This document shows, in pieces, positions 1 through 64,000 of a stretch of 64,000 nucleotides of DNA (position 1 is the first letter of the stretch; each line of letters opens with the position of its first letter). This stretch comes from Methanosarcina vacuolata Z-761. GTDB taxonomy: Archaea; Halobacteriota; Methanosarcinia; Methanosarcinales; Methanosarcinaceae. The notes beneath the pieces are model-generated. The model did no database searches. It saw nothing but the letters and a program-made list of their open reading frames with translations, and had not been told where the DNA came from. Where the stretch lies: the NCBI RefSeq assembly GCF_000969905.1, contig NZ_CP009520.1, forward strand, positions 4,278,001 through 4,342,000. The letters are read 5' to 3'. A program made the translations under genes and the position numbers.

Positions 1-533
1 TTGACAGCTACATAAATATGACCCAGGAAATGCAGACTTATGTTGAGGAGATGGCAACCATGTATACTGAGCGCAATGTAAAGGTCTGCATCAACACAGG
101 AGATGACCTGAAAACCAGCTCTGTTTTCCTCACAGTTACAGGCACTTCAGCTGAAATGGGGGATGACGGCTCGGTAGGGCGCGGAAACCGCTGCAATGGG
201 CTGATCACGCCAAACAGGCCTATGAGTATGGAGGCAACCAGCGGAAAGAACCCGATTAACCACATCGGTAAAATCTACAACCTCCTCTCGACCCAGATGG
301 CCCGTGATATTGTAAAGCAGGTTCCGGAAGTCCAGGACGTTTACATAAGGCTGCTTTCCCAGATCGGAAAACCAATTGACCAGCCACTCGTAGCAAGTGC
401 GCAGATTATCCCCAGAGAAGGCACTTCTTTTGCAAAGGTCAAAGCCGAAGCCGAAGTTGTCATGGATGACTGGCTTTCCAATGTGACAAAGATTACCGAA
501 ATGGTAATTAAAGGAGAATTGAACACTTTCTAA
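1..533 (+). CDS. mat: S-adenosylmethionine synthetase, archaeal type (3' part)
   Basis: C-terminal part of the archaeal methionine adenosyltransferase, which makes S-adenosylmethionine from methionine and ATP. The frame is open to the left edge of the window, so the N-terminal half is missing because the window starts inside the gene, not because it is broken. Family features visible are [17 protein letters not shown], then [20 protein letters not shown], which is the conserved glycine-rich and phosphate-contacting part of the archaeal enzyme, and a C-terminal IGKPIDQP segment. The gene ends in TAA and is followed by about 440 bases without a gene before two tRNAs. The family call is firm; the full length cannot be judged. 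Confidence 0.93.
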
Positions 534-973
534 ACAAGGAAAACATTATCGAGAAGAACCTTTGGGTTCTTTTCATAATACTTTTATTTGGACTAGTTTT
601 AATTTTAGTGTATAAATTAATAAGAAGTTACTCATTTTTGATGTGAAATCCGGGGATTTAAGATTAAAGCTGGTTATTTTTAGGCATAATAAGTTTATTT
701 TCAGGTCAAATGTGGGCATTTACTGGAAAACAAATTTATTTTTAAGAACTGGAGAGTAACATCGAGTTATGAAAACACTCCAGAGAACTCGTAAGAGAAC
801 TCATGAGAGAACATTTGAGAGTCTAGAGTAAAGTAGGCTATAGAATGAGTTTACATGCTCAAAATATTCATAAAAATGCCCCTATAGCCCATATCTAGCG
901 TAAAACATATATATCATCACCATATATGAGATGGTGCACTCAAGCAGTGCAACAGTGGAACAATAAACATTGT
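534..973. other. intergenic, AT-rich, tRNA promoter at the right end
   Basis: No credible reading frame was found. The sequence is AT-rich with several short direct repeats built on 'gagaact'. A TATA-like element (acatatatatc, 905-915) lies about 60 bases before the tRNA-Tyr gene and is a reasonable promoter for it. Confidence 0.5.
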
Positions 974-1089
974 CCCGCCTTAACTCAGTGGTAGAGTGCG
1001 CGGCTGTAGTTCGGCTCGTGCGGGTAAAATTACCCGTACATTTCCGCGCAGGCACCGCGATGTCCCCGGTTCGAGTCTGGGAGGCGGGA
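974..1089 (+). tRNA. tRNA-Tyr (GTA) with an intron
   Basis: The acceptor stem pairs cccgcct (974-980) with aggcggg (1082-1088), followed by discriminator A1089. The C1-G72 pair with A73 is the identity signature of archaeal tRNA-Tyr. The D arm is actc-agtggta-gagt, the T arm cccgg-ttcgagt-ctggg (1065-1081). The anticodon stem 5' strand cgcgg (999-1003) leads into a loop holding GTA at 1006-1008. The best 3' strand is ccgcg at 1055-1059, leaving a normal five-base variable loop, so about 44 bases after position 37 (roughly 1010-1053) are an intron. The intron contains a strong hairpin (cgggta/tacccg, 1021-1036). A second ccgcg at 1044-1048 makes the exact 3' splice site uncertain. CCA is not encoded. 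Confidence 0.85.
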
Positions 1090-1129
1090 CCTAAACAATT
1101 TCCAGAATCGAAAAGCTTCAACGGGAACA

Positions 1130-1139
1130 TTTATATATT
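1130..1139 (+). promoter_or_regulatory. TATA box for tRNA-Asp
   Basis: The sequence tttatatatt matches the archaeal TATA consensus. It lies 63 bases upstream of the mature 5' end of tRNA-Asp, so the transcript would carry a short 5' leader. Placement is by pattern only. Confidence 0.5.
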
Positions 1140-1201
1140 AAAAAAGCGTTTATGTTTTGCTCGCAACGCGGGTGAAAAACAATAGCAAAAGACACCGAAG
1201 T

Positions 1202-1274
1202 GTCCGGATAGTGTAGAGGCCTATCATGGAGCCCTGTCGAGGCTCCGACTCGGGTTCGAATCCCGGTCCGGGCG
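1202..1274 (+). tRNA. tRNA-Asp (GTC)
   Basis: Full cloverleaf: acceptor gtccgga (1202-1208) with tccgggc (1267-1273), discriminator G1274 as expected for tRNA-Asp. The anticodon stem gagcc/ggctc encloses the loop ctgtcga with anticodon GTC. The T arm is tcggg-ttcgaat-cccgg (1250-1266). CCA is not encoded. It is followed within 20 bases by a strong terminator hairpin and then by an accessory island holding an integrase remnant. No repeat of the tRNA 3' end was seen further on, so use of this tRNA as an integration site is not demonstrated. Confidence 0.97.
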
Positions 1275-1291
1275 TTATTGACTAAATTAAA

Positions 1292-1328
1292 GCTCGATTG
1301 TCACTAATCGAGCGAAAACTTTTTTTTA
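1292..1328 (+). terminator. hairpin plus T-run after tRNA-Asp
   Basis: A perfect 8-bp stem gctcgatt/aatcgagc (1292-1299 with 1306-1313) and a six-base loop are followed by aaaac and a run of eight T. It fits termination of the tRNA transcription unit. Confidence 0.75.
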
Positions 1329-1483
1329 TAGTATTTTATGAGAATTTATTATTAGGCAGTGCTTCCAACACAAATAGAGAAGTTTTTTAAAAAGATTTCA
1401 TATCCACATTAGGAATCTATTAATTCCTGAAAATTTTATTAAACTGTTTATTCTTACTACAATTCTAACAAATTTCTTCTTGC

Positions 1484-2749
1484 GGCAGTGTAGCGAAAGT
1501 TCTGTAAATTATGATTGACTCTGTATCCTTTTTCTTCATCACAAAAAATAGGAAGCAGAGTCAATGGTTAATCTATTCTCATTCATAAAAGATTATCTTG
1601 TCGATCAGGAAGATGGAATTCGCCAGCTAATTACCTGGTTTTAAAACCTTGTCATGGAGGAGGAAGCCCTTCTCCAAGCCGGTGCACAACGTTATGAACG
1701 AACTACTTCACGAAAAACTAGTAGAAACGGCTACAAACCCCGAACTCTCCTTACCAAATATGGAGAACTCGAATTGTTAAAGCCCCAATTCCGTGAATTT
1801 CCCTTTGAAACTCAAGTATTTGAAAAGTACTCCAGGGTTGAAAAGTCCATTTTAGCCGCTGTAGCGGAATCTTACCTTCAAGGTGTTTCCACCCGACGGG
1901 TGGAAAAGGTCATGACTGCTTTAGGAGTAGAGGGAATCTCAGCTTCTTCTGTTTCCAGAATTACTAAAGAACTGGATGAGAAGGTTGAAGAATTTCTTTC
2001 AAAGCCAATAGAACATGAAATTCCTTACCTTTTTGTTGATGCTACATATCTCAAAGTAAGAGACGGGCTTCATTATGAAAACAAAGCTCTTTTTGTAGTT
2101 GCTGGAATAAGAGATGACGGTTTGCGTGAGATTCTTGGAGTAAGATTGGCAGATAGTGAAGCCTCTATATTCTGGCAAGATCTATTCGAAGACCTTAAAG
2201 AAAGAGGATTAAGAGGTGTGAAGTTAGTTGTTTCTGATGGTCATAAAGGAATACAAAAAGCAGTTACAGAATCCTTTATAGGATCAAGCTGGCAGATGTG
2301 TCACGTTCACCTGATAAGACAAGCTCTAAAAAAGGTTCCAAAAAAGAAACAGAAGGAAGTATCAGAGAAAATAAAAGAAGCACTGGTAGACCGTCAGAAG
2401 TTACAGGATTTGATCAGAGAACTGGATAATATGGGATATAAAAGTGCAGCTGACACTCTTGAACATTTTCAGTATGATGTAATGAACTACATGCAGTTTC
2501 CACAGAGTCATTGGAGAAGAATAAGGACAACAAATATGATGGAGAGAACTAACAAGGAAATAAAAAGAAGAAGCAGAGTTGTGGGAGCATTTCCGAATCA
2601 GGAATCAGTATTGAGACTAGTAGTCTCAATACTGATTGATATAAATGAAGACTGGATTACAGGAAACAGGTATATAGTAATGGAGCAGTAATCAAAAAAG
2701 AAGAATCAGGGGTATAGAGTCAAATTTACAGAAGATTAAGCACACTGCC
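1484..2749 (+). mobile_element. IS256-type insertion sequence
   Basis: An element of about 1.27 kb with imperfect terminal inverted repeats. The left end ggcagtgt (1484-1491), then ttctgtaaatt and gactctgtat, reappears inverted at the right as acactgcc (2742-2749), aatttacagaa and tatagagtc. Length, repeat size and the enclosed mutator-type transposase fit the IS256 family. No matching 8-9 bp target duplication is visible. The right end abuts another inverted-repeat element that begins ttcggcaggtcgac. The outer boundary could instead be at ttctgtaaatt (about 1500-2733). Confidence 0.75.
1564..2691 (+). pseudogene. IS256-family (mutator-type) transposase with internal stop
   Basis: Mutator-type DDE transposase. 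Visible motifs are the first catalytic Asp in PYLFVDATYLKVR, the second in LVVSDGHKGI, and WQMCHVHLIR with the family C/D-x2-H arrangement, followed by RIRTTNMMERTNKEIKRRSR around the catalytic Glu. The frame opens at ATG 1564 with MVNLFSFIKDYLVDQEDG, then meets TAA at 1642-1644, and continues in the same frame from ATG 1654. Read through, the protein would be 375 residues, normal for the family; one codon change to a leucine codon would repair it. A shortened product from ATG 1654 (345 residues) would keep the catalytic residues but lack about 30 N-terminal residues. The element is probably immobile unless helped in trans. Confidence 0.85.
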
Positions 2750-3018
2750 TTCGGCAGGTCGACATTTCATTTTTTATAATTTTATTGATGTCGATTTGGA
2801 AATAATTATCCCTTGTCGTATGTAGTTATTAGGTTTACATATGATCCAAACATAATCTTTCATGCTAAACTTTGATAGAAAAAGGATTCAGTGTTTATAT
2901 ATATCGTTGGAGTTGAGCCACACGTTAACCAGCTTTAACTCTGCTAGATAATTATCAAATGTTGAAAAACAATATCAAGAAAAATATTCAAATTCTTTAT
3001 GTCGACCTGCCGAAAGTA
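2749..3018. repeat. inverted-repeat element, about 270 bp
   Basis: The sequence ccttcggcaggtcgacat near 2750-2766 is the inverse of atgtcgacctgccgaaag (2999-3016), with one mismatch. The enclosed 230 bases are AT-rich without a gene. This looks like a small non-autonomous element or the two ends of a decayed one. Its left end touches the right end of the IS256 element and its right end runs into the integrase remnant. Confidence 0.55.
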
Positions 3019-3179
3019 GGTTGAAGGCAGGGATTCCAGAGATTGAGATTTACTCTCGTCAGGGACATGCTCACATTACAAGTCTTAGGCATTATCAGAG
3101 CTTGTCTTTTACTGATTACGAAATGAGATATATAGAAAAGAGACTCATTGAATGGGGAATTCTTAAAAGGAGAATTTGA
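3000..3179 (+). pseudogene. tyrosine recombinase (integrase), C-terminal remnant
   Basis: A frame of about 58 residues, without a start codon, reads SRLKAGIPEIEIYSRQGH, then AHITSLRHYQSL, SFTDYEMRYIEKRLIEW and a TGA. The pattern LKAGI-x-x-I-x-x-x-x-GH followed about 10 residues later by Y matches the end of the catalytic domain of XerC/D-like archaeal integrases, with the GH of the His box and the nucleophilic Tyr. Everything upstream, including the catalytic Arg box, is missing or replaced by the inverted-repeat element. The call is inference from this short motif; no search was possible. Confidence 0.55.
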
Positions 3180-3215
3180 GTGAATGTTGCCCCATAACAT
3201 TAGCCCTAAGTCGGG

Positions 3216-3303
3216 TACTGTAAAGTCTTGGGGAGCTATGAATATCTCTCAATTAGCATTGAACCTATGAAATATCATCTTCCTAAGACTTTACAGTGCC
3301 TGT
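3216..3303. repeat. 88-bp hairpin element
   Basis: The ends ggtactgtaaagtcttgggg (from 3216) and ctaagactttacagtgcc (to 3303) are inverted copies with only a few mismatches over about 22 bp, enclosing some 45 bases. The form is that of a miniature inverted-repeat element. No target duplication was recognised. Confidence 0.6.
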
Positions 3304-3393
3304 TTTGTGAGGAACTTTAAAATACGAACATTCTATAGTAAAACCAGTGCTTAGTAATAAAACGAATTCACAGAAGATTATACACTACTTTAA

Positions 3394-3642
3394 TATATAA
3401 CAGAACAAAACAAACACCAGGGACAACTAAAGCTTAATGGAAAGAAATCAATTCCTAAACCACTGTGTCCAAAGCATAGTGAATATCTGAAAAGAATCTA
3501 TAAAAGAGAGAGAATAAACAGTAAGTGGCGATATTCCCCGTATGGATGGGCTTGCCCTTCGTCATCCTGCGATTACATAATAAAAGATTTTGTGGTGCTA
3601 AAAGAAGAAACCGAATCCACGAACGAGCTAGAAAACTATTGA
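3394..3642 (+). pseudogene. gene fragment with Cys/His clusters, no start codon
   Basis: An open frame without ATG, GTG or TTG near its beginning encodes about 82 residues. It contains KPLCPKHSEYLKRI and, 30 residues later, YGWACPSSSCDYIIKDF, i.e. C-x2-H and C-x4-C pairs that could bind one zinc. It ends at TGA 3640-3642, 25 bases before the next gene. I do not recognise the family. It may be the tail of a larger gene lost when the flanking elements moved, or may start from an unusual codon. Confidence 0.3.
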
Positions 3643-3667
3643 ATTACGGAAAAGGAGGAATAAAAGC

Positions 3668-3913
3668 ATGACTGAAATGACAATAATTGAAGCACTTGAA
3701 AAACTCGCAGAGCTCAACAACTACGAAGAAATTTTAGTAAAAATCAAAGATGATGAACCTACTTTAATTGATTTAGAAATTGATGATATCCGAAAGTTCG
3801 CGGATGATCCGGACCAAACTTTTAATTTGATAGTCACAGAGTACACGATACGAGAGCTAGATGAAAACGGAAATGAAAAGTTAGGAGAACCTCTGTATAG
3901 AGTGGTTAAATAA
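3668..3913 (+). CDS. small acidic hypothetical protein, 81 aa
   Basis: A strong Shine-Dalgarno (aaaggaggaa, 3650-3659) precedes the ATG. The protein is acidic, predicted helical at the N terminus (IIEALEKLAELNNYEEIL), and ends in a beta-type segment (LIVTEYTIRELDENG). No family is recognised. It is followed after 27 bases by the DUF4258/YgiT pair on the same strand, so the three may be co-transcribed and this protein may belong to the same module. There is no signal peptide or membrane segment. Confidence 0.6.
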   Translation: MTEMTIIEALEKLAELNNYEEILVKIKDDEPTLIDLEIDDIRKFADDPDQTFNLIVTEYTIRELDENGNEKLGEPLYRVVK

Positions 3914-3940
3914 TCTATTCTTTTTTCAAAACTTAAGTAT

Positions 3941-4165
3941 TTGTTCAAAACTGATAACATAAAAGAGGTTATAGATTATGGCCAAATAATTGAGGATTAT
4001 CCAGAAGACGAACCATGTCCGTCAGCTTTGTTTTTTGCATATTCTGAGGGTAGACCCTGTCATGTTGTGGTAGCAGAATGTGAGGATCATGCAAGAATTA
4101 TTACAGTATATATCCCGGAAAATAATAAATGGATAGACTACATATTTAGGAGAGATCAAAGATGA
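3941..4165 (+). CDS. DUF4258-like putative toxin, 74 aa
   Basis: The protein has the layout of DUF4258 proteins: an N-terminal helix (DNIKEVIDYGQIIEDYPED), PCPSALFFAYSEGRPCHVVV and a C-terminal strand ITVYIPENNKWIDYIFRR. DUF4258 proteins are small, related in fold to RelE/BrnT-type toxins, and often sit next to an antitoxin. The start is TTG at 3941; no ATG or GTG lies between the upstream in-frame stop and this codon. The stop overlaps the start of the next gene by four bases (ATGA), so the two are translationally coupled. Toxin activity is inferred from family and context. Confidence 0.65.
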   Translation: MFKTDNIKEVIDYGQIIEDYPEDEPCPSALFFAYSEGRPCHVVVAECEDHARIITVYIPENNKWIDYIFRRDQR

Positions 4166-4416
4166 AACCTGACAGGTGCAGTTTTTGTAAAGGTAGACTT
4201 GTTGAAGGTAAGACAGAATTTGTGGCAAAAATCGGAGAGCAGATCATTGCCATTAAAGATGTTTCTGCCTACATATGTGAAAACTGCGGAGAAGCATATT
4301 ATACCCCAGAAGTTTCAAGGAAAATAGATATTATTATGAAGAAATTTTATGAGTCCAAATTGCTCTTGCATCCAGTGGCTGCCGGAGAACTAAGTTTCGA
4401 TGAAATTTTAGCGTGA
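4162..4416 (+). CDS. YgiT-type zinc finger protein, putative antitoxin
   Basis: 84 residues with two CxxC pairs, CSFCKGRL near the N terminus and ICENCGEAYYTPEVSRKI in the middle. This is the YgiT-type (MqsA N-terminal-like) zinc finger. The usual C-terminal HTH is absent; the tail ends SFDEILA. Partners of DUF4258 proteins are often exactly this type, and the four-base overlap with the upstream gene supports a two-gene toxin-antitoxin-like operon. Whether it represses its own promoter cannot be told, since no DNA-binding domain is visible. Confidence 0.75.
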   Translation: MKPDRCSFCKGRLVEGKTEFVAKIGEQIIAIKDVSAYICENCGEAYYTPEVSRKIDIIMKKFYESKLLLHPVAAGELSFDEILA

Positions 4417-5248
4417 TTTGTATATTTACACGCTATCAGCTCATGAAATTTAATTATTTATCTTTGTATGTTGAAGGTAAACCTTCTTTTCGTTTATATT
4501 CAATACATAGGTTATAATAAAAGCTATGTATTTTTACGATTTTTAAGCTCAAATTTATTCAAAAATTGAAGCTAAACCGTGCAAAATGCAACATGTTTTA
4601 CAATAAAACCTGTGCATAATGGGTAAAATCAAAGTTTACAGAAATTATTGTACACTAGCCTTTTAAACTCATTACTTTTGAGTAAAAGTAAAAACTTTTC
4701 TAAATACGTTTGAACTCATCACTTCCGAATCCATTCCATACTTTCTTCATATAATCTGTAGTATTCATCGTCTGTGAGGGTTTCGACTTCCTTGCCTCAT
4801 CCATTCCATACTTTCTTCATATAATCTGTGGTATTCGTTGCTTTTGGGACTTCCGCCTTTATTCAAGCATATTCGGATAACGCTAAACACAACCCGAAAT
4901 GTTACCTCACATAAAAAAAGAAAGAAAATTAAGTTTCCAAAGTAAAGTATATCTTCTATCATTTTCTTAATACTTCCTCTTTTTTCACATACTCTGTACC
5001 CTTACCAGCAAACTGGATAAATAAAAAAGATATAGGCATTCCACATCTAATATTAGAGTTTATTAGGGTCACCTTGATTCTTACGAGCTCTCTTTTGCCT
5101 TAACAGGTATATTAAACTTATCTGAGTTTATATAAATTCTCATATTATACGAGCAGTATTTAAAGTAAACGTAGCATATAAAAAAATAGAACTAGTGATT
5201 ACTGCGAAAAAATGTAGAGTTGGAAAGGTAGAGCTGGAAGAATGAAAG
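4417..5248. other. intergenic with a decayed gene fragment
   Basis: No intact gene. The left 300 bases are AT-rich without clear signals. 4722-4962 hold a broken minus-strand gene built from a 70-bp duplication (listed separately). The region to 5248 has only AT-rich promoter-like sequence before the next gene. Confidence 0.4.
4722..4962 (-). pseudogene. remnant of a small repeat protein
   Basis: Two copies of about 38 bp (4729-4766 and 4799-4836, period 70, one or two differences) encode on the minus strand the peptide EYYRLYEESMEWI and a near copy, EYHRLYEESMEWM. The copies are in different frames, so a frameshift separates them. The last copy ends EWIRK and a stop. This looks like the C-terminal end of a small protein with a duplicated helix, now broken. 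The family is not recognised. Confidence 0.4.
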
Positions 5249-5881
5249 ATGGAAATTGAAGCTGTCAAGTCTGACGATCCTCAGGAAGAGCTGGATATCA
5301 TACAGGAAAAGTTAGAAGGCACCAGAGAAAAAATGGAGCTTGAAACCCTCGATTTTATTGAAGCTACCAAAAAATTCACCTCCGAATGGATTCAAAGAGA
5401 AATTGAAATAGCTGCCCACTCTCCAGAAAATGCAGCTTTTCCTGAGAACTTAAGACTTCATAACAAAAAACCCGGGGAATCAAACTTAGACCTGAAGGGG
5501 CTGTCCCTCAAAATTTCAGATATTGTAGAAACTCATCTTAACCACGGCGATTACTGGATCCATAGAAACGCACTGTTTCAGCCTGATATTTCCAGAGACT
5601 ACATGGAATTTAAAAAGGAAAAAATTAGAAAGGAACTGAACTCAAGCGTTCGAAGAATTCTTGGCTGCGCTACCGAGCTTTTCTGGAAAATCGAAAAAGG
5701 AGAAACTGAGAATAAAGCCTGGGTAAACGAGCTGGGGAGAAGAAAATATGTGTGTTTTCTCAGGTTTTCGGATGAAATGACAGCCTCTCTTAATCGTTAT
5801 TTTGGGATGCTTGAGGAGCTTTTTGTTCTGAAATATGAAATTAAAGAAGAAATCTTACGGATGGAAGGAAAAAAGCCCTGA
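5249..5881 (+). CDS. hypothetical protein, 210 aa, helical
   Basis: A charged, mostly helical cytoplasmic protein. Residues 10-55 (DPQEELDIIQEKLEGTREK onward) look like a coiled coil. A middle segment is LKGLSLKISDIVETHLNHGD-YWIHRN, and the C-terminal third is helical (SDEMTASLNRYFGMLEELF). There is no signal peptide, membrane span or recognised catalytic motif. The start ATG follows 'ggaagaatgaaag'. It ends 38 bases before the Xaa-Pro peptidase gene on the same strand and may share its transcript. The family is unknown to me. Confidence 0.7.
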   Translation: MEIEAVKSDDPQEELDIIQEKLEGTREKMELETLDFIEATKKFTSEWIQREIEIAAHSPENAAFPENLRLHNKKPGESNLDLKGLSLKISDIVETHLNHGDYWIHRNALFQPDISRDYMEFKKEKIRKELNSSVRRILGCATELFWKIEKGETENKAWVNELGRRKYVCFLRFSDEMTASLNRYFGMLEELFVLKYEIKEEILRMEGKKP

Positions 5882-5919
5882 CAATAAGACCTTTATGCAC
5901 AAAGCTAGAATTACCCTTC

Positions 5920-7089
5920 ATGACCGAACCAGAGTTCAGTATAAAGAAGGCCCTTGAAGAGGCAGGCACCGATGCCTATCTTATGACAGGGAATCTTCAC
6001 AATTCAGATATTTATTACGTAACCCGCTTCCTGGCTTCCGACGATTTTGCATATCTGCAAACCGACGAAGAAAAAGAGATACTTTTTATTTCGGATATGG
6101 AAAAAGGGAGAGCTGAGATCGAGTCAAGGGTTTCAACAATAAAAACATTGCAGGATCTTGGTTATAGAGAGAAGATGAAGGAGAAAAAAGATCCATCTAT
6201 TGCCTATGCAGCCTGCATATCCGAGCTGCTTGCGAGAGAAGGAATTAAGAAAGTCGCAGTGCCATACGATTTCCCGGTATTTGAATCAAATTACCTTAAA
6301 GAAGCGGGATTTTCCGTAGTCCCAATAAAAAGCCCGTTTCGAAAAATCAGGAGTTTGAAGAGGCCGGAAGAACTTGAAGCCATAAAGTATGCCCAGATGG
6401 CCGGAGAAAAGGCTATGGAAGCCGCGATAGCCTTGATATCAGAAGCAGAAGAAAGGGACGGCCTTCTCTATTACTCAGGGGAAGTACTGACAGGAGCTAA
6501 AGTGCTTTCGGTTATAGATCATACCCTTCTGGACTATGGATGCGAGGCAGAAGAAACTATTGTTTCATGTGGCAAGGATACAGCAAATCCCCATGGAACG
6601 ACTGACGGCCCTCTGAGGGCAAACGCCCCAATTATCCTGGACATTTTCCCGAGAAGCAAGAAAAAACGATATTTTGCGGACATGACGCGCACAGTCCTGC
6701 ATGGAAAAGCTTCGGAAGAGCTCAAAAAGATGTATGAAACTGTACTTGCAGCCCAGAAAAAAGGCTTTGAAATGGTTAAGCCAGGAGTAAAGGCATCTGA
6801 TGTGCATAATGCTGTCTGCGATTTCTTCGAAGCGCAAGGTTATGACACATACCGAAGTGGTGCAAAGGTAGGTTTTATCCACTCAACAGGACATGGGGTA
6901 GGGCTCGACATACATGAACTCCCAGGAGTCGGAGAAAATGGGGTTTTACTTGAGGTAGGCAATGTGATCACTCTCGAGCCTGGTCTGTACTACCCTGAAA
7001 TCGGGGGAATACGAATTGAGGATATGGTCCTGGTCACCGAAAATGGATGTCAGAACTTTACAGGGCTGGAAAAGAGATTTGTAGTATAA
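5920..7089 (+). CDS. Xaa-Pro peptidase, M24 family
   Basis: 389 residues with the two-domain layout of prolidase/aminopeptidase P proteins: an N-terminal creatinase-like domain (1-145) and a C-terminal pita-bread metallopeptidase domain. Expected dinuclear metal ligands are visible: Asp in PIILDIFPRS, Asp in YFADMTRTV, His in HSTGHGVGLDIHE, Glu in ITLEPGLYYP and Glu in GGIRIEDMV. It cleaves X-Pro bonds in peptides in the cytoplasm. It lies upstream of, and on the same strand as, a second M24 enzyme, methionine aminopeptidase, 275 bases away. Exact substrate class (dipeptidase versus aminopeptidase) is not settled by sequence. Confidence 0.88.
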   Translation: MTEPEFSIKKALEEAGTDAYLMTGNLHNSDIYYVTRFLASDDFAYLQTDEEKEILFISDMEKGRAEIESRVSTIKTLQDLGYREKMKEKKDPSIAYAACISELLAREGIKKVAVPYDFPVFESNYLKEAGFSVVPIKSPFRKIRSLKRPEELEAIKYAQMAGEKAMEAAIALISEAEERDGLLYYSGEVLTGAKVLSVIDHTLLDYGCEAEETIVSCGKDTANPHGTTDGPLRANAPIILDIFPRSKKKRYFADMTRTVLHGKASEELKKMYETVLAAQKKGFEMVKPGVKASDVHNAVCDFFEAQGYDTYRSGAKVGFIHSTGHGVGLDIHELPGVGENGVLLEVGNVITLEPGLYYPEIGGIRIEDMVLVTENGCQNFTGLEKRFVV

Positions 7090-7364
7090 AAGAATTACAA
7101 TTGAAAGGATTTGTTATATTTATATTTAAATGACAATATTTAATTTGCTCAAATCGAAGATAGTCTGTTAAAAGAAAAGATTATCCACAATACACTCAGG
7201 AAAACTGTTAAAGTTTCAGTACTTTCAGATAAAATTGCAATAAGACTTTAATAATTCAAGTATGTTTCAGTAAAATTACAATTTATCAATAATTCTAATA
7301 AGATTTCAACAAGATTTCAATAAAACTCCAATAAATTACAATAACAATATTCACAAGGGGTAAT

Positions 7365-8255
7365 ATGACCGATAATGTGCACAATAAGCAAGATATCCTT
7401 GAGAAATATAGGGAAGCAGGCAGGATTCTGAAAATTGTCAGGGCCGAAGCCGTGGAAATGGTCAAGGTAGGAAACACTCTGCTGCAAGTTGCAGATTTTG
7501 TGGAAAACCGGACTATAGAGCTAGGAGGTAAGCCTGCATTCCCATGCAATATTTCAAGAAACCAGGAGGCTGCACATGCAACCCCTAAGATAGGCGATAC
7601 TGACGTTTTTGGGAAGGATATGGTTAAACTGGACCTCGGGGTCCACGTAGACGGATATATTGCAGACTCGGCTGTAACTGTTGACTTATCAGGAAATTCC
7701 GACATTACGAAAGCCGCAGAGGAGGCTCTTGCCGCAGCCATTGACCTTGCAAAGCCAGGAATTTCTACCGGGGAATTAGGAGCTGCAATCGAGAACAGCA
7801 TTCGCGGTTACGGACTGAACCCGATAATGAACCTGACAGGTCACGGGCTTTCCCAGTACGAAGCCCACGATGATCCTGCAGTCCCCAACCGACATGTGGA
7901 AGGGGGAGTGATTCTAAAAGAAGGAGACGTGCTCGCTATCGAGCCTTTTGCAACGGACGGAGGCGGTGCTGTCCATGACGGAAACTGGGCCGAGATATAC
8001 AGCCTTATAAGGAAAAAGCCTGTCCGTTTGCCTGCAGTCCGGAATGTCCTGAAACAGGTTGAAGAATACAGGGAATTGCCTTTTGCAAAGCGCTGGCTTG
8101 AATCCGATAAACTGGATTTCGTATTACTCCAGCTCGAAAAGACAGGAATTATTCACTCTTATCCTGTACTTCTCGAAAGTTCAGGAGGGCTTGTAGCCCA
8201 GGCAGAACACACTATAATAATAACCCAGGACGGCTGCGAGGTTACAACAAAGTAA
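7365..8255 (+). CDS. map: methionine aminopeptidase, type II
   Basis: 296 residues. Removes the initiator methionine from nascent proteins. Metal ligands in order: Asp in KLDLGVHVDGYIADSA, Asp in the same segment, His in NLTGHGLSQYEAH, Glu in LAIEPFAT and Glu near the C terminus in QAEHTIIIT. An insert of about 60 residues between the last two ligands (from GAVHDGNWAEIYSL to SSGGL) is typical of the type II archaeal/eukaryotic form. The ATG follows caaggggtaat. Preceding DNA contains several 'aataaaattacaat'-like repeats. The family call is firm. Confidence 0.95.
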   Translation: MTDNVHNKQDILEKYREAGRILKIVRAEAVEMVKVGNTLLQVADFVENRTIELGGKPAFPCNISRNQEAAHATPKIGDTDVFGKDMVKLDLGVHVDGYIADSAVTVDLSGNSDITKAAEEALAAAIDLAKPGISTGELGAAIENSIRGYGLNPIMNLTGHGLSQYEAHDDPAVPNRHVEGGVILKEGDVLAIEPFATDGGGAVHDGNWAEIYSLIRKKPVRLPAVRNVLKQVEEYRELPFAKRWLESDKLDFVLLQLEKTGIIHSYPVLLESSGGLVAQAEHTIIITQDGCEVTTK

Positions 8256-8428
8256 AACCTAAAAAATGAAGAGAAAATGAAATTGAAAATAGAGAGAAAA
8301 CTAGATAGAGAATAAATTAAAATAAGTTGTAAATAAATTGAAAATGAACCGGGACTAAAAAGATGGAGAGAGTAAAGGTTAGCAAAAAGCCAGAAAACTA
8401 AAAAACTAAAAAACTAAAAAAACATGAG

Positions 8429-9253
8429 TTGAGCGCCTTGAAAGGATACAATCTTTTTTTAACCGGTTTTCTGATAATAACCCTTTTTATGCCTGCCTTT
8501 CTGGCAGAGCCCTGTACCGCTGCCTTTGTACCCAGCAATAATATTACGCTGGAAAGGGGAGGAATGACCTGGGAATATCAAGAACAAATTACGGGCAATG
8601 AATCTATTGTCTTCAGGAGTTTCATAGACCTGGAAGCAGGAAACAGTGATAGATTTGTTAATGCATGGGAAATCCTGAAAGCAGGATCTATTCTCAGAGA
8701 TAAAATGGAAGAATCTATAAAAACAAAACCTGATGTGAAACTCAATGGCACTTCAGAGCCAGTTAAAGTAACAGATGTTGACTTCGTACTCTCAACAGAA
8801 GCTCTGGGCAAGATTCAAAAAACCTCATCAATTACTAATTCTGCAACTGTAAGTTATATTTTTGAGAAACCTATTGATCGGGAAGCGAATATCTGGCTGA
8901 TGGGCACCCCGACCTCGAGTGTCACAATCAATCTGCCTGCAGGCTTTGATGTCGAAAGGACAGAAGGGCTGAATAGCAAAAGTCAGGAATATGAGAACAA
9001 CACCACAGTTCTTAAAGGCACTTTCAGCTCGGAAAAAAATATAACTCTCTGGATTTCTGAAAATGAAACCTACAAAGCCGAGATGCAGGAAAGAGAAAGA
9101 ATCATTGAGCAGAACGCAGAAAACAAAACCAATGCAACCGTAAATAAAACCGGAGCTGCCGGAAAAGCCGTAGAAGTCAGTAAATCCTCTGGATTTTTCA
9201 AAGACATCTTTATATGGTTTTATCAGGTAGTCCAAAAAGTTAATCTGGTTTAA
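8429..9253 (+). CDS. secreted or membrane-anchored protein of unknown function
   Basis: 274 residues. Residues 7-32 (YNLFLTGFLIITLFMPAFLA, then EPCTAAF) form a signal peptide or signal anchor. The exported part has many N-x-T/S sites (NNT, NKT, NES), as usual for archaeal surface proteins, and beta-rich segments such as VSYIFEKPI and SSVTINLPAGFDV. A low-complexity stretch rich in Asn, Lys and Thr precedes a C-terminal amphipathic segment (FKDIFIWFYQVVQKV). The start appears to be TTG 8429, because the nearby ATG 8424 reads straight into a stop; TTG 8438 is an alternative. The family is not recognised. Confidence 0.65.
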   Translation: MSALKGYNLFLTGFLIITLFMPAFLAEPCTAAFVPSNNITLERGGMTWEYQEQITGNESIVFRSFIDLEAGNSDRFVNAWEILKAGSILRDKMEESIKTKPDVKLNGTSEPVKVTDVDFVLSTEALGKIQKTSSITNSATVSYIFEKPIDREANIWLMGTPTSSVTINLPAGFDVERTEGLNSKSQEYENNTTVLKGTFSSEKNITLWISENETYKAEMQERERIIEQNAENKTNATVNKTGAAGKAVEVSKSSGFFKDIFIWFYQVVQKVNLV

Positions 9254-9269
9254 AACTATTCTGAAAAAT

Positions 9270-9557
9270 ATGCTTATTGAACAGATTCAGCTTGAAAAAG
9301 GGTGTGCTCTTGGCCTCCGCTTTGAGATGCAAAAATACTCTCTTCTGGTTATAAGAGCGGAGAAAGGCTTTCTGATGTGCGGATACCTGAATGTAAATGC
9401 TGCAGAGGCACTTGGGGACACGGCAGCGAAGGTAAAAGGCGTACAGAGTTTTGAAGACATGCTCAAAGCCCAGGTCGTTGAAGTAACCCAGTTTGCCAGG
9501 GAACTCGGGGTCGAACCCGGAATGACTGGCAGGGAAGCTCTGGAAAGGATGTTTTGA
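9270..9557 (+). CDS. DUF1805 family protein
   Basis: 95 residues matching the short archaeal DUF1805 (YunC-like) family: a beta-strand-rich N-terminal half (YSLLVIRAEKGFLMCGYLNV), then NAAEALGDTAAKVKGVQSFEDML and a C-terminal helix. Function is unknown. It starts 17 bases after the secreted protein and is probably co-transcribed with it. The gene is followed by a potential stem (tttagct...agctaaaa) that was split by the insertion sequence starting at 9661. Confidence 0.8.
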   Translation: MLIEQIQLEKGCALGLRFEMQKYSLLVIRAEKGFLMCGYLNVNAAEALGDTAAKVKGVQSFEDMLKAQVVEVTQFARELGVEPGMTGREALERMF

Positions 9558-9660
9558 AGGAAAGTTGTTTTTAACTGAAAAAATTATTTTTATCCAGTAA
9601 ATTATATTTAACTGGAAGAATCCCTTTTTAAAAGAGTTATTTTTAGCTGAGAGGACGTTA

Positions 9661-11784
9661 GATTCTGTTCCAAAATCTAGTGATTTTTGCATTTTTGGAT
9701 TGAAAATCTGAATTCGCAAGAAGAATCCAGTTATCATCAAACTTTGCTTTCAAAGATGACTGATTTTACGTTATCCTGCGGCTTTATCTGTGTATGCCTA
9801 ATAAAAGAATAATCCTACCAATAACGATTCTATTACGATGGCAGATATTTCTCCAGATTCAGAAAAGAAAATAACGATGCTTGTTTAGTGTCCATTTCTT
9901 CCACAATAATTTTGCTTTTTTTGGATTCTTTTTCCTGAACTACTGCAATCTTAATTTCAGACAGTTTTTCAATCAGTTGTTTCATAGAAAACCCATATAT
10001 CTTTGCTTCCCAGGCCAAATATCTGTAGAAAAGCAGGCCAATCATAGCCAAAAATACATGAACCCTTATATTTTCATCCTTGTGGTGATAAACTGGTCCT
10101 ACAGGGACAAGTAAATGGTCGTTCAACAGCTTAAAATCGTCTTCAACAAGATTTTTACTGTTATATGTTTTCACTATCTTTTTAGTATGCCACTCCTGCT
10201 TATCCGTAAACAGAATATTCTTACCAAACGTTTTTTCACACCTTTTTTCGTTTTCCTCATCAACCCAGAACTTCAACTGAGGTTTTTTCTTACCTTCAGG
10301 AGCTGCAATTATTTCGTATTTTATGACAGTCCTGAATTTTTTCAGAATAATTTCTGAAACTTCATTTTCTACACTGCTTCTGTTTCTCTCTTTTCCTTTA
10401 CTGCTTTCTAATCTTCTCTGCAGGTCTTGGAGTTGATCAATTATTTTTGATTTGTTTGTTTCATAAGTGCTTTTTTGAAGTTTGTAAGTCCCTTCATTAT
10501 AGGTAATTACGGTTGTGAATTCTGTTCCGTAGAACTGATGTTTTGTCCGGCACCCAAAAATCTCGCTACCTTTTGTGTTTTTATACAAGTAATTATACCT
10601 TGAAAGTGGAACATCAAGGAGTTCCTCAGCCTGATTTGCTTTTGCGGCTCCTACAAAACTCATTTTTGAGATTACCTTTTCAATGTTATCCTTAGAGTTG
10701 TTACCTTTATCGAAAACAAGAACAAGATCTTCCTTCAGAACAGATATTTATCAGTCAGTCGATTATGATTTGTTCTACATGCCCGAAATCTCCGATCAGG
10801 AACATTTCCAGGATAAGTTCGTGAATAAGGGTATATTGTTTTCATTTACAGCCAGTGATACACAAATTTGATTTTTGTCTTTACGATGCTTTTTGTTATA
10901 TCCTTTATGAAGCAGTTCACTTTTTTCATCATAATTAGTGGCAAAGGTAAACCAGTTTGATTCATCAACAAACATTATTGATGGAGTTAACCCCTTCTCA
11001 ACAAGAACCCGACAAAGGTCGTCTTCAATCTTTTTCATCGTATCTGAATCAATGTAACTCATTTGGTTCAGGAAATTCTGGCAATTTAGTTTGTGAGGAA
11101 ACTTCCACATGAAAGATATTGGGGATTTTTTGAACCAGTCTTCGATCCCGTTTTCACTTAAAATGCCGTGACTTTTCCCAATTATATCGAGTAAAAGGTA
11201 TTCTCCAACACTCAATCCATCTATTAATTTTTTGTCAGTATGCTTGTTTACTATGTCAATGAATCCAAGTTCTTCATTTACATGAAGGAGTGCGGCAAGC
11301 TTGCCGTACTCAAAAGACTTAAGTTTATCATAAGGCATCGATTCACATTGTTTTTTCATTTCAAGTATTTTTTCTGCACTACCCAGATAAATCTGAAAAA
11401 CAGTCTTTACCTTTCCGTTAACCCTGGCAGCTTCTACAATGTACCAGTAAGGTTTGCCTTTGATAAGTTTCTTTCTCAAAAATACCATACTCTTTAATTA
11501 GGATCAACATTTATAAATACTTTTCCAATTAAATCGTTAGTATTAGACCTTTTAAAGTGAATTTAGTAGTTAGGATCAACAAATTAAAGAGAAATGAAAA
11601 GGCATCTGATAGTGGTTTTGAGGAGAAATCCAAGCAAAAATCGCACTTCTTTGAAAGTAAAGTCAAAACCAATATTCGATATCTAAAGACTTCAATTCTT
11701 AAGTCGTATCACAAGGATTGTGACTAATTACAAGGTCCAATGATTTTGAACTTTACATTCATCACTAGATTTTGGTACTGAGTC
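9661..11784 (-). mobile_element. IS1634-like insertion sequence with 8-bp target duplication
   Basis: A complete 2,124-bp element. Terminal inverted repeats match at about 19-20 of 24 positions: left end gattctgttccaaaatctag (from 9661) and, inverted, the right end ctagattttggtactgagtc (to 11784). Both are flanked by the same 8 bases, ggacgtta (9653-9660 and 11785-11792), the target duplication. Removing the element restores an inverted repeat, tttagctgaga-ggacgtta-gctaaaa, so it went into a small hairpin just downstream of the DUF1805 gene. The transposase gene on the minus strand is frameshifted, so the element is inactive by itself. Confidence 0.85.
9833..11488 (-). pseudogene. IS1634/IS4-type transposase, frameshifted
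   Basis: The N-terminal part (11488 down to 10796) reads FLRKKLIKGKPYWYIVEAAR through the first catalytic Asp in PSIMFVDESNWFTF, stopping at NLSWKCS. The C-terminal part (10663 to 9833) contains KFRTVIKYEIIA and VHVFLAMIGLLFYRYLAWE. The bases between (10664-10795) still encode recognisable pieces such as DLVLVFDKGNNSKD, with the second catalytic Asp, but in other frames, so at least two indels have occurred. The whole would be near 550 residues, normal for IS1634 transposases. Not functional as it stands. Confidence 0.85.
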
Positions 11785-11817
11785 GGACGTTAGCTAAAAG
11801 AATAATTTTAACTTATG

Positions 11818-12112
11818 AGCCTGTCTCAAAACTTAGAATTATGCTGTTAAATTTCCAATTTAGAGTAATTAATCGGTCTTCTGACCAGGAAAATAGTTCT
11901 TATTAATGTGGAATCATTGGTCATCGGTTAAGAAATTCTCATACCTGAAAGCTATCGATTTTGCATTAGAGGTCGGCTTTAAATTTTGGCCTGTTTATAT
12001 GAAATCGGTTCTCTATTCCACCTCATAATTTAGAGAAATATTTGACAAATGTTGTGGAAATGGAGACAATTTATCACAATTCCTCAATTAGCCAAAAACA
12101 CATGAGAAACAA
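11818..12112 (+). repeat. dispersed repeat, copy A
   Basis: About 295 bases starting gagcctgtctcaaaactt. From 11930 it aligns with copy B (12938-13167) through catcggttaag, cctgaaagctatcgatttt, ttaaattttgg and catgaaatcg. Both copies keep an open frame here: SVKKFSYLKAIDFALEVGFK in A and SVKEFSCLKAIDFALETCLK in B. The start resembles IS ends, and a similar gagcctgtctgaaaa occurs at 32720. It may be the decayed 5' end of an insertion sequence. Identity is about 70-75% by eye. Confidence 0.55.
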
Positions 12113-12465
12113 TCAGGTATTATGGCCTTCAATGCATCACTTTGTGCTTAAGAGCCTTTATCTTTCTTCTGTTGTTTTATTACGTATCCTATAAGAAAAA
12201 CGCCCAAAATCCAGGATGATGCTAATAATCGACCATCACGTAGAGATATAAAATCTAATGTTCCGAAGATAAGACATAAAACTCCAAAAAGAAAAATTAA
12301 ACCATATATTGACTTCAATAAAAATCACCCATATCATTTACTTAGATTACATGTTTTAACCTTTGTACAGTAATCTCAAAACATAGTAATCAGAATGCAG
12401 ATCATCACCATATAAGCATGTGGCACTTAAAAAAATACTTAACTTTTAGTAACGTATAAAGCAGC

Positions 12466-12891
12466 ATGAATAATGAAACTGCAATCTATGGCTCTAGTGC
12501 TGCAGAAAAAACGGTTTCTAGTCATGTTGTAACAGTATATGGGATACCTGTTATATACATTGTAATTGGCGCCTTAGTAATATTAGCTATTTTATATCTA
12601 TTCGGTAGGGTGAAAAGAAAGGATTGCCACCATTTGATGAAAAAATCGAACTACCTGAAATTGTTTATTGCTTTCTTTGTCCCGTTGTTCTTATATAACA
12701 TATATAATATGTATAACAGTTTTTGGCATTACGATATTTACAACAAATCATGGCATAATAGTTTCTGGTTTACTGATCCTATTTTTATTGTTATAACTAC
12801 AAGCACTATATCGTTACTGGAAGCTATCATCCCATATTTATTCATAACTCTGAGTATACTTACAATGAAATGTTATCGTAAATCGTCTTAA
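12466..12891 (+). CDS. hypothetical membrane protein, 141 aa
   Basis: Three predicted membrane helices: YGIPVIYIVIGALVILAILY (about 25-45), LKLFIAFFVPLFLYNIYNMY (60-80) and PIFIVITTSTISLLEAIIPY onward (100-130). The loop between helices two and three is rich in aromatic and Asn/His residues (SFWHYDIYNKSWHNSFWF). The family is unknown. The gene lies alone between the two copies of a dispersed repeat, which suggests an accessory locus. A weak promoter-like sequence (aaaaaaatacttaa) lies upstream; no clear Shine-Dalgarno is present. Confidence 0.6.
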   Translation: MNNETAIYGSSAAEKTVSSHVVTVYGIPVIYIVIGALVILAILYLFGRVKRKDCHHLMKKSNYLKLFIAFFVPLFLYNIYNMYNSFWHYDIYNKSWHNSFWFTDPIFIVITTSTISLLEAIIPYLFITLSILTMKCYRKSS

Positions 12892-12937
12892 AGACGATCT
12901 TAAAGATTCATTGCAAAAATATCAGAATAAGCATGTA

Positions 12938-13167
12938 AGAGCCTATTCGAAAAGTCAGTAAAAAAATGTTGAAAACATCGGTTAAGGAATTTTCTTGCCT
13001 GAAAGCTATCGATTTTGCACTGGAAACCTGCCTTAAATTTTGGACGATTTACATGAAATCGATATCCTTTTCCAGCTTTTAATTTATAAAGATATATGAG
13101 ATGTGAGAAGATTAACTCAATTTGTCATGATTTCTCACTTAACCGAAGACGCATGAATGAAAATTCA
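12938..13167 (+). repeat. dispersed repeat, copy B
   Basis: Begins gagcctattcgaaaagtc and lacks about 70 bases present near the start of copy A, then aligns with it to the end (aatttgtcatgatttctcac against aatttatcacaattcctcaa). It flanks the membrane protein gene together with copy A, in the same orientation. Confidence 0.55.
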
Positions 13168-13294
13168 AAACATAGAGAAAAAGCAAACATTGTATAGAAT
13201 TCTGAGAAAAACCGACCTGAACTTAGAAATTTAATTTTGATATTGGTATTTGTTGAAAAATAAAATGGAGAATTAATATCTCCTGAAGTACTGT

Positions 13295-13549
13295 TTATTG
13301 ACAAGCTTCCTGTATAGAAGCTTCCTTTTTCTTTGCGGTACTGATCCCAAGAATAGAATAGAGAGTGCAGTGCCTCAGAATTGAACTGCAAAGCCCCGTA
13401 AAAGCCATCACCACAACAATCCACTTCCAGGGAAATCTTTTTACAAGACCTGTTGACAGTGCAAGAGTTGAAAGTACCCCATACATAGTTCGAAACAGGA
13501 GATCAAAGCCTCCTACATTCTCTTCCAGAAACAATTTTTTGATACTCAT
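13295..13549 (-). CDS. DUF2892 family membrane protein
   Basis: 84 residues. Matches DUF2892, the small two-helix domain also found fused to rhodanese domains: ENVGGFDLLFRTMYGVLST, KWIVVVMAFTGLCSSILRHC and TLYSILGIST, with the conserved Arg in the first part and C-x-LY in the last. Likely a small inner membrane protein; its role is unknown. The C terminus runs SIQEACQ. It is transcribed away from ycaO, 275 bases to the right. Confidence 0.75.
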   Translation of the reverse strand: MSIKKLFLEENVGGFDLLFRTMYGVLSTLALSTGLVKRFPWKWIVVVMAFTGLCSSILRHCTLYSILGISTAKKKEASIQEACQ

Positions 13550-13824
13550 CGGACAAAACCCCCTTATAAGCCCTCTTACATACTTATAGATCCTTCAATA
13601 TATAGCATTATTCTGTTTGTACTCTATTTGTATTATGTTCATAGACGCTTGCAGATGTTCGCAGATATCCGCAGCATTGTATTAAATTTGCAGTATGTTT
13701 GCGCCGTGTTTGCATTACGTTTATCTTTCCAAAGTCTTTAAGAGAAATTACATAAAATCCCCTGAAAAGACTCTATACCCGAAAAATCAAAAAATATATA
13801 ACAAGAGACGGAAGGTTTCTAATT

Positions 13825-15099
13825 ATGCCTGAAATAAAACTTGACAGATCGATCTCATATCTCGAAGGTACACAGCGAGTATATGACGAAGCCACAACCC
13901 TGGAAAACACTAAAGATGAGGTAAAAAAGATAGGAGTTACCCGAATTGCAGATATTACAAACCTTGATCGGCTCGGAATCCCTATTTTTTCGGCAATCCG
14001 CCCCAGTGCCGCAAAGGGAGCGATCAGTATATACTCAGGCAAGGGCTCAACCGAGCAGCGGGCCCGAATTTCAGCGATAATGGAGAGCTTTGAGCGCTGC
14101 CTTGCAGAAAGGCCTGGCCTGAACGCAAATATTAAAGGGGAAATTTCTGCCCCGGCTTTTGTGGAGTCCTATATCAGAGCCACAGAAAACTGCACAGTGC
14201 TCGACCCGGAAACACTACTGCTACCCCAGCCTTATCTTCCCCAGTCTTTGCTTGAATGGGTTGGAGCATACGATTTGATGAACAATGAAGAAGTGCTCGT
14301 AAGCTCTAACTCGGTTTACCATCCGTACGACTCGCCCGGACAATGCCAGAAACTCTTCCTGAGCAATACCAATGGGCTGGCGTCCGGAAACGTGATTGAA
14401 GAAGCTATTCTCCACGGGATGCTCGAGGTTATAGAAAGGGATGCAATCAGCATAGCACAATTTTCCCGCAATCTTGGAAAAGAAATCGTGCTGACTGAAG
14501 AAAACGGATATTTGTACGAACTTGCCAGCAAATTTAAAGATGCAGGAATAGAGCTCAAAATCTGGCTGGTTCCGAGCGATACCGGCATTCCGACAGTAAT
14601 TGCGGTAACTGACGACATAAAACTCAAAGATCCCGCGCTTCTTGTCATGGGGGCAGGCTCCCACCTGAAACCCGAAATTGCAGTTTCACGGGCCATAACC
14701 GAAGCTGCCCAGTCGCGAGTAGTTCAAATCCAGGGAGCAAGGGAAGATACGGATAGAGAAGGCTTTATCCGAAGTGTAGGATACGACCGCATGAAACGTT
14801 TGAACCGGTTCTGGTTCGAAGAAGGAGAAAAAATTTATCTTTCTGAAGTGCAGGACCTGTCCAGAAAAAGCCCTGCAGAAAACATCGATGTGATCCTCGA
14901 AAAACTTAAGGATCTTGCCGAAAGAGTGCTGGTGGTAGACCTCTCAAGAGAAGAGATTAAAGTGCCGGTTGTCCGAGTAATAATTCCCGGATTCGAACTT
15001 TTCACTATTGACAGAGATCGGAAAGGAAAAAGGATCGGTTCTCAAAGGAAGAAAGAATTCTCCAGAAACAAAAATGAAAAGCCATGGAAGAGACGATGA
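13825..15099 (+). CDS. ycaO: YcaO-type McrA-glycine thioamidation protein
   Basis: 424 residues. YcaO enzymes use ATP to activate a peptide amide; in methanogens this member, with TfuA, converts a glycine of methyl-coenzyme M reductase subunit McrA to thioglycine (shown in M. acetivorans). ATP-site motifs are visible: RISAIMESFERCLAERP (S-x-x-E-x-x-E-R), EEAILHGMLEVIERDAI and AVSRAITEAAQSR. The C-terminal part ends with a basic tail rather than a clear PxPxP. The stop TGA overlaps the ATG of tfuA by one base each way (ATGA at 15096), so the pair is translationally coupled. Confidence 0.92.
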   Translation: MPEIKLDRSISYLEGTQRVYDEATTLENTKDEVKKIGVTRIADITNLDRLGIPIFSAIRPSAAKGAISIYSGKGSTEQRARISAIMESFERCLAERPGLNANIKGEISAPAFVESYIRATENCTVLDPETLLLPQPYLPQSLLEWVGAYDLMNNEEVLVSSNSVYHPYDSPGQCQKLFLSNTNGLASGNVIEEAILHGMLEVIERDAISIAQFSRNLGKEIVLTEENGYLYELASKFKDAGIELKIWLVPSDTGIPTVIAVTDDIKLKDPALLVMGAGSHLKPEIAVSRAITEAAQSRVVQIQGAREDTDREGFIRSVGYDRMKRLNRFWFEEGEKIYLSEVQDLSRKSPAENIDVILEKLKDLAERVLVVDLSREEIKVPVVRVIIPGFELFTIDRDRKGKRIGSQRKKEFSRNKNEKPWKRR

Positions 15100-15755
15100 A
15101 AACAAAAGCGGTAATCTTTACAGGCAACAGCATCAGCCATGAGGACGCAAGAAAAATCCTCAAGGCAAATTACCAGCCTCCTGTACGCAGATTCCAGCTT
15201 GAAAAATTCGTCCAAGAAGGGTATAAGGTTATAGGAATAATAGATGGCATCTTTTTTGACAGGGCGGCTGTAGGACACAGGGAGATTCTATCTGCGCTTG
15301 CTTCAGGAGTAAAAGTAGTAGGAGGCGCAAGCATGGGAGCCCTCAGAGCTTCAGAACTGGACACCCATGGGATGATAGGTGTAGGAAAGGTTTACGAATG
15401 GTATAGAGACGGTATAATCGAATCCGATGATGAAGTTGCAGTAAGCACAAATCCTGACACATTCGAGCCCATTTCCGTGCCTCTTGTCAATATAAGAGAA
15501 ACGCTGAAAGCCGCACTCGCATCAGGACTTGTGAGTGAGGAAGAACATGACAGTCTTCTGAAACTTGCAATTGACACTTATTACCCCGACCGTAGCTATT
15601 TCGGGCTTGTAAAAGAAGGGGCGAAAAGGGGACTGATCCCGGAAGAAAAGAAAAAATCCGTTCTGGATTTTTGTACAGGCAATGAGGTTGACGTAAAAAG
15701 AGGAGATGCCGTTTTAGTGCTTGAAACCGTAAAAGAGCTGATTGAAGAGGCCTGA
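15096..15755 (+). CDS. tfuA: TfuA, McrA-glycine thioamidation partner
   Basis: 219 residues from ATG 15096. TfuA proteins partner with YcaO and are thought to help deliver sulfide for backbone thioamidation. The family core is clear: KAVIFTGNSISHEDARKIL, GIIDGIFFDRAAVGHREIL, VVGGASMGALRASEL and GMIGVGKVYEWYRDG. The ATG at 15096 (ATGA overlap with the ycaO stop, ggaagag upstream) is preferred over ATG 15084. A run of T-rich DNA follows, then a 16-bp tandem repeat array. Confidence 0.92.
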   Translation: MKTKAVIFTGNSISHEDARKILKANYQPPVRRFQLEKFVQEGYKVIGIIDGIFFDRAAVGHREILSALASGVKVVGGASMGALRASELDTHGMIGVGKVYEWYRDGIIESDDEVAVSTNPDTFEPISVPLVNIRETLKAALASGLVSEEEHDSLLKLAIDTYYPDRSYFGLVKEGAKRGLIPEEKKKSVLDFCTGNEVDVKRGDAVLVLETVKELIEEA

Positions 15756-15869
15756 GATTTCAAACCTTCAAACCTCTCCTTTCAGACCTCTCTCAATTAG
15801 CAGTTTTTAATTTTCAAACTTATTCAGTATTTTATTTGTCCAGTCGTTTCTTTTTCCATTATTTTAGAT

Positions 15870-16016
15870 ATTCAATATTTTATTTATCCAGTATTTTATT
15901 TATCCAGTATTTTATTTATCCAGTATTTTCTTTTTCCAGTATTTTCTTTTTCCAGTATTTTCTTTTTCCAGTATTTTCTTTTTCCAGTATTTTCTTTTTC
16001 CAGTATTTTCTTTTTC
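15870..16016. repeat. 16-bp tandem repeat array
   Basis: About nine units: three of agtattttatttatcc, then six or more of agtattttctttttcc. The array lies between convergent genes and its right end reaches the stop codon of the minus-strand gene at 16015. Confidence 0.9.
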
Positions 16017-16272
16017 AGCGCTTTACAATGTACAGCCTGATGATGTACAGACTTGCAATCAAGACAAGGAAGTTGTAAACCGCCCTGAAAATTGGAATAT
16101 ATTGATACTCAAACCAGATTTCAATTATCCGCTCTATGGAGAAATAGAGCTGGAAAGTGGCTACAAGAAGAAGCAGCATTGAAATAAGGAAGGCCCCTTT
16201 TTTGAAATTCTCCCTCATATCTGACACTTTTTCCGCTTTTGGCTCTGGTTTCATGTCTAAGTTTTCACTCAT
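16015..16272 (-). CDS. small membrane protein, 85 aa
   Basis: Two predicted membrane helices: KKGAFLISMLLLLVATFQLY (about 25-45) and FRAVYNFLVLIASLYIIRLY (60-82), after a charged Lys/Glu-rich N terminus. No family is recognised. Its start overlaps the stop of the upstream lipoprotein gene by four bases (16269-16272), so the two form an operon and may act together at the membrane. The last codons adjoin the tandem repeat array. Confidence 0.7.
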   Translation of the reverse strand: MSENLDMKPEPKAEKVSDMRENFKKGAFLISMLLLLVATFQLYFSIERIIEIWFEYQYIPIFRAVYNFLVLIASLYIIRLYIVKR

Positions 16273-17252
16273 GCAAACCGCCTCCTCAGAATTACTGCCG
16301 AACAGAACAGGACCGCGGATAAAAATAAGCTGAATCCTGGTGCAGCTTCTTTTTCACTTGTATATCCCTCTTCAGGAATTTCTTCGGCTTCCACCAAATT
16401 TTCAAATTCACTTGTCTGAATTTCTCGAGCTTTAGTGGTACTTTTATCTTTAACCTCGACTATGGGGTTGAGCTGAATATAGTCTTCTCCACGCTCGACA
16501 ATAGTATCATTGTTCCAGATCAGGACTTCTACAACGTAATTGTATTTGTCAGGCATTGTCAGATTGACAGTCTGGATAACTGTGGCTTCAGGTTTGATTT
16601 CTCCTGTGTGCGCCCAGACTTTATCCGCAAGCAGTCCGGCATCCATTTCACGGACCTTAACAAGCATACGAAAATCTTTGCTGGTTTCCCTACCTTCATT
16701 TGTCAGATAGATATCACTTTCAACAAGGACTTTTCCGTCTTCCACTTTTTTCACCCGGAAATCCATTTCGGGAATCCCAAGACCTGTTTCCTGTACATCG
16801 GCAGGCAGAGCATCCAGGTTGTAAACTTTGATTTTGCCATTGCCTTTCTGCACATCGTCCTCAAAAAGGACACTCTGAAGATCGTATCCTCCAGCTTTCG
16901 GAAGTGTCAGGACCTGACTCACTGATTTCGTAGTTCCTTTCTTTAACGCTCCGAGTTCTATCTTCTTCTGAGTTTCAAGCAGCCCGCTTCCCCGGCTATA
17001 GGCTTTAAGGAGAAGCGAGGTGTTCTTCGCATTGTCCCCCTGAACTTTTTCAACATACGTTGTGACGTTCAGGTCTATGAAAGCCGCCCCTATACGGTCT
17101 GCTGAGATGTCCATATCCCGAACATTGTAGTAGCTTTCTTCTTCAAAACTTTTAATACAGCCGCTCCCAAAGGTGAAAATAGTAACAAAGAATATTAAAA
17201 AGAAACTTCTCAAAAATAATGTTTGAGTAGACCTGGTTCCCAATTTTCTCAA
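16269..17252 (-). CDS. surface lipoprotein with C-terminal sorting signal
   Basis: 327 residues. The N-terminal hydrophobic segment SFFLIFFVTIFTFGSGC ends in a lipobox-like GSGC, suggesting lipid attachment. The exterior has beta-rich segments resembling repeated immunoglobulin-like domains (ISADRIGAAFIDLNVTTYVE; VLVESDIYLTNEGRETSKD). The C terminus has APGF, a hydrophobic stretch and RRR, like archaeal PGF-CTERM sorting tails processed by archaeosortase. The preceding stretch (EAEEIPEEGYTSEKE) is a likely stalk. Function unknown, possibly an S-layer-linked protein; similar Methanosarcina proteins are annotated DUF7490, but I cannot verify that here. Confidence 0.72.
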   Translation of the reverse strand: MRKLGTRSTQTLFLRSFFLIFFVTIFTFGSGCIKSFEEESYYNVRDMDISADRIGAAFIDLNVTTYVEKVQGDNAKNTSLLLKAYSRGSGLLETQKKIELGALKKGTTKSVSQVLTLPKAGGYDLQSVLFEDDVQKGNGKIKVYNLDALPADVQETGLGIPEMDFRVKKVEDGKVLVESDIYLTNEGRETSKDFRMLVKVREMDAGLLADKVWAHTGEIKPEATVIQTVNLTMPDKYNYVVEVLIWNNDTIVERGEDYIQLNPIVEVKDKSTTKAREIQTSEFENLVEAEEIPEEGYTSEKEAAPGFSLFLSAVLFCSAVILRRRFA

Positions 17253-17545
17253 GATCTGCCCTCCTCTTTAGTAATTATATTCCAATGTATATACTTTTTG
17301 CCTTCATAGACAACTCTTTCTTTTCTTTGGGAAACAATTGAATGAAAATTATTAATATGAACACATCAATATTCAGATAGAGGGTAAAATGTGGTGGTCA
17401 GAACATCGAATGCAAGTTTGAAGGATTCTGATTGCGGCCTGTGTATTTGAACATACTGAAAAGTCTCAAACCTGTAAAAAGGATGGGAATCCGGAATGTG
17501 AGAATACAAATTCAGAAACACAAATAGAGAACATGAGGGGTAATT

Positions 17546-18040
17546 ATGGAAGGAGATATTGAAATTAAATCTAAACCGAGAAGGCAGATAATAATCGCTA
17601 CCGATGGCTCAGAAACTGCAAACGAAGCCGCAGATTTTGGAATCGAAATGGTTGGGTGCAGTGGAGCAAAAATATATGCTGTTTATGTCATCGACACGAC
17701 ACCTTATCGCTCAGTTCCACTGGATAAAATCTGGTCAGACAAAGTACTTGAAGAATTCGAAAAAGAAGGCCGTGAAGCAACCTCTTATATAGAAAAGATT
17801 GGAAAAGCTGCAGGAGTGGAAGTGGAAGTCAGGGTGCTTAGAGGTAATCCGGCTGAGAAAATTGTCACTTTTGCAGAGGATAATAATATCGATATGATCA
17901 TAATGGGTTCGCTTGGGAAAAGTGGATATGAGCGCGTACTACTTGGAAGCGTATCTGAAAAAGTTATAAGGCATGCAAAAATTCCGGTTCTGGTTGTTCG
18001 AGAACGGCATAAAAGTGAGAAAAAATTGATACAGGAATAA
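17546..18040 (+). CDS. universal stress protein, UspA family
   Basis: 164 residues. Single USP domain with the N-terminal strand RQIIIATDGSETANEAADFG and the ATP-binding loop MGSLGKSGYERVLLGSVSEKV followed by HAKIPVLVVRE. This G-x2-G-x9-G-S/T pattern indicates the nucleotide-binding subclass. A Shine-Dalgarno (atgaggggtaatt) precedes the ATG. A second related gene lies about 0.7 kb downstream, followed by ferritin, which suggests a stress-response neighbourhood. Confidence 0.93.
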   Translation: MEGDIEIKSKPRRQIIIATDGSETANEAADFGIEMVGCSGAKIYAVYVIDTTPYRSVPLDKIWSDKVLEEFEKEGREATSYIEKIGKAAGVEVEVRVLRGNPAEKIVTFAEDNNIDMIIMGSLGKSGYERVLLGSVSEKVIRHAKIPVLVVRERHKSEKKLIQE

Positions 18041-18555
18041 CCAGTTCTGAGTAGGTGACAGCTCCCACGAATAAAGATTCGTGTCTCGCCGTCCACCGTT
18101 TCAAGTTTTACCTTTGAAACTTCTTCAAAGAACCTTATACTCGGAGTTTCAGAGCAAAGTCAAACGGTTTCTGTAGCATTTACAGCTTCCGAACAAAACT
18201 TGACAATCTAGTATATACTCGAAAATGCAAAAACATTATCAGTGAAGGCATTATAAGAGAGTTGACGGCTGTATCCCAAAAATAAAGTCGCGGGAATGAG
18301 CCTTAGACACTCCTAAATTAAACGATCTAGCCAACTTGGCAATCTAGCCAACTTAGATAATCTAATCTTTTTAGTGAGTCGATCTCAAATTCAAATTTTT
18401 TTATTTTGAAGCTTATCCTGGAACTGATCTTTTGAATAATCAAGTTTCCGATCATGAAAGCAATTTAAAAATATAAATTAGTAAACAATAAGATGAATTC
18501 CGGTATTGTCTCAATAATAATAGATCTAATAGATCTAATTAATAGATCCGTACTC
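18041..18555. other. intergenic, no gene seen
   Basis: AT-rich sequence without a supported frame. It contains short local repeats (gccaacttggcaatctagcc; aatagatctaatagatctaa) and ends at the 51-bp repeat array before the second stress-protein gene. Confidence 0.4.
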
Positions 18556-18745
18556 TAAGAGGAGTAAGTATAGAGGAAAGTAAGTACGGATGAGGGGAGT
18601 AAGTAGAGGGGAGAGTAAGTAGAGAGGAAAGTAAGTACGGATGAGGGGAGTAAGTAGAGGGGAGAGTAAGTAGAGAGGAAAGTAAGTACGGATGAGGGGA
18701 GTAAGTACAGAGGAAAGTAAGTACGGGGGGAGTAGGTATAGAGGA
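18556..18745. repeat. purine-rich tandem repeat array, 51-bp unit
   Basis: The phrase gtacggatgaggggagtaag recurs at about 18584, 18635 and 18686, period 51, built from smaller agagaggaaagtaagta subunits. The plus strand is almost entirely A and G. The last subunit (ggtatagaggaaagcagtg) runs into the coding sequence of the next gene, so the array seems to have grown out of that gene's 5' end. Confidence 0.85.
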
Positions 18746-19280
18746 AAGCAGTGAACTTGAATCCAAACCGCAAAAACGAATTCTGATCGCTACTGACGGC
18801 TCAAAAGCTTCTGAAAACGTAGCGGATTTCGGGATAGAAATTGCGAAGAACAGTGGGGCAAAGGTCTATGCTGTATATGTCATCGATGTAACTTTTCTTG
18901 ACTCAATTCTGATGGATGAAACGTCGGTAAAAAATGTCTACGCAGAGTTTGAGATAATTGGTAGTGAAGCAATAAGTCTCATAGAAGAAAATGCAAAAGC
19001 TGCAGGAATAGAAGCTGCGCCCATACTACTTAAAGGAAATCCGGCTGAAAAAATCCTGGATTTTGCTGAGAATCATAAAGTTGACATGATTGTCATAGGG
19101 TCTACTGGAAAAAGCGGGACTGAACGTTTTATGCTTGGAAGCGTATCAGAAAAAGTTGTAAGGCATGCAAAGGTCCCGGTACTTGTCGTACGTGCGAGAT
19201 TTAAACCTGAAAGAGTCTTCAGTTACGGTAAAAGGGATAAAAAAGTCTCAGAAAATATCGTATACGAAGAGACGCAATGA
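18738..19280 (+). CDS. universal stress protein with altered start codon
   Basis: UspA family paralogue of the gene at 17546. The conserved N terminus KRILIATDGSKASENVADFG and the ATP loop IGSTGKSGTERFMLGSVSEKV-x3-HAKVPVLVVR are intact. However, no ATG, GTG or TTG exists in frame before the conserved first strand. The frame opens within the purine repeat; ATA at 18738, preceded by gggggag at a normal distance, aligns with the ATG of the paralogue (MEG... against xEES...). Initiation at ATA or an ATG-to-ATA mutation is the simplest reading; the only in-frame ATG (18912) would drop the nucleotide-binding N terminus. Confidence 0.7.
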   Translation: MEESSELESKPQKRILIATDGSKASENVADFGIEIAKNSGAKVYAVYVIDVTFLDSILMDETSVKNVYAEFEIIGSEAISLIEENAKAAGIEAAPILLKGNPAEKILDFAENHKVDMIVIGSTGKSGTERFMLGSVSEKVVRHAKVPVLVVRARFKPERVFSYGKRDKKVSENIVYEETQ

Positions 19281-19408
19281 AAAGCCGGAGGAAAATTTTT
19301 CAAAAAAGGAATGGGGGGAAATCAATGCTGAGTGAAAAAGACGCAATGAAAAGCCGGAGGAAAATTTTTCAAAAAAGGAATGGGGGGAAATCAATGCTGA
19401 GTGAAAAG
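19271..19408. repeat. 69-bp tandem duplication in the ferritin leader
   Basis: Two essentially identical 69-bp units, starting gacgcaatgaaaagccgg. Each contains the Shine-Dalgarno (ggggggaaatca) and first codons (ATG CTG AGT GAA AA) of the ferritin gene, at 19325 and 19394. 69 is a multiple of three, so the upstream copy is in frame with the gene. Confidence 0.92.
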
Positions 19409-19891
19409 ATGGAAGAAGCACTGAATGAACAGATCAATAAAGAACTGTACTCGTCTTATCTGTACCTTGCGATGTCAGCTTATAGTTCATCAGTTGGGCT
19501 TCCGGGCTTTGCCCACTGGTTTAGAGTCCAGGTTGAAGAAGAAAACATTCATGCAATGAAGCTCTTTGATTACGTAAACAACCAGGGTGGGAGGGTTAGA
19601 CTTAAGGAGATCAAAGAGCCACCTATGGAATTCGGAACAGCTATGAATATGTTCCAGCAGACATTGAAGCATGAACAGTTCATCACCCGTTCAATTCATG
19701 AACTGGTAGAGCTTGCCAACGCTGAAAAGGATGAAGCTACAGCTTCTTTCCTGCAATGGTACGTTGAAGAGCAGGTAGAAGAAGAGGAAAATGACAACGA
19801 AATTATTGCCAAACTGAGAGGTGTCGATAAAAACGAATATGTCATTCCCTCAGTTGACCAAGAGCTGGCAAAAAGACTTCCACCCAGATAA
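19394..19891 (+). CDS. ferritin, iron storage protein
   Basis: 165 residues from ATG 19394. Four-helix ferritin with ferroxidase-site residues in NEQINKELYSSYLYLAMSAY, VEEENIHAMKLFDYV and WYVEEQVEEEENDNEI. It oxidises and stores iron and protects against oxygen. The reading frame continues upstream through a duplicated copy of its own leader, so a longer product from ATG 19325 or 19277 is possible, but the second Shine-Dalgarno at 19382-19390 makes 19394 the natural start. It follows a universal stress protein gene and faces a DUF134 regulator. Confidence 0.93.
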   Translation: MLSEKMEEALNEQINKELYSSYLYLAMSAYSSSVGLPGFAHWFRVQVEEENIHAMKLFDYVNNQGGRVRLKEIKEPPMEFGTAMNMFQQTLKHEQFITRSIHELVELANAEKDEATASFLQWYVEEQVEEEENDNEIIAKLRGVDKNEYVIPSVDQELAKRLPPR

Positions 19892-19975
19892 TTATTTTAA
19901 ATCTTGATTCGATTCAAAAAATATTATCCGGGAAGCTATTTCTTTCAATTCTCTTATTTTTGTCCACTTCAAAAG

Positions 19976-20494
19976 TCACTTCCTGACCATTGGAGTGCCA
20001 CACTTTTCACACTTGACCTCAATGCAGGGAACACCCGGTTTATGAGGCAACTCATATCCGCATTCAGGGCATATGCACATTCCTTCGGGACCTCCAGAAC
20101 TTCTTCCACGGTTACTGCACCTTCCATTGCCTCCTCCACCTATGCCCATTCCAGGTCCCCTACCTTCGGGACCACTACCGTCTCCTCCTGGCATCCTATA
20201 GTCTCCTCCTTCGATTCGTACTGATTTTCCATAAACAAGTGCTTCGGTTATCTTTACAAGTGCTCTTTTAAGTGTCCTCTGGAAAGTAGATTGGTGAATA
20301 TCCATGCAGGTTGCACCCTCTGTTTGGGATAAATTTTCCAGGAAACTTAATCTCATGGTTTCAAGTTCATCAACTGTCAGGACTACTTCTTTCAGATAAT
20401 CCTTTTCTAAATTATCCTCTTCTAAATCCCCAGGTTTGAAGTGCCTCATTTGATGCTCGAAATTCACCAATTTTCGTTTCCTTGGGCGCACCAT
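19976..20494 (-). CDS. DUF134 HTH protein with zinc-ribbon tail
   Basis: 172 residues. The N-terminal DUF134 domain is a sigma-like HTH ([19 protein letters not shown], then [20 protein letters not shown]). A Gly-rich linker ([20 protein letters not shown]) connects to a zinc ribbon with [11 protein letters not shown] and [10 protein letters not shown]. Such proteins are suspected transcription factors for metal or redox proteins. It is convergent with ferritin and its own promoter region is shared with the divergent gene at 20601. Target genes are unknown. Confidence 0.85.
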
Positions 20495-20600
20495 TATGCA
20501 TAATAATGCGTAATTTTAGATATAATTTATCATTCTGTGCAATACCTAAGAAAGAAAGTTTAGAAATTGAGTAAAGGATTATGCAGTCAGGTATTAATAT

Positions 20601-21344
20601 ATGAAGCCTGAAAAGCACAATAAAATGTCAAGCAACCTGGAACTCGATATTGTGAAAAACAGTTTTGAATGGCTCTCTGCCCAGCAAATTCAGTCCGTAA
20701 AGGAACTTTCAAGTACCTTATCCGCACACGCCCTCTGGGCACTCCCAAACCCTTACATAACCCGCCTGATTCTTGAACAGGATAATAACGGTTCCTGGAA
20801 CTCTTCAATCAGGGACACCGCAAGGGCCTGCTCAGCCCTTTCAACAGAAGGAATCGTATTCATGGCTTCAGCAAGATGGCTGCTTGCCAGAAAAAAAGAA
20901 AATTCCTGGAATGGGGACGTTTACGATACAGCCTACGCCATTGCAGCTCTTGCAGACATGGGAACTCGGGATAAAGACGGATGCAACTGGCTATCCGAAA
21001 ACTATTGCCCTGCCTGGGAACAGGTCGGCACCACATCCCTCATAATTACAGCTCTCAAAAAGCAGGATAATCTGGCAAAAACCAGAACGTTTGAGACTTT
21101 TATCCAGGAAAAAGCCAGATGGATCCTTTCAAAAAAAGAGCCGGACGGTGGCTGGAAACATATTTCCACAAGCAATCTTGCAATCCAGGCCCTGCTTCTT
21201 GCAGGTTTTAAAGATGAAGTTGAAGATTCAGTCCACTGGCTCCTTGAAAATGTCCACGAAAACGGAGCCTGGGGAAATAAAGACGATGATATCAATGCCA
21301 CTGCACTGACTCTAAGTACCCTGGGACTTTATAGAAAAAATTGA
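20601..21344 (+). CDS. alpha/alpha toroid (squalene cyclase/prenyltransferase-like) protein
   Basis: 247 residues made of repeats of about 45 residues with the QW/toroid character: NNGSWNSSIRDTARACSAL, ENSWNGDVYDTAYAIAALAD, PDGGWKHISTSNLAIQALL and ENGAWGNKDDDINATALTL. Each has a G-x-W followed by a helix beginning D-T/N-A. This resembles the prenyltransferase/squalene oxidase repeat, but the full cyclase and its DxDD motif are absent, so no enzymatic role is claimed. No signal peptide is visible. It is divergent from the DUF134 gene. ATG 20625 is an alternative start. Confidence 0.72.
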   Translation: MKPEKHNKMSSNLELDIVKNSFEWLSAQQIQSVKELSSTLSAHALWALPNPYITRLILEQDNNGSWNSSIRDTARACSALSTEGIVFMASARWLLARKKENSWNGDVYDTAYAIAALADMGTRDKDGCNWLSENYCPAWEQVGTTSLIITALKKQDNLAKTRTFETFIQEKARWILSKKEPDGGWKHISTSNLAIQALLLAGFKDEVEDSVHWLLENVHENGAWGNKDDDINATALTLSTLGLYRKN

Positions 21345-21442
21345 GAGTCTAACGGGATTTGTCTTTAGGATTTGTCTTCAGGATTTGTCTTTAGGATTTT
21401 GTTTTTCCTTCTTTTATTTTCAGCATACCACTTCAATTGTTT

Positions 21443-22348
21443 TTAATCTGACACTGCTTTTTTGCAGACATCATTTTTGGCACTTAGATAGGACTTACTT
21501 GCGATTTCCATACTGCCTTCCATTTCAGTAATACTCATATCAAAAGTCCGGGCATAATTTAAGACATTTTTATTGAATTCACTTCCCATAGAAATCTCAT
21601 TACTGATTTTGACGACCCTTTTATAATGCTTTTTCAAAAAACTGTCATTAAAGTCAGAAGTGTTGTTTGACTCCATTCTCATTTCTTTCCAGCTGGAAGC
21701 CCACATAGGAGTCAAGTATATCATACCTATTCCTTTCCCGCTCTGCATAACTTCAGCATAATTATCATTGCCCCCAAGAGCTACGCTGATACAGTCATCC
21801 ACAATCTCTCCTTTTTCATCTTTGAGAAAATAAAGAGAGCAGGGAAGATCTTTAAAATCCGCTACCGTGTTCCTTAAAGAGTGCCCACAATTTCCATAGA
21901 AAATAAGAATACCATCTGAAAAAGCTGCCATTTTCCTGATATTCTGGTAGATTTCAGACCTTAAGAGTTCGCAATCTGCGTGCAGGCCAAGCTTCAGAGT
22001 ATTTACAACGACAATAGGCTTTTCCCTGTTCTTTTGTTTACTCTTTCCTCCGGTATTATGAGGTATTTTATTAAAAAACGGAAATTTCAATAAAAGTTTC
22101 AAAATATTCACAGATACAGAGTTATATACAGAGTTATATACAGAGTTATTTGCCTCTTTTAAAAAAATAGGTACTTTTTCCAGAGGAAAAAGTTTTGGCT
22201 GGCAATTTATGGATTTAAGCTTTCGAACAAACCTGATACTTTGCCTGTTTTCAACTACAATCAATTGATTTAAGTCATGGTCTTCTGAGAGGACATATGC
22301 CAGTTCGTCTTCAAGCATTTCACAGGCAATTATGCTAAGTACAGGCAT
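21443..22348 (-). CDS. DUF1638 family protein (first paralogue)
   Basis: 301 residues. Family motifs are VLSIIACEMLEDELAYVL at the N terminus, FSDGILIFYGNCGHSL, VDDCISVALGGNDNY and TPMWASSWKEMRME. DUF1638 proteins occur in methanogens and acetogens, often near corrinoid methyltransferases; the Cys residues in the IIAC, NCG and DDC motifs are conserved, but the function is unknown. The gene follows its paralogue in the same direction, 60 bases downstream, so both probably use the promoter with the palindrome at 23310. An in-frame 12-bp triple repeat near 22110-22150 adds Tyr-Asn-Ser-Val units. Confidence 0.82.
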   Translation of the reverse strand: MPVLSIIACEMLEDELAYVLSEDHDLNQLIVVENRQSIRFVRKLKSINCQPKLFPLEKVPIFLKEANNSVYNSVYNSVSVNILKLLLKFPFFNKIPHNTGGKSKQKNREKPIVVVNTLKLGLHADCELLRSEIYQNIRKMAAFSDGILIFYGNCGHSLRNTVADFKDLPCSLYFLKDEKGEIVDDCISVALGGNDNYAEVMQSGKGIGMIYLTPMWASSWKEMRMESNNTSDFNDSFLKKHYKRVVKISNEISMGSEFNKNVLNYARTFDMSITEMEGSMEIASKSYLSAKNDVCKKAVSD

Positions 22349-22407
22349 CTGCTCACCATTCAGTTACAAATATAAAATTTTAAAATTTTTCAACATTTTG
22401 ATTTTTC

Positions 22408-23205
22408 CTAAATCTCCATTTTGAGTTCGTTATAGCAATCTTTAAAAATTTCCTGATTACCATCATCGAATTCCAAAATTTCAAAATCAAACAAATCTGC
22501 AAATTCCCGAATAGAAGCGTCAAAATTTTCAGTATATTTAAGGCCGGTATTAATCTTGGCGACTCTTTTGTAACCAATCATTTCGTGGGTTTTTTTCATT
22601 AATTTCAATGCTTTGGCTGGATCTTTGTTTAGCTTATTCAGGTCGAGTATTTCCCTCCAGCCTTTGCTGTACATGGGAGTAAAAAGGTATGTTCCAGCAT
22701 CACTAACACTTTTAAGTATCCTTAGATAGTTCTGGACTCCCCCCACAGTAGCCCCTATGCAGTCATCTACAATCCTGTGATCTTTGTCTTTAAGAATACG
22801 GACCGGACACGAGATTGAGCTACGTTGGAAATCTTTTTCAACGTCCCCCAGTACATTCCCACATAAACCGTAAAAGAGCAAAATCCCAGATGAAAAAGGA
22901 GCAAGAGTCTGTATAGTCTCATATACCTTAATTTTCAACTCTTTAGGACTTCTATGAAGACCCAGTTCCATCAGATGAATCAGAACCGTATATTTCTTGC
23001 ATTCGCTTTTGATTTCGGGAAGTGAGGAAATGTCTTCCAGAGAGAGCACTTTATATTGAAGGTTTACTTTATCCAGCTTTTCTACAAATTCCCGAATATT
23101 TTCATTATCAACTACAAGGACTTCATCAATGGAAGAGTCATTTTCAAGAATCCAGATAATTTCGTCCTGCATTATCTTGCATGAAATAATACTCATAATG
23201 GGCAT
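22408..23205 (-). CDS. DUF1638 family protein (second paralogue)
   Basis: 265 residues. Same family as its neighbour: IMSIISCKIMQDEIIWIL, FSSGILLFYGLCGNVLGD, VDDCIGATVGGVQNYLRIL and TPMYSKGWREIL. It is the promoter-proximal gene of the pair. The palindromic site at 23310-23333 lies about 105 bases upstream of its start. It ends in TAG (22408-22410), one of only two real genes in this window outside mtmB that do; reading TAG as pyrrolysine would add only five residues before TGA. Function unknown; its setting next to a TetR gene and the pyrrolysine/methylamine region suggests a link to corrinoid chemistry. Confidence 0.85.
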   Translation of the reverse strand: MPIMSIISCKIMQDEIIWILENDSSIDEVLVVDNENIREFVEKLDKVNLQYKVLSLEDISSLPEIKSECKKYTVLIHLMELGLHRSPKELKIKVYETIQTLAPFSSGILLFYGLCGNVLGDVEKDFQRSSISCPVRILKDKDHRIVDDCIGATVGGVQNYLRILKSVSDAGTYLFTPMYSKGWREILDLNKLNKDPAKALKLMKKTHEMIGYKRVAKINTGLKYTENFDASIREFADLFDFEILEFDDGNQEIFKDCYNELKMEI

Positions 23206-23309
23206 TGAAGCATCTCCACAGAAGTTATGCCAGAAAACCTAATTTTTTAGCAAACATAATTTTTAGCAACAGATTGATTAAGCAATAGATCGATTGTAGT
23301 AATAGAATA

Positions 23310-23333
23310 TACTTACTTACATATAAGTAAGTA
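23310..23333. promoter_or_regulatory. 24-nt palindromic operator upstream of the DUF1638 pair
   Basis: Near-perfect palindrome: left arm TACTTACTTA, centre CATA, right arm TAAGTAAGTA. The same sequence (22-23 nt, plus an adjoining CYGGTTA) occurs at 24805-24828 before the DUF3786 gene. Read on the minus strand the centre is CTTATATG, so the palindrome encloses a likely TATA box. A TetR gene lies between the two sites. Confidence 0.75.
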
Positions 23334-23348
23334 CCGGTTAGGAAAAAA

Positions 23349-23918
23349 TCAGTCCTTCCATCCAATGTCGGCTTTAATTAGAGAAATAGATCTAACAAGC
23401 GTTTTTCTTCCTCTTATACTGGAGAATTGTCTGGCACCCATCAAGGCTTCAGCTACTAATTCTGCACGTGCTTCTACAGAACCAGAGAAATTAAACTCCC
23501 CCTGTTCCAGACCCATTTTAAGAACCCTGGAAATCCAGGTCAGGATGTCATCCATCAACAAAAGGTTTTGCTTTTTAACTTTCTCCGGAAGTTCCTCAAA
23601 ATCGAGAATTACCGAGCCTGGAGGGCAGATTCTTTTGCCTTCATCAAACTCTTTTAATGCGTAATCAAAGTAGTATTGAAGCTGATCACGGGCTGAGCCT
23701 CCGGAGTCCACTATTTGAGCAATATTTGCAGCTAAATTCTTTCTGCTGTCTTCGAGCAAAGCTGCAACTAGATCCTCTTTTTTGGGGTAATAATTATGAA
23801 TTGCTGCATTTTTTATTCCCAATTTCTGAGAAATATCTTTGTAACTAAATCCATTATAGCCCCGACATTGCAAAAAATTCCTTGCGTAATATAGTATTTG
23901 CTGATTAGTCTCGTTCAT
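23349..23918 (-). CDS. TetR family transcriptional regulator
   Basis: 189 residues. The N-terminal TetR HTH is clear: ARNFLQCRGYNGFSYKDISQ, KLGIKNAAIHNYYPKKEDLV. The rest is the ligand-binding helical domain, with motifs of the TetR_C family (ALKEFDEGKRICPPGSVILD), including a Cys in CPPG. It most likely binds the palindrome found at 23310 and 24805, repressing the flanking DUF1638 and DUF3786 genes. Its own promoter region (23919-23990) has a different inverted repeat, ctattca/tgaatag. The ligand is unknown. Confidence 0.88.
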   Translation of the reverse strand: MNETNQQILYYARNFLQCRGYNGFSYKDISQKLGIKNAAIHNYYPKKEDLVAALLEDSRKNLAANIAQIVDSGGSARDQLQYYFDYALKEFDEGKRICPPGSVILDFEELPEKVKKQNLLLMDDILTWISRVLKMGLEQGEFNFSGSVEARAELVAEALMGARQFSSIRGRKTLVRSISLIKADIGWKD

Positions 23919-24051
23919 ATCTATTCATAAAAAACATTTATACTCGTTAATAAGTTAATTGAATAGTGTTTTTATTCATATAAACTTAGTCCTCCGATTT
24001 ATTAGATGAGAAACATCTTGCATTTCACATTATATACACAAGTATTACACT

Positions 24052-24107
24052 ATCCGGTTGTATCACACCCATCCGGTTGTATCACACCCACCCGGTTGTA
24101 TCTTCTG
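24052..24107. repeat. 19-bp tandem repeat at the end of the DUF3786 gene
   Basis: Units of atccggttgtatcacaccc at 24052 and 24071, and a third diverged copy from 24090. The stop codon and last five codons of the minus-strand gene lie inside the array, so its C terminus (TTGWV) is made by repeat DNA. Confidence 0.85.
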
Positions 24108-24711
24108 TTTTGGTTGTCATAATCATCGCTCTTATAAGGCATCCCTCTAAAAAAGCCAGACATTCAAATTCCAGAAAGCATGAAGCATTTTTATCAAACA
24201 GAACCTGAACTTCACAAGGAAATTCATCGTCTCCATCATAATAAACGATTTGGAGAAGGATTTTAGGCAATGCTTTCAGAAGCCACGAATAACCGCCAGA
24301 TTTCAGCTTGCCATTAAAAACCCCGCCTAATTTGCACATGGTTTCACTGAATGTTGCATAATCTCCACTGAATATTTTACCAAGCGGATCAGTCATCCAT
24401 TTTGTATTTGTGCTGAATGTTATTCCTGTACCGGCAAGATTAGAAATCGGCATATATGAAAATGCAGGTTCACCCATACCTTTGGACAATGAATAGTAAG
24501 CCAGAACACTGAGGTTGTTGACATCAAACGGCTTACCGTCAGTCGGATTAATACCGCGAGAACTTATCTCATACTCTCGGCCAAGAAAATTGACAGATAG
24601 AGCACCGTCCGGGTGAAGAGACAGGCCAAGCCGTTCGGCAACTTCAAAAAAATCGCATTTGCTCAATTTGGGTATGAGGTTTTCATAAATTTGTTCATAA
24701 CCACTATTCAT
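24082..24711 (-). CDS. DUF3786 family protein
   Basis: 209 residues. Matches the DUF3786 layout: ISSRGINPTDGKPFDVNNLS, VLAYYSLSKGMGEPAFSYMP-IS, then FSGDYATFSETMCKLGG and KILLQIVYYDGDDEFPCEVQ-VLFD. The family occurs in strict anaerobes and often near corrinoid or acetyl-CoA pathway genes; its biochemical role is unknown. The promoter carries the second copy of the palindrome (24805-24828, about 95 bases before the start), so it is probably in the same regulon as the DUF1638 pair. The C-terminal end lies in a 19-bp repeat and may be altered. Confidence 0.8.
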   Translation of the reverse strand: MNSGYEQIYENLIPKLSKCDFFEVAERLGLSLHPDGALSVNFLGREYEISSRGINPTDGKPFDVNNLSVLAYYSLSKGMGEPAFSYMPISNLAGTGITFSTNTKWMTDPLGKIFSGDYATFSETMCKLGGVFNGKLKSGGYSWLLKALPKILLQIVYYDGDDEFPCEVQVLFDKNASCFLEFECLAFLEGCLIRAMIMTTKTEDTTGWV

Positions 24712-24804
24712 AAAATACTCCCTTCAGTGCGCACCGAAGGTGCTGATTAGCTCTTATTTGGGTTATTAGAAATCCATTTTGAATATATCCTCAATACAGA
24801 AGAT

Positions 24805-24828
24805 AGTTACTTACATATAAGTAAGTAC
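24805..24828. promoter_or_regulatory. second copy of the palindromic operator, upstream of DUF3786
   Basis: Shares TTACTTACATATAAGTAAGT and the adjoining AC-Y-GGTTA with the site at 23310; only the outermost left bases differ (GT instead of AC). The spacing to the downstream start codon (about 95 nt) is close to that at the first site (about 105 nt). Confidence 0.75.
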
Positions 24829-24987
24829 TGGTTAAACAAACGATAAAATAAAAAATTTTGTTGTGGAAGGAATATCCAAAACTCTTAGAATTAAAAACAA
24901 TAATACATAGGGTTTAAACTAATTAATAGCGAAAAGGGCAGCAGACTGCCGAAATGCTGCAACCGGCTGCCAAGCGAAATTAAGGTA

Positions 24988-25767
24988 TTAAAGCACAGAA
25001 TACAGCATTGATGCCGTTCCTATTCCAAGGGGCTCAGCTACAAGTTGAACGTCGTATTTCTTTCGAAGCTCTTCAGAAATTGCGCAGGGAATTCCTGGAG
25101 TTGAAAGCACGCAATTCTCCGAAAGTACGGCCTCAGGAATCGTGTTTGCGCATGGGGTCGCCTCGAAAATAGTGGAAAACTTTTTTGGATTTGCAGGATC
25201 GAGTGGGATAACCCCGAGGTCTGAAACAGCTCTCTTAAGGAGTCTTGCATCAGGATCATACCCGTAAACCCTGAAGCCTTTCTGCACAAGTTGGGCTGCT
25301 CCGGGAAAACCTACCTTTCCAAGCCCCATAACAAGTACGTCCTTTGAGTCGGCTTTCAGGTATCTGGAAGCGATCTCAGCATAAATTACACCTGTGCAGG
25401 GTTGATTATTGGCCATTTTTCCATTTTTGATGTTATGGGCAAGGAAAGTGTGGTCGTCTGCCATAAGGATGATCTCGGCTCCGTTCTGCACAGCTTCATA
25501 ATAGCCGCTAACATCCGGCATATCCGTAACAAAACTGTCAAATCCGAAATACTGCGTAATTGCATGCAGGGAAGCAGAAAAGTTTCCTATTATCCCATTT
25601 CCTGAAGTTACAGGCACGATACCTACTTTTTCGGAGAGCGGGGAAGTACCGTAGAGAGCTTGACAGACGTCTTTTATATCAAGCCCTGTTACTTTTTGCA
25701 CGACAGAGTCGGCTTCCTGAAGTTGTCTATTAATATTTATCAAATCATTTGGGGTTAAAAGTGCCAT
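24988..25767 (-). CDS. pylD: PylD, pyrrolysine biosynthesis dehydrogenase
   Basis: Last step of pyrrolysine synthesis: NAD-dependent oxidation of 3-methylornithyl-lysine, which then cyclises to pyrrolysine. About 259 residues from ATG 25767 (MALLTP), the start used by known PylD; an upstream ATG at 25779 adds MAIK. N-terminal segment GIVPVTSGNGIIGNFSASLH and the Rossmann motif VLVMGLGKVGFPGAAQLV are typical, and the C terminus LVAEPLGIGTASMLYSVL matches the family end. It is the final gene of the pyl operon, 210 bases after pylC, and ends with TAA. Confidence 0.96.
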   Translation of the reverse strand: MALLTPNDLININRQLQEADSVVQKVTGLDIKDVCQALYGTSPLSEKVGIVPVTSGNGIIGNFSASLHAITQYFGFDSFVTDMPDVSGYYEAVQNGAEIILMADDHTFLAHNIKNGKMANNQPCTGVIYAEIASRYLKADSKDVLVMGLGKVGFPGAAQLVQKGFRVYGYDPDARLLKRAVSDLGVIPLDPANPKKFSTIFEATPCANTIPEAVLSENCVLSTPGIPCAISEELRKKYDVQLVAEPLGIGTASMLYSVL

Positions 25768-25988
25768 TTTTATCGCCATTTCCTATTTAGGAGAATTTAA
25801 ATTTTATATTCATTAAACCTGGGGATTATAAATTATAATTTTCATGAATATAAGTTTTTAATACCCATTTATTGAAATTTGAGTTTTTTAGACATCAAAT
25901 TCGTTAAATCTAAGTTTTAGAGCTTTAATTTCTTAAAATCTAAGTTTTTAATCCTTTTTATTATTTTTTTGTCCTCAAATTTATTCAT

Positions 25989-27080
25989 TCATAAAATCGC
26001 TCCGAAACGCTCCTTTAGAACCGAAAGTCCTTTGCATTTTTTTGCTCCGGTTTCTTCCCTGTCCTTACCCCAGAAGATCAGGGTAAATACCGGATTTTCT
26101 CCTTTGCAAAGAAAAATCTCAATGCCGGGTTCTTCGTAGAATTTTCCATAGTCGCTACCCATGGAAAGTACCTGTTCTCCAACAGGAACAAGAACACCGT
26201 TTTCTCCGAGCAGTAGGTGCTCGTAAATGCAGTATTTTTTTTCTGGAAGAGATTTGATTTCCTCAACACCGTCAGTAAAGGCGTGGAAAAGAAGTTCTAT
26301 CAGGTTGATTCCTGAAGAATAGTAAACTGCTGTCGGGGTCTGGCTTGGGAAACGGGCATCGATTTCGATTACCCTGAGACCTTTTGGGCTGAAGATTGCT
26401 TCCACGTCCATAATACCTTTCAAGGGAAGATTTGCTGCAAGAGCATGGGAGATCTGCCTGAATAAAGGATTCGCAGGAAGTGGAGTTACCATGTGGCAGT
26501 CATAAGTTTCGTCTATATGGACCAGGGTCTCTTTTACCACGGCGAAATGACTTCCATCCCCGACAACTTCGAGAGAAACAACTTCGCCTTCCACATATTC
26601 CTCAACCAGCATGTCAGGTTCAAGGGCCTCAAGCTCTTTGTCCTCATAAATTATCCTGGCGCCCACACTGCTGCTTTCACAGGGAGGCTTTACAAAATAA
26701 GGAGGGCTGGAGGGCCGGTCCTGCGGAGTTGGGACTCCTATGGACTTAAAATAATCTTTTGAGCGTTTTTTATCCCTGCTTATCCGATAAGCTTCAAAAT
26801 CGAAAAGTACCGGGCAGGAGAATTTTTCTTTTATTGAATTCAGAAATTCGATGCAGGCCAGATTTTCGTTCACAGGAAGTATAGCATCAACCTTTTGTGA
26901 GAGCTCAAGGAGTTTTTCAGGTTCCTTTATTACATCAAAACAGTAAAATTCATCCGCGTAATTACGGATGAGGGCCTGTGGATTTTTATCCACCAGAACT
27001 ACTTTCATTCCGGCTTTTTTAGATAGATACGCAGCTTCGAAGCCCTGGAGTTTCCCGCCTACAAGACAGATTGTTTTCAA
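25989..27080 (-). CDS. pylC: PylC, 3-methylornithine-lysine ligase
   Basis: ATP-grasp ligase joining 3-methylornithine to the epsilon amine of lysine. The start is TTG 27080, one base after the pylB stop, giving 363 residues and the expected beginning KTICLVGGKLQGFEAAYLSK. ATP-grasp features are PYFVKPPCESSSVGARIIYE, MLVEEYVEGEVVSLEV and LRVIEIDARFPSQTPTAVY. Translation is probably coupled to pylB because stop and start nearly touch. The gap to pylD (25780-25988) is AT-rich with short repeated 'aaatctaagttttt' phrases. Confidence 0.96.
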   Translation of the reverse strand: MKTICLVGGKLQGFEAAYLSKKAGMKVVLVDKNPQALIRNYADEFYCFDVIKEPEKLLELSQKVDAILPVNENLACIEFLNSIKEKFSCPVLFDFEAYRISRDKKRSKDYFKSIGVPTPQDRPSSPPYFVKPPCESSSVGARIIYEDKELEALEPDMLVEEYVEGEVVSLEVVGDGSHFAVVKETLVHIDETYDCHMVTPLPANPLFRQISHALAANLPLKGIMDVEAIFSPKGLRVIEIDARFPSQTPTAVYYSSGINLIELLFHAFTDGVEEIKSLPEKKYCIYEHLLLGENGVLVPVGEQVLSMGSDYGKFYEEPGIEIFLCKGENPVFTLIFWGKDREETGAKKCKGLSVLKERFGAIL

Positions 27081-27081
27081 G

Positions 27082-28134
27082 CTAGCACCCCAGGACTGCC
27101 TCAAAGTCAGCCTGCCGAGCAGGTTTCATTCCCATGGTTTCAAGCCTTTGGATCACGCTTTTTATGTCCCGATCCCGTTCTTTAAGTCCACGGTCATAGT
27201 TTGCAACGCCTTCCAGTTGGGAATCGGGAGGGAGGATAGAAGTAACAATATTTGCCCCTGCATTTAAGCGGCGAACCATGCCGTCAATGCCTTCAAGGTC
27301 AAGGGAGGCAGGGATGAGGCGTTTGGGAAACATTAACCTGAGAACAGAGATAATTTTCAGTTCCGAGAGATTTGATTTATCCCTGAAATCTTCAAGTGGA
27401 GTTCCTTCCTGAGGCAGGAAAGTCATAACTCTGACCATATCAGGATCGTTTGTGCTCATTCCCCTTAAGGACAGAATGGTGGATTCGATATCGTTTCCAA
27501 CGCCGGTGAGTATTCCGTCTTCTACACAATACCCCTGATTTTTAGCAAAACGGCGTGCATTGACACGCCCATCGAATGACTGCCCAACTCTAAGTTTCCG
27601 GTAGAGTTCGGTGTCATATGTTTCCTGATAAAGGGCCAGGAAGTTTGCTCCTTTTTCCCTGGCTTTGAGAAGAGTAGCGTTATCCATCAAGCCTGGAGAA
27701 ATCATAATGGGAAGCCCAAGTTCCTCTTTTACTACCTGGACAAGCTCAACGAAACGGTTCGGGTCTTCATAGTAATAGGGGTCTTCCCCCATGGTCAGGT
27801 CAACCATATGAAAACCTGCTCCTTTCAGGGTTTTGCAGGTTTCTTTTATCTCTTCCATGGTCAGTCGATAGCGGTTGATCTCGTTTCGACAGTTATAGTA
27901 GCAAAAGGAGCATTGATTTTTACAGTAAGTGGAGAAATAAATGAAACAATTAAGAAATACCCTGTTGCCAAAATAATGATCTCTTACTTTTCGGGCTGCA
28001 GAATAGAGCCTTTCCAGATCTTCTATGGATTCAAGGGAAAGAAGAGCCCTCAGGTCGTTATCAGTTAATTGATACCCTTCAATGACTTTTTCTCCCAAAC
28101 TGTCAAATTCATCAAGTGCCATTTTTTGGATCAA
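27082..28134 (-). CDS. pylB: PylB, methylornithine synthase (radical SAM)
   Basis: Radical SAM mutase that converts lysine to 3-methylornithine. 350 residues, as in known PylB. The iron-sulfur motif is YCKNQCSFCYYNC (C-x3-C-x2-C); downstream LTMGEDPYYYEDP, GILTGVGNDIEST and GIDGMVRRLNAGANIVTS are family hallmarks. The start follows a moderate Shine-Dalgarno (gagggtgaaatt). It ends with the amber codon TAG (27082-27084), at the normal family C terminus (VLGC against VLRC as I recall in M. barkeri). Read-through would add pyrrolysine plus 20 residues before TAA. Confidence 0.97.
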   Translation of the reverse strand: MIQKMALDEFDSLGEKVIEGYQLTDNDLRALLSLESIEDLERLYSAARKVRDHYFGNRVFLNCFIYFSTYCKNQCSFCYYNCRNEINRYRLTMEEIKETCKTLKGAGFHMVDLTMGEDPYYYEDPNRFVELVQVVKEELGLPIMISPGLMDNATLLKAREKGANFLALYQETYDTELYRKLRVGQSFDGRVNARRFAKNQGYCVEDGILTGVGNDIESTILSLRGMSTNDPDMVRVMTFLPQEGTPLEDFRDKSNLSELKIISVLRLMFPKRLIPASLDLEGIDGMVRRLNAGANIVTSILPPDSQLEGVANYDRGLKERDRDIKSVIQRLETMGMKPARQADFEAVLGC

Positions 28135-28254
28135 AATTTCACCCTCTCATAGATTCTTCAGATATTTGACGGCCCTATCAGAGCCGATTGTCAATTTAAT
28201 CTCACCATTTAGCTTATTTTGCCATATTGAGTTTTTACCATCCCGTTTTTGAAT

Positions 28255-28480
28255 CAATATTGCCATTCAATGTTGCCATTCAATGTTGCCATTCGATATT
28301 GCCATTGATATTGCCATTCAATGTTGCCATTGATATTGTCAGTCAATGTTGCCATTGATATTGTCAGTCAATGTTGCCATTGATATTGTCAGTCAATGTT
28401 GCCATTCAATATTGTCAGTCAATGTTGCCATTCAATATTGTCAGTCAATGTTGCCATTGATATTGCCATTTTACTTTTTG
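28255..28480. repeat. tandem repeat array between pylS and pylB
   Basis: At least six units of about 25-26 bp, consensus caatgttgccattgatatt plus gtcagt, between 28318 and 28465, flanked by shorter pieces of the same phrase (attgccattcaatg). The rest of the 560-bp gap (to 28650) contains decayed versions ('ttttgccatt'). No gene is present. Inside an operon this array lies in the mRNA between pylS and pylB. Confidence 0.88.
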
Positions 28481-28695
28481 CCATTAATACTGCTATTTTG
28501 CCTTTTGCCATTTGATATTGCCATTAGGTATCGCAATTCTTTTTGCCTTTCAGAGCTGCAATTAATTTTGCCATTTAGTACTGCAACTCTTTTTGACATC
28601 CAGTATCGCAATTCCTTTTTGCCATTTAATACAGTGTTTTAATATCTTCGACCGGTGTTTAGCGATTTTTAGTTACTTTGGGCGGACTTTCCAGC

Positions 28696-29973
<1,278 letters not shown>

Positions 29974-30204
29974 TTAAAAGCCCGGATGATTTCCAAGAAA
30001 TAGTATTTCAAAATCCCGGCTTACGGAATATAAGCACGGAGCCAGCAATTTGCTGACAGCTACCCGGAAAATAGAAGCGATCCACACAACAGAAACAATT
30101 TATATAGTCTGGAAAAAAATCTCCAGCTTTTATAAAAGATTTCGGCGGAATGTTCTGAATGTATCTAGAATGTTATTGTATTACCATTCCGGGATTCAGA
30201 AATA

Positions 30205-30276
30205 TGGCGGAAACCCCGGGAATCTAACCCGGCTGAACGGATTTAGAGTCCATTCGATCTACATGATCAGGTTTCC
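30205..30276 (-). tRNA. pylT: tRNA-Pyl (CTA) with encoded CCA
   Basis: On the minus strand the acceptor ggaaacc (30270-30276) pairs with ggtttcc, followed by discriminator G and CCA (30205-30207). The anticodon CTA corresponds to tag at 30244-30246. It shows the known oddities of tRNA-Pyl: a six-base-pair anticodon stem, a small D loop, one base between acceptor and D stems, and a three-base variable loop. It is the promoter-proximal gene of the pyl operon, 250 bases before pylS, and matches my memory of the M. barkeri sequence throughout. Confidence 0.99.
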
Positions 30277-30418
30277 TCCTCGGCAAAATAGATTGAACAA
30301 AGCGTTTTGCTTCCTGTATGGTGGTCTTAATAATAATATAAAATAATATTATTTAGTATATATGATTATTGGTGGAAATCTAAGAAAAACAGGTTCTTAT
30401 TTATAAATTTTTTGCAAG

Positions 30419-30590
30419 CCTTTTAAAAAAAGGTTGACCGAAAACCCCAGCAACGTTTGAATTTTAGGAAATTATCCCCGAACCCTATCGACGCGATCAC
30501 AACCCTTTTCAAAAAAGGCTTGACCGAAAACCTCAGCAACATTTGAATTTGATGAACTTGTCCCAAAACACTATCGGCGTGATCACAACC
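30419..30590. repeat. tandem duplication of about 87 bp
   Basis: Copies at 30419-30503 and 30504-30590 share ccttttnaaaaaaggnttgacc, gaaaaccncagcaac, tttgaattt, ctatcg-x-cg and gatcacaaccc, about 80% identical, with a third partial copy (cttttcaagcctgg) after. No reading frame. It lies between the pylT promoter and the ramA terminator. Confidence 0.8.
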
Positions 30591-30611
30591 CTTTTCAAGC
30601 CTGGTGAAGAA

Positions 30612-30650
30612 AAGGTAAAATAAAAGAAAGTGGGTGAAAATTTAGCCCAC
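30612..30650 (-). terminator. ramA terminator
   Basis: On the minus strand gtggg...cccac (30630-30650) forms a stem and is followed by a T-rich tract (tttcttttatttt). Confidence 0.5.
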
Positions 30651-30655
30651 CATAA

Positions 30656-30703
30656 GTTATTTCGTTACTTCGCTGTGATGTTATTTCGTTACTTCGCTGT
30701 GAT
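30656..30703. repeat. perfect 24-bp duplication at the ramA stop
   Basis: gttatttcgttacttcgctgtgat is present twice in direct tandem (30656-30679 and 30680-30703; shown here with key bases only as needed). The right copy holds the last codons and stop of ramA; the left copy is an exact echo beyond the stop. Such a copy suggests recent slippage. Confidence 0.9.
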
Positions 30704-32311
30704 TTTCAGTTTCGTGATATCAATAGCATCTTCGGGACAGATGCCGACACAACGGCGGCAGCTTGTACCAAGGCATTTCTGGCTGTCGTATTTTGCGATT
30801 CTCTGGCCGTCTCTTTCTACTATTTCAAGGGCTGCTTCTGGGCATTCTTTTACGCATTTTTTGCAGTATACGCACTTTTCCACCAGAACTTCGAGTATTA
30901 TGCCAATTTCTTTGAGTATAGAAAGCCCGCCTGACCCGACCTCTTCGATGTCTTTGCTGACTCGCTTTTCGATGCTTACATGTTCGAGAGTTTTCGGGAG
31001 GGGGGGCAGGCCGTAGAGTTCAAGCATCTGGTCATACGTCTCAAGTGGCATGCCCTGGGTCCAGTAGGAAAGTTCGCATAGGTAGAAATTATTGAAAGTC
31101 TCACTGGTCGCCATCATAAGGTGATCGGCAGTAATTTTCTTTGCAATATCAATTACGTCATTCAGCCTTGATTTTTCCAGCACAAGTTCCCGAGCAAGCG
31201 CAAGCGAGGTATTTCCAAACTGAACAATTTTTTTTGCATAACCCGGTGCGGCTCCGAGTCTGCGGGCGTCTTCAGCATCCACATAGGCTCCAGAGGCTCC
31301 TGACATATATGCGTACTCCAGGTCTTCATACTTGATTCCGGATTCAACGATCAGGGTCATATGGGCAGCCCGGATTGCTCCGATAGCTTTTCCGGCTTCT
31401 TCTACATCCTTTTCATTGATCTCAATCCCTGGACCCAGGATCAGCTTTCCATTCGGAAGTTTAGGAAGTTTTTCAATCAACCCGATTCTCAGTGCTAAAG
31501 CAAAAGCCGAGATAACTCCTGTGCCTGTGATTCCGACGGCTTCGAATCCATAGGACTCCTTTATCTCCCCTGTAATTGGATCTATAAGGTAAGCGTCCTG
31601 TTTTTCCATTTCCCTGTCAAGAACCATAATTCTCCAGTACTGTCCTTCAGGTTTTACATCACAGATCGCGCCAGGACTTGCGAGCATGCCTGAACTTATA
31701 CCCTGCCCTTCAATCGCAGGTCCTGCTGCTGCGCTTGCAGTGATAATTCGACCCCCGATTTTCAGAGCCATTTCGGCATTTGTTCCGTAATCCGTGACAA
31801 GAGAAGGTTCGGGCTGGATAAGAAAATCGGTTTCAAGCATCATAGCCAGGGCGTCAGCTCCAATCTCGTGCTTGATTGCAGGGGGGACGATAACTTCACA
31901 GTTAGGCAGGTCTTTTTTCCCGAAAATTTCCGACGCAGGAAACACACGGGCATCTCTTTTTACATTCCTGACTCCAAGCATCTTCTGTTTATTTTCTCCT
32001 GCATAGGCAAGGTCCCTTATTTCAGTATTCTGGAAAAGGGAAAGCTGGATAGGGTTTCCACAGACTGCCAGCCTTTCCACCCTGGAAAGATCAACATCGA
32101 ACCGCAGGAACATTCTCCTGACGGTCTCGATAATTACCTCATGAGCCACATCTTCACCTGTTGTGATTGCAAAATCCAGGTGATCCATGACATTTCCCCC
32201 GGGGAGGGGATGACCCATGGTTATAACTGTCTTTAAGGTTTTCTTCGTTTCAAGATCAATAAGCTGGGCTCTAAAACCGCTGGTACCCAGATCAAGTGCT
32301 ATTCCATACAT
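30689..32311 (-). CDS. ramA: RamA, reductive activator of corrinoid methyltransferases
   Basis: ATP-dependent iron-sulfur protein that reduces inactive Co(II) corrinoid proteins such as MtmC to the active Co(I) state. 540 residues. The N-terminal part is a DUF4445/ASKHA-type domain with GIALDLGTSGFRAQLIDLET and VTDYGTNAEMALKIGG. The C terminus carries two 4Fe-4S ferredoxin motifs, CVYCKKCVKECPEAA and CLGTSCRRCVGICPEDA. Its length and layout equal the methylamine-specific RamA of M. barkeri. It is transcribed toward pylT from its own promoter. The 3' end has a recent 24-bp duplication beyond the stop. Confidence 0.97.
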   Translation of the reverse strand: MYGIALDLGTSGFRAQLIDLETKKTLKTVITMGHPLPGGNVMDHLDFAITTGEDVAHEVIIETVRRMFLRFDVDLSRVERLAVCGNPIQLSLFQNTEIRDLAYAGENKQKMLGVRNVKRDARVFPASEIFGKKDLPNCEVIVPPAIKHEIGADALAMMLETDFLIQPEPSLVTDYGTNAEMALKIGGRIITASAAAGPAIEGQGISSGMLASPGAICDVKPEGQYWRIMVLDREMEKQDAYLIDPITGEIKESYGFEAVGITGTGVISAFALALRIGLIEKLPKLPNGKLILGPGIEINEKDVEEAGKAIGAIRAAHMTLIVESGIKYEDLEYAYMSGASGAYVDAEDARRLGAAPGYAKKIVQFGNTSLALARELVLEKSRLNDVIDIAKKITADHLMMATSETFNNFYLCELSYWTQGMPLETYDQMLELYGLPPLPKTLEHVSIEKRVSKDIEEVGSGGLSILKEIGIILEVLVEKCVYCKKCVKECPEAALEIVERDGQRIAKYDSQKCLGTSCRRCVGICPEDAIDITKLKITAK

Positions 32312-32800
32312 TTTTCAGGTCCTCCGGGAGCATATAATATGTTGAGGCGTCCGGCAGTATGAACTACCTCACACAAGGGGTGGGATATGAGGACTGTAAT
32401 TTTAGTGAAGTTTCTAATTCGGCATCAATAAGGGAAAGGATATAATAATTTTAGAATTTTAATTATATAGATATAGTTAGGAATTATATAAACTATGTAT
32501 CCTCTGCAAATTCAAGGACGAATTTTCCAACTATAAGAACATGGAAATCATTTTATTACACATTTATAAAGTTGAATGCCCCTTTTGAGCATGGTTTTCA
32601 TATTTGGCTAAATTTTTGAATATTCAGCATAATTGTGAAATTACTTTTACCTGTATGATTATGGAGAGGATGTAAACTATTACTAATTGTTTCTAGAGGG
32701 ATTAGCGACTGGCTATTAAGAGCCTGTCTGAAAAATGTTAGAATTTACAGAAGAGTTAATAATGGTGTTGAATATGTAGGAGCAAGTAGCATTTGCATAC

Positions 32801-32908
32801 CTAGTGTCCTGGCAACTTAGTTATGATACATCAATACATAGACAATACTTCATCTGTAGTCCCGGTTCTTAATTATAATGATCCATAACTAAATTGCGTA
32901 GACACTAG
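32801..32908. repeat. 108-bp inverted-repeat element (MITE-like)
   Basis: Left end ctagtgtcctggcaacttag (32801 on) is the inverse of the right end ...ctaaattgcgtagacactag (to 32908), 21 of 25 positions matching. The central 58 bases hold no gene. It interrupts an acyltransferase gene whose remains lie to the right. A nearby gagcctgtctgaaaa (32720) resembles the start of the repeats at 11818 and 12938. Confidence 0.65.
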
Positions 32909-33291
32909 TAGGTGTATTAAGAGATTATGGAAGCTAAACAACGTACTCACATTTGACATAGTGAATTGCGAGGAAAGAATGCCGAAATAATCATAAAAAA
33001 CGAAAGTGAAAACCGCAAGAGCAGCCCAGTAAAGTGGAAAAATCCGTAAAATACGTTTTTTATAAAAAAGCAATACATCTTTGATGGATGAAATTTTGCT
33101 GTTATTATAATGTATAAGAGATCCGCTTATGAATTAAAAAGTGACAATCCGATTTTGGCAAAAAAAGGAGTAAATATTAAAATCGTATACCTGATGTATT
33201 TATATCCCAGGTAGGCAGTACTGTGTGTTAAGAGTATAGCTAATATGGCAATTGCTCTCAATAAATCAAAGGCTAGTATTTTTTCTTTCAC
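32909..33291 (-). pseudogene. acyltransferase 3 family, broken N-terminal fragment
   Basis: From GTG 33291 the minus strand reads KEKILAFDLLRAIAILAILL, THSTAYLGYKYIR and FFAKIGLSLF, then hits a stop near 33133. One frame over it continues LIHYNNSKISSIKDVLLFYK, KRILRIFPLYWAALAVFTFV and FHNLLIHLL, where it enters the 108-bp inverted-repeat element. These are the first helices of a membrane acyltransferase (OatA/acyltransferase 3 type), with the Arg of the first helix and the KRILRIFPLYW motif. A frameshift and a truncation make it non-functional. The rest of the gene was not found on the other side. Confidence 0.7.
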
Positions 33292-33582
33292 GGTAGCTCA
33301 TAAGATTTCGAAAGTTATATATCATTTGATATAATATTAGGCAGTTCTTTAATTTAAAATGTCAGTCAAAGCCTCAAATTTCCCAGCTATTTTAAGTATT
33401 TCGTCCACCGAATGTAAATAAAACAAATTTACTTGTTTTGAAGGATTTTTCGGCTTGTTCCGGCTGTTCAATTGATAAGTTTTTATAACATAATCCGTAA
33501 TTAAAGGATATAAATACATATTTATTAAATAGTATGTATTTTTCATAATCTTATGCACCTATAAACATAAGAGGGATTATAA

Positions 33583-34602
33583 ATGGCAGAATATACCCCA
33601 AAAGAAAGATTGTACCGTGCATTAAGGAAACAGCAGGTGGACAGGATGCCAGCTGTCTGTTTCACTCAGACTGCAACTGTCGAACAGATGGAAGCTTGCG
33701 GAGCCTACTGGCCAGAAGCCCATGCCGACGCAGAGAAAATGGCGACTCTTGCGGAAGCAGCGCATACCGTAGTAGGTTTTGAAGCTGTGAGAGTTCCCTT
33801 TGACATTACAGCTGAAGCTGAATTTTTTGGTTGCGGTATAAAGGCTGGCGACCTGAAGCAGCAGCCTTCAGTGATTAAACCCAGTGTTAAGAACCTGGAA
33901 GATCTGGAGAAATTAAAGAATTACAACCTGAAAGAAGGCAGAATTGCAGTAATCCTTGAAGCTGTCAAGATTCTCTCCGAAAAATACGGGAAAGAGCTCC
34001 CGATTATAGGGTCCATGATAGGTCCTTTCTCTCTTGCCCAGCATATTAACGGAGATGCCTGGTTCGGAAACCTTTTCACAGGAGAAGAGATTGTCCCCGC
34101 GCTTCTGGACTTCTGCTCGGACTTCAATGTAGCATATGCAAAAGCAATGGTTGAAAACGGTGCAGACACCATAGCCATCATTGACCCGACAGCAAGCTAT
34201 GAGCTCATTGGTGGAGAGTTCTACGAGAAGTATGCCCTGCCCTATCAGAAGAAGATAGTTGATGCAATGAAGGAACTCGATGTGGCTACAGTGCTTCACA
34301 TTTGCGGAAACACAACCAACGGCCTTGGAATTATGGATAAGACCGGCGTAAACGGGATCAGCGTAGACCAGAAGGTAGACATCAAGACCGCAACCGGTAA
34401 TGTGAAAAATGCAATCGTTGTCGGAAACCTTGACCCTGTAGCCGTGCTCTGGAACGGAAATCCGGAGGAGATTGAAGAAGCCTCAAAGAAGGCACTTGAC
34501 GCAGGCGTTGGGTTACTCACCGTTGGCTGCGGGACTGTCAGTATGACACCAACAGTCAATCTTCAAAAGATGATTGAGTGCGCAAAAAGCCACACATACT
34601 AA
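33583..34602 (+). CDS. mtbA: MtbA, methylated corrinoid protein:coenzyme M methyltransferase
   Basis: Transfers the methyl group from methylated MtmC (and other methylamine corrinoid proteins) to coenzyme M. 339 residues, UroD-like TIM barrel. The zinc ligands are visible as the H-x-C pair in [10 protein letters not shown] (about residues 237-239) and the Cys in [13 protein letters not shown] (about 316). The start ATG follows gagggattataa. The gene is monocistronic with a long AT-rich upstream region and a hairpin terminator right after. MtbA rather than MtaA is supported by the neighbouring mtmC and mtmB genes. Confidence 0.95.
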
Positions 34603-34681
34603 AAACATTGCTGAATAGATTCAGATACTGAATATATCGGACACTGATGGTGTGCCGTATTAATGAAATTTAAAAACGGAT

Positions 34682-34710
34682 AAGCCGGCCTTAAGCCGGC
34701 CTTATTTTTA
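34682..34710 (+). terminator. mtbA terminator
   Basis: aagccggc, a five-base loop and gccggcctt form a GC-rich stem with one bulge, followed by attttta. Confidence 0.8.
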
Positions 34711-34740
34711 ATAATTTTCCAAAAAAATTACTTTATCAGG

Positions 34741-34935
34741 CTTGTTTTCTTTCATCTAATCTAGTATTCTTCAATCTAGCATTTTTTAATCTAGCATTTT
34801 TCAAGCTAGCATTCTTCAATTTAGCATATTTCAATTTAGCATTCATCAAGCTAGCATTTTTCAATCTAGCATATTTCAATTTATCATTCTTCAATCCAGC
34901 ATTCTTCAAGCTAGAATACTTCAATCTAGCATTTT
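34741..34935. repeat. 15-16-bp tandem repeat array after mtbA
   Basis: About 13 variable units of tcaatctagcattttt, with versions tcaagctagcattctt and tcaatttagcatattt. Lies between the mtbA terminator and the small TAG-containing frame. It reads open on the minus strand only because its period is a multiple of three in places; not a gene. Confidence 0.9.
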
Positions 34936-34965
34936 TCAGAAGAAACCATTATTCAGCCCGCAAGT

Positions 34966-35250
34966 ATGAAATTATTAGTTAAAGACCTCTTTTTAAAAAA
35001 TATACCGCATAGGATCTTGCGGCAGAAGATTGAAGATCTCGAAAAAGAATACCGCGACCTCAAATTATAGTATTTATACTTTTTGCTTTTGGGGTTAATA
35101 ATATTGAAGATCAGATATAAAAACAGATTTGAAGCACAGGACTTTGAAGCTGGAGATTGCATATATAAAAGAGATTGCAATGGCTTGAAATTCCAGTATT
35201 TATATTTTGTCTTTAATGCTCATATTTTAAAATTTAAGAGAAAAAAATAA
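34966..35250 (+). CDS. possible small protein with in-frame TAG (pyrrolysine candidate)
   Basis: ATG 34966 opens MKLLVKDLFLKNIPHRILRQ, KIEDLEKEYRDLKL, then TAG at 35068-35070. The frame then stays open for 59 more codons to TAA 35248-35250, giving 94 residues if TAG is read. The part before TAG is a charged helix; the part after begins YLYFLLLGLIILK, a possible membrane segment. An internal imperfect repeat aligns DLKL-TAG-YLYF with GLKF-Q-YLYF, so the amber may have arisen from CAG. It lies between mtbA and mtmC in a pyrrolysine-using genome. No Shine-Dalgarno is visible, and chance openness in AT-rich DNA is possible. Confidence 0.3.
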
Positions 35251-35743
35251 TGGGAATATAGTATTCGTTTATATAGTATAATTTTAATCTTTATTTAGGG
35301 ATTGAGCCTTGAATGTTCAGGACAATTCCAGGCAGTTCCAACAGGCATACTGTTGGAAAATTCGGGATATAAAGCTAATTCGACTGGGAAACAAATTTGC
35401 AGTTTCCGGCAAGTAAATTCCCCGGTAACAATGTCATAAGAGAAGAAATTATTCACAACGGACCCGAACCTATTCGGGCAAAATGGCAAATGACAGTGAA
35501 TAATTTTGAAGATAAATAATTAGAAATTCGTAAAGTAACATCCTCGCGCCTAATGGCTGAAAAATATAAGGCAGCAGAGGGATCTGAACCTAAAATAAGA
35601 ACCCCATGCAAATGCTCTTTTTTAGCTAGCGGAGCTTGGGTCTGTGTTCAAGCATAAAGCCTTTGCGAGAAAATGACTCTGGAGATATTTTACTGCCCAA
35701 CGATGCTGCAAAGAACTACGAATCTCAGTGGAGGTTTATAAAA
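35251..35743. other. mtmC upstream region
   Basis: About 490 bases with no supported gene. It contains a stem tccaacaggcatactgttgga (35336-35356) and a frame ending IRAKWQMTVNNFEDK that lacks a start. The right 200 bases are probably the 5' leader of the mtmCB transcript, as methylamine operons in this genus have long leaders. TATA candidates are present (tttatatagtataat, about 35269-35283). Confidence 0.4.
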
Positions 35744-36397
35744 ATGGCAAATCAAGAGATTTTTGATAAGTTACGCGACGCAATCGTAAATCAAAACGTT
35801 GCAGGCACCGCACAGCTATGCAAGGAGGCTCTGGCTTCAGGAATTCCGGCACTTGACATTATTACAAAGGGCCTTTCCATTGGAATGAAAATTGTCGGTG
35901 ATAAGTTTGAAGCCGCTGAGATTTTCCTGCCTCAGATCATGATGTCTGGAAAAGCGATGAGCAATGCAATGGAAGTTCTTACCCCTGAACTTGAAAAGAA
36001 CAAGAAAGAAGGAGAAGAAGCTGGACTTGCCATCACCTTTGTTGCAGAAGGAGATATTCACGACATTGGTCACAGGCTTGTTACCACTATGCTCGGAGCA
36101 AATGGATTCCAGATCGTTGACCTTGGAGTTGATGTGCTTAATGAAAACGTTGTAGAAGAGGCTGCAAAACACAAAGGGCAAAAGGTTCTTCTTGTTGGTT
36201 CTGCCCTTATGACCACCTCCATGCTCGGCCAGAAAGACCTTATGGACAGGCTCAGAGAAGAAAACCTCAGAGACAGTGTAAAGTGCATGTTCGGAGGAGC
36301 TCCTGTATCTGATAAATGGATTGCCGAAATCGGAGCAGATGCAACTGCAGAAAACGCTGCAGAAGCCGCAAAAGTAGCACTTGAGGTAATGAAATAA
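35744..36397 (+). CDS. mtmC: MtmC, monomethylamine corrinoid protein
   Basis: Carries the methyl group from MtmB to MtbA on a cobalamin cofactor. 217 residues from ATG 35744, which follows gtggaggtttata; the frame is open further upstream but that part is not family-like. A helical cap (1-90) precedes the B12-binding Rossmann domain with GDIHDIGHRLVTTMLGANGF (D-x-H-x2-G, His as cobalt ligand), LVGSALMTTSMLG and MFGGAPVSDKWIAEIGAD. It is 18 bases upstream of mtmB, the same order as in known mtmCB operons. Confidence 0.96.
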   Translation: MANQEIFDKLRDAIVNQNVAGTAQLCKEALASGIPALDIITKGLSIGMKIVGDKFEAAEIFLPQIMMSGKAMSNAMEVLTPELEKNKKEGEEAGLAITFVAEGDIHDIGHRLVTTMLGANGFQIVDLGVDVLNENVVEEAAKHKGQKVLLVGSALMTTSMLGQKDLMDRLREENLRDSVKCMFGGAPVSDKWIAEIGADATAENAAEAAKVALEVMK

Positions 36398-36415
36398 TCC
36401 TGGAGGCAAAAGACG

Positions 36416-37792
36416 ATGACATTTAAAAAATCATTTGACTGCTATGATTTCTACGACAGAGCTAAAGTAGGAGAAAAGTGTACCCAGGATGACTGGGACC
36501 TTATGAAGATCCCTATGAAAGCAATGGAGCTCAAGCAGAAGTACGGGCTTGACTTCAAAGGAGAGTTTATCCCAACAGACAAGGATATGATGGAAAAACT
36601 CTTCAAGGCCGGCTTTGAGATGCTCCTTGAGTGCGGAATTTACTGTACCGACACACACAGGATTGTAAAATACACTGAAGACGAAATCTGGGATGCAATT
36701 AACAACGTGCAGAAAGAATTCGTGCTCGGAACTGGCAGGGATGCCGTTAATGTCAGAAAGAGAAGTGTTGGTGACAAGGCAAAGCCAATCGTACAGGGTG
36801 GGCCTACTGGTTCTCCAATTTCAGAAGACGTATTTATGCCTGTTCACATGAGCTATGCCCTGGAAAAAGAAGTAGACACCATCGTTAACGGTGTCATGAC
36901 CTCGGTACGCGGAAAAGCTCCTATTCCAAAAAGCCCTTACGAAGTCCTTGCTGCAAAGACCGAAACAAGGCTCATTAAGAACGCGTGCGCCATGGCCGGT
37001 AGGCCTGGCATGGCTGTCTAGGGCCCAGAGACCTCCCTGTCCGCTCAGGGAAACATTTCCGCTGACTGTGCCGGTGGAATGACCTGTACGGACAGCCACG
37101 AGGTCTCGCAACTCAACGAACTCAAGATCGACCTTGATGCAATTTCAGTTATTGCTCACTACAAAGGGAACAGCGACATCATTATGGACGAACAGATGCC
37201 CATCTTTGGAGGGTATGCAGGTGGAATTGAAGAAACCACAATTGTAGATGTTGCAACCCACATTAACGCTGTTCTCATGAGCAGTGCAAGCTGGCATCTT
37301 GACGGCCCAGTCCACATCCGCTGGGGTTCAACCAACACCAGGGAAACCCTTATGATTGCAGGATGGGCATGTGCAACAATTTCCGAATTTACGGACATAC
37401 TGTCAGGTAACCAGTACTACCCATGTGCAGGCCCATGTACTGAGATGTGTCTGCTCGAAGCTTCAGCCCAATCCATTACCGACACAGCATCAGGCAGAGA
37501 AATCCTCTCAGGAGTAGCCGCAGCAAAGGGTGTCGTTACCGACAAGACCACAGGTATGGAAGCCAGAATGATGGGAGAAGTAGCAAGGGCAACCGCAGGT
37601 GTGGAAATATCAGAAGTAAATGTGATACTCGACAAGCTTGTAGCACTCTATGAGAAGAACTATGCAAGCGCACCAGCAGGAAAGACCTTCCAGGAATGCT
37701 ACGACGTAAAGACCGTAACCCCAACTGACGAGTACATGCAGGTATACGACGGAGCAAGGAAGAAGCTCGAAGACCTAGGACTTGTATTCTAA
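36416..37792 (+). CDS. mtmB: MtmB, monomethylamine methyltransferase with pyrrolysine
   Basis: Methylates MtmC with monomethylamine. 458 residues when the in-frame amber TAG at 37019-37021 is read as pyrrolysine, which is codon 202, exactly the known position. The frame before (SFDCYDFYDRAKVGEKCTQD to AGRPGMAV) and after (GPETSLSAQGNISADCAGGM) is continuous and ends in TAA. Directly after the TAG, ccctg-tccgct-caggg forms the stem-loop at the place called PYLIS. Automatic annotation would split it in two. The Shine-Dalgarno is ctggaggcaaaa. A strong terminator follows at 37836. Confidence 0.98.
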
Positions 37793-37835
37793 GTTGAAAG
37801 TCCAGAGCCTGAAATATATACTGACGGAAACGAAA

Positions 37836-37868
37836 AGCCAGCGGGTTAGCTCGCTGGCTAATTTTTTT
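37836..37868 (+). terminator. mtmB terminator or attenuator
   Basis: Perfect 8-bp stem agccagcg/cgctggct (37836-37843 with 37852-37859), then aattttttt. It separates mtmB from the permease cluster, so expression of the latter would need read-through or its own promoter. Confidence 0.88.
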
Positions 37869-37976
37869 AACAACATTCAGGCGAAACAATTATATAGACA
37901 TGTTGCAAATGCTAAGGATTTTTTGAAAAATAACTAAAAAAATATAATAACTTAGTATTAAAAAGGGGATATTAAA

Positions 37977-38081
37977 ATGGATATCTGGACTTTAATAAAC
38001 GGACTTATATATCTCCTGGCTTTCGGATTGATGGGCTGGGTCTTACTGGATGCCAGTAAGGTTTCAAAAAGAAGAGGCTGA
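37977..38081 (+). CDS. 34-aa membrane miniprotein upstream of mtmP
   Basis: ATG 37977, with aaaggggatatta as Shine-Dalgarno, encodes 34 residues: MDIWTLINGLIYLLAFGLMG, then WVLLDASKVSKRRG and TGA. It is one membrane helix with a basic tail, so the C terminus is predicted to be in the cytoplasm. It ends five bases before mtmP. The strong ribosome site, tight spacing and clear topology argue that it is translated. Miniproteins like this often bind and adjust a transporter; that role is inferred from position only. Confidence 0.7.
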   Translation: MDIWTLINGLIYLLAFGLMGWVLLDASKVSKRRG

Positions 38082-38086
38082 TAGAC

Positions 38087-39490
38087 ATGTCTGAACATGA
38101 GTCTGCCAGCTTAGTGAAAACTCTGAGGCCTTTCCATGTATGGGCTCTAGGAGTTGGTATCGTGCTGGTCGGAGAATACATGGGCTGGAACTTTACCGTT
38201 GCAAAAGGAGGCGTTCTCGGGTCTTTGCTTGCCATGCTGGTTGCAGGAACAATGTATGTCATAATCTCCCTCTGTGCCAGTGAACTTGGATCAGCAACCA
38301 AACTTGCAGGAGGACCCTATGACTGGGCAAGATTATTTATCGGGCCCGGGGCGGCTGCCAGTGTGGGACTTGCGGTGTATATGGAGTATATAGCCCTTGA
38401 AGCGGCAGATGCTATTGTTGTTGCATCCATTTCACAGAGTATCTTCCCGGAGCTGCAGGTTTATCCAGTAACTCTGCTTGTTATTGCACTTCTAACCTTC
38501 ATTAATTACCGTGGCGTTGTTGCGGCATTAACTCTGAACTTTGTCCTGACCATGATCGCTTTCATTGCAATATTGGCCTTCTTCTTTTCAACTGCCTTTG
38601 GAATAGGGGATATTCACCCTGAGTACCTTTTGCAGGGTGCTCTACCAAACGGCATGATAGGCCTCTTTGCAGCTTTACAATTCGGGCCATGGTTTTACTT
38701 AGGGATAGAAGGAGCGGCAATGTGCGCAGAAGAGTGCAAACACCCATCAAGGGCAGTGCCTCTTGGACAGCAGGCTGGAATGATTACTCTGCTCATAGGA
38801 GCAGCAATGACCCTCTACTTATGTGCAGTGCTGATCCCTGCCGATCTACTTGGAGTTTCAGTTTATCCGCTTTTTGAGGCTGCACAGAACAGTGGGATCT
38901 TAATCTTTGTTGCCCTGCTGGGGCTTGGAACATTTCTGACATGTGTTGCCAGTGCAAACGGCTGCGTTTGTGACTCCTCACGCTCCTGGTTTGCGCTCTC
39001 AAGAGACAATTACGTGTCTTCCTGGTTCTCAGCAGTGCATCCGAAGTATAATACTCCATACAGAGCAGTAATCTTCACGATGCCTGTTGCAATCGGCTTT
39101 GCATTCAGCGGTTATCTTGACCAGGTAATTACCTTCTCAATTGTTTCGGGGCTGCTTTGCTACGTTTTGATTCCTTTCTCCCTGATACGCTTTAGAAAAC
39201 TCTTCCCGGAGACTACGAGTAAAGTCAGGCCTTTTGTGGGCCCTCTTCAGCCGTATATTGCCTATTTTGCAATTGCAATCGCAATTACGATTCTTTCAAC
39301 GCTGTTCTGGGGCTACAAGTATAACCTGATCTTCGCTTTTGTATTCTACGGTATTGCGTACTTCTATTTCAGCCACAAACACAAGAAATCAAACATTGAA
39401 AATAACTGGGCTGAAATGGGCTGGCCCTCACCCAAAGGATCGGAAAATAGAAGAATTAAGAAGGAGGCGACGGGCATTGGAGACGAATGA
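38087..39490 (+). CDS. mtmP: MtmP, probable monomethylamine permease (APC family)
   Basis: 467 residues with 12 predicted membrane helices of the amino acid-polyamine-organocation superfamily. Visible: the first-helix region FHVWALGVGIVLVGEYMGWN, then SELGSATKLAGGPYDWARLF, and FGPWFYLGIEGAAMCAEECK with the conserved Glu of helix six. The last 40 residues are a hydrophilic tail. Location after mtmCB and before two more small membrane proteins supports methylamine uptake. The 3' end overlaps the next start by 14 bases. Substrate is inferred from context; the genus carries similar permeases beside each methylamine methyltransferase. Confidence 0.88.
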   Translation: MSEHESASLVKTLRPFHVWALGVGIVLVGEYMGWNFTVAKGGVLGSLLAMLVAGTMYVIISLCASELGSATKLAGGPYDWARLFIGPGAAASVGLAVYMEYIALEAADAIVVASISQSIFPELQVYPVTLLVIALLTFINYRGVVAALTLNFVLTMIAFIAILAFFFSTAFGIGDIHPEYLLQGALPNGMIGLFAALQFGPWFYLGIEGAAMCAEECKHPSRAVPLGQQAGMITLLIGAAMTLYLCAVLIPADLLGVSVYPLFEAAQNSGILIFVALLGLGTFLTCVASANGCVCDSSRSWFALSRDNYVSSWFSAVHPKYNTPYRAVIFTMPVAIGFAFSGYLDQVITFSIVSGLLCYVLIPFSLIRFRKLFPETTSKVRPFVGPLQPYIAYFAIAIAITILSTLFWGYKYNLIFAFVFYGIAYFYFSHKHKKSNIENNWAEMGWPSPKGSENRRIKKEATGIGDE

Positions 39491-39746
39491 TCAGGCACTG
39501 GAAAGCAAATATCACAGCAAACTTACCGGAGATACGTCTCTCGTAGTAGGCATGCTTGTTTTGCTCATATGTGTGGAAGGATTTCTAGCATACAGGATTC
39601 TCTCCGAGACATGGGAGATTGCTTCAGGTTTCTTCTACCTCTACGTAATCTTCATAGGACTGATCATTTTGATCGAGACCATAGGGTGCCTGAAGGTGAG
39701 AGAATCAATCAAAACCCACATGTTCGAGTTCAAATATTATGATTGA
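39477..39746 (+). CDS. 89-aa two-helix membrane protein of the mtmP cluster
   Basis: Starts at TTG 39477, with aaggaggcga eight bases before it, overlapping the end of mtmP. After a hydrophilic N terminus (ETNDQALESKYHSKLTGDTS) come helices VVGMLVLLICVEGFLAYRIL and FYLYVIFIGLIILIETIGCL, then a charged tail RESIKTHMFEFKYYD. The overlap with the permease stop implies translational coupling. The family is not recognised. It may be an accessory subunit of the methylamine transporter. Confidence 0.72.
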   Translation: METNDQALESKYHSKLTGDTSLVVGMLVLLICVEGFLAYRILSETWEIASGFFYLYVIFIGLIILIETIGCLKVRESIKTHMFEFKYYD

Positions 39747-39758
39747 GGAGACAGAAGT

Positions 39759-39995
39759 ATGGCAGAAAAGAGCATTATGGCAGAAGTCTTTGACATCTTA
39801 TTTATCTTCGTGCTTGCCTTTGCCTGTGTGGTAATTCCTACAGAAATCCAGGGAGCAGTACTCGTTTCCTGGGAAGAAGGAGGATCTGGGATAGGCTTTG
39901 TCTGGGACCCTGTTGGTTTCTTCAGCCTCTTGCTGGTGATAGTTGCTTTCTTTGTTGTGATTTTATATCATTCAGTAAAGCACTATAAATACTGA
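39759..39995 (+). CDS. 78-aa two-helix membrane protein of the mtmP cluster
   Basis: ATG 39759 with tgaggagacaga upstream, 12 bases after the preceding gene. Helices FDILFIFVLAFACVVIPTEI (about 10-29) and FFSLLLVIVAFFVVILYHSV (53-72) are joined by an extracytoplasmic loop with VSWEEGGSGIGFVWDP. It is the last gene before a strong terminator. No family is recognised. Conservation of the acidic loop in other Methanosarcina would support a role with the permease. Confidence 0.72.
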   Translation: MAEKSIMAEVFDILFIFVLAFACVVIPTEIQGAVLVSWEEGGSGIGFVWDPVGFFSLLLVIVAFFVVILYHSVKHYKY

Positions 39996-40016
39996 AAAAA
40001 AAGTTTAATAGAATGA

Positions 40017-40052
40017 CTGCCTGAAGGAATAGTTCAGGCAGACAACCTTTTT
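40017..40052 (+). terminator. terminator of the mtmP cluster
   Basis: Nine-base-pair stem ctgcctgaa/ttcaggcag (40017-40025 with 40033-40041) followed by acaacctttttt. Confidence 0.88.
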
Positions 40053-40725
40053 TAAAATTAAGGCCGAATATCATCTTTTTCAATCGTACTTCATGATTCT
40101 ATTCTGCCATGTGAGCATGACCTCCCTGAAAAGAGGGAGTTCTTCAGGGAGTAATGGAGGGATTTATTTGTGGATTTTAGAAAAGGCCTGATCTGGCATA
40201 TACTCAAGGAAGTCCAGGCTCTGAACCACCTTCAGGAAGTACAGCACATCACACTGGATGTTCTGAACCCTAAGGTCCACACCTCGTTTAAAAAGTGTAA
40301 CGGAGCCCCTTAACTCCTTAGAAGCTTGAGATTCTGGCCTATCTACAATAAAAAATAAAAGCTAATTGTATATATAATTTACCATGTTAATTTTGATTAA
40401 ATGGTTAAAATATAAGTAGTTTTTTATTTTATGATAACTCCAAAGAGAAGCATATATATAGTATATTAAAAAGGAAGGAAAGTAGAGATAAAAACAGGAT
40501 TCTTGACCACAAAATCAGTAGAGAGTCGAGCTTTCACAGATATATAAGACACAAAAAGGCAGAAAAAGCAGTAAAAGGCGGCAAAAAACGGTAAAAAACA
40601 GTAAAAAGTAGTAAAAGCAGTAAAAAACGATAGAAATCAATAAAAAATATTAATAAAGCAGAAAAAGCAGCAAAAAGCAGTAAAAAGACAGCGAAAGAAA
40701 ACAGAAGGAAAAACGACCCTAAAAA
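40053..40725. other. intergenic: possible fragment and purine-rich repeats
   Basis: GTG 40170, after ggaggg, opens a 47-codon frame to TAA 40311 (DFRKGLIWHILKEVQALNHL at its start); it may be a remnant and is weakly supported. A hairpin ctccctgaa...ttcagggag lies at 40120-40149. From 40548 to 40700 the sequence is a loose repeat of 'gcagtaaaaa' phrases, at the 3' side of the minus-strand RFC gene. Confidence 0.35.
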
Positions 40726-41748
40726 TTAGGAAAGAGAAGAGATCAGTTTCTCAAGCTGGATTCTCTCATTGGCAGCATCCTTAAGATGGGCATCGGCTTC
40801 GGAAATTTTCACAATAATCCGGGCAATGTCTGTATCCGCTTCTCCCGAATCTGCGAGAGCTTCTGAAAGCTTTTCAAGAATCTCGACTCCTAAAAGCCCT
40901 TTTTCAACTATCATCTCATCAAGGAGCTTCCGTCCTCTGGAAAAATCTCCAGCAAGAGCCGCAGAAAGCAAATTGTCAATATTTTCGTCCCTGCCCAGAG
41001 TAACCTCATACACCATCTCTTCAGTAATAACCGGATCTTGTGCAACCAAAGAAGCAAGCTGTAGAGTCTGCACTGCCTTTGCAACATTTCCCTTCGCAGA
41101 ATAAAGGATTGCATCAAATGCGCCTTCCGAAAGCTGTAACTTTTCAGCACAGCAGATTTTCTCAAGATGAGTTTTCAGAACCGTGTCCGGAACATATGTG
41201 AAAAAAATTTGAAGACCTCTTGAGCGGAGCGGAGCAATAAGTTTGGAAGGTTTGGTAGTGGAAAGAATAAACCGGCATGTTGCACTGTACTTTTCCATAA
41301 TTCGCCTTAGAGCATGCTGTGAATCAGAATTCAGGGACTCAGCATTGTCGATGTAGATTAACTTGTAATCGGCATCCAGCGATGCCATTCCAGCATATTC
41401 ATTGATAATTTCCTTGAAAATATCAATGACACTTTTATAGATTTTCTTTGGGTCATCAGTACCCAGAAAACGCACGAAACGCTTGTCTCGGACGAGATAG
41501 CGCTTTCCCTGGTCAAAAAAATCTGAAGCATTGAAGTATGCAAAATTGTTTTTCCAGGTACGCCCATAGAGCTGTCTGGCAAGAGCAAGAGCTGCTGTCG
41601 TTTTTCCGGAATTTTCAGGGCCGTAGAAAATAAGGTGGGGAAGAGTCCCGGACTGGGCAAGTTCGGAAAGCGTGGCTACAGCATGTTCGTTTCCAAGCAT
41701 TTCCTTCAGGGTACCCGCCCTGTATTTCAAAGTCCAGAGATCCTGCAT
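40726..41748 (-). CDS. replication factor C small-subunit paralogue
   Basis: AAA+ clamp-loader subunit that helps open and load the PCNA sliding clamp. 340 residues from ATG 41748, preceded by aaggtggaatgt; a TTG 45 bases upstream is less likely. Motifs are LIFYGPENSGKTTAALAL (Walker A), LIYIDNAESLNSDSQHALRR (Walker B, with DNAE in place of DEAD/DECD) and IAPLRSRGLQIF (arginine-finger SRC motif reduced to SRG). These changes fit a second, partly degenerate small subunit, as described for the three-subunit RFC of M. acetivorans. Separate from the secDF operon by about 70 bases. Confidence 0.82.
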   Translation of the reverse strand: MQDLWTLKYRAGTLKEMLGNEHAVATLSELAQSGTLPHLIFYGPENSGKTTAALALARQLYGRTWKNNFAYFNASDFFDQGKRYLVRDKRFVRFLGTDDPKKIYKSVIDIFKEIINEYAGMASLDADYKLIYIDNAESLNSDSQHALRRIMEKYSATCRFILSTTKPSKLIAPLRSRGLQIFFTYVPDTVLKTHLEKICCAEKLQLSEGAFDAILYSAKGNVAKAVQTLQLASLVAQDPVITEEMVYEVTLGRDENIDNLLSAALAGDFSRGRKLLDEMIVEKGLLGVEILEKLSEALADSGEADTDIARIIVKISEADAHLKDAANERIQLEKLISSLS

Positions 41749-41817
41749 ACATTCCACCTTGATTTTTGACTCCTGGATACCAATCAACCTCAAAGAACTT
41801 TACTTTTCGCTCAATAC

Positions 41818-43518
41818 TTATTCAGTTATGCTTGCAGTTCCGTTTTCATCTACGTTCAGAAGTTCCTTGATTACTATACCATAAACCGGCCTTGCGATAA
41901 CCACACCAATTAAGACACCAATGATGGTAGTAATTGCAAAGCCCTTCAAAGTACCAAAGCCCATTACAACCAGAGGGGACAGGGCAATTATGTTTGTGGC
42001 GGCTGCTCCTAAAATGATTGTAAAAGCCTTTGTTATCCTGGATTTAAAAACCCTTGTTGGAGGGAGTTTGCCTTCGGAAAGCACTTCATCTGTAATGATC
42101 ACGAGGTGGTCAATCCCAGTACCTATGGAAGCTATAACACCTGCAATTGACGCCAGGTCAAGCTGCCACCCTATCAGTGCTGCAACTCCGAGGATCATGA
42201 TAACTTCACTGGTAGAAGTTCCAACCATGGGTATCAGAATTTCAGGCCTCCTGTACTTGAAGTAAACCACGGCTGCCACCCCAATCAGGGAAATCAAACC
42301 TATAATCAGGGCTGCAGTCTTGAACTGCGCTCCGAGACCTGCATCCACATGTCCTGAACCTACAAGCTCTACATTGACAGGAAGAGCCCCTGCCCGAAGG
42401 TGAACCTGAAGTGCTGTAGCTTCGGTTTTTGCAGCATCATCAGTACCCGTGGAAGCTTCCCAGGAATAAATTGGACCTTCTCGCAGTTTTTCGGCTGCAG
42501 AGTAACTTAAAGGAGCTCCATAAATTTCAACTCCATCAAGATACATCATCAGGTAATGAGAATCAGGATCATCAATTGCTCCGGTTTCGAGTGCAACTTT
42601 CTGGAGTGTCCGAGCTCCGTCATCATCCAGGGTGAAAGGAGTATGCCACTGTTCATCATGGAAGCTTGGAACTCCCACACTTACAATCGAATCGCCGTAA
42701 AGGACATGTTCGGTTTCATTTCCAGTTGTCTGAATCCGGATCTCAAACTTCCCAGGTTTTTCAGCTATTTCCTTAGCAGTTGCCAAGTCAATGCCTGCAA
42801 AATCAATAAGGATGTATTTGTCCCCTACGGTTCTTACAGGAATATCTTTGATACCCAGAGAGTTCAGCTTATCACTTAGGATCTCCTTTGTCAGGTCTCT
42901 GGTATCGGTGCTTACTCCTTCTTCGTAGGTTGAAGTCCCATCTTCGTTCTTGTGGATCGAACCTCCAACCTTTTCCAGTAGAGACTCAAGCTTTTGTTCC
43001 GTGACTGCAGTCCTGATTTCATAGACAGTTCCGTCCTCATCACTCTGGGCCATTACTTCTGCATCAAGGGCTTTTGATAGGTACGACTGGATGAGACCTT
43101 CCTTGCTGGTATCAGAGATAGTTACCTGAGTTGTGCTCCCACTCAGCTTGTCCACACTTATCGTGCCAAGATACTCAAGCTGGGATGCGCTGACAGTCCC
43201 AGATGTTGTAAAGGTGACAGATTTATTGGCAGAGCCGCCGGCATCAAGGGTATTTTTTGTGATCTCAATAGGGGCTCCAATTATAGGCTCTACAATTCCG
43301 CTGACTAATTTTCCGGAATCTACATCTACCTGGGCAAGTGCTCCTTCCAGTTGTATCTGGAGCCAGGACCCACCTTCCAGATCAAGTCCAAAATTAAGAT
43401 TAGAAGTTGTCCCTTTTCCGGGGGTATAGCCTGGGTGAATAGCCACTATAGAGCCAAGAAGGATTAAAATAAAGATAATGACTCTTGGATTTTTAAGAAG
43501 GCTTTTTTTGTCGCTCAT
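41818..43518 (-). CDS. secD: protein-export membrane protein SecD
   Basis: 566 residues. With SecF it aids protein export through the Sec channel. The N-terminal helix (NPRVIIFILILLGSIVAIHP) is followed by a large external domain with the conserved FGLDLEGGSWLQI, and five C-terminal helices (ALIIGLISLIGVAAVVYFKY, GWQLDLASIAGVIASIGTGI-DHLVIITDE). The motif GTGIDHLVII is the archaeal form of the conserved GxGVDxxVL. The start codon overlaps or abuts the upstream secF stop (43515-43518), giving the archaeal order secF-secD. Confidence 0.94.
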   Translation of the reverse strand: MSDKKSLLKNPRVIIFILILLGSIVAIHPGYTPGKGTTSNLNFGLDLEGGSWLQIQLEGALAQVDVDSGKLVSGIVEPIIGAPIEITKNTLDAGGSANKSVTFTTSGTVSASQLEYLGTISVDKLSGSTTQVTISDTSKEGLIQSYLSKALDAEVMAQSDEDGTVYEIRTAVTEQKLESLLEKVGGSIHKNEDGTSTYEEGVSTDTRDLTKEILSDKLNSLGIKDIPVRTVGDKYILIDFAGIDLATAKEIAEKPGKFEIRIQTTGNETEHVLYGDSIVSVGVPSFHDEQWHTPFTLDDDGARTLQKVALETGAIDDPDSHYLMMYLDGVEIYGAPLSYSAAEKLREGPIYSWEASTGTDDAAKTEATALQVHLRAGALPVNVELVGSGHVDAGLGAQFKTAALIIGLISLIGVAAVVYFKYRRPEILIPMVGTSTSEVIMILGVAALIGWQLDLASIAGVIASIGTGIDHLVIITDEVLSEGKLPPTRVFKSRITKAFTIILGAAATNIIALSPLVVMGFGTLKGFAITTIIGVLIGVVIARPVYGIVIKELLNVDENGTASITE

Positions 43519-44423
43519 CTGTTATACCTCCCTCTGAATTCGGGTTTCATCGCATACCATCGTAAAATTCCCGTATTCAGGAGCCAGGTATTCATCATGT
43601 CTGCAATAAGTCCCGCAATCAGCACAATTGAGATCTGCGAAAGCAGAGTAATCTGTGTGAATGAGGAAATGACAAGATAGGAGAAAGTTGAGACTATGTA
43701 CATGGACACAAGCGCTGCAAGGGTTGTAGTAGTCATGGTGATACCTGTATGCATCGCCTTGGAAACTTTCTCTTCTACCGTACCCCGGCGTTTAATTACC
43801 CTGTTTGTGAGCAGGATATCACTGTCTACAGAATAACCGATAAGCATAAGCAACGCCGCAAGTGTTCCCAGGGAAAGTTCAATCCCTGCAACTCTCATGA
43901 AAGCAGCTGCAATAGCAATATCTGAAAATGCAGAAAGTATCACTGCACAGGAAGGAACAAAAGTCCTGAAGAGCAGGAATACCACAATTCCCATTCCTAT
44001 AAAGGAAATAATTAGGGCTTCTAGGGCCTGTACCTGCAGAGTCTTGCCGTAAATAGGCCCAACTTGCTGAATCTGCACATTGGAATATTTGTGACTCGTA
44101 ATATCCTTTTCAAGCTGACGCTGCTGCTCATCATCCATGATCCCAAACTGCATGATAACCCTGCTTCCGGTCTGCCGGACATCGGTGATGGGGTAAGAAG
44201 AATACGTTTTTTCAAGTACAGCAGGAGAATCAGTCGTTTCTATCGAAATCTGAGTACCGCCCTGGAAATCCATTCCCAGTTTTACCGGCGATCCGCTACT
44301 CACAAAGGAAACTAGCAGTATTGCTAAAGAAACTGCGAGTATCGCAAGGGGGAGGGCCAGCAACTGGCGGTCATCATGACTTTTCACGAAATTATCTAAA
44401 ATTTCGGCCAAACCTGTTGCCAT
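43515..44423 (-). CDS. secF: protein-export membrane protein SecF
   Basis: 302 residues, six membrane helices. Family motifs are VKLGMDFQGGTQISIET (the D-x2-GG signature), VFLLFRTFVPSCAVILSAF, TLAALLMLIGYSVDSDILLT-NR and MTTTTLAALVSMYIVSTFSY. It forms a complex with SecD. The gene is first in a two-gene operon, overlapping secD by four bases. An AT-rich gap of 400 bases separates it from the divergent dCMP deaminase gene. Confidence 0.94.
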   Translation of the reverse strand: MATGLAEILDNFVKSHDDRQLLALPLAILAVSLAILLVSFVSSGSPVKLGMDFQGGTQISIETTDSPAVLEKTYSSYPITDVRQTGSRVIMQFGIMDDEQQRQLEKDITSHKYSNVQIQQVGPIYGKTLQVQALEALIISFIGMGIVVFLLFRTFVPSCAVILSAFSDIAIAAAFMRVAGIELSLGTLAALLMLIGYSVDSDILLTNRVIKRRGTVEEKVSKAMHTGITMTTTTLAALVSMYIVSTFSYLVISSFTQITLLSQISIVLIAGLIADMMNTWLLNTGILRWYAMKPEFRGRYNR

Positions 44424-44831
44424 AATTTAATACTCCGGATGCGTGTATCTATTATTTTATTGAACCTATCCGAACAGCTCATTACATCCAGATATATAAT
44501 CCTGATGTATAATTCAGAACACGAAGTTTATAATCAAGTTTATTGAAAATCTTGAATTTACTTTGCTATTCGGGTTCAGGTAACGGGGGATAACGTTCTG
44601 GATGTTTTAATATTATAAATAAGTATATATAAACAAGCATGTTAGAAACAAATTAGTGTTATAAATAAGTTAATTTGTTTTACCTCTGTATTCTCACAGA
44701 TTATATTAACTCTTCCTCTAGCAATTCTTCTCTATATACCGTTTAATTTATTCCACTTAAAAGTAACTCTTAAAAATGGTACAGACTTTAACGTCACAGC
44801 TATATATACCAGTTACTGTTCATTAAAAATA
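44424..44831. other. divergent promoter region, secF and dCMP deaminase
   Basis: No gene. A TATA box (ctatatatac, 44800-44809) lies 23-32 bases before the dCMP deaminase ATG, so that mRNA should have almost no leader. Several TATA-like runs face the secF side (atatataatcctgatg near 44492). Confidence 0.45.
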
Positions 44832-45311
44832 ATGACCCAAAGACCTTCAATTGATGAGTACTTTCTTGAAATCGCCTTTGTAGTAGGCAAACGGGCCACA
44901 TGCCTCCGAAAGAATGTGGGAGCTGTTATCGTACGAGATAAAAGAATCCTCGCAACCGGATATAATGGGGCACCTAGCGGCATGGACCACTGTCTTGAAA
45001 TTGGGTGTATCAGGGATCTGGAAAAGATTCCTTCAGGCACAAGACAGGAAAAGTGCAGGGCAGTACATGCAGAACAGAATGCAATTATCCAGGCTGCAAT
45101 CCATGGGGTAAGCATAGCAGGCGCAACCATTTACTGTACACACCAGCCCTGTATCCTTTGCGCAAAAATGCTTATCAACTCGAACATCAAAAGAGTAGTA
45201 TACGCAACTTACTATCCCGACAACGATTCACTTGAGTTTTTTAGGGACGCGGGTGTGAAAGTGGAATATATACCTTTTGAACTAAAAAGCGAGACTTCAA
45301 GCGTGAACTGA
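44832..45311 (+). CDS. deoxycytidylate (dCMP) deaminase
   Basis: 159 residues. Zinc enzyme that turns dCMP into dUMP for thymidylate synthesis. The zinc site is seen as [14 protein letters not shown] (H-A-E, catalytic Glu) and [14 protein letters not shown] (P-C-x2-C). The substrate loop [12 protein letters not shown] is typical of dCMP deaminases rather than cytidine deaminases. The transcript is probably leaderless because a TATA box is centred about 28 bases before ATG. It is divergent from secF. Confidence 0.92.
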
Positions 45312-45569
45312 ACTTACTGAGTTTAAGAATCTCCTGCTCTCACGCTTGCAGAAGAATATTTATATAATGAGTTTAAAAATAGTTTAACTGTTTATGGTTC
45401 AGTTATTTAAGATATTGATATAAAAGAACGTAAAAACACTTTAGGGAGATACCTTACCTAGAAATCATAAAAGATCGAAAGTCTGGCGTGACTAGATTTT
45501 ATCCGCTCAAAAATTTGTCAGATGGCTAGATAGGCTATATGGACTTATAGAAGAGTAAGAGGTGGAACA

Positions 45570-45893
45570 ATGTCTGAAGAATTAAAAGCCAGAGTATTAA
45601 GGATAGAAACTTTGATTGATTATCAGGAAGGAGCCGTTGTAAGCAGAGAAATTATCCGTAAGAATACCGGAACCGTAACTATATTTGCCTTCGATAAAGG
45701 TGAGGGACTGAGCGAGCATACTGCTCCTTTTGACGCCATGGTTCAAATAACAGCTGGAAAGGCAGAAATCACAATCTCGGGAAATAAAAATGTTCTGGAG
45801 AAAGGGGACATGATTATAATGCCTGCCAACGAACCCCATTCACTCCATGCCCTGGAAAGGTTCAAAATGATTCTAACTATGATCCGCTCTTAA
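45570..45893 (+). CDS. cupin domain protein, 107 aa
   Basis: Single small cupin: SEHTAPFDAMVQITAGKAEI (motif 1, with His) and KGDMIIMPANEPHSLHALER (motif 2, with His). The metal-binding residues are partly kept (one His and a Glu/Asp in motif 1; His in motif 2). Preceded by agaggtggaaca, a strong Shine-Dalgarno. Function unknown; such proteins occur widely in methanogens. A TATA-like tatttataatatg occurs farther upstream near 45358. Confidence 0.85.
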   Translation: MSEELKARVLRIETLIDYQEGAVVSREIIRKNTGTVTIFAFDKGEGLSEHTAPFDAMVQITAGKAEITISGNKNVLEKGDMIIMPANEPHSLHALERFKMILTMIRS

Positions 45894-46053
45894 TACTATT
45901 GAGTCCCATTTCACATTGCAGCAAGTTGTTTTTCATCCAGGTAAGTCGAGACACGGAATCAAACTCCCGAGACTCTAACATTATATAAAATTGAAGTTAT
46001 GATATTTCTAACTCAATATCTAAGCTCTGAAGTTTACTTTTTTAATTAGGTTC

Positions 46054-46147
46054 TTTTCATTCAGCTATTTTCATTCAGCTATTTTCATTCAGCTATTTTC
46101 ATTCAGCTATTTCATTCAGCTATTTTCATTCAGCTATTTTCATTCAA
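46054..46147. repeat. 15-bp tandem repeat at the cofE stop
   Basis: Seven units of tcattcagctatttt, one shortened by two bases. The array reaches into the last codons of cofE on the minus strand. Confidence 0.92.
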
Positions 46148-46907
46148 CTTTTTTTTGAAGGCAGCGAAGTCCTTTTTTAATTACGTCCAGTTCTTCAGGA
46201 CGATACATTTCCTTTATAAAGGTCTCTTCTTCACAATAATAATCAAAACCACGAATTAAAACTACGGGAGTTCCGCCTGCCCCTTCGCCCATCAGAAGAT
46301 TTGCGGCACCTGCAAGTTCATCGGCAACTGCTTCCTCTGTAACCTCAAGGACTTTTCCGAAGAGATCTTTTTCTCCAATCCAGTGCTTTACAGGCTTCAT
46401 CTTGTAAATTCCTATGGCAGCGCCGGTCTGCCCTATTTTAAAAGCTCTCCCGTTTGTGTCTGTGACAATCACACTTAACTTTTTCCCGCTCAACTTTTCA
46501 AGCTCCTGCCCGAGCCTTGAAGCACTGGCATCTGGATTTACCGGAGGATAGAGCAAAAATCCGTCTTCAATATTTGATTCGTCAACCCCTGCATTTACGC
46601 AGGTATGCCCTGCTAGAGTTGTCACAAGCATAAATGGCTTTTCCACAAGCACCTCCCTGCTCCGGGAAAGTACGGCCTGGATAAACCTCGCATCTTTTCC
46701 GTTTCGGGATGCCATCTCAAGTGCTATTTTCCCTGGAGTAATATCTTCTAGCCTGAAGACCTCCCCTTCAGCTTTAGCAACGATGGTCGAGGCAACGATA
46801 ACAATGTCACTGTCCTGAAGTTCCAGATTATCACAAATGATCGAGGGCAGATTGTCCCCAGTATGTATAAGGGGGATATTCTCAACGGTTACGGCTTCGA
46901 ATTTCAA
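46140..46907 (-). CDS. cofE: coenzyme F420:L-glutamate ligase
   Basis: Adds L-glutamates to F420-0 using GTP, completing the hydride carrier F420. 255 residues. Family motifs are ENIPLIHTGDNLPSIICDNL, DIVIVASTIVAKAEGEVFRL, THTCVN-like AGHTCVNAGVDESNIEDGFL, VIVTDTNGRAFKIGQTGAAI and ADELAGAANLLMGEGAGGTP. The C terminus (QKKVE) ends within a 15-bp repeat array, which may have changed its last residues. Its promoter lies in the 520-base gap shared with the divergent gene at 47430. Confidence 0.95.
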   Translation of the reverse strand: MKFEAVTVENIPLIHTGDNLPSIICDNLELQDSDIVIVASTIVAKAEGEVFRLEDITPGKIALEMASRNGKDARFIQAVLSRSREVLVEKPFMLVTTLAGHTCVNAGVDESNIEDGFLLYPPVNPDASASRLGQELEKLSGKKLSVIVTDTNGRAFKIGQTGAAIGIYKMKPVKHWIGEKDLFGKVLEVTEEAVADELAGAANLLMGEGAGGTPVVLIRGFDYYCEEETFIKEMYRPEELDVIKKGLRCLQKKVE

Positions 46908-47429
46908 GTCTTTTCCTCAGAAAGCTTTGAGTTAATAAGAGTACCTGAATTTTGTGCAATTAGATACAGAAGATAAAGGGCATAATTCATTGAATGAATA
47001 ATTTGCAGCAGTAAAGGCAGTAACCATAAATAAGACCACCGATATACTTTATCTTGCGGCGATGATGAGAGTTACCCCAACTGAGCAAAAGATGATGAGA
47101 ACAATTTCCTGATGCCGCGCTTTTCACCTATTAGCATGAAAATACTGCTATCTGCAAGCACTTTCATTGATTGTGCATGTTATTCAAAGAATATCATGTT
47201 TGTTTTCGGCAGACCTTAGTTTTTCAGTTTACTTTATTTTTCCAACTTACTTTATTTCCCAACTTACTTTATTTCCCAACTTACTTTATTTCCCAACTTA
47301 CTTTATTTCCCAACTTACTTTATTTTCGATCTTGTTTAGTTATCAATAATATGTTTCTCTAGGGAGCAAAGTTAAGAGCTTTTAAAAGCTTTTATCTGCT
47401 TGCAAATTGTTTTTTATAAGGGTGTTAAA
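46908..47429. other. intergenic with 17-bp array
   Basis: No gene supported. Contains a tandem array at 47228-47324 made of about six units of ttactttatttcccaac. The remainder is AT-rich promoter sequence for cofE (left) and the hypothetical gene (right). Confidence 0.5.
47228..47324. repeat. 17-bp tandem repeat array
   Basis: About six near-identical units ttactttatttcccaac; the first and last are slightly diverged (tttttccaac, ttttcgatc). Confidence 0.92.
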
Positions 47430-47816
47430 ATGGGACAGTATGACCTGAACGAAATTATAGAAAAAATAAAGGAAAAAATCCCTTTCGAGTTAAAGGACAA
47501 CGAACGAAGCAGAATCTGGAGTTTAAGAGTAATTATAAGTAAGCTGTACTACGCCCTGGAATATGAGAAAGACCCTCAAGCCACCAGGCAAAAGGTAACT
47601 CAGCTTCTTCTTTATCACGGGCAGTTTAGTAAAGAAGAAATCGACAAGACATTTCAAGCATCAGCAAAAGAAACTACTAAATATTCAATAGAATTTCTAA
47701 AACAGCACCCCGAGGTTGCACAGGCTGAAGCCAGAAAAAGTAAAGAATTTCCTGAAGAAGGAGAGAAAGAAGAGAAAATAAAGGAAATAAAATATATTTT
47801 TCCGCATTACTGCTGA
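47430..47816 (+). CDS. hypothetical protein, 128 aa
   Basis: ATG 47430 follows aagggtgttaaa. Charged, mostly helical soluble protein with NERSRIWSLRVIISKLYYAL, EKDPQATRQKVTQLLLYHGQ and a Lys/Glu-rich tail (EFPEEGEKEEKIKEIK) ending in FPHYC. No conserved domain is recognised. It stands alone between cofE (divergent) and the CDF transporter (same strand, 258 bases on). Confidence 0.65.
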   Translation: MGQYDLNEIIEKIKEKIPFELKDNERSRIWSLRVIISKLYYALEYEKDPQATRQKVTQLLLYHGQFSKEEIDKTFQASAKETTKYSIEFLKQHPEVAQAEARKSKEFPEEGEKEEKIKEIKYIFPHYC

Positions 47817-48074
47817 GAGCCTATGGTGTTTTTCAATTCATTATTTTATAAGAGTGATATTTATATAAGTGTTTGAAATATTAAAGTTGAGTGAACCTGC
47901 AAAAACCGATTCTAAGCCATATAAGCTCCTTAACCAAGTGATAGATACCCTTATATCTCTTGATTGCTAATTTATATGCTCTGGTTTAATAGTATAACAA
48001 TATATATTGAAATATAAGATCTCAAAGAATAATATCTCAAATATATTCAAATAGTAAAGACAATATGAGAAATT

Positions 48075-49070
48075 ATGGAAAGTGCTGGAGATACAAATAA
48101 AGAGACTCTTTTTAGTTATGAGGATAATGACGATACACGGTACTCCCGAGCGTCTCATGTAACAAAAGTCTCGATGCTTTTAAACTTTTTATTGACAACT
48201 TTTAAGTTTGCAGCTGGGATCCTTGGTAATAGTTCAGCAATGATAGCGGATGCAGCTCATTCACTATCAGACTTTATAACTGATATCGCAGTGATTGTAG
48301 GTTTAAAAATCGCTAAAAAACCAAGGGACAGCACACATAATTATGGACATGGGAAAATTGAGACTTTAGCTGCCGCATTTATTGGCCTTGTACTTATTGC
48401 GGCTGCTTTTGGAATATTCTGGGGCGGTCTTCAGAAAGTTATTACTTTTTATCAGGGAGAGAGTCTGCCAGAGCCAAGTAAAATCGCTCTTGCTGCAGCA
48501 GCCATTTCAATTGTGTTAAAAGAATGGCTATACCGCTACACTATAGAATGCGGTCGAGAACTTAAGAGTGATGCGGTAATTGCAAATGCCTGGGATCACC
48601 GTTCGGATGCTCTCTCCTCTGTAGGAACCATGCTAGGAATAGGAGGCGCGATCTTTCTTGGAGGCAAGTGGGTAGTGCTTGATCCACTAGCTGCAATTGT
48701 ATTAAGTTTCTTTATCTTTAAAGTGGCATTTGATGTTTCTTACAAAAACCTCAATGAACTGCTGGAAGCTTCGCTTGATTCGGAGACTTACAGAAATATT
48801 GAACGAGTCCTTGATTCGACTGAAGGTGTCTTAGGCTTCCATGAGCTAAAAACCCGAAAAATAGGGAATGCCATGGCTGCAGATGTCCATATTGAGGTAG
48901 ACCGGGATTTAAATATCGTAGATGCACATGAAATCTCAACGCAGATAGAAAACAGGCTAAAAGAGGTCTGCGGCAGTAACGGTCACTTTTCGATTCATGT
49001 GGAGCCATGTCCTGACTCCAAATACTATGATAAGAACACATCCAGAACAAATAATAGAACCAGATTATGA
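48075..49070 (+). CDS. cation diffusion facilitator transporter
   Basis: 331 residues, six membrane helices plus a C-terminal cytoplasmic ferredoxin-like domain. Exports divalent metals such as Zn or Fe/Mn in exchange for protons. Transport-site residues are in MIADAAHSLSDFITDIAVIV (H/D-x3-D, helix 2) and AWDHRSDALSSVGTMLGIGG (D/H-x3-D, helix 5). The first helix contains LLTTFKFAAGILGNSSAMIA. The C-terminal part has EVDRDLNIVDAHEISTQIEN and FSIHVEP. Metal specificity is not determined. Confidence 0.92.
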   Translation: MESAGDTNKETLFSYEDNDDTRYSRASHVTKVSMLLNFLLTTFKFAAGILGNSSAMIADAAHSLSDFITDIAVIVGLKIAKKPRDSTHNYGHGKIETLAAAFIGLVLIAAAFGIFWGGLQKVITFYQGESLPEPSKIALAAAAISIVLKEWLYRYTIECGRELKSDAVIANAWDHRSDALSSVGTMLGIGGAIFLGGKWVVLDPLAAIVLSFFIFKVAFDVSYKNLNELLEASLDSETYRNIERVLDSTEGVLGFHELKTRKIGNAMAADVHIEVDRDLNIVDAHEISTQIENRLKEVCGSNGHFSIHVEPCPDSKYYDKNTSRTNNRTRL

Positions 49071-49090
49071 AAATTAAGAGTCGGATTGAT

Positions 49091-49172
49091 TGAAAATCAG
49101 AGTGAGTAAAAATCAGAGTGAGTAAAAATCAGAGTGAGTGAAAATCAGAATGAGTGAAAATCAGAATGAGTG
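49091..49172. repeat. 16-17-bp tandem repeat array
   Basis: Five units of tgaaaatcagagtgag, varying at two positions, between the convergent CDF and Hsp20 genes. Confidence 0.88.
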
Positions 49173-49272
49173 AAGTTGGAAAATCAACAAGAAAAATTCA
49201 AAATAGACAGGCTGCGGTTTTCTTTCGCAGTCTGAAATTAAATTTAATATTATACTTTTCGCTTCGAAAAGC

Positions 49273-49734
49273 TTACTCAATAGCTATTTTCTTTGTCGGC
49301 TCTTCCAATTGCATTTTCGGCAGCGTTATTTTCAGGACACCATTTTCCATTTTTGCAGTGCTTCCCTCTTCCTTAACGCTTGCAGGCAAGCGAATAGCCC
49401 TATAAAATTGAGTATATGCTCTCTCCCGGCGCAGGTACCCTTCTTCCTCAGTCTCTTTTTCCTTCCCGGTCTTTGCACTGATCTCAAGCATGTCTTCTTT
49501 AAGGTTAATCTGAACATCCTCTTTATTAATACCAGGCAGGTCGGTAGTGACTACAAGTTTGTCGTCTTCTTCCTTAATGTCGATAGCAGGAGTGTATACT
49601 TTTCCGCCTCCCCATTCTTCCATCGGCATAAAGTCTTCAAACAACTGATTGAGGCGCTCTTGCGTCCTTCTTATTTCTTCAAAAGGATCCCAGCGTCCAG
49701 GTCCTGGAAATGATCTTCTCATAGGCCATCTCAT
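49273..49734 (-). CDS. Hsp20 family small heat-shock protein
   Basis: 153 residues. N-terminal arm (PGRWDPFEEIRRTQERLNQL), then an alpha-crystallin domain with YTPAIDIKEEDDKLVVTTDL, PGINKEDVQINLKEDMLEIS and GVLKITLPKM, and the end KKIAIE. Holds unfolded proteins to prevent aggregation. The promoter side (49735-49850) has a TATA-like atatatatgttt. It is convergent with the CDF transporter gene. Confidence 0.94.
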   Translation of the reverse strand: MRWPMRRSFPGPGRWDPFEEIRRTQERLNQLFEDFMPMEEWGGGKVYTPAIDIKEEDDKLVVTTDLPGINKEDVQINLKEDMLEISAKTGKEKETEEEGYLRRERAYTQFYRAIRLPASVKEEGSTAKMENGVLKITLPKMQLEEPTKKIAIE

Positions 49735-49957
49735 ACAAAAATCCCCCTTAGTTAAAATGATAACACAGCTTTTATGTGCTATTTTGAATATATTGAGAAA
49801 GGATATATATGTTTTCCTGAATGATTTTACACAAACTTAGTACAAAAAAGAGCCAGTATGATAACAGAAAAAAATCAGAAAATCCAGAGCAGAGGATTTT
49901 CTGGAAATTAGGATGCTGAACAAATAGAAGCATCGAATGGAAAACGAGAAAAAGCAG

Positions 49958-51154
49958 TTATTTAGCCTTCACAAGTATTCCTATAAGATCCGAAGCTTTT
50001 ACAAGGCCAAGAGAACCTTTTTTAGCCGATTCCTCATCGAAGGTCTCTGAACTATCAGATTCCGTTTTATCAGTTCTGTAGACTGCAAAAGGAACTGGAT
50101 CTCGAGCATGAGTTTTTATGGAAATAGGAGTTGGATGATCAGGCAGTACGAGAATTGTAAAAGGCTCGTCTGAAGCCATCGCATGCTTAAGAATAGGAAC
50201 TACAATTCGGCTATCGAAATCTTCAACAGCTTTTAACTTTTTATCAATGCTCCCTTCATGCCCGGCTTCATCCGGAGCTTCCACATGGACAAAAACAAGG
50301 TCCCTGGTTTTCAGAACCTCGATTGCAGCACTGGCTTTTCCTTCATAATTGGTATCCAGATAACCGGTTGCTCCCTGAACTTCAATTACATCCATTCCTG
50401 CATAAACTCCAATGCCTTTCAGAAGATCGACTGCCGAAATAACTGCCCCAGTTTTTCCATATAGTTCTTGAAATGGCGTAAACTTCGGAGCATATCCCTG
50501 GCCCCAGACCCAGATTGAATTTGCGGGATTCTTACCCTCTTCAATCCTTTTCAGATTAACCGGATGCAGTTCAAGAACGATCATAGATTTTTTCATCAGA
50601 TCGGAAAAGAAATCTCCGTCTTTTCCTCCTGGCAGATATTCCTCAATTTTCTTTCCAGTAATATCATGCGGGGGAGTGCACTCTGTTTCAGCTCCCAGAT
50701 TATTTTTGGCGACCAGAAGATGCCTGTAGCTGATTCCCGGATTAAAGCTCAGTTCTTCATTACCGAGTTCCGCATCAAGGGTTTCAATGAGAATTCTAGC
50801 TTCTTCACTACTGATATGCCCTGCGCTGTAGTCTTTTATTCTCCTATGCTCAATAGTCACAAGATTGCATCTGAAAGCCACATCATCAGATGCAAGAGCA
50901 ACACCCATACTGGCAGCCTCCAGAGGGGCCCTACCAGAGTAATATACTGCTGGATCGTACCCGAGAATAGACATGTTTGCGACATCACTCCCGGGGTGAA
51001 GTTCATCAGGTATCGTTTTTGCAAGCCCTATTTTTCCATGGGCTGCGATATAATCCATAGCAGGGGTTCGGGCTGCCTGGAGAATGGTCTTTCCACCCAG
51101 TTTCTCTATTGGGTAATCAGCCATTCCGTCTCCTATAAGTACAGCGTATTTCAT
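49958..51154 (-). CDS. apgM: cofactor-independent phosphoglycerate mutase (ApgM type)
   Basis: Interconverts 3- and 2-phosphoglycerate. About 398 residues from ATG 51154 ([20 protein letters not shown]), preceded by ggaaagagatg; a TTG start 18 bases upstream is less likely. Alkaline-phosphatase-type metal ligands: Asp in LIGDGMAD, Ser in [15 protein letters not shown], Asp and His in [13 protein letters not shown], and Asp and His in [11 protein letters not shown]. This is the archaeal 2,3-BPG-independent family. Single-gene unit with its own promoter. Confidence 0.94.
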
Positions 51155-51556
51155 TGCTTCATCTCTTTCCAAATATCTTAGTCTTTCATCTCGGGAATTA
51201 AATATAATATTTTCTACCAGATCCAGATTACTTAGATTTATCGGGTATTTGCCAGCAGGTTTTTCTGCTGATCTGGAGATTAATTTCTAATCCATTTTAC
51301 AAAAACGTTATAATATAGTATCCATATCCTATACAGAACAGGTTCTCAGCATAAAATGTATTAAGTGACGAAAGAGCCAATATATATCTTTCTCTACAAA
51401 AAAATCATGCTATTGAAAGCAATCTGCAAACCCGCAGAAATTTTGGAGAACTATTAATTCCAATCTGAATAATTAGTGAAGATAACCAAAACTATTATCA
51501 ACAGTTTAAGTAAATGGTGTGAGAATAATCAGTTAACGACAAAACGTGATCCGATC
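51155..51556. other. divergent promoter region of apgM and aspartokinase
   Basis: No separate gene. A frame from GTG 51476 runs into aspartokinase but its 27 extra residues do not look like the family N terminus. TATA-like sequence aatatatatctttctc lies near 51379-51393. Confidence 0.4.
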
Positions 51557-52975
51557 ATGAAAATTGTAATGAAATTTGGAGGAACTTCCGTTGGGGACGG
51601 AAAAAAAATCCGTCATGTTGCCCAGCTTCTAAAGGGGTACCGTGAAGAAGGCAACCAGATCGTGGTAGTAACCTCAGCGCTCGGTGGAGTAACCGATGAG
51701 CTTCTGGAAAATGCACTCTTTGCCTCAACAAAAGGCAAAGTCGCCCTTGTGAAAGAATTTAAAACAGAAATCACAAACAAACACCACGAGGCCGTGAAGG
51801 ATGCCATTGATGATCCAACAGTCGCTAAAGAAGTTATCCAGACACTTGACCTCCGCATTGACGAGCTCGAAAAAGCCCTGATCGGAATCTGCTATCTTGG
51901 TGAGCTTACTTCAAGGTCAATTGACTACATTTGCTCTTATGGAGAGCGCCTGGCTGCTCCGATTGTGTCAGGGGCTATCCGTTCCCTTGGAATTTCATCA
52001 ACTGAATTCACAGGTGGAGAAGCAGGGATTATAACATCATCGGATTACGGGAATGCAAGGCCTCTTGAGAAAACTTACGAACTTGTGAATAAGAGGCTTG
52101 AATGCAGACTCGAGACACAGATTCTTGTAGTTACGGGATTTATCGGAGAAAACGAAGAAGGAATTATTACCACTCTGGGAAGAAGCGGCTCTGACTTTAC
52201 AGCTTCTATTCTGGGCGCAGCTTTGAAAGCCGACGAGATTTGGCTCTGGAAAGAAGTAAACGGTATCATGACTACTGATCCGCGAATAGTGCCAGAGGCA
52301 AAAACTATCCCGCAAATCTCTTATGCCGAAGCCATGGAACTCTCTTACTTCGGGGCAAACGTACTGCATCCGCGCACGATTGAGCCTGCTATGCGCGAAC
52401 ACATTCCTGTGCGTGTCAAGAATACGTTTGAGCCTGAGCTACCTGGCACGCTCGTAGTTGCGGAAAAGTTCCAGTGCAAGAATGTAGTAAAAGCCGTAAG
52501 CCTGATCAAAAACGTGGCGCTCATCAATATTTCAGGCGCAGAGATGGTAGGATCTGTCGGAACTGTAGCAAGACTCTTCACAGTACTTGCAAAGTCAGGC
52601 GTTAATGTTATTATGATAAGCCAGGGCTCGTCCGAATCAAATATCTCTTTCGTGATCAGTGAAGCACATGTGGAAACTGCATTAAAAGCCCTGCATGAAG
52701 AGTTCAACCGCGGAATCGTAAAAGAAATCACGTCAGACAAAGATGTCTGTGTAGTTGCAGTCGTGGGTGCAGGTATGGCAGGGACTCCAGGCGTAGCAAA
52801 ACGGGTATTCGGAGCGCTTGGGAACTCACTGATTAATATCATCATGATCAGCCAGGGCTCTTCCCAGTACAATATCTCTTTCGTAGTGCGGGAAGATGAT
52901 GCATTTGCTGCAGTCAAGACCCTGCACGATGAATTTGAACTATATAACGGAAACGGAATTGAAAAAAAGCTATAA
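51557..52975 (+). CDS. aspartate kinase
   Basis: First step of lysine, threonine and methionine synthesis. 472 residues from ATG 51557. Kinase signature KIVMKFGGTSVGDGKKIRHV at the N terminus, then VTSALGGVTDELLENAL, TLGRSGSDFTASILGAAL and VNGIMTTDPRIV. Two C-terminal ACT domains start at INISGAEMVGSVGTVARLFT and VAVVGAGMAGTPGVAKRVFG, each with the S/N-ISFV element, and probably bind a regulatory amino acid. GTG 51476 gives a longer form without clear support. It is followed by purM after 22 bases, so the two are co-transcribed. Confidence 0.94.
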   Translation: MKIVMKFGGTSVGDGKKIRHVAQLLKGYREEGNQIVVVTSALGGVTDELLENALFASTKGKVALVKEFKTEITNKHHEAVKDAIDDPTVAKEVIQTLDLRIDELEKALIGICYLGELTSRSIDYICSYGERLAAPIVSGAIRSLGISSTEFTGGEAGIITSSDYGNARPLEKTYELVNKRLECRLETQILVVTGFIGENEEGIITTLGRSGSDFTASILGAALKADEIWLWKEVNGIMTTDPRIVPEAKTIPQISYAEAMELSYFGANVLHPRTIEPAMREHIPVRVKNTFEPELPGTLVVAEKFQCKNVVKAVSLIKNVALINISGAEMVGSVGTVARLFTVLAKSGVNVIMISQGSSESNISFVISEAHVETALKALHEEFNRGIVKEITSDKDVCVVAVVGAGMAGTPGVAKRVFGALGNSLINIIMISQGSSQYNISFVVREDDAFAAVKTLHDEFELYNGNGIEKKL

Positions 52976-52997
52976 AGCAGGCAGGGAGGGGCAAAAG

Positions 52998-53999
52998 ATG
53001 AGTGAAAAACACTTAACGTACGCGGATTCAGGCGTAGATATTACAAAGGAAGAAAAAACCGTCAAGACCCTTATCGAAAAACTGAGCTATGTTCGAAAAG
53101 GTATAGGAGCCCCCCTTACAGGAATAGGGCATTATGCAGGGCTTCTGGACTTCGGAGAATATGCCCTTGCCCTGACAACTGATGGGGTAGGCTCAAAAGT
53201 TCTTATTGCAAACGAAATGCAGCGGTGGAATACAGTAGGCATAGACTGTATCGCAATGAATGTGAATGACCTTCTAGCCATAGGGGCCGAACCTGTAGCC
53301 TTTGTAGATTATCTTGCCCTGGAAAAGCATGAAGAAGGCTTTGCCGCCCAGATCGGGGAAGGACTGGTTAATGGCGCGGAAATATCCAGGATGTCCATCG
53401 TTGGTGGAGAAACTGCAACCCTGCCCGAGATAATTAAAGGTTTTGACCTTGCAGGTACATGCCTTGGAATTGTCCGGAAAGAACAGATTGTTGAGGGAGA
53501 GAAAGTAAGGGTAGGTGACGTGATTGTAGGTGTCCCAAGCACAGGCGTTCACAGCAACGGCTATACCCTTGTAAGGAAAATCATTGAGGAATCCAGGTAC
53601 TCTTATCACGACCCCTGTCCCTATGACAATTCAAAAACGATCGGAAACGAGCTCCTAACCCCAACAAGAATTTATATTGAGATTCTTGATGTCCTGAAGG
53701 CATGTGAAGTCCATGGGCTTGCCCACATAACAGGCAGCGGACTTTTGAAACTGAGAAGAGTGACAAAACTCGGTTTTGATTTTTACGATCCTCTTGAACC
53801 ACAGGAAATTTTCAAATTCTTGCAGAAGGAAGGCGGAGTCGAGGATCTTGAAATGTACAGAACCTTCAATATGGGTATGGGTTTCCTTGTTATCTTGCCG
53901 GAAAAAGATGCTGCAAAAGCTGCAGAAATTACCGGTGGAAAAATCGTAGGAAAAATTGTGGAAAGCGGTATCAGGGTAAAAGACCTGGTAATAGAGTGA
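52998..53999 (+). CDS. purM: phosphoribosylformylglycinamidine cyclo-ligase
   Basis: Fifth step of purine synthesis, making AIR from FGAM with ATP. 333 residues from ATG 52998, which has an excellent Shine-Dalgarno (ggcagggaggggcaaa). Motifs are TYADSGVDITKEEKTVKTLI, LALTTDGVGSKVLIANEM, RMSIVGGETATLPEIIKGFD and GVPSTGVHSNGYTLVRKIIE. The frame is open farther upstream within aspartokinase but that part is spurious. A terminator follows. Confidence 0.95.
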   Translation: MSEKHLTYADSGVDITKEEKTVKTLIEKLSYVRKGIGAPLTGIGHYAGLLDFGEYALALTTDGVGSKVLIANEMQRWNTVGIDCIAMNVNDLLAIGAEPVAFVDYLALEKHEEGFAAQIGEGLVNGAEISRMSIVGGETATLPEIIKGFDLAGTCLGIVRKEQIVEGEKVRVGDVIVGVPSTGVHSNGYTLVRKIIEESRYSYHDPCPYDNSKTIGNELLTPTRIYIEILDVLKACEVHGLAHITGSGLLKLRRVTKLGFDFYDPLEPQEIFKFLQKEGGVEDLEMYRTFNMGMGFLVILPEKDAAKAAEITGGKIVGKIVESGIRVKDLVIE

Positions 54000-54056
54000 A
54001 AAATGTACAAGATTCTAGAAAGGATTCTATAAAAAATTCGATTTTGAAAGCCAATT

Positions 54057-54085
54057 TAGAGGAAGAGTAAGATTTTCTTCCTCTA
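54057..54085. terminator. bidirectional-type hairpin after purM
   Basis: A 9-bp stem tagaggaag/cttcctcta (54057-54065 with 54077-54085) lies between convergent purM and the DUF1894 gene. A T-rich stretch (tttttcc) follows on the plus side. Confidence 0.7.
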
Positions 54086-54103
54086 TGATCAACTTTTCAG
54101 ATT

Positions 54104-54478
54104 TTAGTTTTTCCACATATCCCCATAGCTGGATAAAGATGTCCTGGAACTTTCAGCAGGTTTACTTTTCTTCGCTGAAGGCGTTACTTTTTCTTTTTCC
54201 GCATCCCTGAGCCGATTGATCTCTTTTATGCTGTCTTCGTCGTCTATGCTCAGGACAAAGCTCCCATGGCACGGCTTTGTATAGGGGAAGACCAGAGCAT
54301 TGCCTTTTACACCCATCGCAATGGGCGGTATTCCGATTATATAATAATCTTTGAAGATTTTATATCCAGGAGATACATAGTAAACCTCGTCCGAGTTTTT
54401 CTCAATATACTCTCTGGCCTCCTTGAAGCTTGTTTTTTGCAGGTGGATTGTGTACTTCATTTGCTCAATACAGCTCAT
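54104..54478 (-). CDS. DUF1894 family protein
   Basis: 124 residues, methanogen-restricted family. Core: TSFKEAREYIEKNSDEVYYV, SPGYKIFKDYYIIGIPPIAM and FPYTKPCHGSFVLSIDDED, with a conserved TKPC. The C-terminal 25 residues (SAKKSKPAESSRTSLSS) are low-complexity. A paralogue of 100 residues lies at 55722 on the other strand and shares GYK, TKPC and the E-I-x-RLR helix. It overlaps the DUF1890 stop by four bases, so both are one operon. Function unknown. Confidence 0.8.
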   Translation of the reverse strand: MSCIEQMKYTIHLQKTSFKEAREYIEKNSDEVYYVSPGYKIFKDYYIIGIPPIAMGVKGNALVFPYTKPCHGSFVLSIDDEDSIKEINRLRDAEKEKVTPSAKKSKPAESSRTSLSSYGDMWKN

Positions 54479-54933
54479 TTAACGATCTCCTCCATAACCT
54501 TATCCAGCTTGTTCTTGAGACGAACGGGGTTGTGAACGTCCTGTGCGACAATCTTTTCACAGTCGAACTCTATGGTTTCGGCCAGAACCTCAGCATTTCT
54601 GCCAAAGACTATTGAATACATTCTGGCCTGAGAAATGGAGCTCATGGTCGTTGCATAAGTCATTCCTGCATCGTTATGCATAAAGGCAAAGCACATATCG
54701 AAATCCGTTCTTTTTTCAATGACGTCTACTATAGTTTTGTCGAGATCTACCAGCTTTTTTACATAATAGCCGTCGGAATCGGAGACTTTCAAAAGCTTGC
54801 TTGCGGCAGTTGTCCCGGCAACGGTTACATCAAATCCCAGTTTAGTCAGTTTATGGGAAAGATATAATGCAATGCTGGTTTGAATCGGAACCTCTGGACA
54901 TCCCATCATGAGGAGCACTTTTGCGCCGGTCAT
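54475..54933 (-). CDS. DUF1890 family protein
   Basis: 152 residues, found in methanogens. Features are KVLLMMGCPEVPIQTSIALY, LSHKLTKLGFDVTVAGTTAA and FDMCFAFMHNDAGMTYATTM, suggesting a Rossmann-like alpha/beta fold with conserved Cys and an HNDAG motif. The partner gene DUF1894 follows with a four-base overlap, as in other methanogen genomes. The biochemical role is not known; the phyletic pattern suggests a methanogenesis cofactor function. Confidence 0.82.
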   Translation of the reverse strand: MTGAKVLLMMGCPEVPIQTSIALYLSHKLTKLGFDVTVAGTTAASKLLKVSDSDGYYVKKLVDLDKTIVDVIEKRTDFDMCFAFMHNDAGMTYATTMSSISQARMYSIVFGRNAEVLAETIEFDCEKIVAQDVHNPVRLKNKLDKVMEEIVK

Positions 54934-55721
54934 AATATTTCATCTCTTAGGTATTTTATCTGTAAGATTAGGGTTTATCCTGAATTTTAATCTTTGCAAT
55001 CAATATTTGAATTGAAATTCTTGAAATCGAGACAGTATTGATAGTTTAAGAACTCTTCCCAAAATCAACCATATTCGTAAAAAAATGAGAATATTTTAGA
55101 AACAATTTTTATAATCTGAAGCTCAATTATTATTCAGAATATAGGATTCTGAGAAATTGTCTTGAGTTTTTAGATCAGCTTCAATACATCTTCCAACTTT
55201 CTATTCCCAATATATCTAAAGCATTATTTAACAAGCCTATTTAGACCTAAAGCATTGTTTAACAAGCCTATTTAGACCTAAAGCATTGTTTAACAAGCCT
55301 ATTAGATCTAAAGCATTATTTAACAAGCCTATATTGTCAAATTTATATTAAATTGTCAATAGAGGTTAAAACTGTTTAGTCAAGACGAATATGCATTCGC
55401 CTGCAAGCATTCCAAAAATTATAAAAGAACAATTATATAAATAATATGAATCAAGTTTATAGTGTTTGTACAGAACTCTCTTTGGTATGAAAGTCCTTTG
55501 GCACGAAAGCCCTGTCAAGTACTTTTGACCGCAGATTGAAACGATAATAGTTTGTTTGTGCCTGTCATTCATAGAATTTAAAATTCGCTTTTCAAAATGA
55601 GTTGCCTCTTATACCATCGACTCATATTTTAACATGAGTTAAACTAACGGCCATTTGAAGCATGGACAGCTATCAGAATATTCCTGGATATATCTAGAAA
55701 AAAACAATAAAGGGTACAAAA
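54934..55721. other. divergent region between the two DUF1894 loci
   Basis: About 790 bases without a supported gene. Holds the 31-bp array at 55216-55332. Right of the array the sequence is AT-rich and includes tatataaataatatgaa (55434-55450), a possible promoter. Shine-Dalgarno-like aaagggtac precedes the gene at 55722. Confidence 0.45.
55216..55332. repeat. 31-bp tandem repeat array
   Basis: Four units starting at about 55216, 55247, 55278 and 55308: ctaaagcattrtttaac followed by aagcctatttagac; the third lacks one base and the fourth is truncated. Confidence 0.92.
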
Positions 55722-56024
55722 ATGGTATGTTTAAGCGGATATAACTATGAGGTTCTCCTGAAGAATACAACCCTCGAAGAGTGTGAAAAACTCATTATGG
55801 AGAATTCAGAGGATGTATACCTCGTACCTGGCGGGTACAAAGTAAGAGATCTCATGCTCATGGGTACAGTTTCCCCTGTTGGCTTTTCAGGAAGCGATAT
55901 TATATTTCAGTTCACAAAGCCCTGCTTCGGCTTATTTGTGCTCAAACTGAAAAACGAAACCGAAGAAATAGAGAGGCTTAGGAACCAGTACAAAATAGAT
56001 AAAAATGTAAAAAAGATTAAATGA
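55722..56024 (+). CDS. DUF1894 family protein, second copy
   Basis: 100 residues. Same family as the gene at 54104: NTTLEECEKLIMENSEDVYL, VPGGYKVRDLMLMGTVSPVG and FQFTKPCFGLFVLKLKNETE, followed by the helix EEIERLRNQYKID. It lacks the low-complexity tail of the other copy. It is divergent from the DUF1890/DUF1894 operon, separated by the repeat-containing gap. Having two DUF1894 copies close together is unusual in my experience, and suggests the two may form alternative partners for DUF1890. Confidence 0.78.
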   Translation: MVCLSGYNYEVLLKNTTLEECEKLIMENSEDVYLVPGGYKVRDLMLMGTVSPVGFSGSDIIFQFTKPCFGLFVLKLKNETEEIERLRNQYKIDKNVKKIK

Positions 56025-56167
56025 GGAGACCTTTTATTATTTTCGGGGTTTTTAATTGATTGCAGTCAATTGCTAGCGGAATTAATGGTAAATTTTGGCG
56101 ATTCCAGAAGATATTAAAAAGTGCCAATCTTTATGTTTAATTCTGATTTTTTGATTTAAATTTTCTT

Positions 56168-56734
56168 TTAAGGTTTTACCTTTTTTGTACATGCGACCCT
56201 GCACTCAAAGAATTCGGATGAAGGAAGCTCGTGTATTGTGGTTGCAACGACCATGCCTTCTCCAACTTCTTTTACGACCATTATCGGCCTGCTTCTATCA
56301 TCCGTTAATACCACATCACCGTCGGTTTCCGTGAAGTAACCGTCACATCCTACAGGAGGATCGATATTTTCCACAAGCTTTTGGGCTTCGTGCTGCCCCA
56401 CAGGCTGAGGTGTGCATGGATTTTCTTCCATTACGTATTTTAGAGAAAAAGGAAGCCACTCGTATTCGTATTTTGGGACAAGAGGGCTGAAAACAAGAAG
56501 AGTCCCTCCTTTTGTCACAAACTTTTCAAGGGAACGTTTACCGCGTTCAAGTCCTGCGCCTGTTTTCGTATACTGTTTATTTGCAAAACCTGTCGGCAAA
56601 ACCAGAACCTTGCAGGCAGGAAGATAAGGAGTACAAAGGGACGTTGAGAGTGCACGAGTGCATTCAAGCCCATATTCCACAAACAGTTTTTCAAAGAGAA
56701 GAGGGCCGTCCCAGAGTAAAATTACGTCACTCAT
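56168..56734 (-). CDS. hypothetical protein, possible glutamine amidotransferase-like fold
   Basis: 188 residues. Starts DVILLWDGPLLFEKLFVEYG, then ACKVLVLPTGFANKQYTKTG, LEKFVTKGGTLLVFSPLVP and, near the end, RPIMVVKEVGEGMVVATTIH. The order of strands, the VLVLPTGFAN turn and the GGTLLVFSP strand recall class I glutamine amidotransferase-like or ThuA/beta-galactosidase trimerisation folds. No catalytic Cys nucleophile elbow is evident. Function unknown. Convergent with the DUF1894 copy. Confidence 0.6.
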   Translation of the reverse strand: MSDVILLWDGPLLFEKLFVEYGLECTRALSTSLCTPYLPACKVLVLPTGFANKQYTKTGAGLERGKRSLEKFVTKGGTLLVFSPLVPKYEYEWLPFSLKYVMEENPCTPQPVGQHEAQKLVENIDPPVGCDGYFTETDGDVVLTDDRSRPIMVVKEVGEGMVVATTIHELPSSEFFECRVACTKKVKP

Positions 56735-56845
56735 GAAAAAGGATAGGAGAATCCCACATATGAATTTATCTATCTTGCTGAATATCAGAGAATTATGGAA
56801 GTTAAGGTGAATATTCAGCAGCAGAGATCCAGGGTTCGAGATCCA

Positions 56846-57940
56846 TTATTCCACAGAAAAGTCGGCTGAACTAAGGTTTTTTCCGAACTCGAACAAAATC
56901 ATATGTGGGCTGGTGGTGACTTTAAAAGAGTAGTTAATTGACGTGAAAACAGTAGAGTAATATTTTGTAAGAGAGTCACATACTTTTCTATCAGAATAGT
57001 CGTGAATAAGTTTCACATATTCTTTGCCCTTTTCCGTGCAAATTTCTATATCACTTCCGATACCATCCGTGAGATAAATTTCTTTGAAAATAACAATATG
57101 CTCGGCAAGGGTGAAGGCTGTCGGGGGATTTCCTGTAATCAACTCAAAATTTCTTTTCAATTCAGCTACGGATGGAAGATCTCCTGAAACAAAAGCCTCG
57201 AAAGTTTTTCTTTGCATGCTAAGCCGCTGATAATTCTGCTGCCTGTAGGTTTTGATAAGATTCTTCCAGAACTCCGGCTTTTTTTGAATTTCCCGGAAAG
57301 TACTTTCCATACATCCAAAGTTTTCCTCAAGCCCTTTAGGAACTTTTTGAAAATCAAGAAACTCGAACCTTTTAAAGTAGACCTTTGTTACGTTTGATTT
57401 GCAGAATAGACCCTGAACATCCAGTTTCATCTGTTTTGCCAGATAAAGAGCCAGGCTATGGGCCATAATTTCCCTGAAGCAGGGGTTTCCGTTTGAGAGA
57501 GTCAGACTTGCAGTTTCAGGCTCAGGGCCCTGACTGTACTCTGCATCGACCTTAATTTTCCAGCCCATTTTCTCGTTGAGCAAATTTATATAACTGACAA
57601 CATCAGGGATTCGTTTAATTTTATAAGGGTTAATTATTTCATATACAGTTGATTCGTCGATTAATAACCCTGAAGTGTTTTTAACAAGCCATTCAAAAAG
57701 AGTATGATGAACAAGCAGGAATTCTTCTTCCTCAATCAGTCCATTACGAAATTCTGCATTCTGTGAGGCCTTACATGAAGATTTTTCCCCATTTTCATCG
57801 GTTCTCCCAGCCAGGGTGAGAGAGGCAGTTTCGATAGTATCCCTTATTGCCGCACTTAAGTTTCCATTATTTTTTTCCAGAAAGGGCTTTAATTTATCCA
57901 CATAACACTGGTCAATAGAGATATTCTTTCGGACTATCAA
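56846..57940 (-). CDS. putative ribbon-helix-helix regulator with large C-terminal domain
   Basis: 364 residues. The first 40 residues (VRKNISIDQCYVDKLKPFLE, KNNGNLSAAIRDTIETA) have the strand-helix-helix pattern of MetJ/Arc proteins, with the N-G-N-L-S-x-A-I-R turn typical of archaeal RHH regulators. The rest is an unrecognised alpha/beta domain with INPYKIKRIPDVVSYINLLN and FVSGDLPSVAELKRNFELIT. It may sense a ligand. Upstream it has a duplicated 44-bp segment that contains its likely promoter. DNA binding is inferred from the N-terminal pattern only. Confidence 0.55.
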   Translation of the reverse strand: MIVRKNISIDQCYVDKLKPFLEKNNGNLSAAIRDTIETASLTLAGRTDENGEKSSCKASQNAEFRNGLIEEEEFLLVHHTLFEWLVKNTSGLLIDESTVYEIINPYKIKRIPDVVSYINLLNEKMGWKIKVDAEYSQGPEPETASLTLSNGNPCFREIMAHSLALYLAKQMKLDVQGLFCKSNVTKVYFKRFEFLDFQKVPKGLEENFGCMESTFREIQKKPEFWKNLIKTYRQQNYQRLSMQRKTFEAFVSGDLPSVAELKRNFELITGNPPTAFTLAEHIVIFKEIYLTDGIGSDIEICTEKGKEYVKLIHDYSDRKVCDSLTKYYSTVFTSINYSFKVTTSPHMILFEFGKNLSSADFSVE

Positions 57941-57980
57941 GCGGATTCCCTCTCTTGCCTTCTTGAGACTGTAAGCAGCT

Positions 57981-58068
57981 CAAAGTTCTTGATATACACA
58001 TGTTTTCATTTTCGTAAACCCGATCAAAGTTCTTGATATACACACGTTTTCATTTTCGTAAACCCGAT
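57981..58068. repeat. 44-bp tandem duplication upstream of the RHH-like gene
   Basis: Copies at 57981-58024 and 58025-58068 differ at one base (cacatg against cacacg). Each contains gttcttgatatacacac; on the minus strand this is gtgtatatcaag, a TATA-like element, so the gene at 57940 may have two promoters in tandem. Confidence 0.9.
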
Positions 58069-58339
58069 AATAGATTGTTGCTTATACTTCTTAATATTTT
58101 TGCTAGATTGAAGAGCAAAAAAAACATATAGTAAAATAAAAAAATGCATGATGTAAAAAGAAAAAAACAATTACATTAGAGCAAAAAATAAATTATTTAG
58201 AGAAAGACAGAAAGCTCAAATGTCAGGATAATAGAAGAAAAATATAGAATATGTGATAAAATAGAGAACGTAGAATTACGGTCACAAAAAATCAGCATAA
58301 CCGGAACGGCTTTAAGGTCTGCATATATTACGTACTCTC

Positions 58340-58822
58340 ATGAATAGTGACACCGAAAGACTAGCTAGAGTCCGCATGATAGCAGACTACCAGTTTGGGA
58401 AAGGCATCGGAAAAGAACTTTTTCTTGATGGCTCAACGTTCCAGTTATCCAGGACAAAAAGAGTGCGCCAGGTCTTACACTCTGGAAAACGTATGGCTAC
58501 AGCAAGAGCAAAGGATGGGTTTTTTACCCTCAGTATTGAAGGAGCTTCCATCGTTCACAGGCTTTTGCCAGGAAAGAAGCTCAGGGTCGTCATCTCAGAG
58601 GAAGCTGCTCCTTTTGTGGAGAAAGGTAAAACCGCTTTTATAAAACACGTGGTTGACATTGATCCTGAACTGAGGGCCGGAGAAGAAGTACTTGTGACAG
58701 ATGAGACTAACAGGCTGCTTGCAACAGGGCAACTGCTTCTGTCTCCTGCAGAGATTCTGGCTCTCAACAGTGGTGCAGCTGTGGATGTAAGAGTAGGAGT
58801 GGCTTCGAAAAAAGAAAGGTGA
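58340..58822 (+). CDS. PUA domain protein
   Basis: 160 residues. RNA-binding PUA domain in the C-terminal half: LLPGKKLRVVISEEAAPFVE, KGKTAFIKHVVDIDPELRAG and EEVLVTDETNRLLATGQLLL. The N-terminal half (VRMIADYQFGKGIGKELFLD, RTKRVRQVLHSGKRMATARA) matches the C-terminal region of archaeal tRNA-guanine transglycosylase and ArcS proteins, so it is probably a stand-alone module related to archaeosine synthesis. The start ATG follows a long AT-rich leader with TATA-like 'gcatatatta' just upstream. Confidence 0.85.
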   Translation: MNSDTERLARVRMIADYQFGKGIGKELFLDGSTFQLSRTKRVRQVLHSGKRMATARAKDGFFTLSIEGASIVHRLLPGKKLRVVISEEAAPFVEKGKTAFIKHVVDIDPELRAGEEVLVTDETNRLLATGQLLLSPAEILALNSGAAVDVRVGVASKKER

Positions 58823-59153
58823 ATCAAGAACTTAGAAAAACTTATGAGATATAAAAGAGACATTGGAAAAGAGAAAAGAGAAAAAGTGTTAAGTTTTATG
58901 CTAAATATCGACGCTTTTTAAATTTTACACAAATTTACATATAGTTAAATATGATATAAAATGCTACTTATATTGCTCAAATATTCTTATAATGAGCGGA
59001 TAAAATGAATAAGAATATATCATAGATAGTAATTTTTGAATGAATGCCATTTAAAAAAACGGATTTTAAAAGGCAGCTTCAATCCTGAAGTAGAAGTATA
59101 TAAAGAAATAAGATTTTCAAGAAATAAAGCCAAAGATAACAGTTTCCCGGAGA
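58823..59153. other. intergenic, no gene seen
   Basis: AT-rich, with several TATA-like sequences (acatatagttaaatatg near 58938). A Shine-Dalgarno-like cccggaga (59147-59153) belongs to the next gene. Confidence 0.4.
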
Positions 59154-60356
59154 GTGAGCACTATTTCAGAGTCAGAAGAGATTCTAAAATACTTCCTGGT
59201 TCCAGATAACACCAGAATCGAAGCAAACAAAATTACAGTCGAGGGAGACGTTATTGTCGGCAATCACTCTAATATTGAATACAATATAATCGGCGATACT
59301 GTCATTATGGGAGAAGGAGTGGTCGTCTCAGGGGATATTGCGGCCAGTAACGATATCAGGATTGACATGTGGTCAAAACTGGGTAACCGGGTAGAGGTTG
59401 GAGGAAACGCCTACCTGGGAGAATTTGTAACCATTGACGGGAAACTGCTCGTACAGGGAGACCTGGACGTAGGAAAAGAAGTTAAAATCCGGGGAGGGTT
59501 TGAAGCCAAGGGATGGATATTGGTAAGAAATCCGATCCCTGTAATTATCTTTCTATTTCTTTACATAAAGGAAATGATGCGTCTCGGCAAAGGCGAAGAG
59601 ATTGAAAAAGCCGTAGAAGAACTTTTTGAGGATTCTGAGGACATACAGAGCTTTGAAAGGAAAGAGCCCGCTGAAAAAGTACTGATTGTACCAGCTGACT
59701 CAAAGCTTTCCCATGAAACTATTGAGATTGATGGGGAAGCCATTATAGGAAAAAACTGCCTGATAACAGGAAATATTCGAGCACAGGCTGTCTCTACAGG
59801 GGAAAACCTGACCTTTAAGGGAAGTATTTACTCAGAAGGCAAGATCTTCATCGGTGAAAATTGCACTGTCTATGGCAATCTTTCTTCAAAAGGAGATGTG
59901 CAGATTGGCAGGAACAGTCGAGTTTTCGGTGGAGTGAAAGCCAACTCGGTCTTACTGCTTGAAAACGCGAGGGTAGACGGTACTATAAAAGCCCCTTCGG
60001 GAGTATCTTTCTTAAGGGATGCTGCAGAAATGCCTGTTCTTGCAGAGGTCAATGCTTTAGGGAAATTAATTATGGGCAAGACTCATGAATTGCCCGAAAA
60101 TGAGACTCAGGACAAACCTGAAAAGGAACCTCAGGACGAACCTGAAAAAGAACCTCAGGACAAAATCAAAAAAGGGTCCCGGGATGAACCCGTAAAGCCC
60201 CTGAATGTGATGGAAATTGGTTCACCTGCCAAATTGAGTGCGAATGTTTTTGTACCTGGCAGAAAAAGAAAAACGGCCAGAACAAGGGCCCTGGAAAGAA
60301 CCAGACACTTCACAGGAGCCAGGACTCACAGAAAGGAACAAAAGTCCGAAGAGTAA
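59154..60356 (+). CDS. bactofilin-like beta-helix protein
   Basis: 400 residues from GTG 59154. Two blocks of short beta-helix repeats (ITVEGDVIVGNHSNIEYNII ... GGNAYLGEFVTIDGKLLVQG and LITGNIRAQAVSTGENLTFK, GSIYSEGKIFIGENCTVYGN) resemble polymer-forming cytoskeletal (bactofilin) proteins. Between them is a hydrophobic segment, NPIPVIIFLFLYIKEMM, that may anchor it. The C terminus is low-complexity: repeated KEPQDEPEKEPQD-like units, then a basic RKRKTARTRALERTRH tail. It probably self-assembles into filaments or sheets at the cell envelope. Role unknown. Confidence 0.72.
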   Translation: MSTISESEEILKYFLVPDNTRIEANKITVEGDVIVGNHSNIEYNIIGDTVIMGEGVVVSGDIAASNDIRIDMWSKLGNRVEVGGNAYLGEFVTIDGKLLVQGDLDVGKEVKIRGGFEAKGWILVRNPIPVIIFLFLYIKEMMRLGKGEEIEKAVEELFEDSEDIQSFERKEPAEKVLIVPADSKLSHETIEIDGEAIIGKNCLITGNIRAQAVSTGENLTFKGSIYSEGKIFIGENCTVYGNLSSKGDVQIGRNSRVFGGVKANSVLLLENARVDGTIKAPSGVSFLRDAAEMPVLAEVNALGKLIMGKTHELPENETQDKPEKEPQDEPEKEPQDKIKKGSRDEPVKPLNVMEIGSPAKLSANVFVPGRKRKTARTRALERTRHFTGARTHRKEQKSEE

Positions 60357-61000
60357 TCTGAGAGTGATTAATCCGACCCGAGTCCTTTCGTATGTCCTTG
60401 ACACCCAGGAAAATTCCGAATTTCCTCTGACCAAAGTCTTCAGCTTAATTTTCGTTAAAGATATGGCAAATCTTACCCTGCGAGGGTGTGAGCTAATGCT
60501 TTTGGGAAAAAGAATTGCGGAAAAAATGTCTTCGGAAAAAATTTCTTTTTTGAGAAAGAGCAGTAACATTCATAGGGAATCAGGGAATTATCTGGGCTTT
60601 GGAGATGAAAGAGCAGAACTCAACTCTGAAATTTAACTGTAAACTTTTTGAACCCTCAAAAGAAAATGCTCTCAAAAATCTTAATATCTTAATATCTTAA
60701 TAATACATTCATTTTGAGCTAGTTGGGCTCCAGATTTAGATATAACTCTAAAATAACCATAATTAGTTTGAAACAACCAGAATTAGTTCGAAATAACTAG
60801 AATTTGATCAAAATAACCAGAATTCGGTTAAAATAACCAGAATTAAGTTGAAATAACCAGAATTAATTCGAAATAACCAGAATTAGATCAAAATAACCAG
60901 AATTAGGTTAAAATAACCAGAATTAGGTTAAAATATTCCAGACTTTACTCGTTAAACTTTCCAATCAGTTTAAAGGAACAAATTTCATGAAGGGATCCAA
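60357..61000. other. intergenic with 20-bp array
   Basis: An open frame to 60636 (VINPTRVLSYVLDTQENSEF onward) overlaps the preceding gene in another phase; it has no start signal of its own and is left uncalled. 60752-60943 is a tandem repeat array. Promoter elements for argD lie between 60943 and 61000. Confidence 0.4.
60752..60943. repeat. 20-bp tandem repeat array
   Basis: About nine units of aaaataaccagaattaggtt with variation in the last five bases (agttcg, gatca, cggtt, aagttg). Confidence 0.9.
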
Positions 61001-62209
61001 TTGACAGAGATTGCAGAGCCTGAAAATCTACAGGTTACAGAGCCTGAGAATTTACAGGCAAAATACGATTCAATTATAGAAAAAGATTCAAAATATGTAA
61101 TGCAGACTTATGGTCGTCAGCCCCTTGTACTTTCAGAAGGAAAGGGAGCGGTTGTCCGGGATATTTACGGAAAAGAGTATATTGACTGTGTAGCAGGAAT
61201 TGCAGTAAACAATGTTGGACACTGCCACCCGGCTGTTGTCAGGGCAATCCAGGCCCAGGCTGAGAAGCTGCTGCACGTTTCTAATCTTTATTACACTGAG
61301 ATTCAGGCTGAACTTGCAGAAGCCCTTGTTTCGGTTACAGGAATGGAACGCGTTTTTTTCTGTAATTCAGGAGCTGAAGCCGTAGAGGCTGCGATGAAAC
61401 TGGCCCGTATGGCTTCCGGAAAAAGTGCCTTTGTAGCTGCTGAACACTCCTTCCACGGAAGGACTATAGGGGCACTCAGCGTAACCCACAAGAGCATTTA
61501 CAGGGACCCTTTCATGCCGCCTGTAAGTTCCGAAACTACTTTTGTCCCGTACTCCGATGCTGACGCTATCAGGAAGGCTATTTCGGAAAACACGGCAGCC
61601 GTGATCCTTGAACCCATTCAGGGAGAAGGCGGAGTTAATATTCCGGATCCCGGATACCTTAAAGAGGTCAGGGAAATCTGTGACGAAACCGGAACTTTCC
61701 TTATCTTTGATGAAGTGCAGACAGGCTTTGGAAGGACGGGTACATGGTTCTGTAAAGATCAGTTCGGAGTAGAACCCGATATCATGAGCATGGCAAAAGC
61801 AATAGGTGGAGGCTTTCCTATGGGCGCGATCACGGCAAGGGAGGAGCTAAGCTTTGGGCGCGGACAGCACGCTTCTACTTTCGGAGGCGGGCCACTTGCC
61901 TGTGCAGCTGCACTCGCTTCAATTGAGGCAATAAAGGAAGAAGGACTCCTTAAGCGCTCAAAAGAGAACGGGGCTTATTTCATGGGAAAGCTCAGGAATA
62001 TGGAAAGGGAAGATGTTGTAGAAGTCCGTGGAAAAGGGCTCATGATAGGAGTAGAGGTAAACCATCCCTGCAGCGATTTCGTGGACTTTGCAAGGGAACA
62101 TGGAGTGCTTGTAAATTGCACATCGGAATCGGTGCTCCGTCTGGTTCCCCCACTTGTGATTACAAAAGAACAGATCGATAAGGTAGTTGATGTTCTTGAG
62201 CAGGCCTGA
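61001..62209 (+). CDS. argD: acetylornithine aminotransferase
   Basis: PLP enzyme of arginine synthesis, class III aminotransferase, 402 residues. Motifs are [60 protein letters not shown] and [20 protein letters not shown] with the PLP lysine. The start is TTG 61001 after gggatcc; the first 20 residues contain a direct duplication (EPENLQ twice), so the N terminus may have been lengthened recently. Its end overlaps the start of hisC, which suggests coupled translation. Confidence 0.94.
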
Positions 62210-63290
62210 ATTGATAAAAAAAGAAATATTTGATATTGCAGAGTACGTTCCAGGGAAATCCATTGAAGAAATCGCTTCTGCCTATGGGCTTGACCCGGCC
62301 TCAATTATTAAACTCGGCTCAAATGAAAACCCGCTTGGGCCCTCTCCAAAAGCTGTTCAGGCCCTGGTAGACACAGCTCCCTCAGCAAACATTTACCCCT
62401 CAGCAGACGCGATTGAACTAAGGGAGGCCCTCTCGAAATACACAGGTTTCCCGGTTTCAAACCTCGTAGCCTCAGGGCCGGGAATGGACGGGTTACTTGA
62501 CGGGCTTTGCAGGCTGGTTATTGAAAAAGGAGACGAAGTCATTGTTCCTACTCCTACTTTTGCCTATTACGAACTTCCGGCACGGGCATGCGGAGGAAAG
62601 CCAGTCTTTGTCAGGAGAAGCCAGGACTTCTCGATAGATCCTGAAAAGATTCTGGAAGCTGCGTCTAGCAGGACAAAGATAATCTTCCTCTGCTCTCCCA
62701 ATAATCCCTCAGGCAACCTCCTTCCCGAAAATGATCTGAGGAAAATACTTGAAAATACCAGAGCTCTTGTGTTCGTTGACGAGGCATATGTCGAATTTGC
62801 GGACAGGAACCTTGCAGGGCTTGTAAGAGAATACGATAACCTTGTTGTGGGCAGAACCTTTTCCAAGGTATTTGGGCTCGCAGGCTTGCGCCTGGGCTAT
62901 GGAATCATGCCCGAATGGCTGGCAAAAGAGTATATAAGAGCAGCAACACCGTTTTCAGTAAGTCTTCCGGCTTTAAAAGCAGGAATAGCTGCCCTTTCAG
63001 ATCCCGAACACCACAAAAGAAGCGTAGAAATCGCAAGAGAAGGCAGAAAATACCTGAGAGAAAAAATTCCCTTTAAGGTTTATCCTTCCCAGGCAAACTT
63101 CGTACTTGTGGATGTTTCTCCTATGAAAGCAAAAACCGTTACACAGAATCTCATGAAAAAGGGAATTATTGTACGTTCCTGTGATTCTTTCAGGGAGGCT
63201 GGAGATACGCTTATAAGGGTAACAGCTGGAACTCCGGAACAGAATGAAAAAGTTATCAGGGCTTTTGAAACTGTAAAGAAAGAGGGTTAA
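62190..63290 (+). CDS. hisC: histidinol-phosphate aminotransferase
   Basis: PLP enzyme of histidine synthesis, class I/II fold. 366 residues from ATG 62190 (TTG 62187 or TTG 62196 are alternatives). Motifs are [53 protein letters not shown] and [20 protein letters not shown] with the PLP lysine; the final Arg in [16 protein letters not shown] binds phosphate substrate. It overlaps argD by 20 bases in another frame. Confidence 0.95.
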
Positions 63291-63359
63291 AAGCCTTAAT
63301 TTCTTTACTTTAAGTTCTATTTTTACGTTGAGTTATGTTTTATGTTAAGATCTGTTTTT

Positions 63360-63568
63360 TACTTTAATCCGTTTTCTACTTTAATCCGTTTTCTACTTTA
63401 ATCCGTTTTCTACTTTAATCCGTTTTCTACTTTAATCCGTTTTCTACTTTAATCCGTTTTCTACTTTAATCCGTTTTCTACTTTAATCCGTTTTCTACTT
63501 TAATCCGTTTTCTACTTTAATCCGTTTTCTACTTTAATCCGTTTTCTATTTTAATCCGTTTTCTATTT
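63360..63568. repeat. 17-bp tandem repeat array
   Basis: About 12 units of tactttaatccgttttc, almost perfect; the last two have tattt in place of tactt. It fills the gap between convergent hisC and mptD. Confidence 0.95.
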
Positions 63569-63583
63569 TAGAGGCTATCTATT

Positions 63584-63979
63584 TCAAACGTTTATCTCTT
63601 CGATTTCTAGAATTTTCATCAGCGGATAATTCAACTCGGAGTTATATTCCATTCCGACTTTTATCTTTGAAGAGCCGTATCTTACAGTTATTTTTACATT
63701 AAGCATAGGCCCCTGAAGCTCAGAATAACCGAATTCATCATTCAACTTGCCTTTCAACATATCTCTATCAATTTTTACGGAAATTTCTTCCACGTAGGGC
63801 TGGACTGAAATGCTTTCCTGGATAGCCTGTTCAAGGCTTGAAACAGTATTTAAATTTACAGGAGAACCCGTAAATTGATGGTAAAGGGCTCCTAGTTTTA
63901 TTCCTGCCTCAAAAAGTGCATTATCTCTATCAGTTGCTTTTTCTTGGACCAAACAAATCACTTCCTTCTTGGAATTCAT
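63584..63979 (-). CDS. mptD: archaeal dihydroneopterin aldolase MptD
   Basis: 131 residues. Makes 6-hydroxymethyl-dihydropterin for methanopterin (here tetrahydrosarcinapterin), the C1 carrier of methanogenesis. The family pattern is FEAGIKLGALYHQFTGSPVN, TVSSLEQAIQESISVQPYVE, EFGYSELQGPMLNVKITVRY and GMEYNSELNYPLMKILEIEE. The start is ATG 63979, 22 bases before the window edge. Its upstream region is outside the window. Confidence 0.9.
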   Translation of the reverse strand: MNSKKEVICLVQEKATDRDNALFEAGIKLGALYHQFTGSPVNLNTVSSLEQAIQESISVQPYVEEISVKIDRDMLKGKLNDEFGYSELQGPMLNVKITVRYGSSKIKVGMEYNSELNYPLMKILEIEEINV

Positions 63980-64000
63980 TAATTGACGTTTCGGACAAAT

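Follow-up and report, generated by a model that had tools for sequence, protein, structure and literature searches.

The locus and its two palindromes

The stretch of DNA analysed here, termed the window, is a 64-kb piece of the complete Methanosarcina vacuolata Z-761 genome that carries a methylamine/pyrrolysine island. The island presents the gene series mtbA, corrinoid protein, mtmB, permease, ramA, tRNA-Pyl and pylSBCD, followed by a DUF3786 gene, tetR and a pair of DUF1638 genes (Table 1). PylD, PylC, PylB and PylS all exceed their NCBIfam cut-offs, as do RamA (TIGR04270, 868 bits; cut-off 500) and MtbA (638.8 bits; cut-off 600). The pyl_corrinoid score is 282 bits, and an in-frame amber codon, which a pyrrolysine protein should have, divides mtmB (36416-37792) into two reading-frame pieces. 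The two DUF1638 genes score 125 and 128.7 bits with the Pfam model.

Table 1. Features of the window, with predicted operators and neighbouring genes
Feature	Position	Strand	Description
DUF1638 gene 2	21443..22348	-	301 aa, second behind O1
DUF1638 gene 1	22408..23205	-	265 aa, first behind O1
O1, predicted operator	23310..23333	.	TACTTACTTACATATAAGTAAGTA, 0 mismatches to TACTTACTTA-N4-TAAGTAAGTA
tetR	23349..23918	-	189 aa; Pfam TetR_N 34.3 bits, cut-off 24
Candidate vestigial operator	23940..23957	-	TAACTTATTAACGAGTAT, weight-matrix p ~0.02, weak
DUF3786 gene	24082..24711	-	209 aa, behind O2; Pfam DUF3786 154.6 bits
O2, predicted operator	24804..24827	.	TAGTTACTTACATATAAGTAAGTA, 1 mismatch to TACTTACTTA-N4-TAAGTAAGTA
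pylD, pylC, pylB, pylS, pylT, ramA	24988..32311	-	context, outside operator control
tRNA-Pyl	30205-30276		
mtbA, mtmC-like corrinoid protein, mtmB, mtmP-like amino-acid permease	33583..39490	+	context, outside operator control

Upstream of the DUF1638 pair lies O1, a perfect 24-nt palindrome with a 4-nt spacer, and upstream of the DUF3786 gene lies its near-copy O2. Each overlaps the TATA-like box (CTTATATG, - strand) of the genes it faces, the box at O2 possibly serving also a joint DUF3786-tetR transcript, and each is flanked 3' on the + strand by CYGGTTA (CCGGTTA at O1, CTGGTTA at O2). A sequence-only reading of the window had described this arrangement: two palindromes with a common flank and a TATA-like element on the coding strand, a TetR gene between them, and the pyrrolysine operon alongside. 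These elements are all found, the first palindrome at the position given for it. The second starts at 24804, not 24805, and the distances from site edge to start codon, similar for both sites as claimed, are 104 nt (O1 to ATG 23205) and 92 nt (O2 to ATG 24711) rather than 105 and 95.

The window holds no further site with up to three mismatches; 0.00 chance copies are expected at this level, and shuffled window sequences yield none. We therefore reject control of the pyl, ramA or mtm genes through the same site. Because tetR follows DUF3786 in the same orientation, O2 may govern tetR too. The tetR promoter has its own TATA-like box (23977-23984), and downstream of this box only a degenerate site is left, the candidate vestigial operator, at -37, where loci L040, L046, L049, L050, L054 and L128 have perfect sites. 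Autoregulation in this genome would therefore depend on O2 and on the transcript of DUF3786. Short tandem CCGGTTGTATCACACCCA copies occur at 24050-24105, between the DUF3786 end and tetR.

A structure model of the TetR protein (pLDDT 86) and fold comparison show an all-helical TetR fold with a C-terminal ligand domain. Its best fold matches are 2g7s (TM 0.85), 3on4, NemR (4yze; TM about 0.8) and the PA2196-DNA complex (4l62). The first two, from Agrobacterium and Legionella, are also the best sequence matches, at about 28-29% identity over the whole chain. The recognition helix is found around IKNAAIHNYY (residues 35-44).

Distribution of sites and regulator among relatives

A scan of the complete genome with the 18-nt core, allowing up to two mismatches, finds O1 and O2 and no third site. 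Of 31 Methanosarcina genomes, 17 contain the exact core TTACTTA-N4-TAAGTAA, and its 32 copies are all within 2 kb of a tetR. It is present in 17 of the 19 genomes with the Ala39 type of tetR described below vs none of the 12 without (Fisher 6e-7). Orthologs of tetR (76-98% identity) are present in the majority of Methanosarcina genomes, though not in every one, and in a sister genus, with one to three full-length copies per genome. An extended pattern with up to two mismatches falls at 42 places, 37 of them at tetR loci, three at a permease locus of G023 and two isolated ones elsewhere; relative to the exact core, it brings in G007 as well as further, weaker sites next to tetR. We reject a global motif on the strength of these scans; the palindrome at many unrelated promoters, which would have refuted the sequence-only reading, is not what they find.

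We compared 37 tetR loci from Methanosarcina, Methanolobus and Methanomethylovorans, 36 of which have sites; the remaining one (L045, from an incomplete genome) has neither a site nor DUF1638. The gene directly downstream of tetR is DUF1638 in 33 loci, usually paired as in the window, an amino-acid permease in three and neither in one. The site for this downstream gene starts ~20 nt past the tetR stop in most loci, and 31 loci keep an O1-equivalent site between +584 and +653 of tetR. The second site is less constant in place. It is found upstream of DUF3786 (the window, G029, G003), upstream of a QueG-like gene followed by DUF3786 (G020, G003, G023), upstream of a QueG-like gene without DUF3786 (M. 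acetivorans-type G014), facing tetR itself after DUF3786 loss (G028, G002, G023, G019), or 37-45 nt ahead of the start codon of tetR (G008, G027, G004, G025, G009 and Methanomethylovorans). The DUF3786 proteins of the genus form two sets, six linked to tetR and six unlinked, and an operator-type site heads the operon in all six linked cases and in none of the unlinked ones. G007 retains a DUF3786 remnant beside tetR. In the closest relative (G029, L033:6697-8637) the first DUF1638 gene is split by an inserted 330-aa frame on the opposite strand, with the operator and the second DUF1638 gene still present.

The permease of the three exceptional loci is nearest to the NCBIfam model PRK11021; in G022 and G010 tetR stands between DUF6951 and this permease. 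A further permease locus (L083:6374-7344, G023:C116), a relative of those in G022 and G010, no longer has tetR, and its DUF6951 gene is frameshifted, with three imperfect sites persisting. This has the appearance of a second regulon locus in decay, whose sites are possibly served in trans. The permease ortholog of the present genome (93%; G000:C2:2651375) has no recognisable site, and permease control is rejected here.

Fourteen TetR proteins have Ser39 (IKNASIHHYY or IKNSSIHHYY) in place of Ala39 in the recognition helix. They make up all 14 rows of a paralogous branch, with a single change on the tree (support 100/95). Residue 39 presumably faces the DNA major groove, judging from the TetR fold. 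Ser39 loci have CTACCTA-N4-TAGGTAG-type sites at the same places where Ala39 loci have TTACTTA-type sites. All exact TACCTA-N4-TAGGTA sequences in the genus are at Ser39 tetR loci except two, which have unrelated spacers and lie in genomes without the Ser39 type. G003 and G023 contain both tetR types, each adjoining its own operator type. M. acetivorans has a Ser39 tetR beside its DUF1638 pair, whereas genomes of the M. barkeri type have Ala39. The case for a joint change of regulator and operator in the paralogous branch is strong, although not replicated, since the change happened once and hybrid half-sites exist (L039, L058, L127). Genome uniqueness of the sites, their co-occurrence with tetR and the covariation of residue 39 with the operator together strongly imply that TetR would bind the palindrome beside its own gene. 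What these comparisons outline is a real, conserved and local system of TetR and its predicted operators.

Predicted targets and a probable corrinoid link

In the literature on DUF1638 and DUF3786 we found no description of this regulator. The sequence-only proposal of a small regulon that includes both families is supported, and the regulon seems to be undescribed in that literature; the type of switch is ordinary. Bacteria need DUF1638 for cobalamin-dependent methionine synthesis: methionine restores a DUF1638 mutant of Phaeobacter inhibens, and across alpha-proteobacteria the presence of DUF1638 follows that of a RamA-like protein (PMC5764234). The discoverers named no particular function for it. 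In Ruegeria, DUF1638 rises alongside RamA on N-osmolytes (PMC12478193). The likeness to the present locus lies in the company of a RamA-type corrinoid activase. The bacterial pair differs in serving methionine synthase and the demethylation of glycine betaine, and TetR control is not reported there; here two DUF1638 copies stand under a predicted TetR operator in a methylamine island.

Archaeal gene neighbourhoods point in the same direction. DUF1638 is met beside ramA and corrinoid methyltransferase genes in the window island and, outside Methanosarcinaceae, in a compact mtaC-mtaB-ramA-DUF1638 operon (G179:C89, L158:5118-9713). In G077 (L159:2802-10228) it is the next gene after mcrA in the methyl-coenzyme M reductase cluster, with an ABC-type ATPase gene (component A2-like) following it, and elsewhere its neighbour encodes a B12-binding/URO-D fusion or is of MTHFR type. 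In several genomes without tetR at this place, the pyl/ramA island still contains a DUF1638 of 87-90% identity. Directly after DUF1638 and on the same strand, one locus (L043, G019:C9:504480-506086) has ramA as two overlapping pieces, perhaps through a frameshift or an assembly error. Co-occurrence of DUF1638 with RamA outside Methanosarcinaceae is not above chance (2/7 vs 25/116, p 0.65), and a general coupling in the phylum was rejected, its significance being due to Methanosarcinaceae alone.

The DUF1638 structure model (pLDDT 91.5) gives only middling matches (Z <=8.7; ParA/SRP-type, periplasmic binding proteins, racemases), on which we make no fold assignment, and a PDB sequence search gave no credible matches. 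Four cysteines of DUF1638 (Cys9, Cys115, Cys133 and Cys149) are invariant, which hints at a metal or redox site. The QueG-like target of relatives matches epoxyqueuosine reductase (5d6s) over its length and PceA partly. Epoxyqueuosine reductase and the reductive dehalogenase PceA are both cobalamin and iron-sulfur enzymes. Combining the mutant literature, the island context, the G179 operon, the other DUF1638 neighbours and the QueG-like target, we favour a role in corrinoid maintenance, with DUF1638 likely an accessory of corrinoid-protein reactivation. Such a role would fit the location in the methylamine-pyrrolysine-ramA island. The permease targets of three loci fit this theme poorly.

A proposed switch and its alternatives

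At target promoters of the Ala39 type the 4-nt spacer is YATR, TATG- or TATA-like, so that the palindrome contains the TATA box. The seven sites 37-45 nt before tetR instead have the spacer CTRR, and ~24 nt upstream of them lies a separate TTTATATG-type box, the TATA of tetR itself. Spacer sequence would be immaterial to TetR alone but material to TBP. The difference between the two site classes suggests exclusion of TBP/TFB at the targets and a start-site block at tetR.

We propose that TetR, encoded between the two copies of the palindrome, uses them as its operators. By default a TetR dimer would cover the TATA boxes that serve the DUF1638 pair and the DUF3786(-tetR) transcript, and so block assembly of the archaeal pre-initiation complex, until an inducer, a ligand or a redox signal, releases it from the operators. 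TetR would be a strictly local repressor, probably autoregulated, with two operators per genome. Its targets would most likely keep corrinoid methyltransfer proteins active, with DUF1638 as a partner of RamA, and in relatives a QueG/RdhA-like cobalamin-Fe-S protein would join the target set. Physical binding by TetR, repression rather than activation, and the role of the targets are what we infer from sequence. Taken together, a local TetR repressor acting on two TATA-covering operators, with targets that maintain corrinoid methyltransfer proteins, is in our judgement quite probable.

A palindrome may also act as RNA, here as a terminator of tetR or a leader hairpin, and the paired arm changes of the paralogs would then be compensatory, preserving an RNA stem. 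O1 is indeed predicted to form an 11-bp stem closed by a tetraloop (-10.8 kcal/mol, z -2.7), but O2 folds no better than shuffles (z -0.7), and we reject the hairpin because only one site is stable beyond shuffles. Sites are also found before unlinked or upstream genes and inside the tetR promoter, they track tetR presence across genomes and residue 39 of a DNA-recognition helix, and, because the TATA box is in the spacer, they lie upstream of their own transcript's expected start; we therefore regard an RNA function as highly improbable. Somewhat less remote, though still improbable, is that TetR mainly controls its own gene, or activates, while DUF1638 and DUF3786 use other promoters. Perfect or near-perfect sites stand 37-45 nt before tetR in five mazei-type loci and Methanomethylovorans, the second site faces tetR after DUF3786 loss in G028, G002, G019 and G023, and at the promoter of its own gene the TetR-family FadR of Sulfolobus acidocaldarius stimulates the binding of TBP/TFB (PMC6449355). 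Yet the DUF1638-facing site is retained in 31 of 33 loci, mostly with a TATA-type spacer, and L083 keeps a permease-facing site though its tetR is lost.

FadR is otherwise a close archaeal parallel: a TetR-family repressor with a dyad operator, a local regulon and only four genomic sites, of which one, autoregulatory, lies just downstream of its own start site (PMC6449355), as the sites just before tetR would. It differs in that its targets are a fatty-acid cluster and most of its sites are far from promoters, whereas the predicted sites here overlap TATA boxes; nor is it among the close sequence matches.

Many TetR proteins that are not known to act in redox sensing have a cysteine at the place of Cys98. 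In the present family Cys98 is invariant in 27 aligned proteins and has the same spacing to an acidic-x3-L-P/S-E motif as NemR Cys106, through which NemR senses reactive chlorine (PMC7464077); a thiol switch in TetR is therefore possible. The regulon might then be a NemR-like defence against electrophiles or oxidants, or one of amino-acid (methionine-type) export as the PRK11021-like permease of three loci would suggest, with a coincidental corrinoid tie. NemR of Escherichia coli is among the nearest folds and, like PA2196, offers a precedent for local control of a neighbouring operon. Identity to either is about 18-21%, however, and only the Cys106 position is clearly kept in TetR, with Lys175 and the electrophile cysteines Cys21 and Cys116 not evidently so. 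The tetR neighbours (DUF1638, DUF3786, QueG-like, permease) include no nemA/gloA-type genes, and the DUF1638 and QueG-like targets point to cobamides; we consider defence or export unlikely.

A redox inducer is compatible with corrinoid maintenance as well. That the inducer is a redox or corrinoid-damage signal, perhaps perceived through Cys98, is a tentative suggestion; the corrinoid- or methylamine-related ligand of the sequence-only reading is a guess. The fuller proposal is of a redox- or cobamide-sensing TetR, with Cys98 as its thiol sensor, under which a module for the rescue of corrinoid proteins is switched on beside RamA in methylotrophic methanogenesis. The module would consist of two DUF1638 proteins, DUF3786 and a cobalamin-Fe-S reductase of QueG/RdhA type. 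This proposal is more speculative still, and we hold it to be rather doubtful.

The proposed circuit gives DUF1638 and DUF3786, the latter with no known role, a testable place and time of action, and the predicted switch ties them to the ramA-pyrrolysine-methylamine island. The two operator types of close paralogs in one genome could furthermore provide compact repressor-operator parts for Methanosarcina genetics.

Elsewhere in the window a ferritin-like frame opens with a tandem duplication of ~20 codons (19277-19400; MKSRRKIFQKRNGGKSMLSEK twice), which suggests that its true start is the inner copy.
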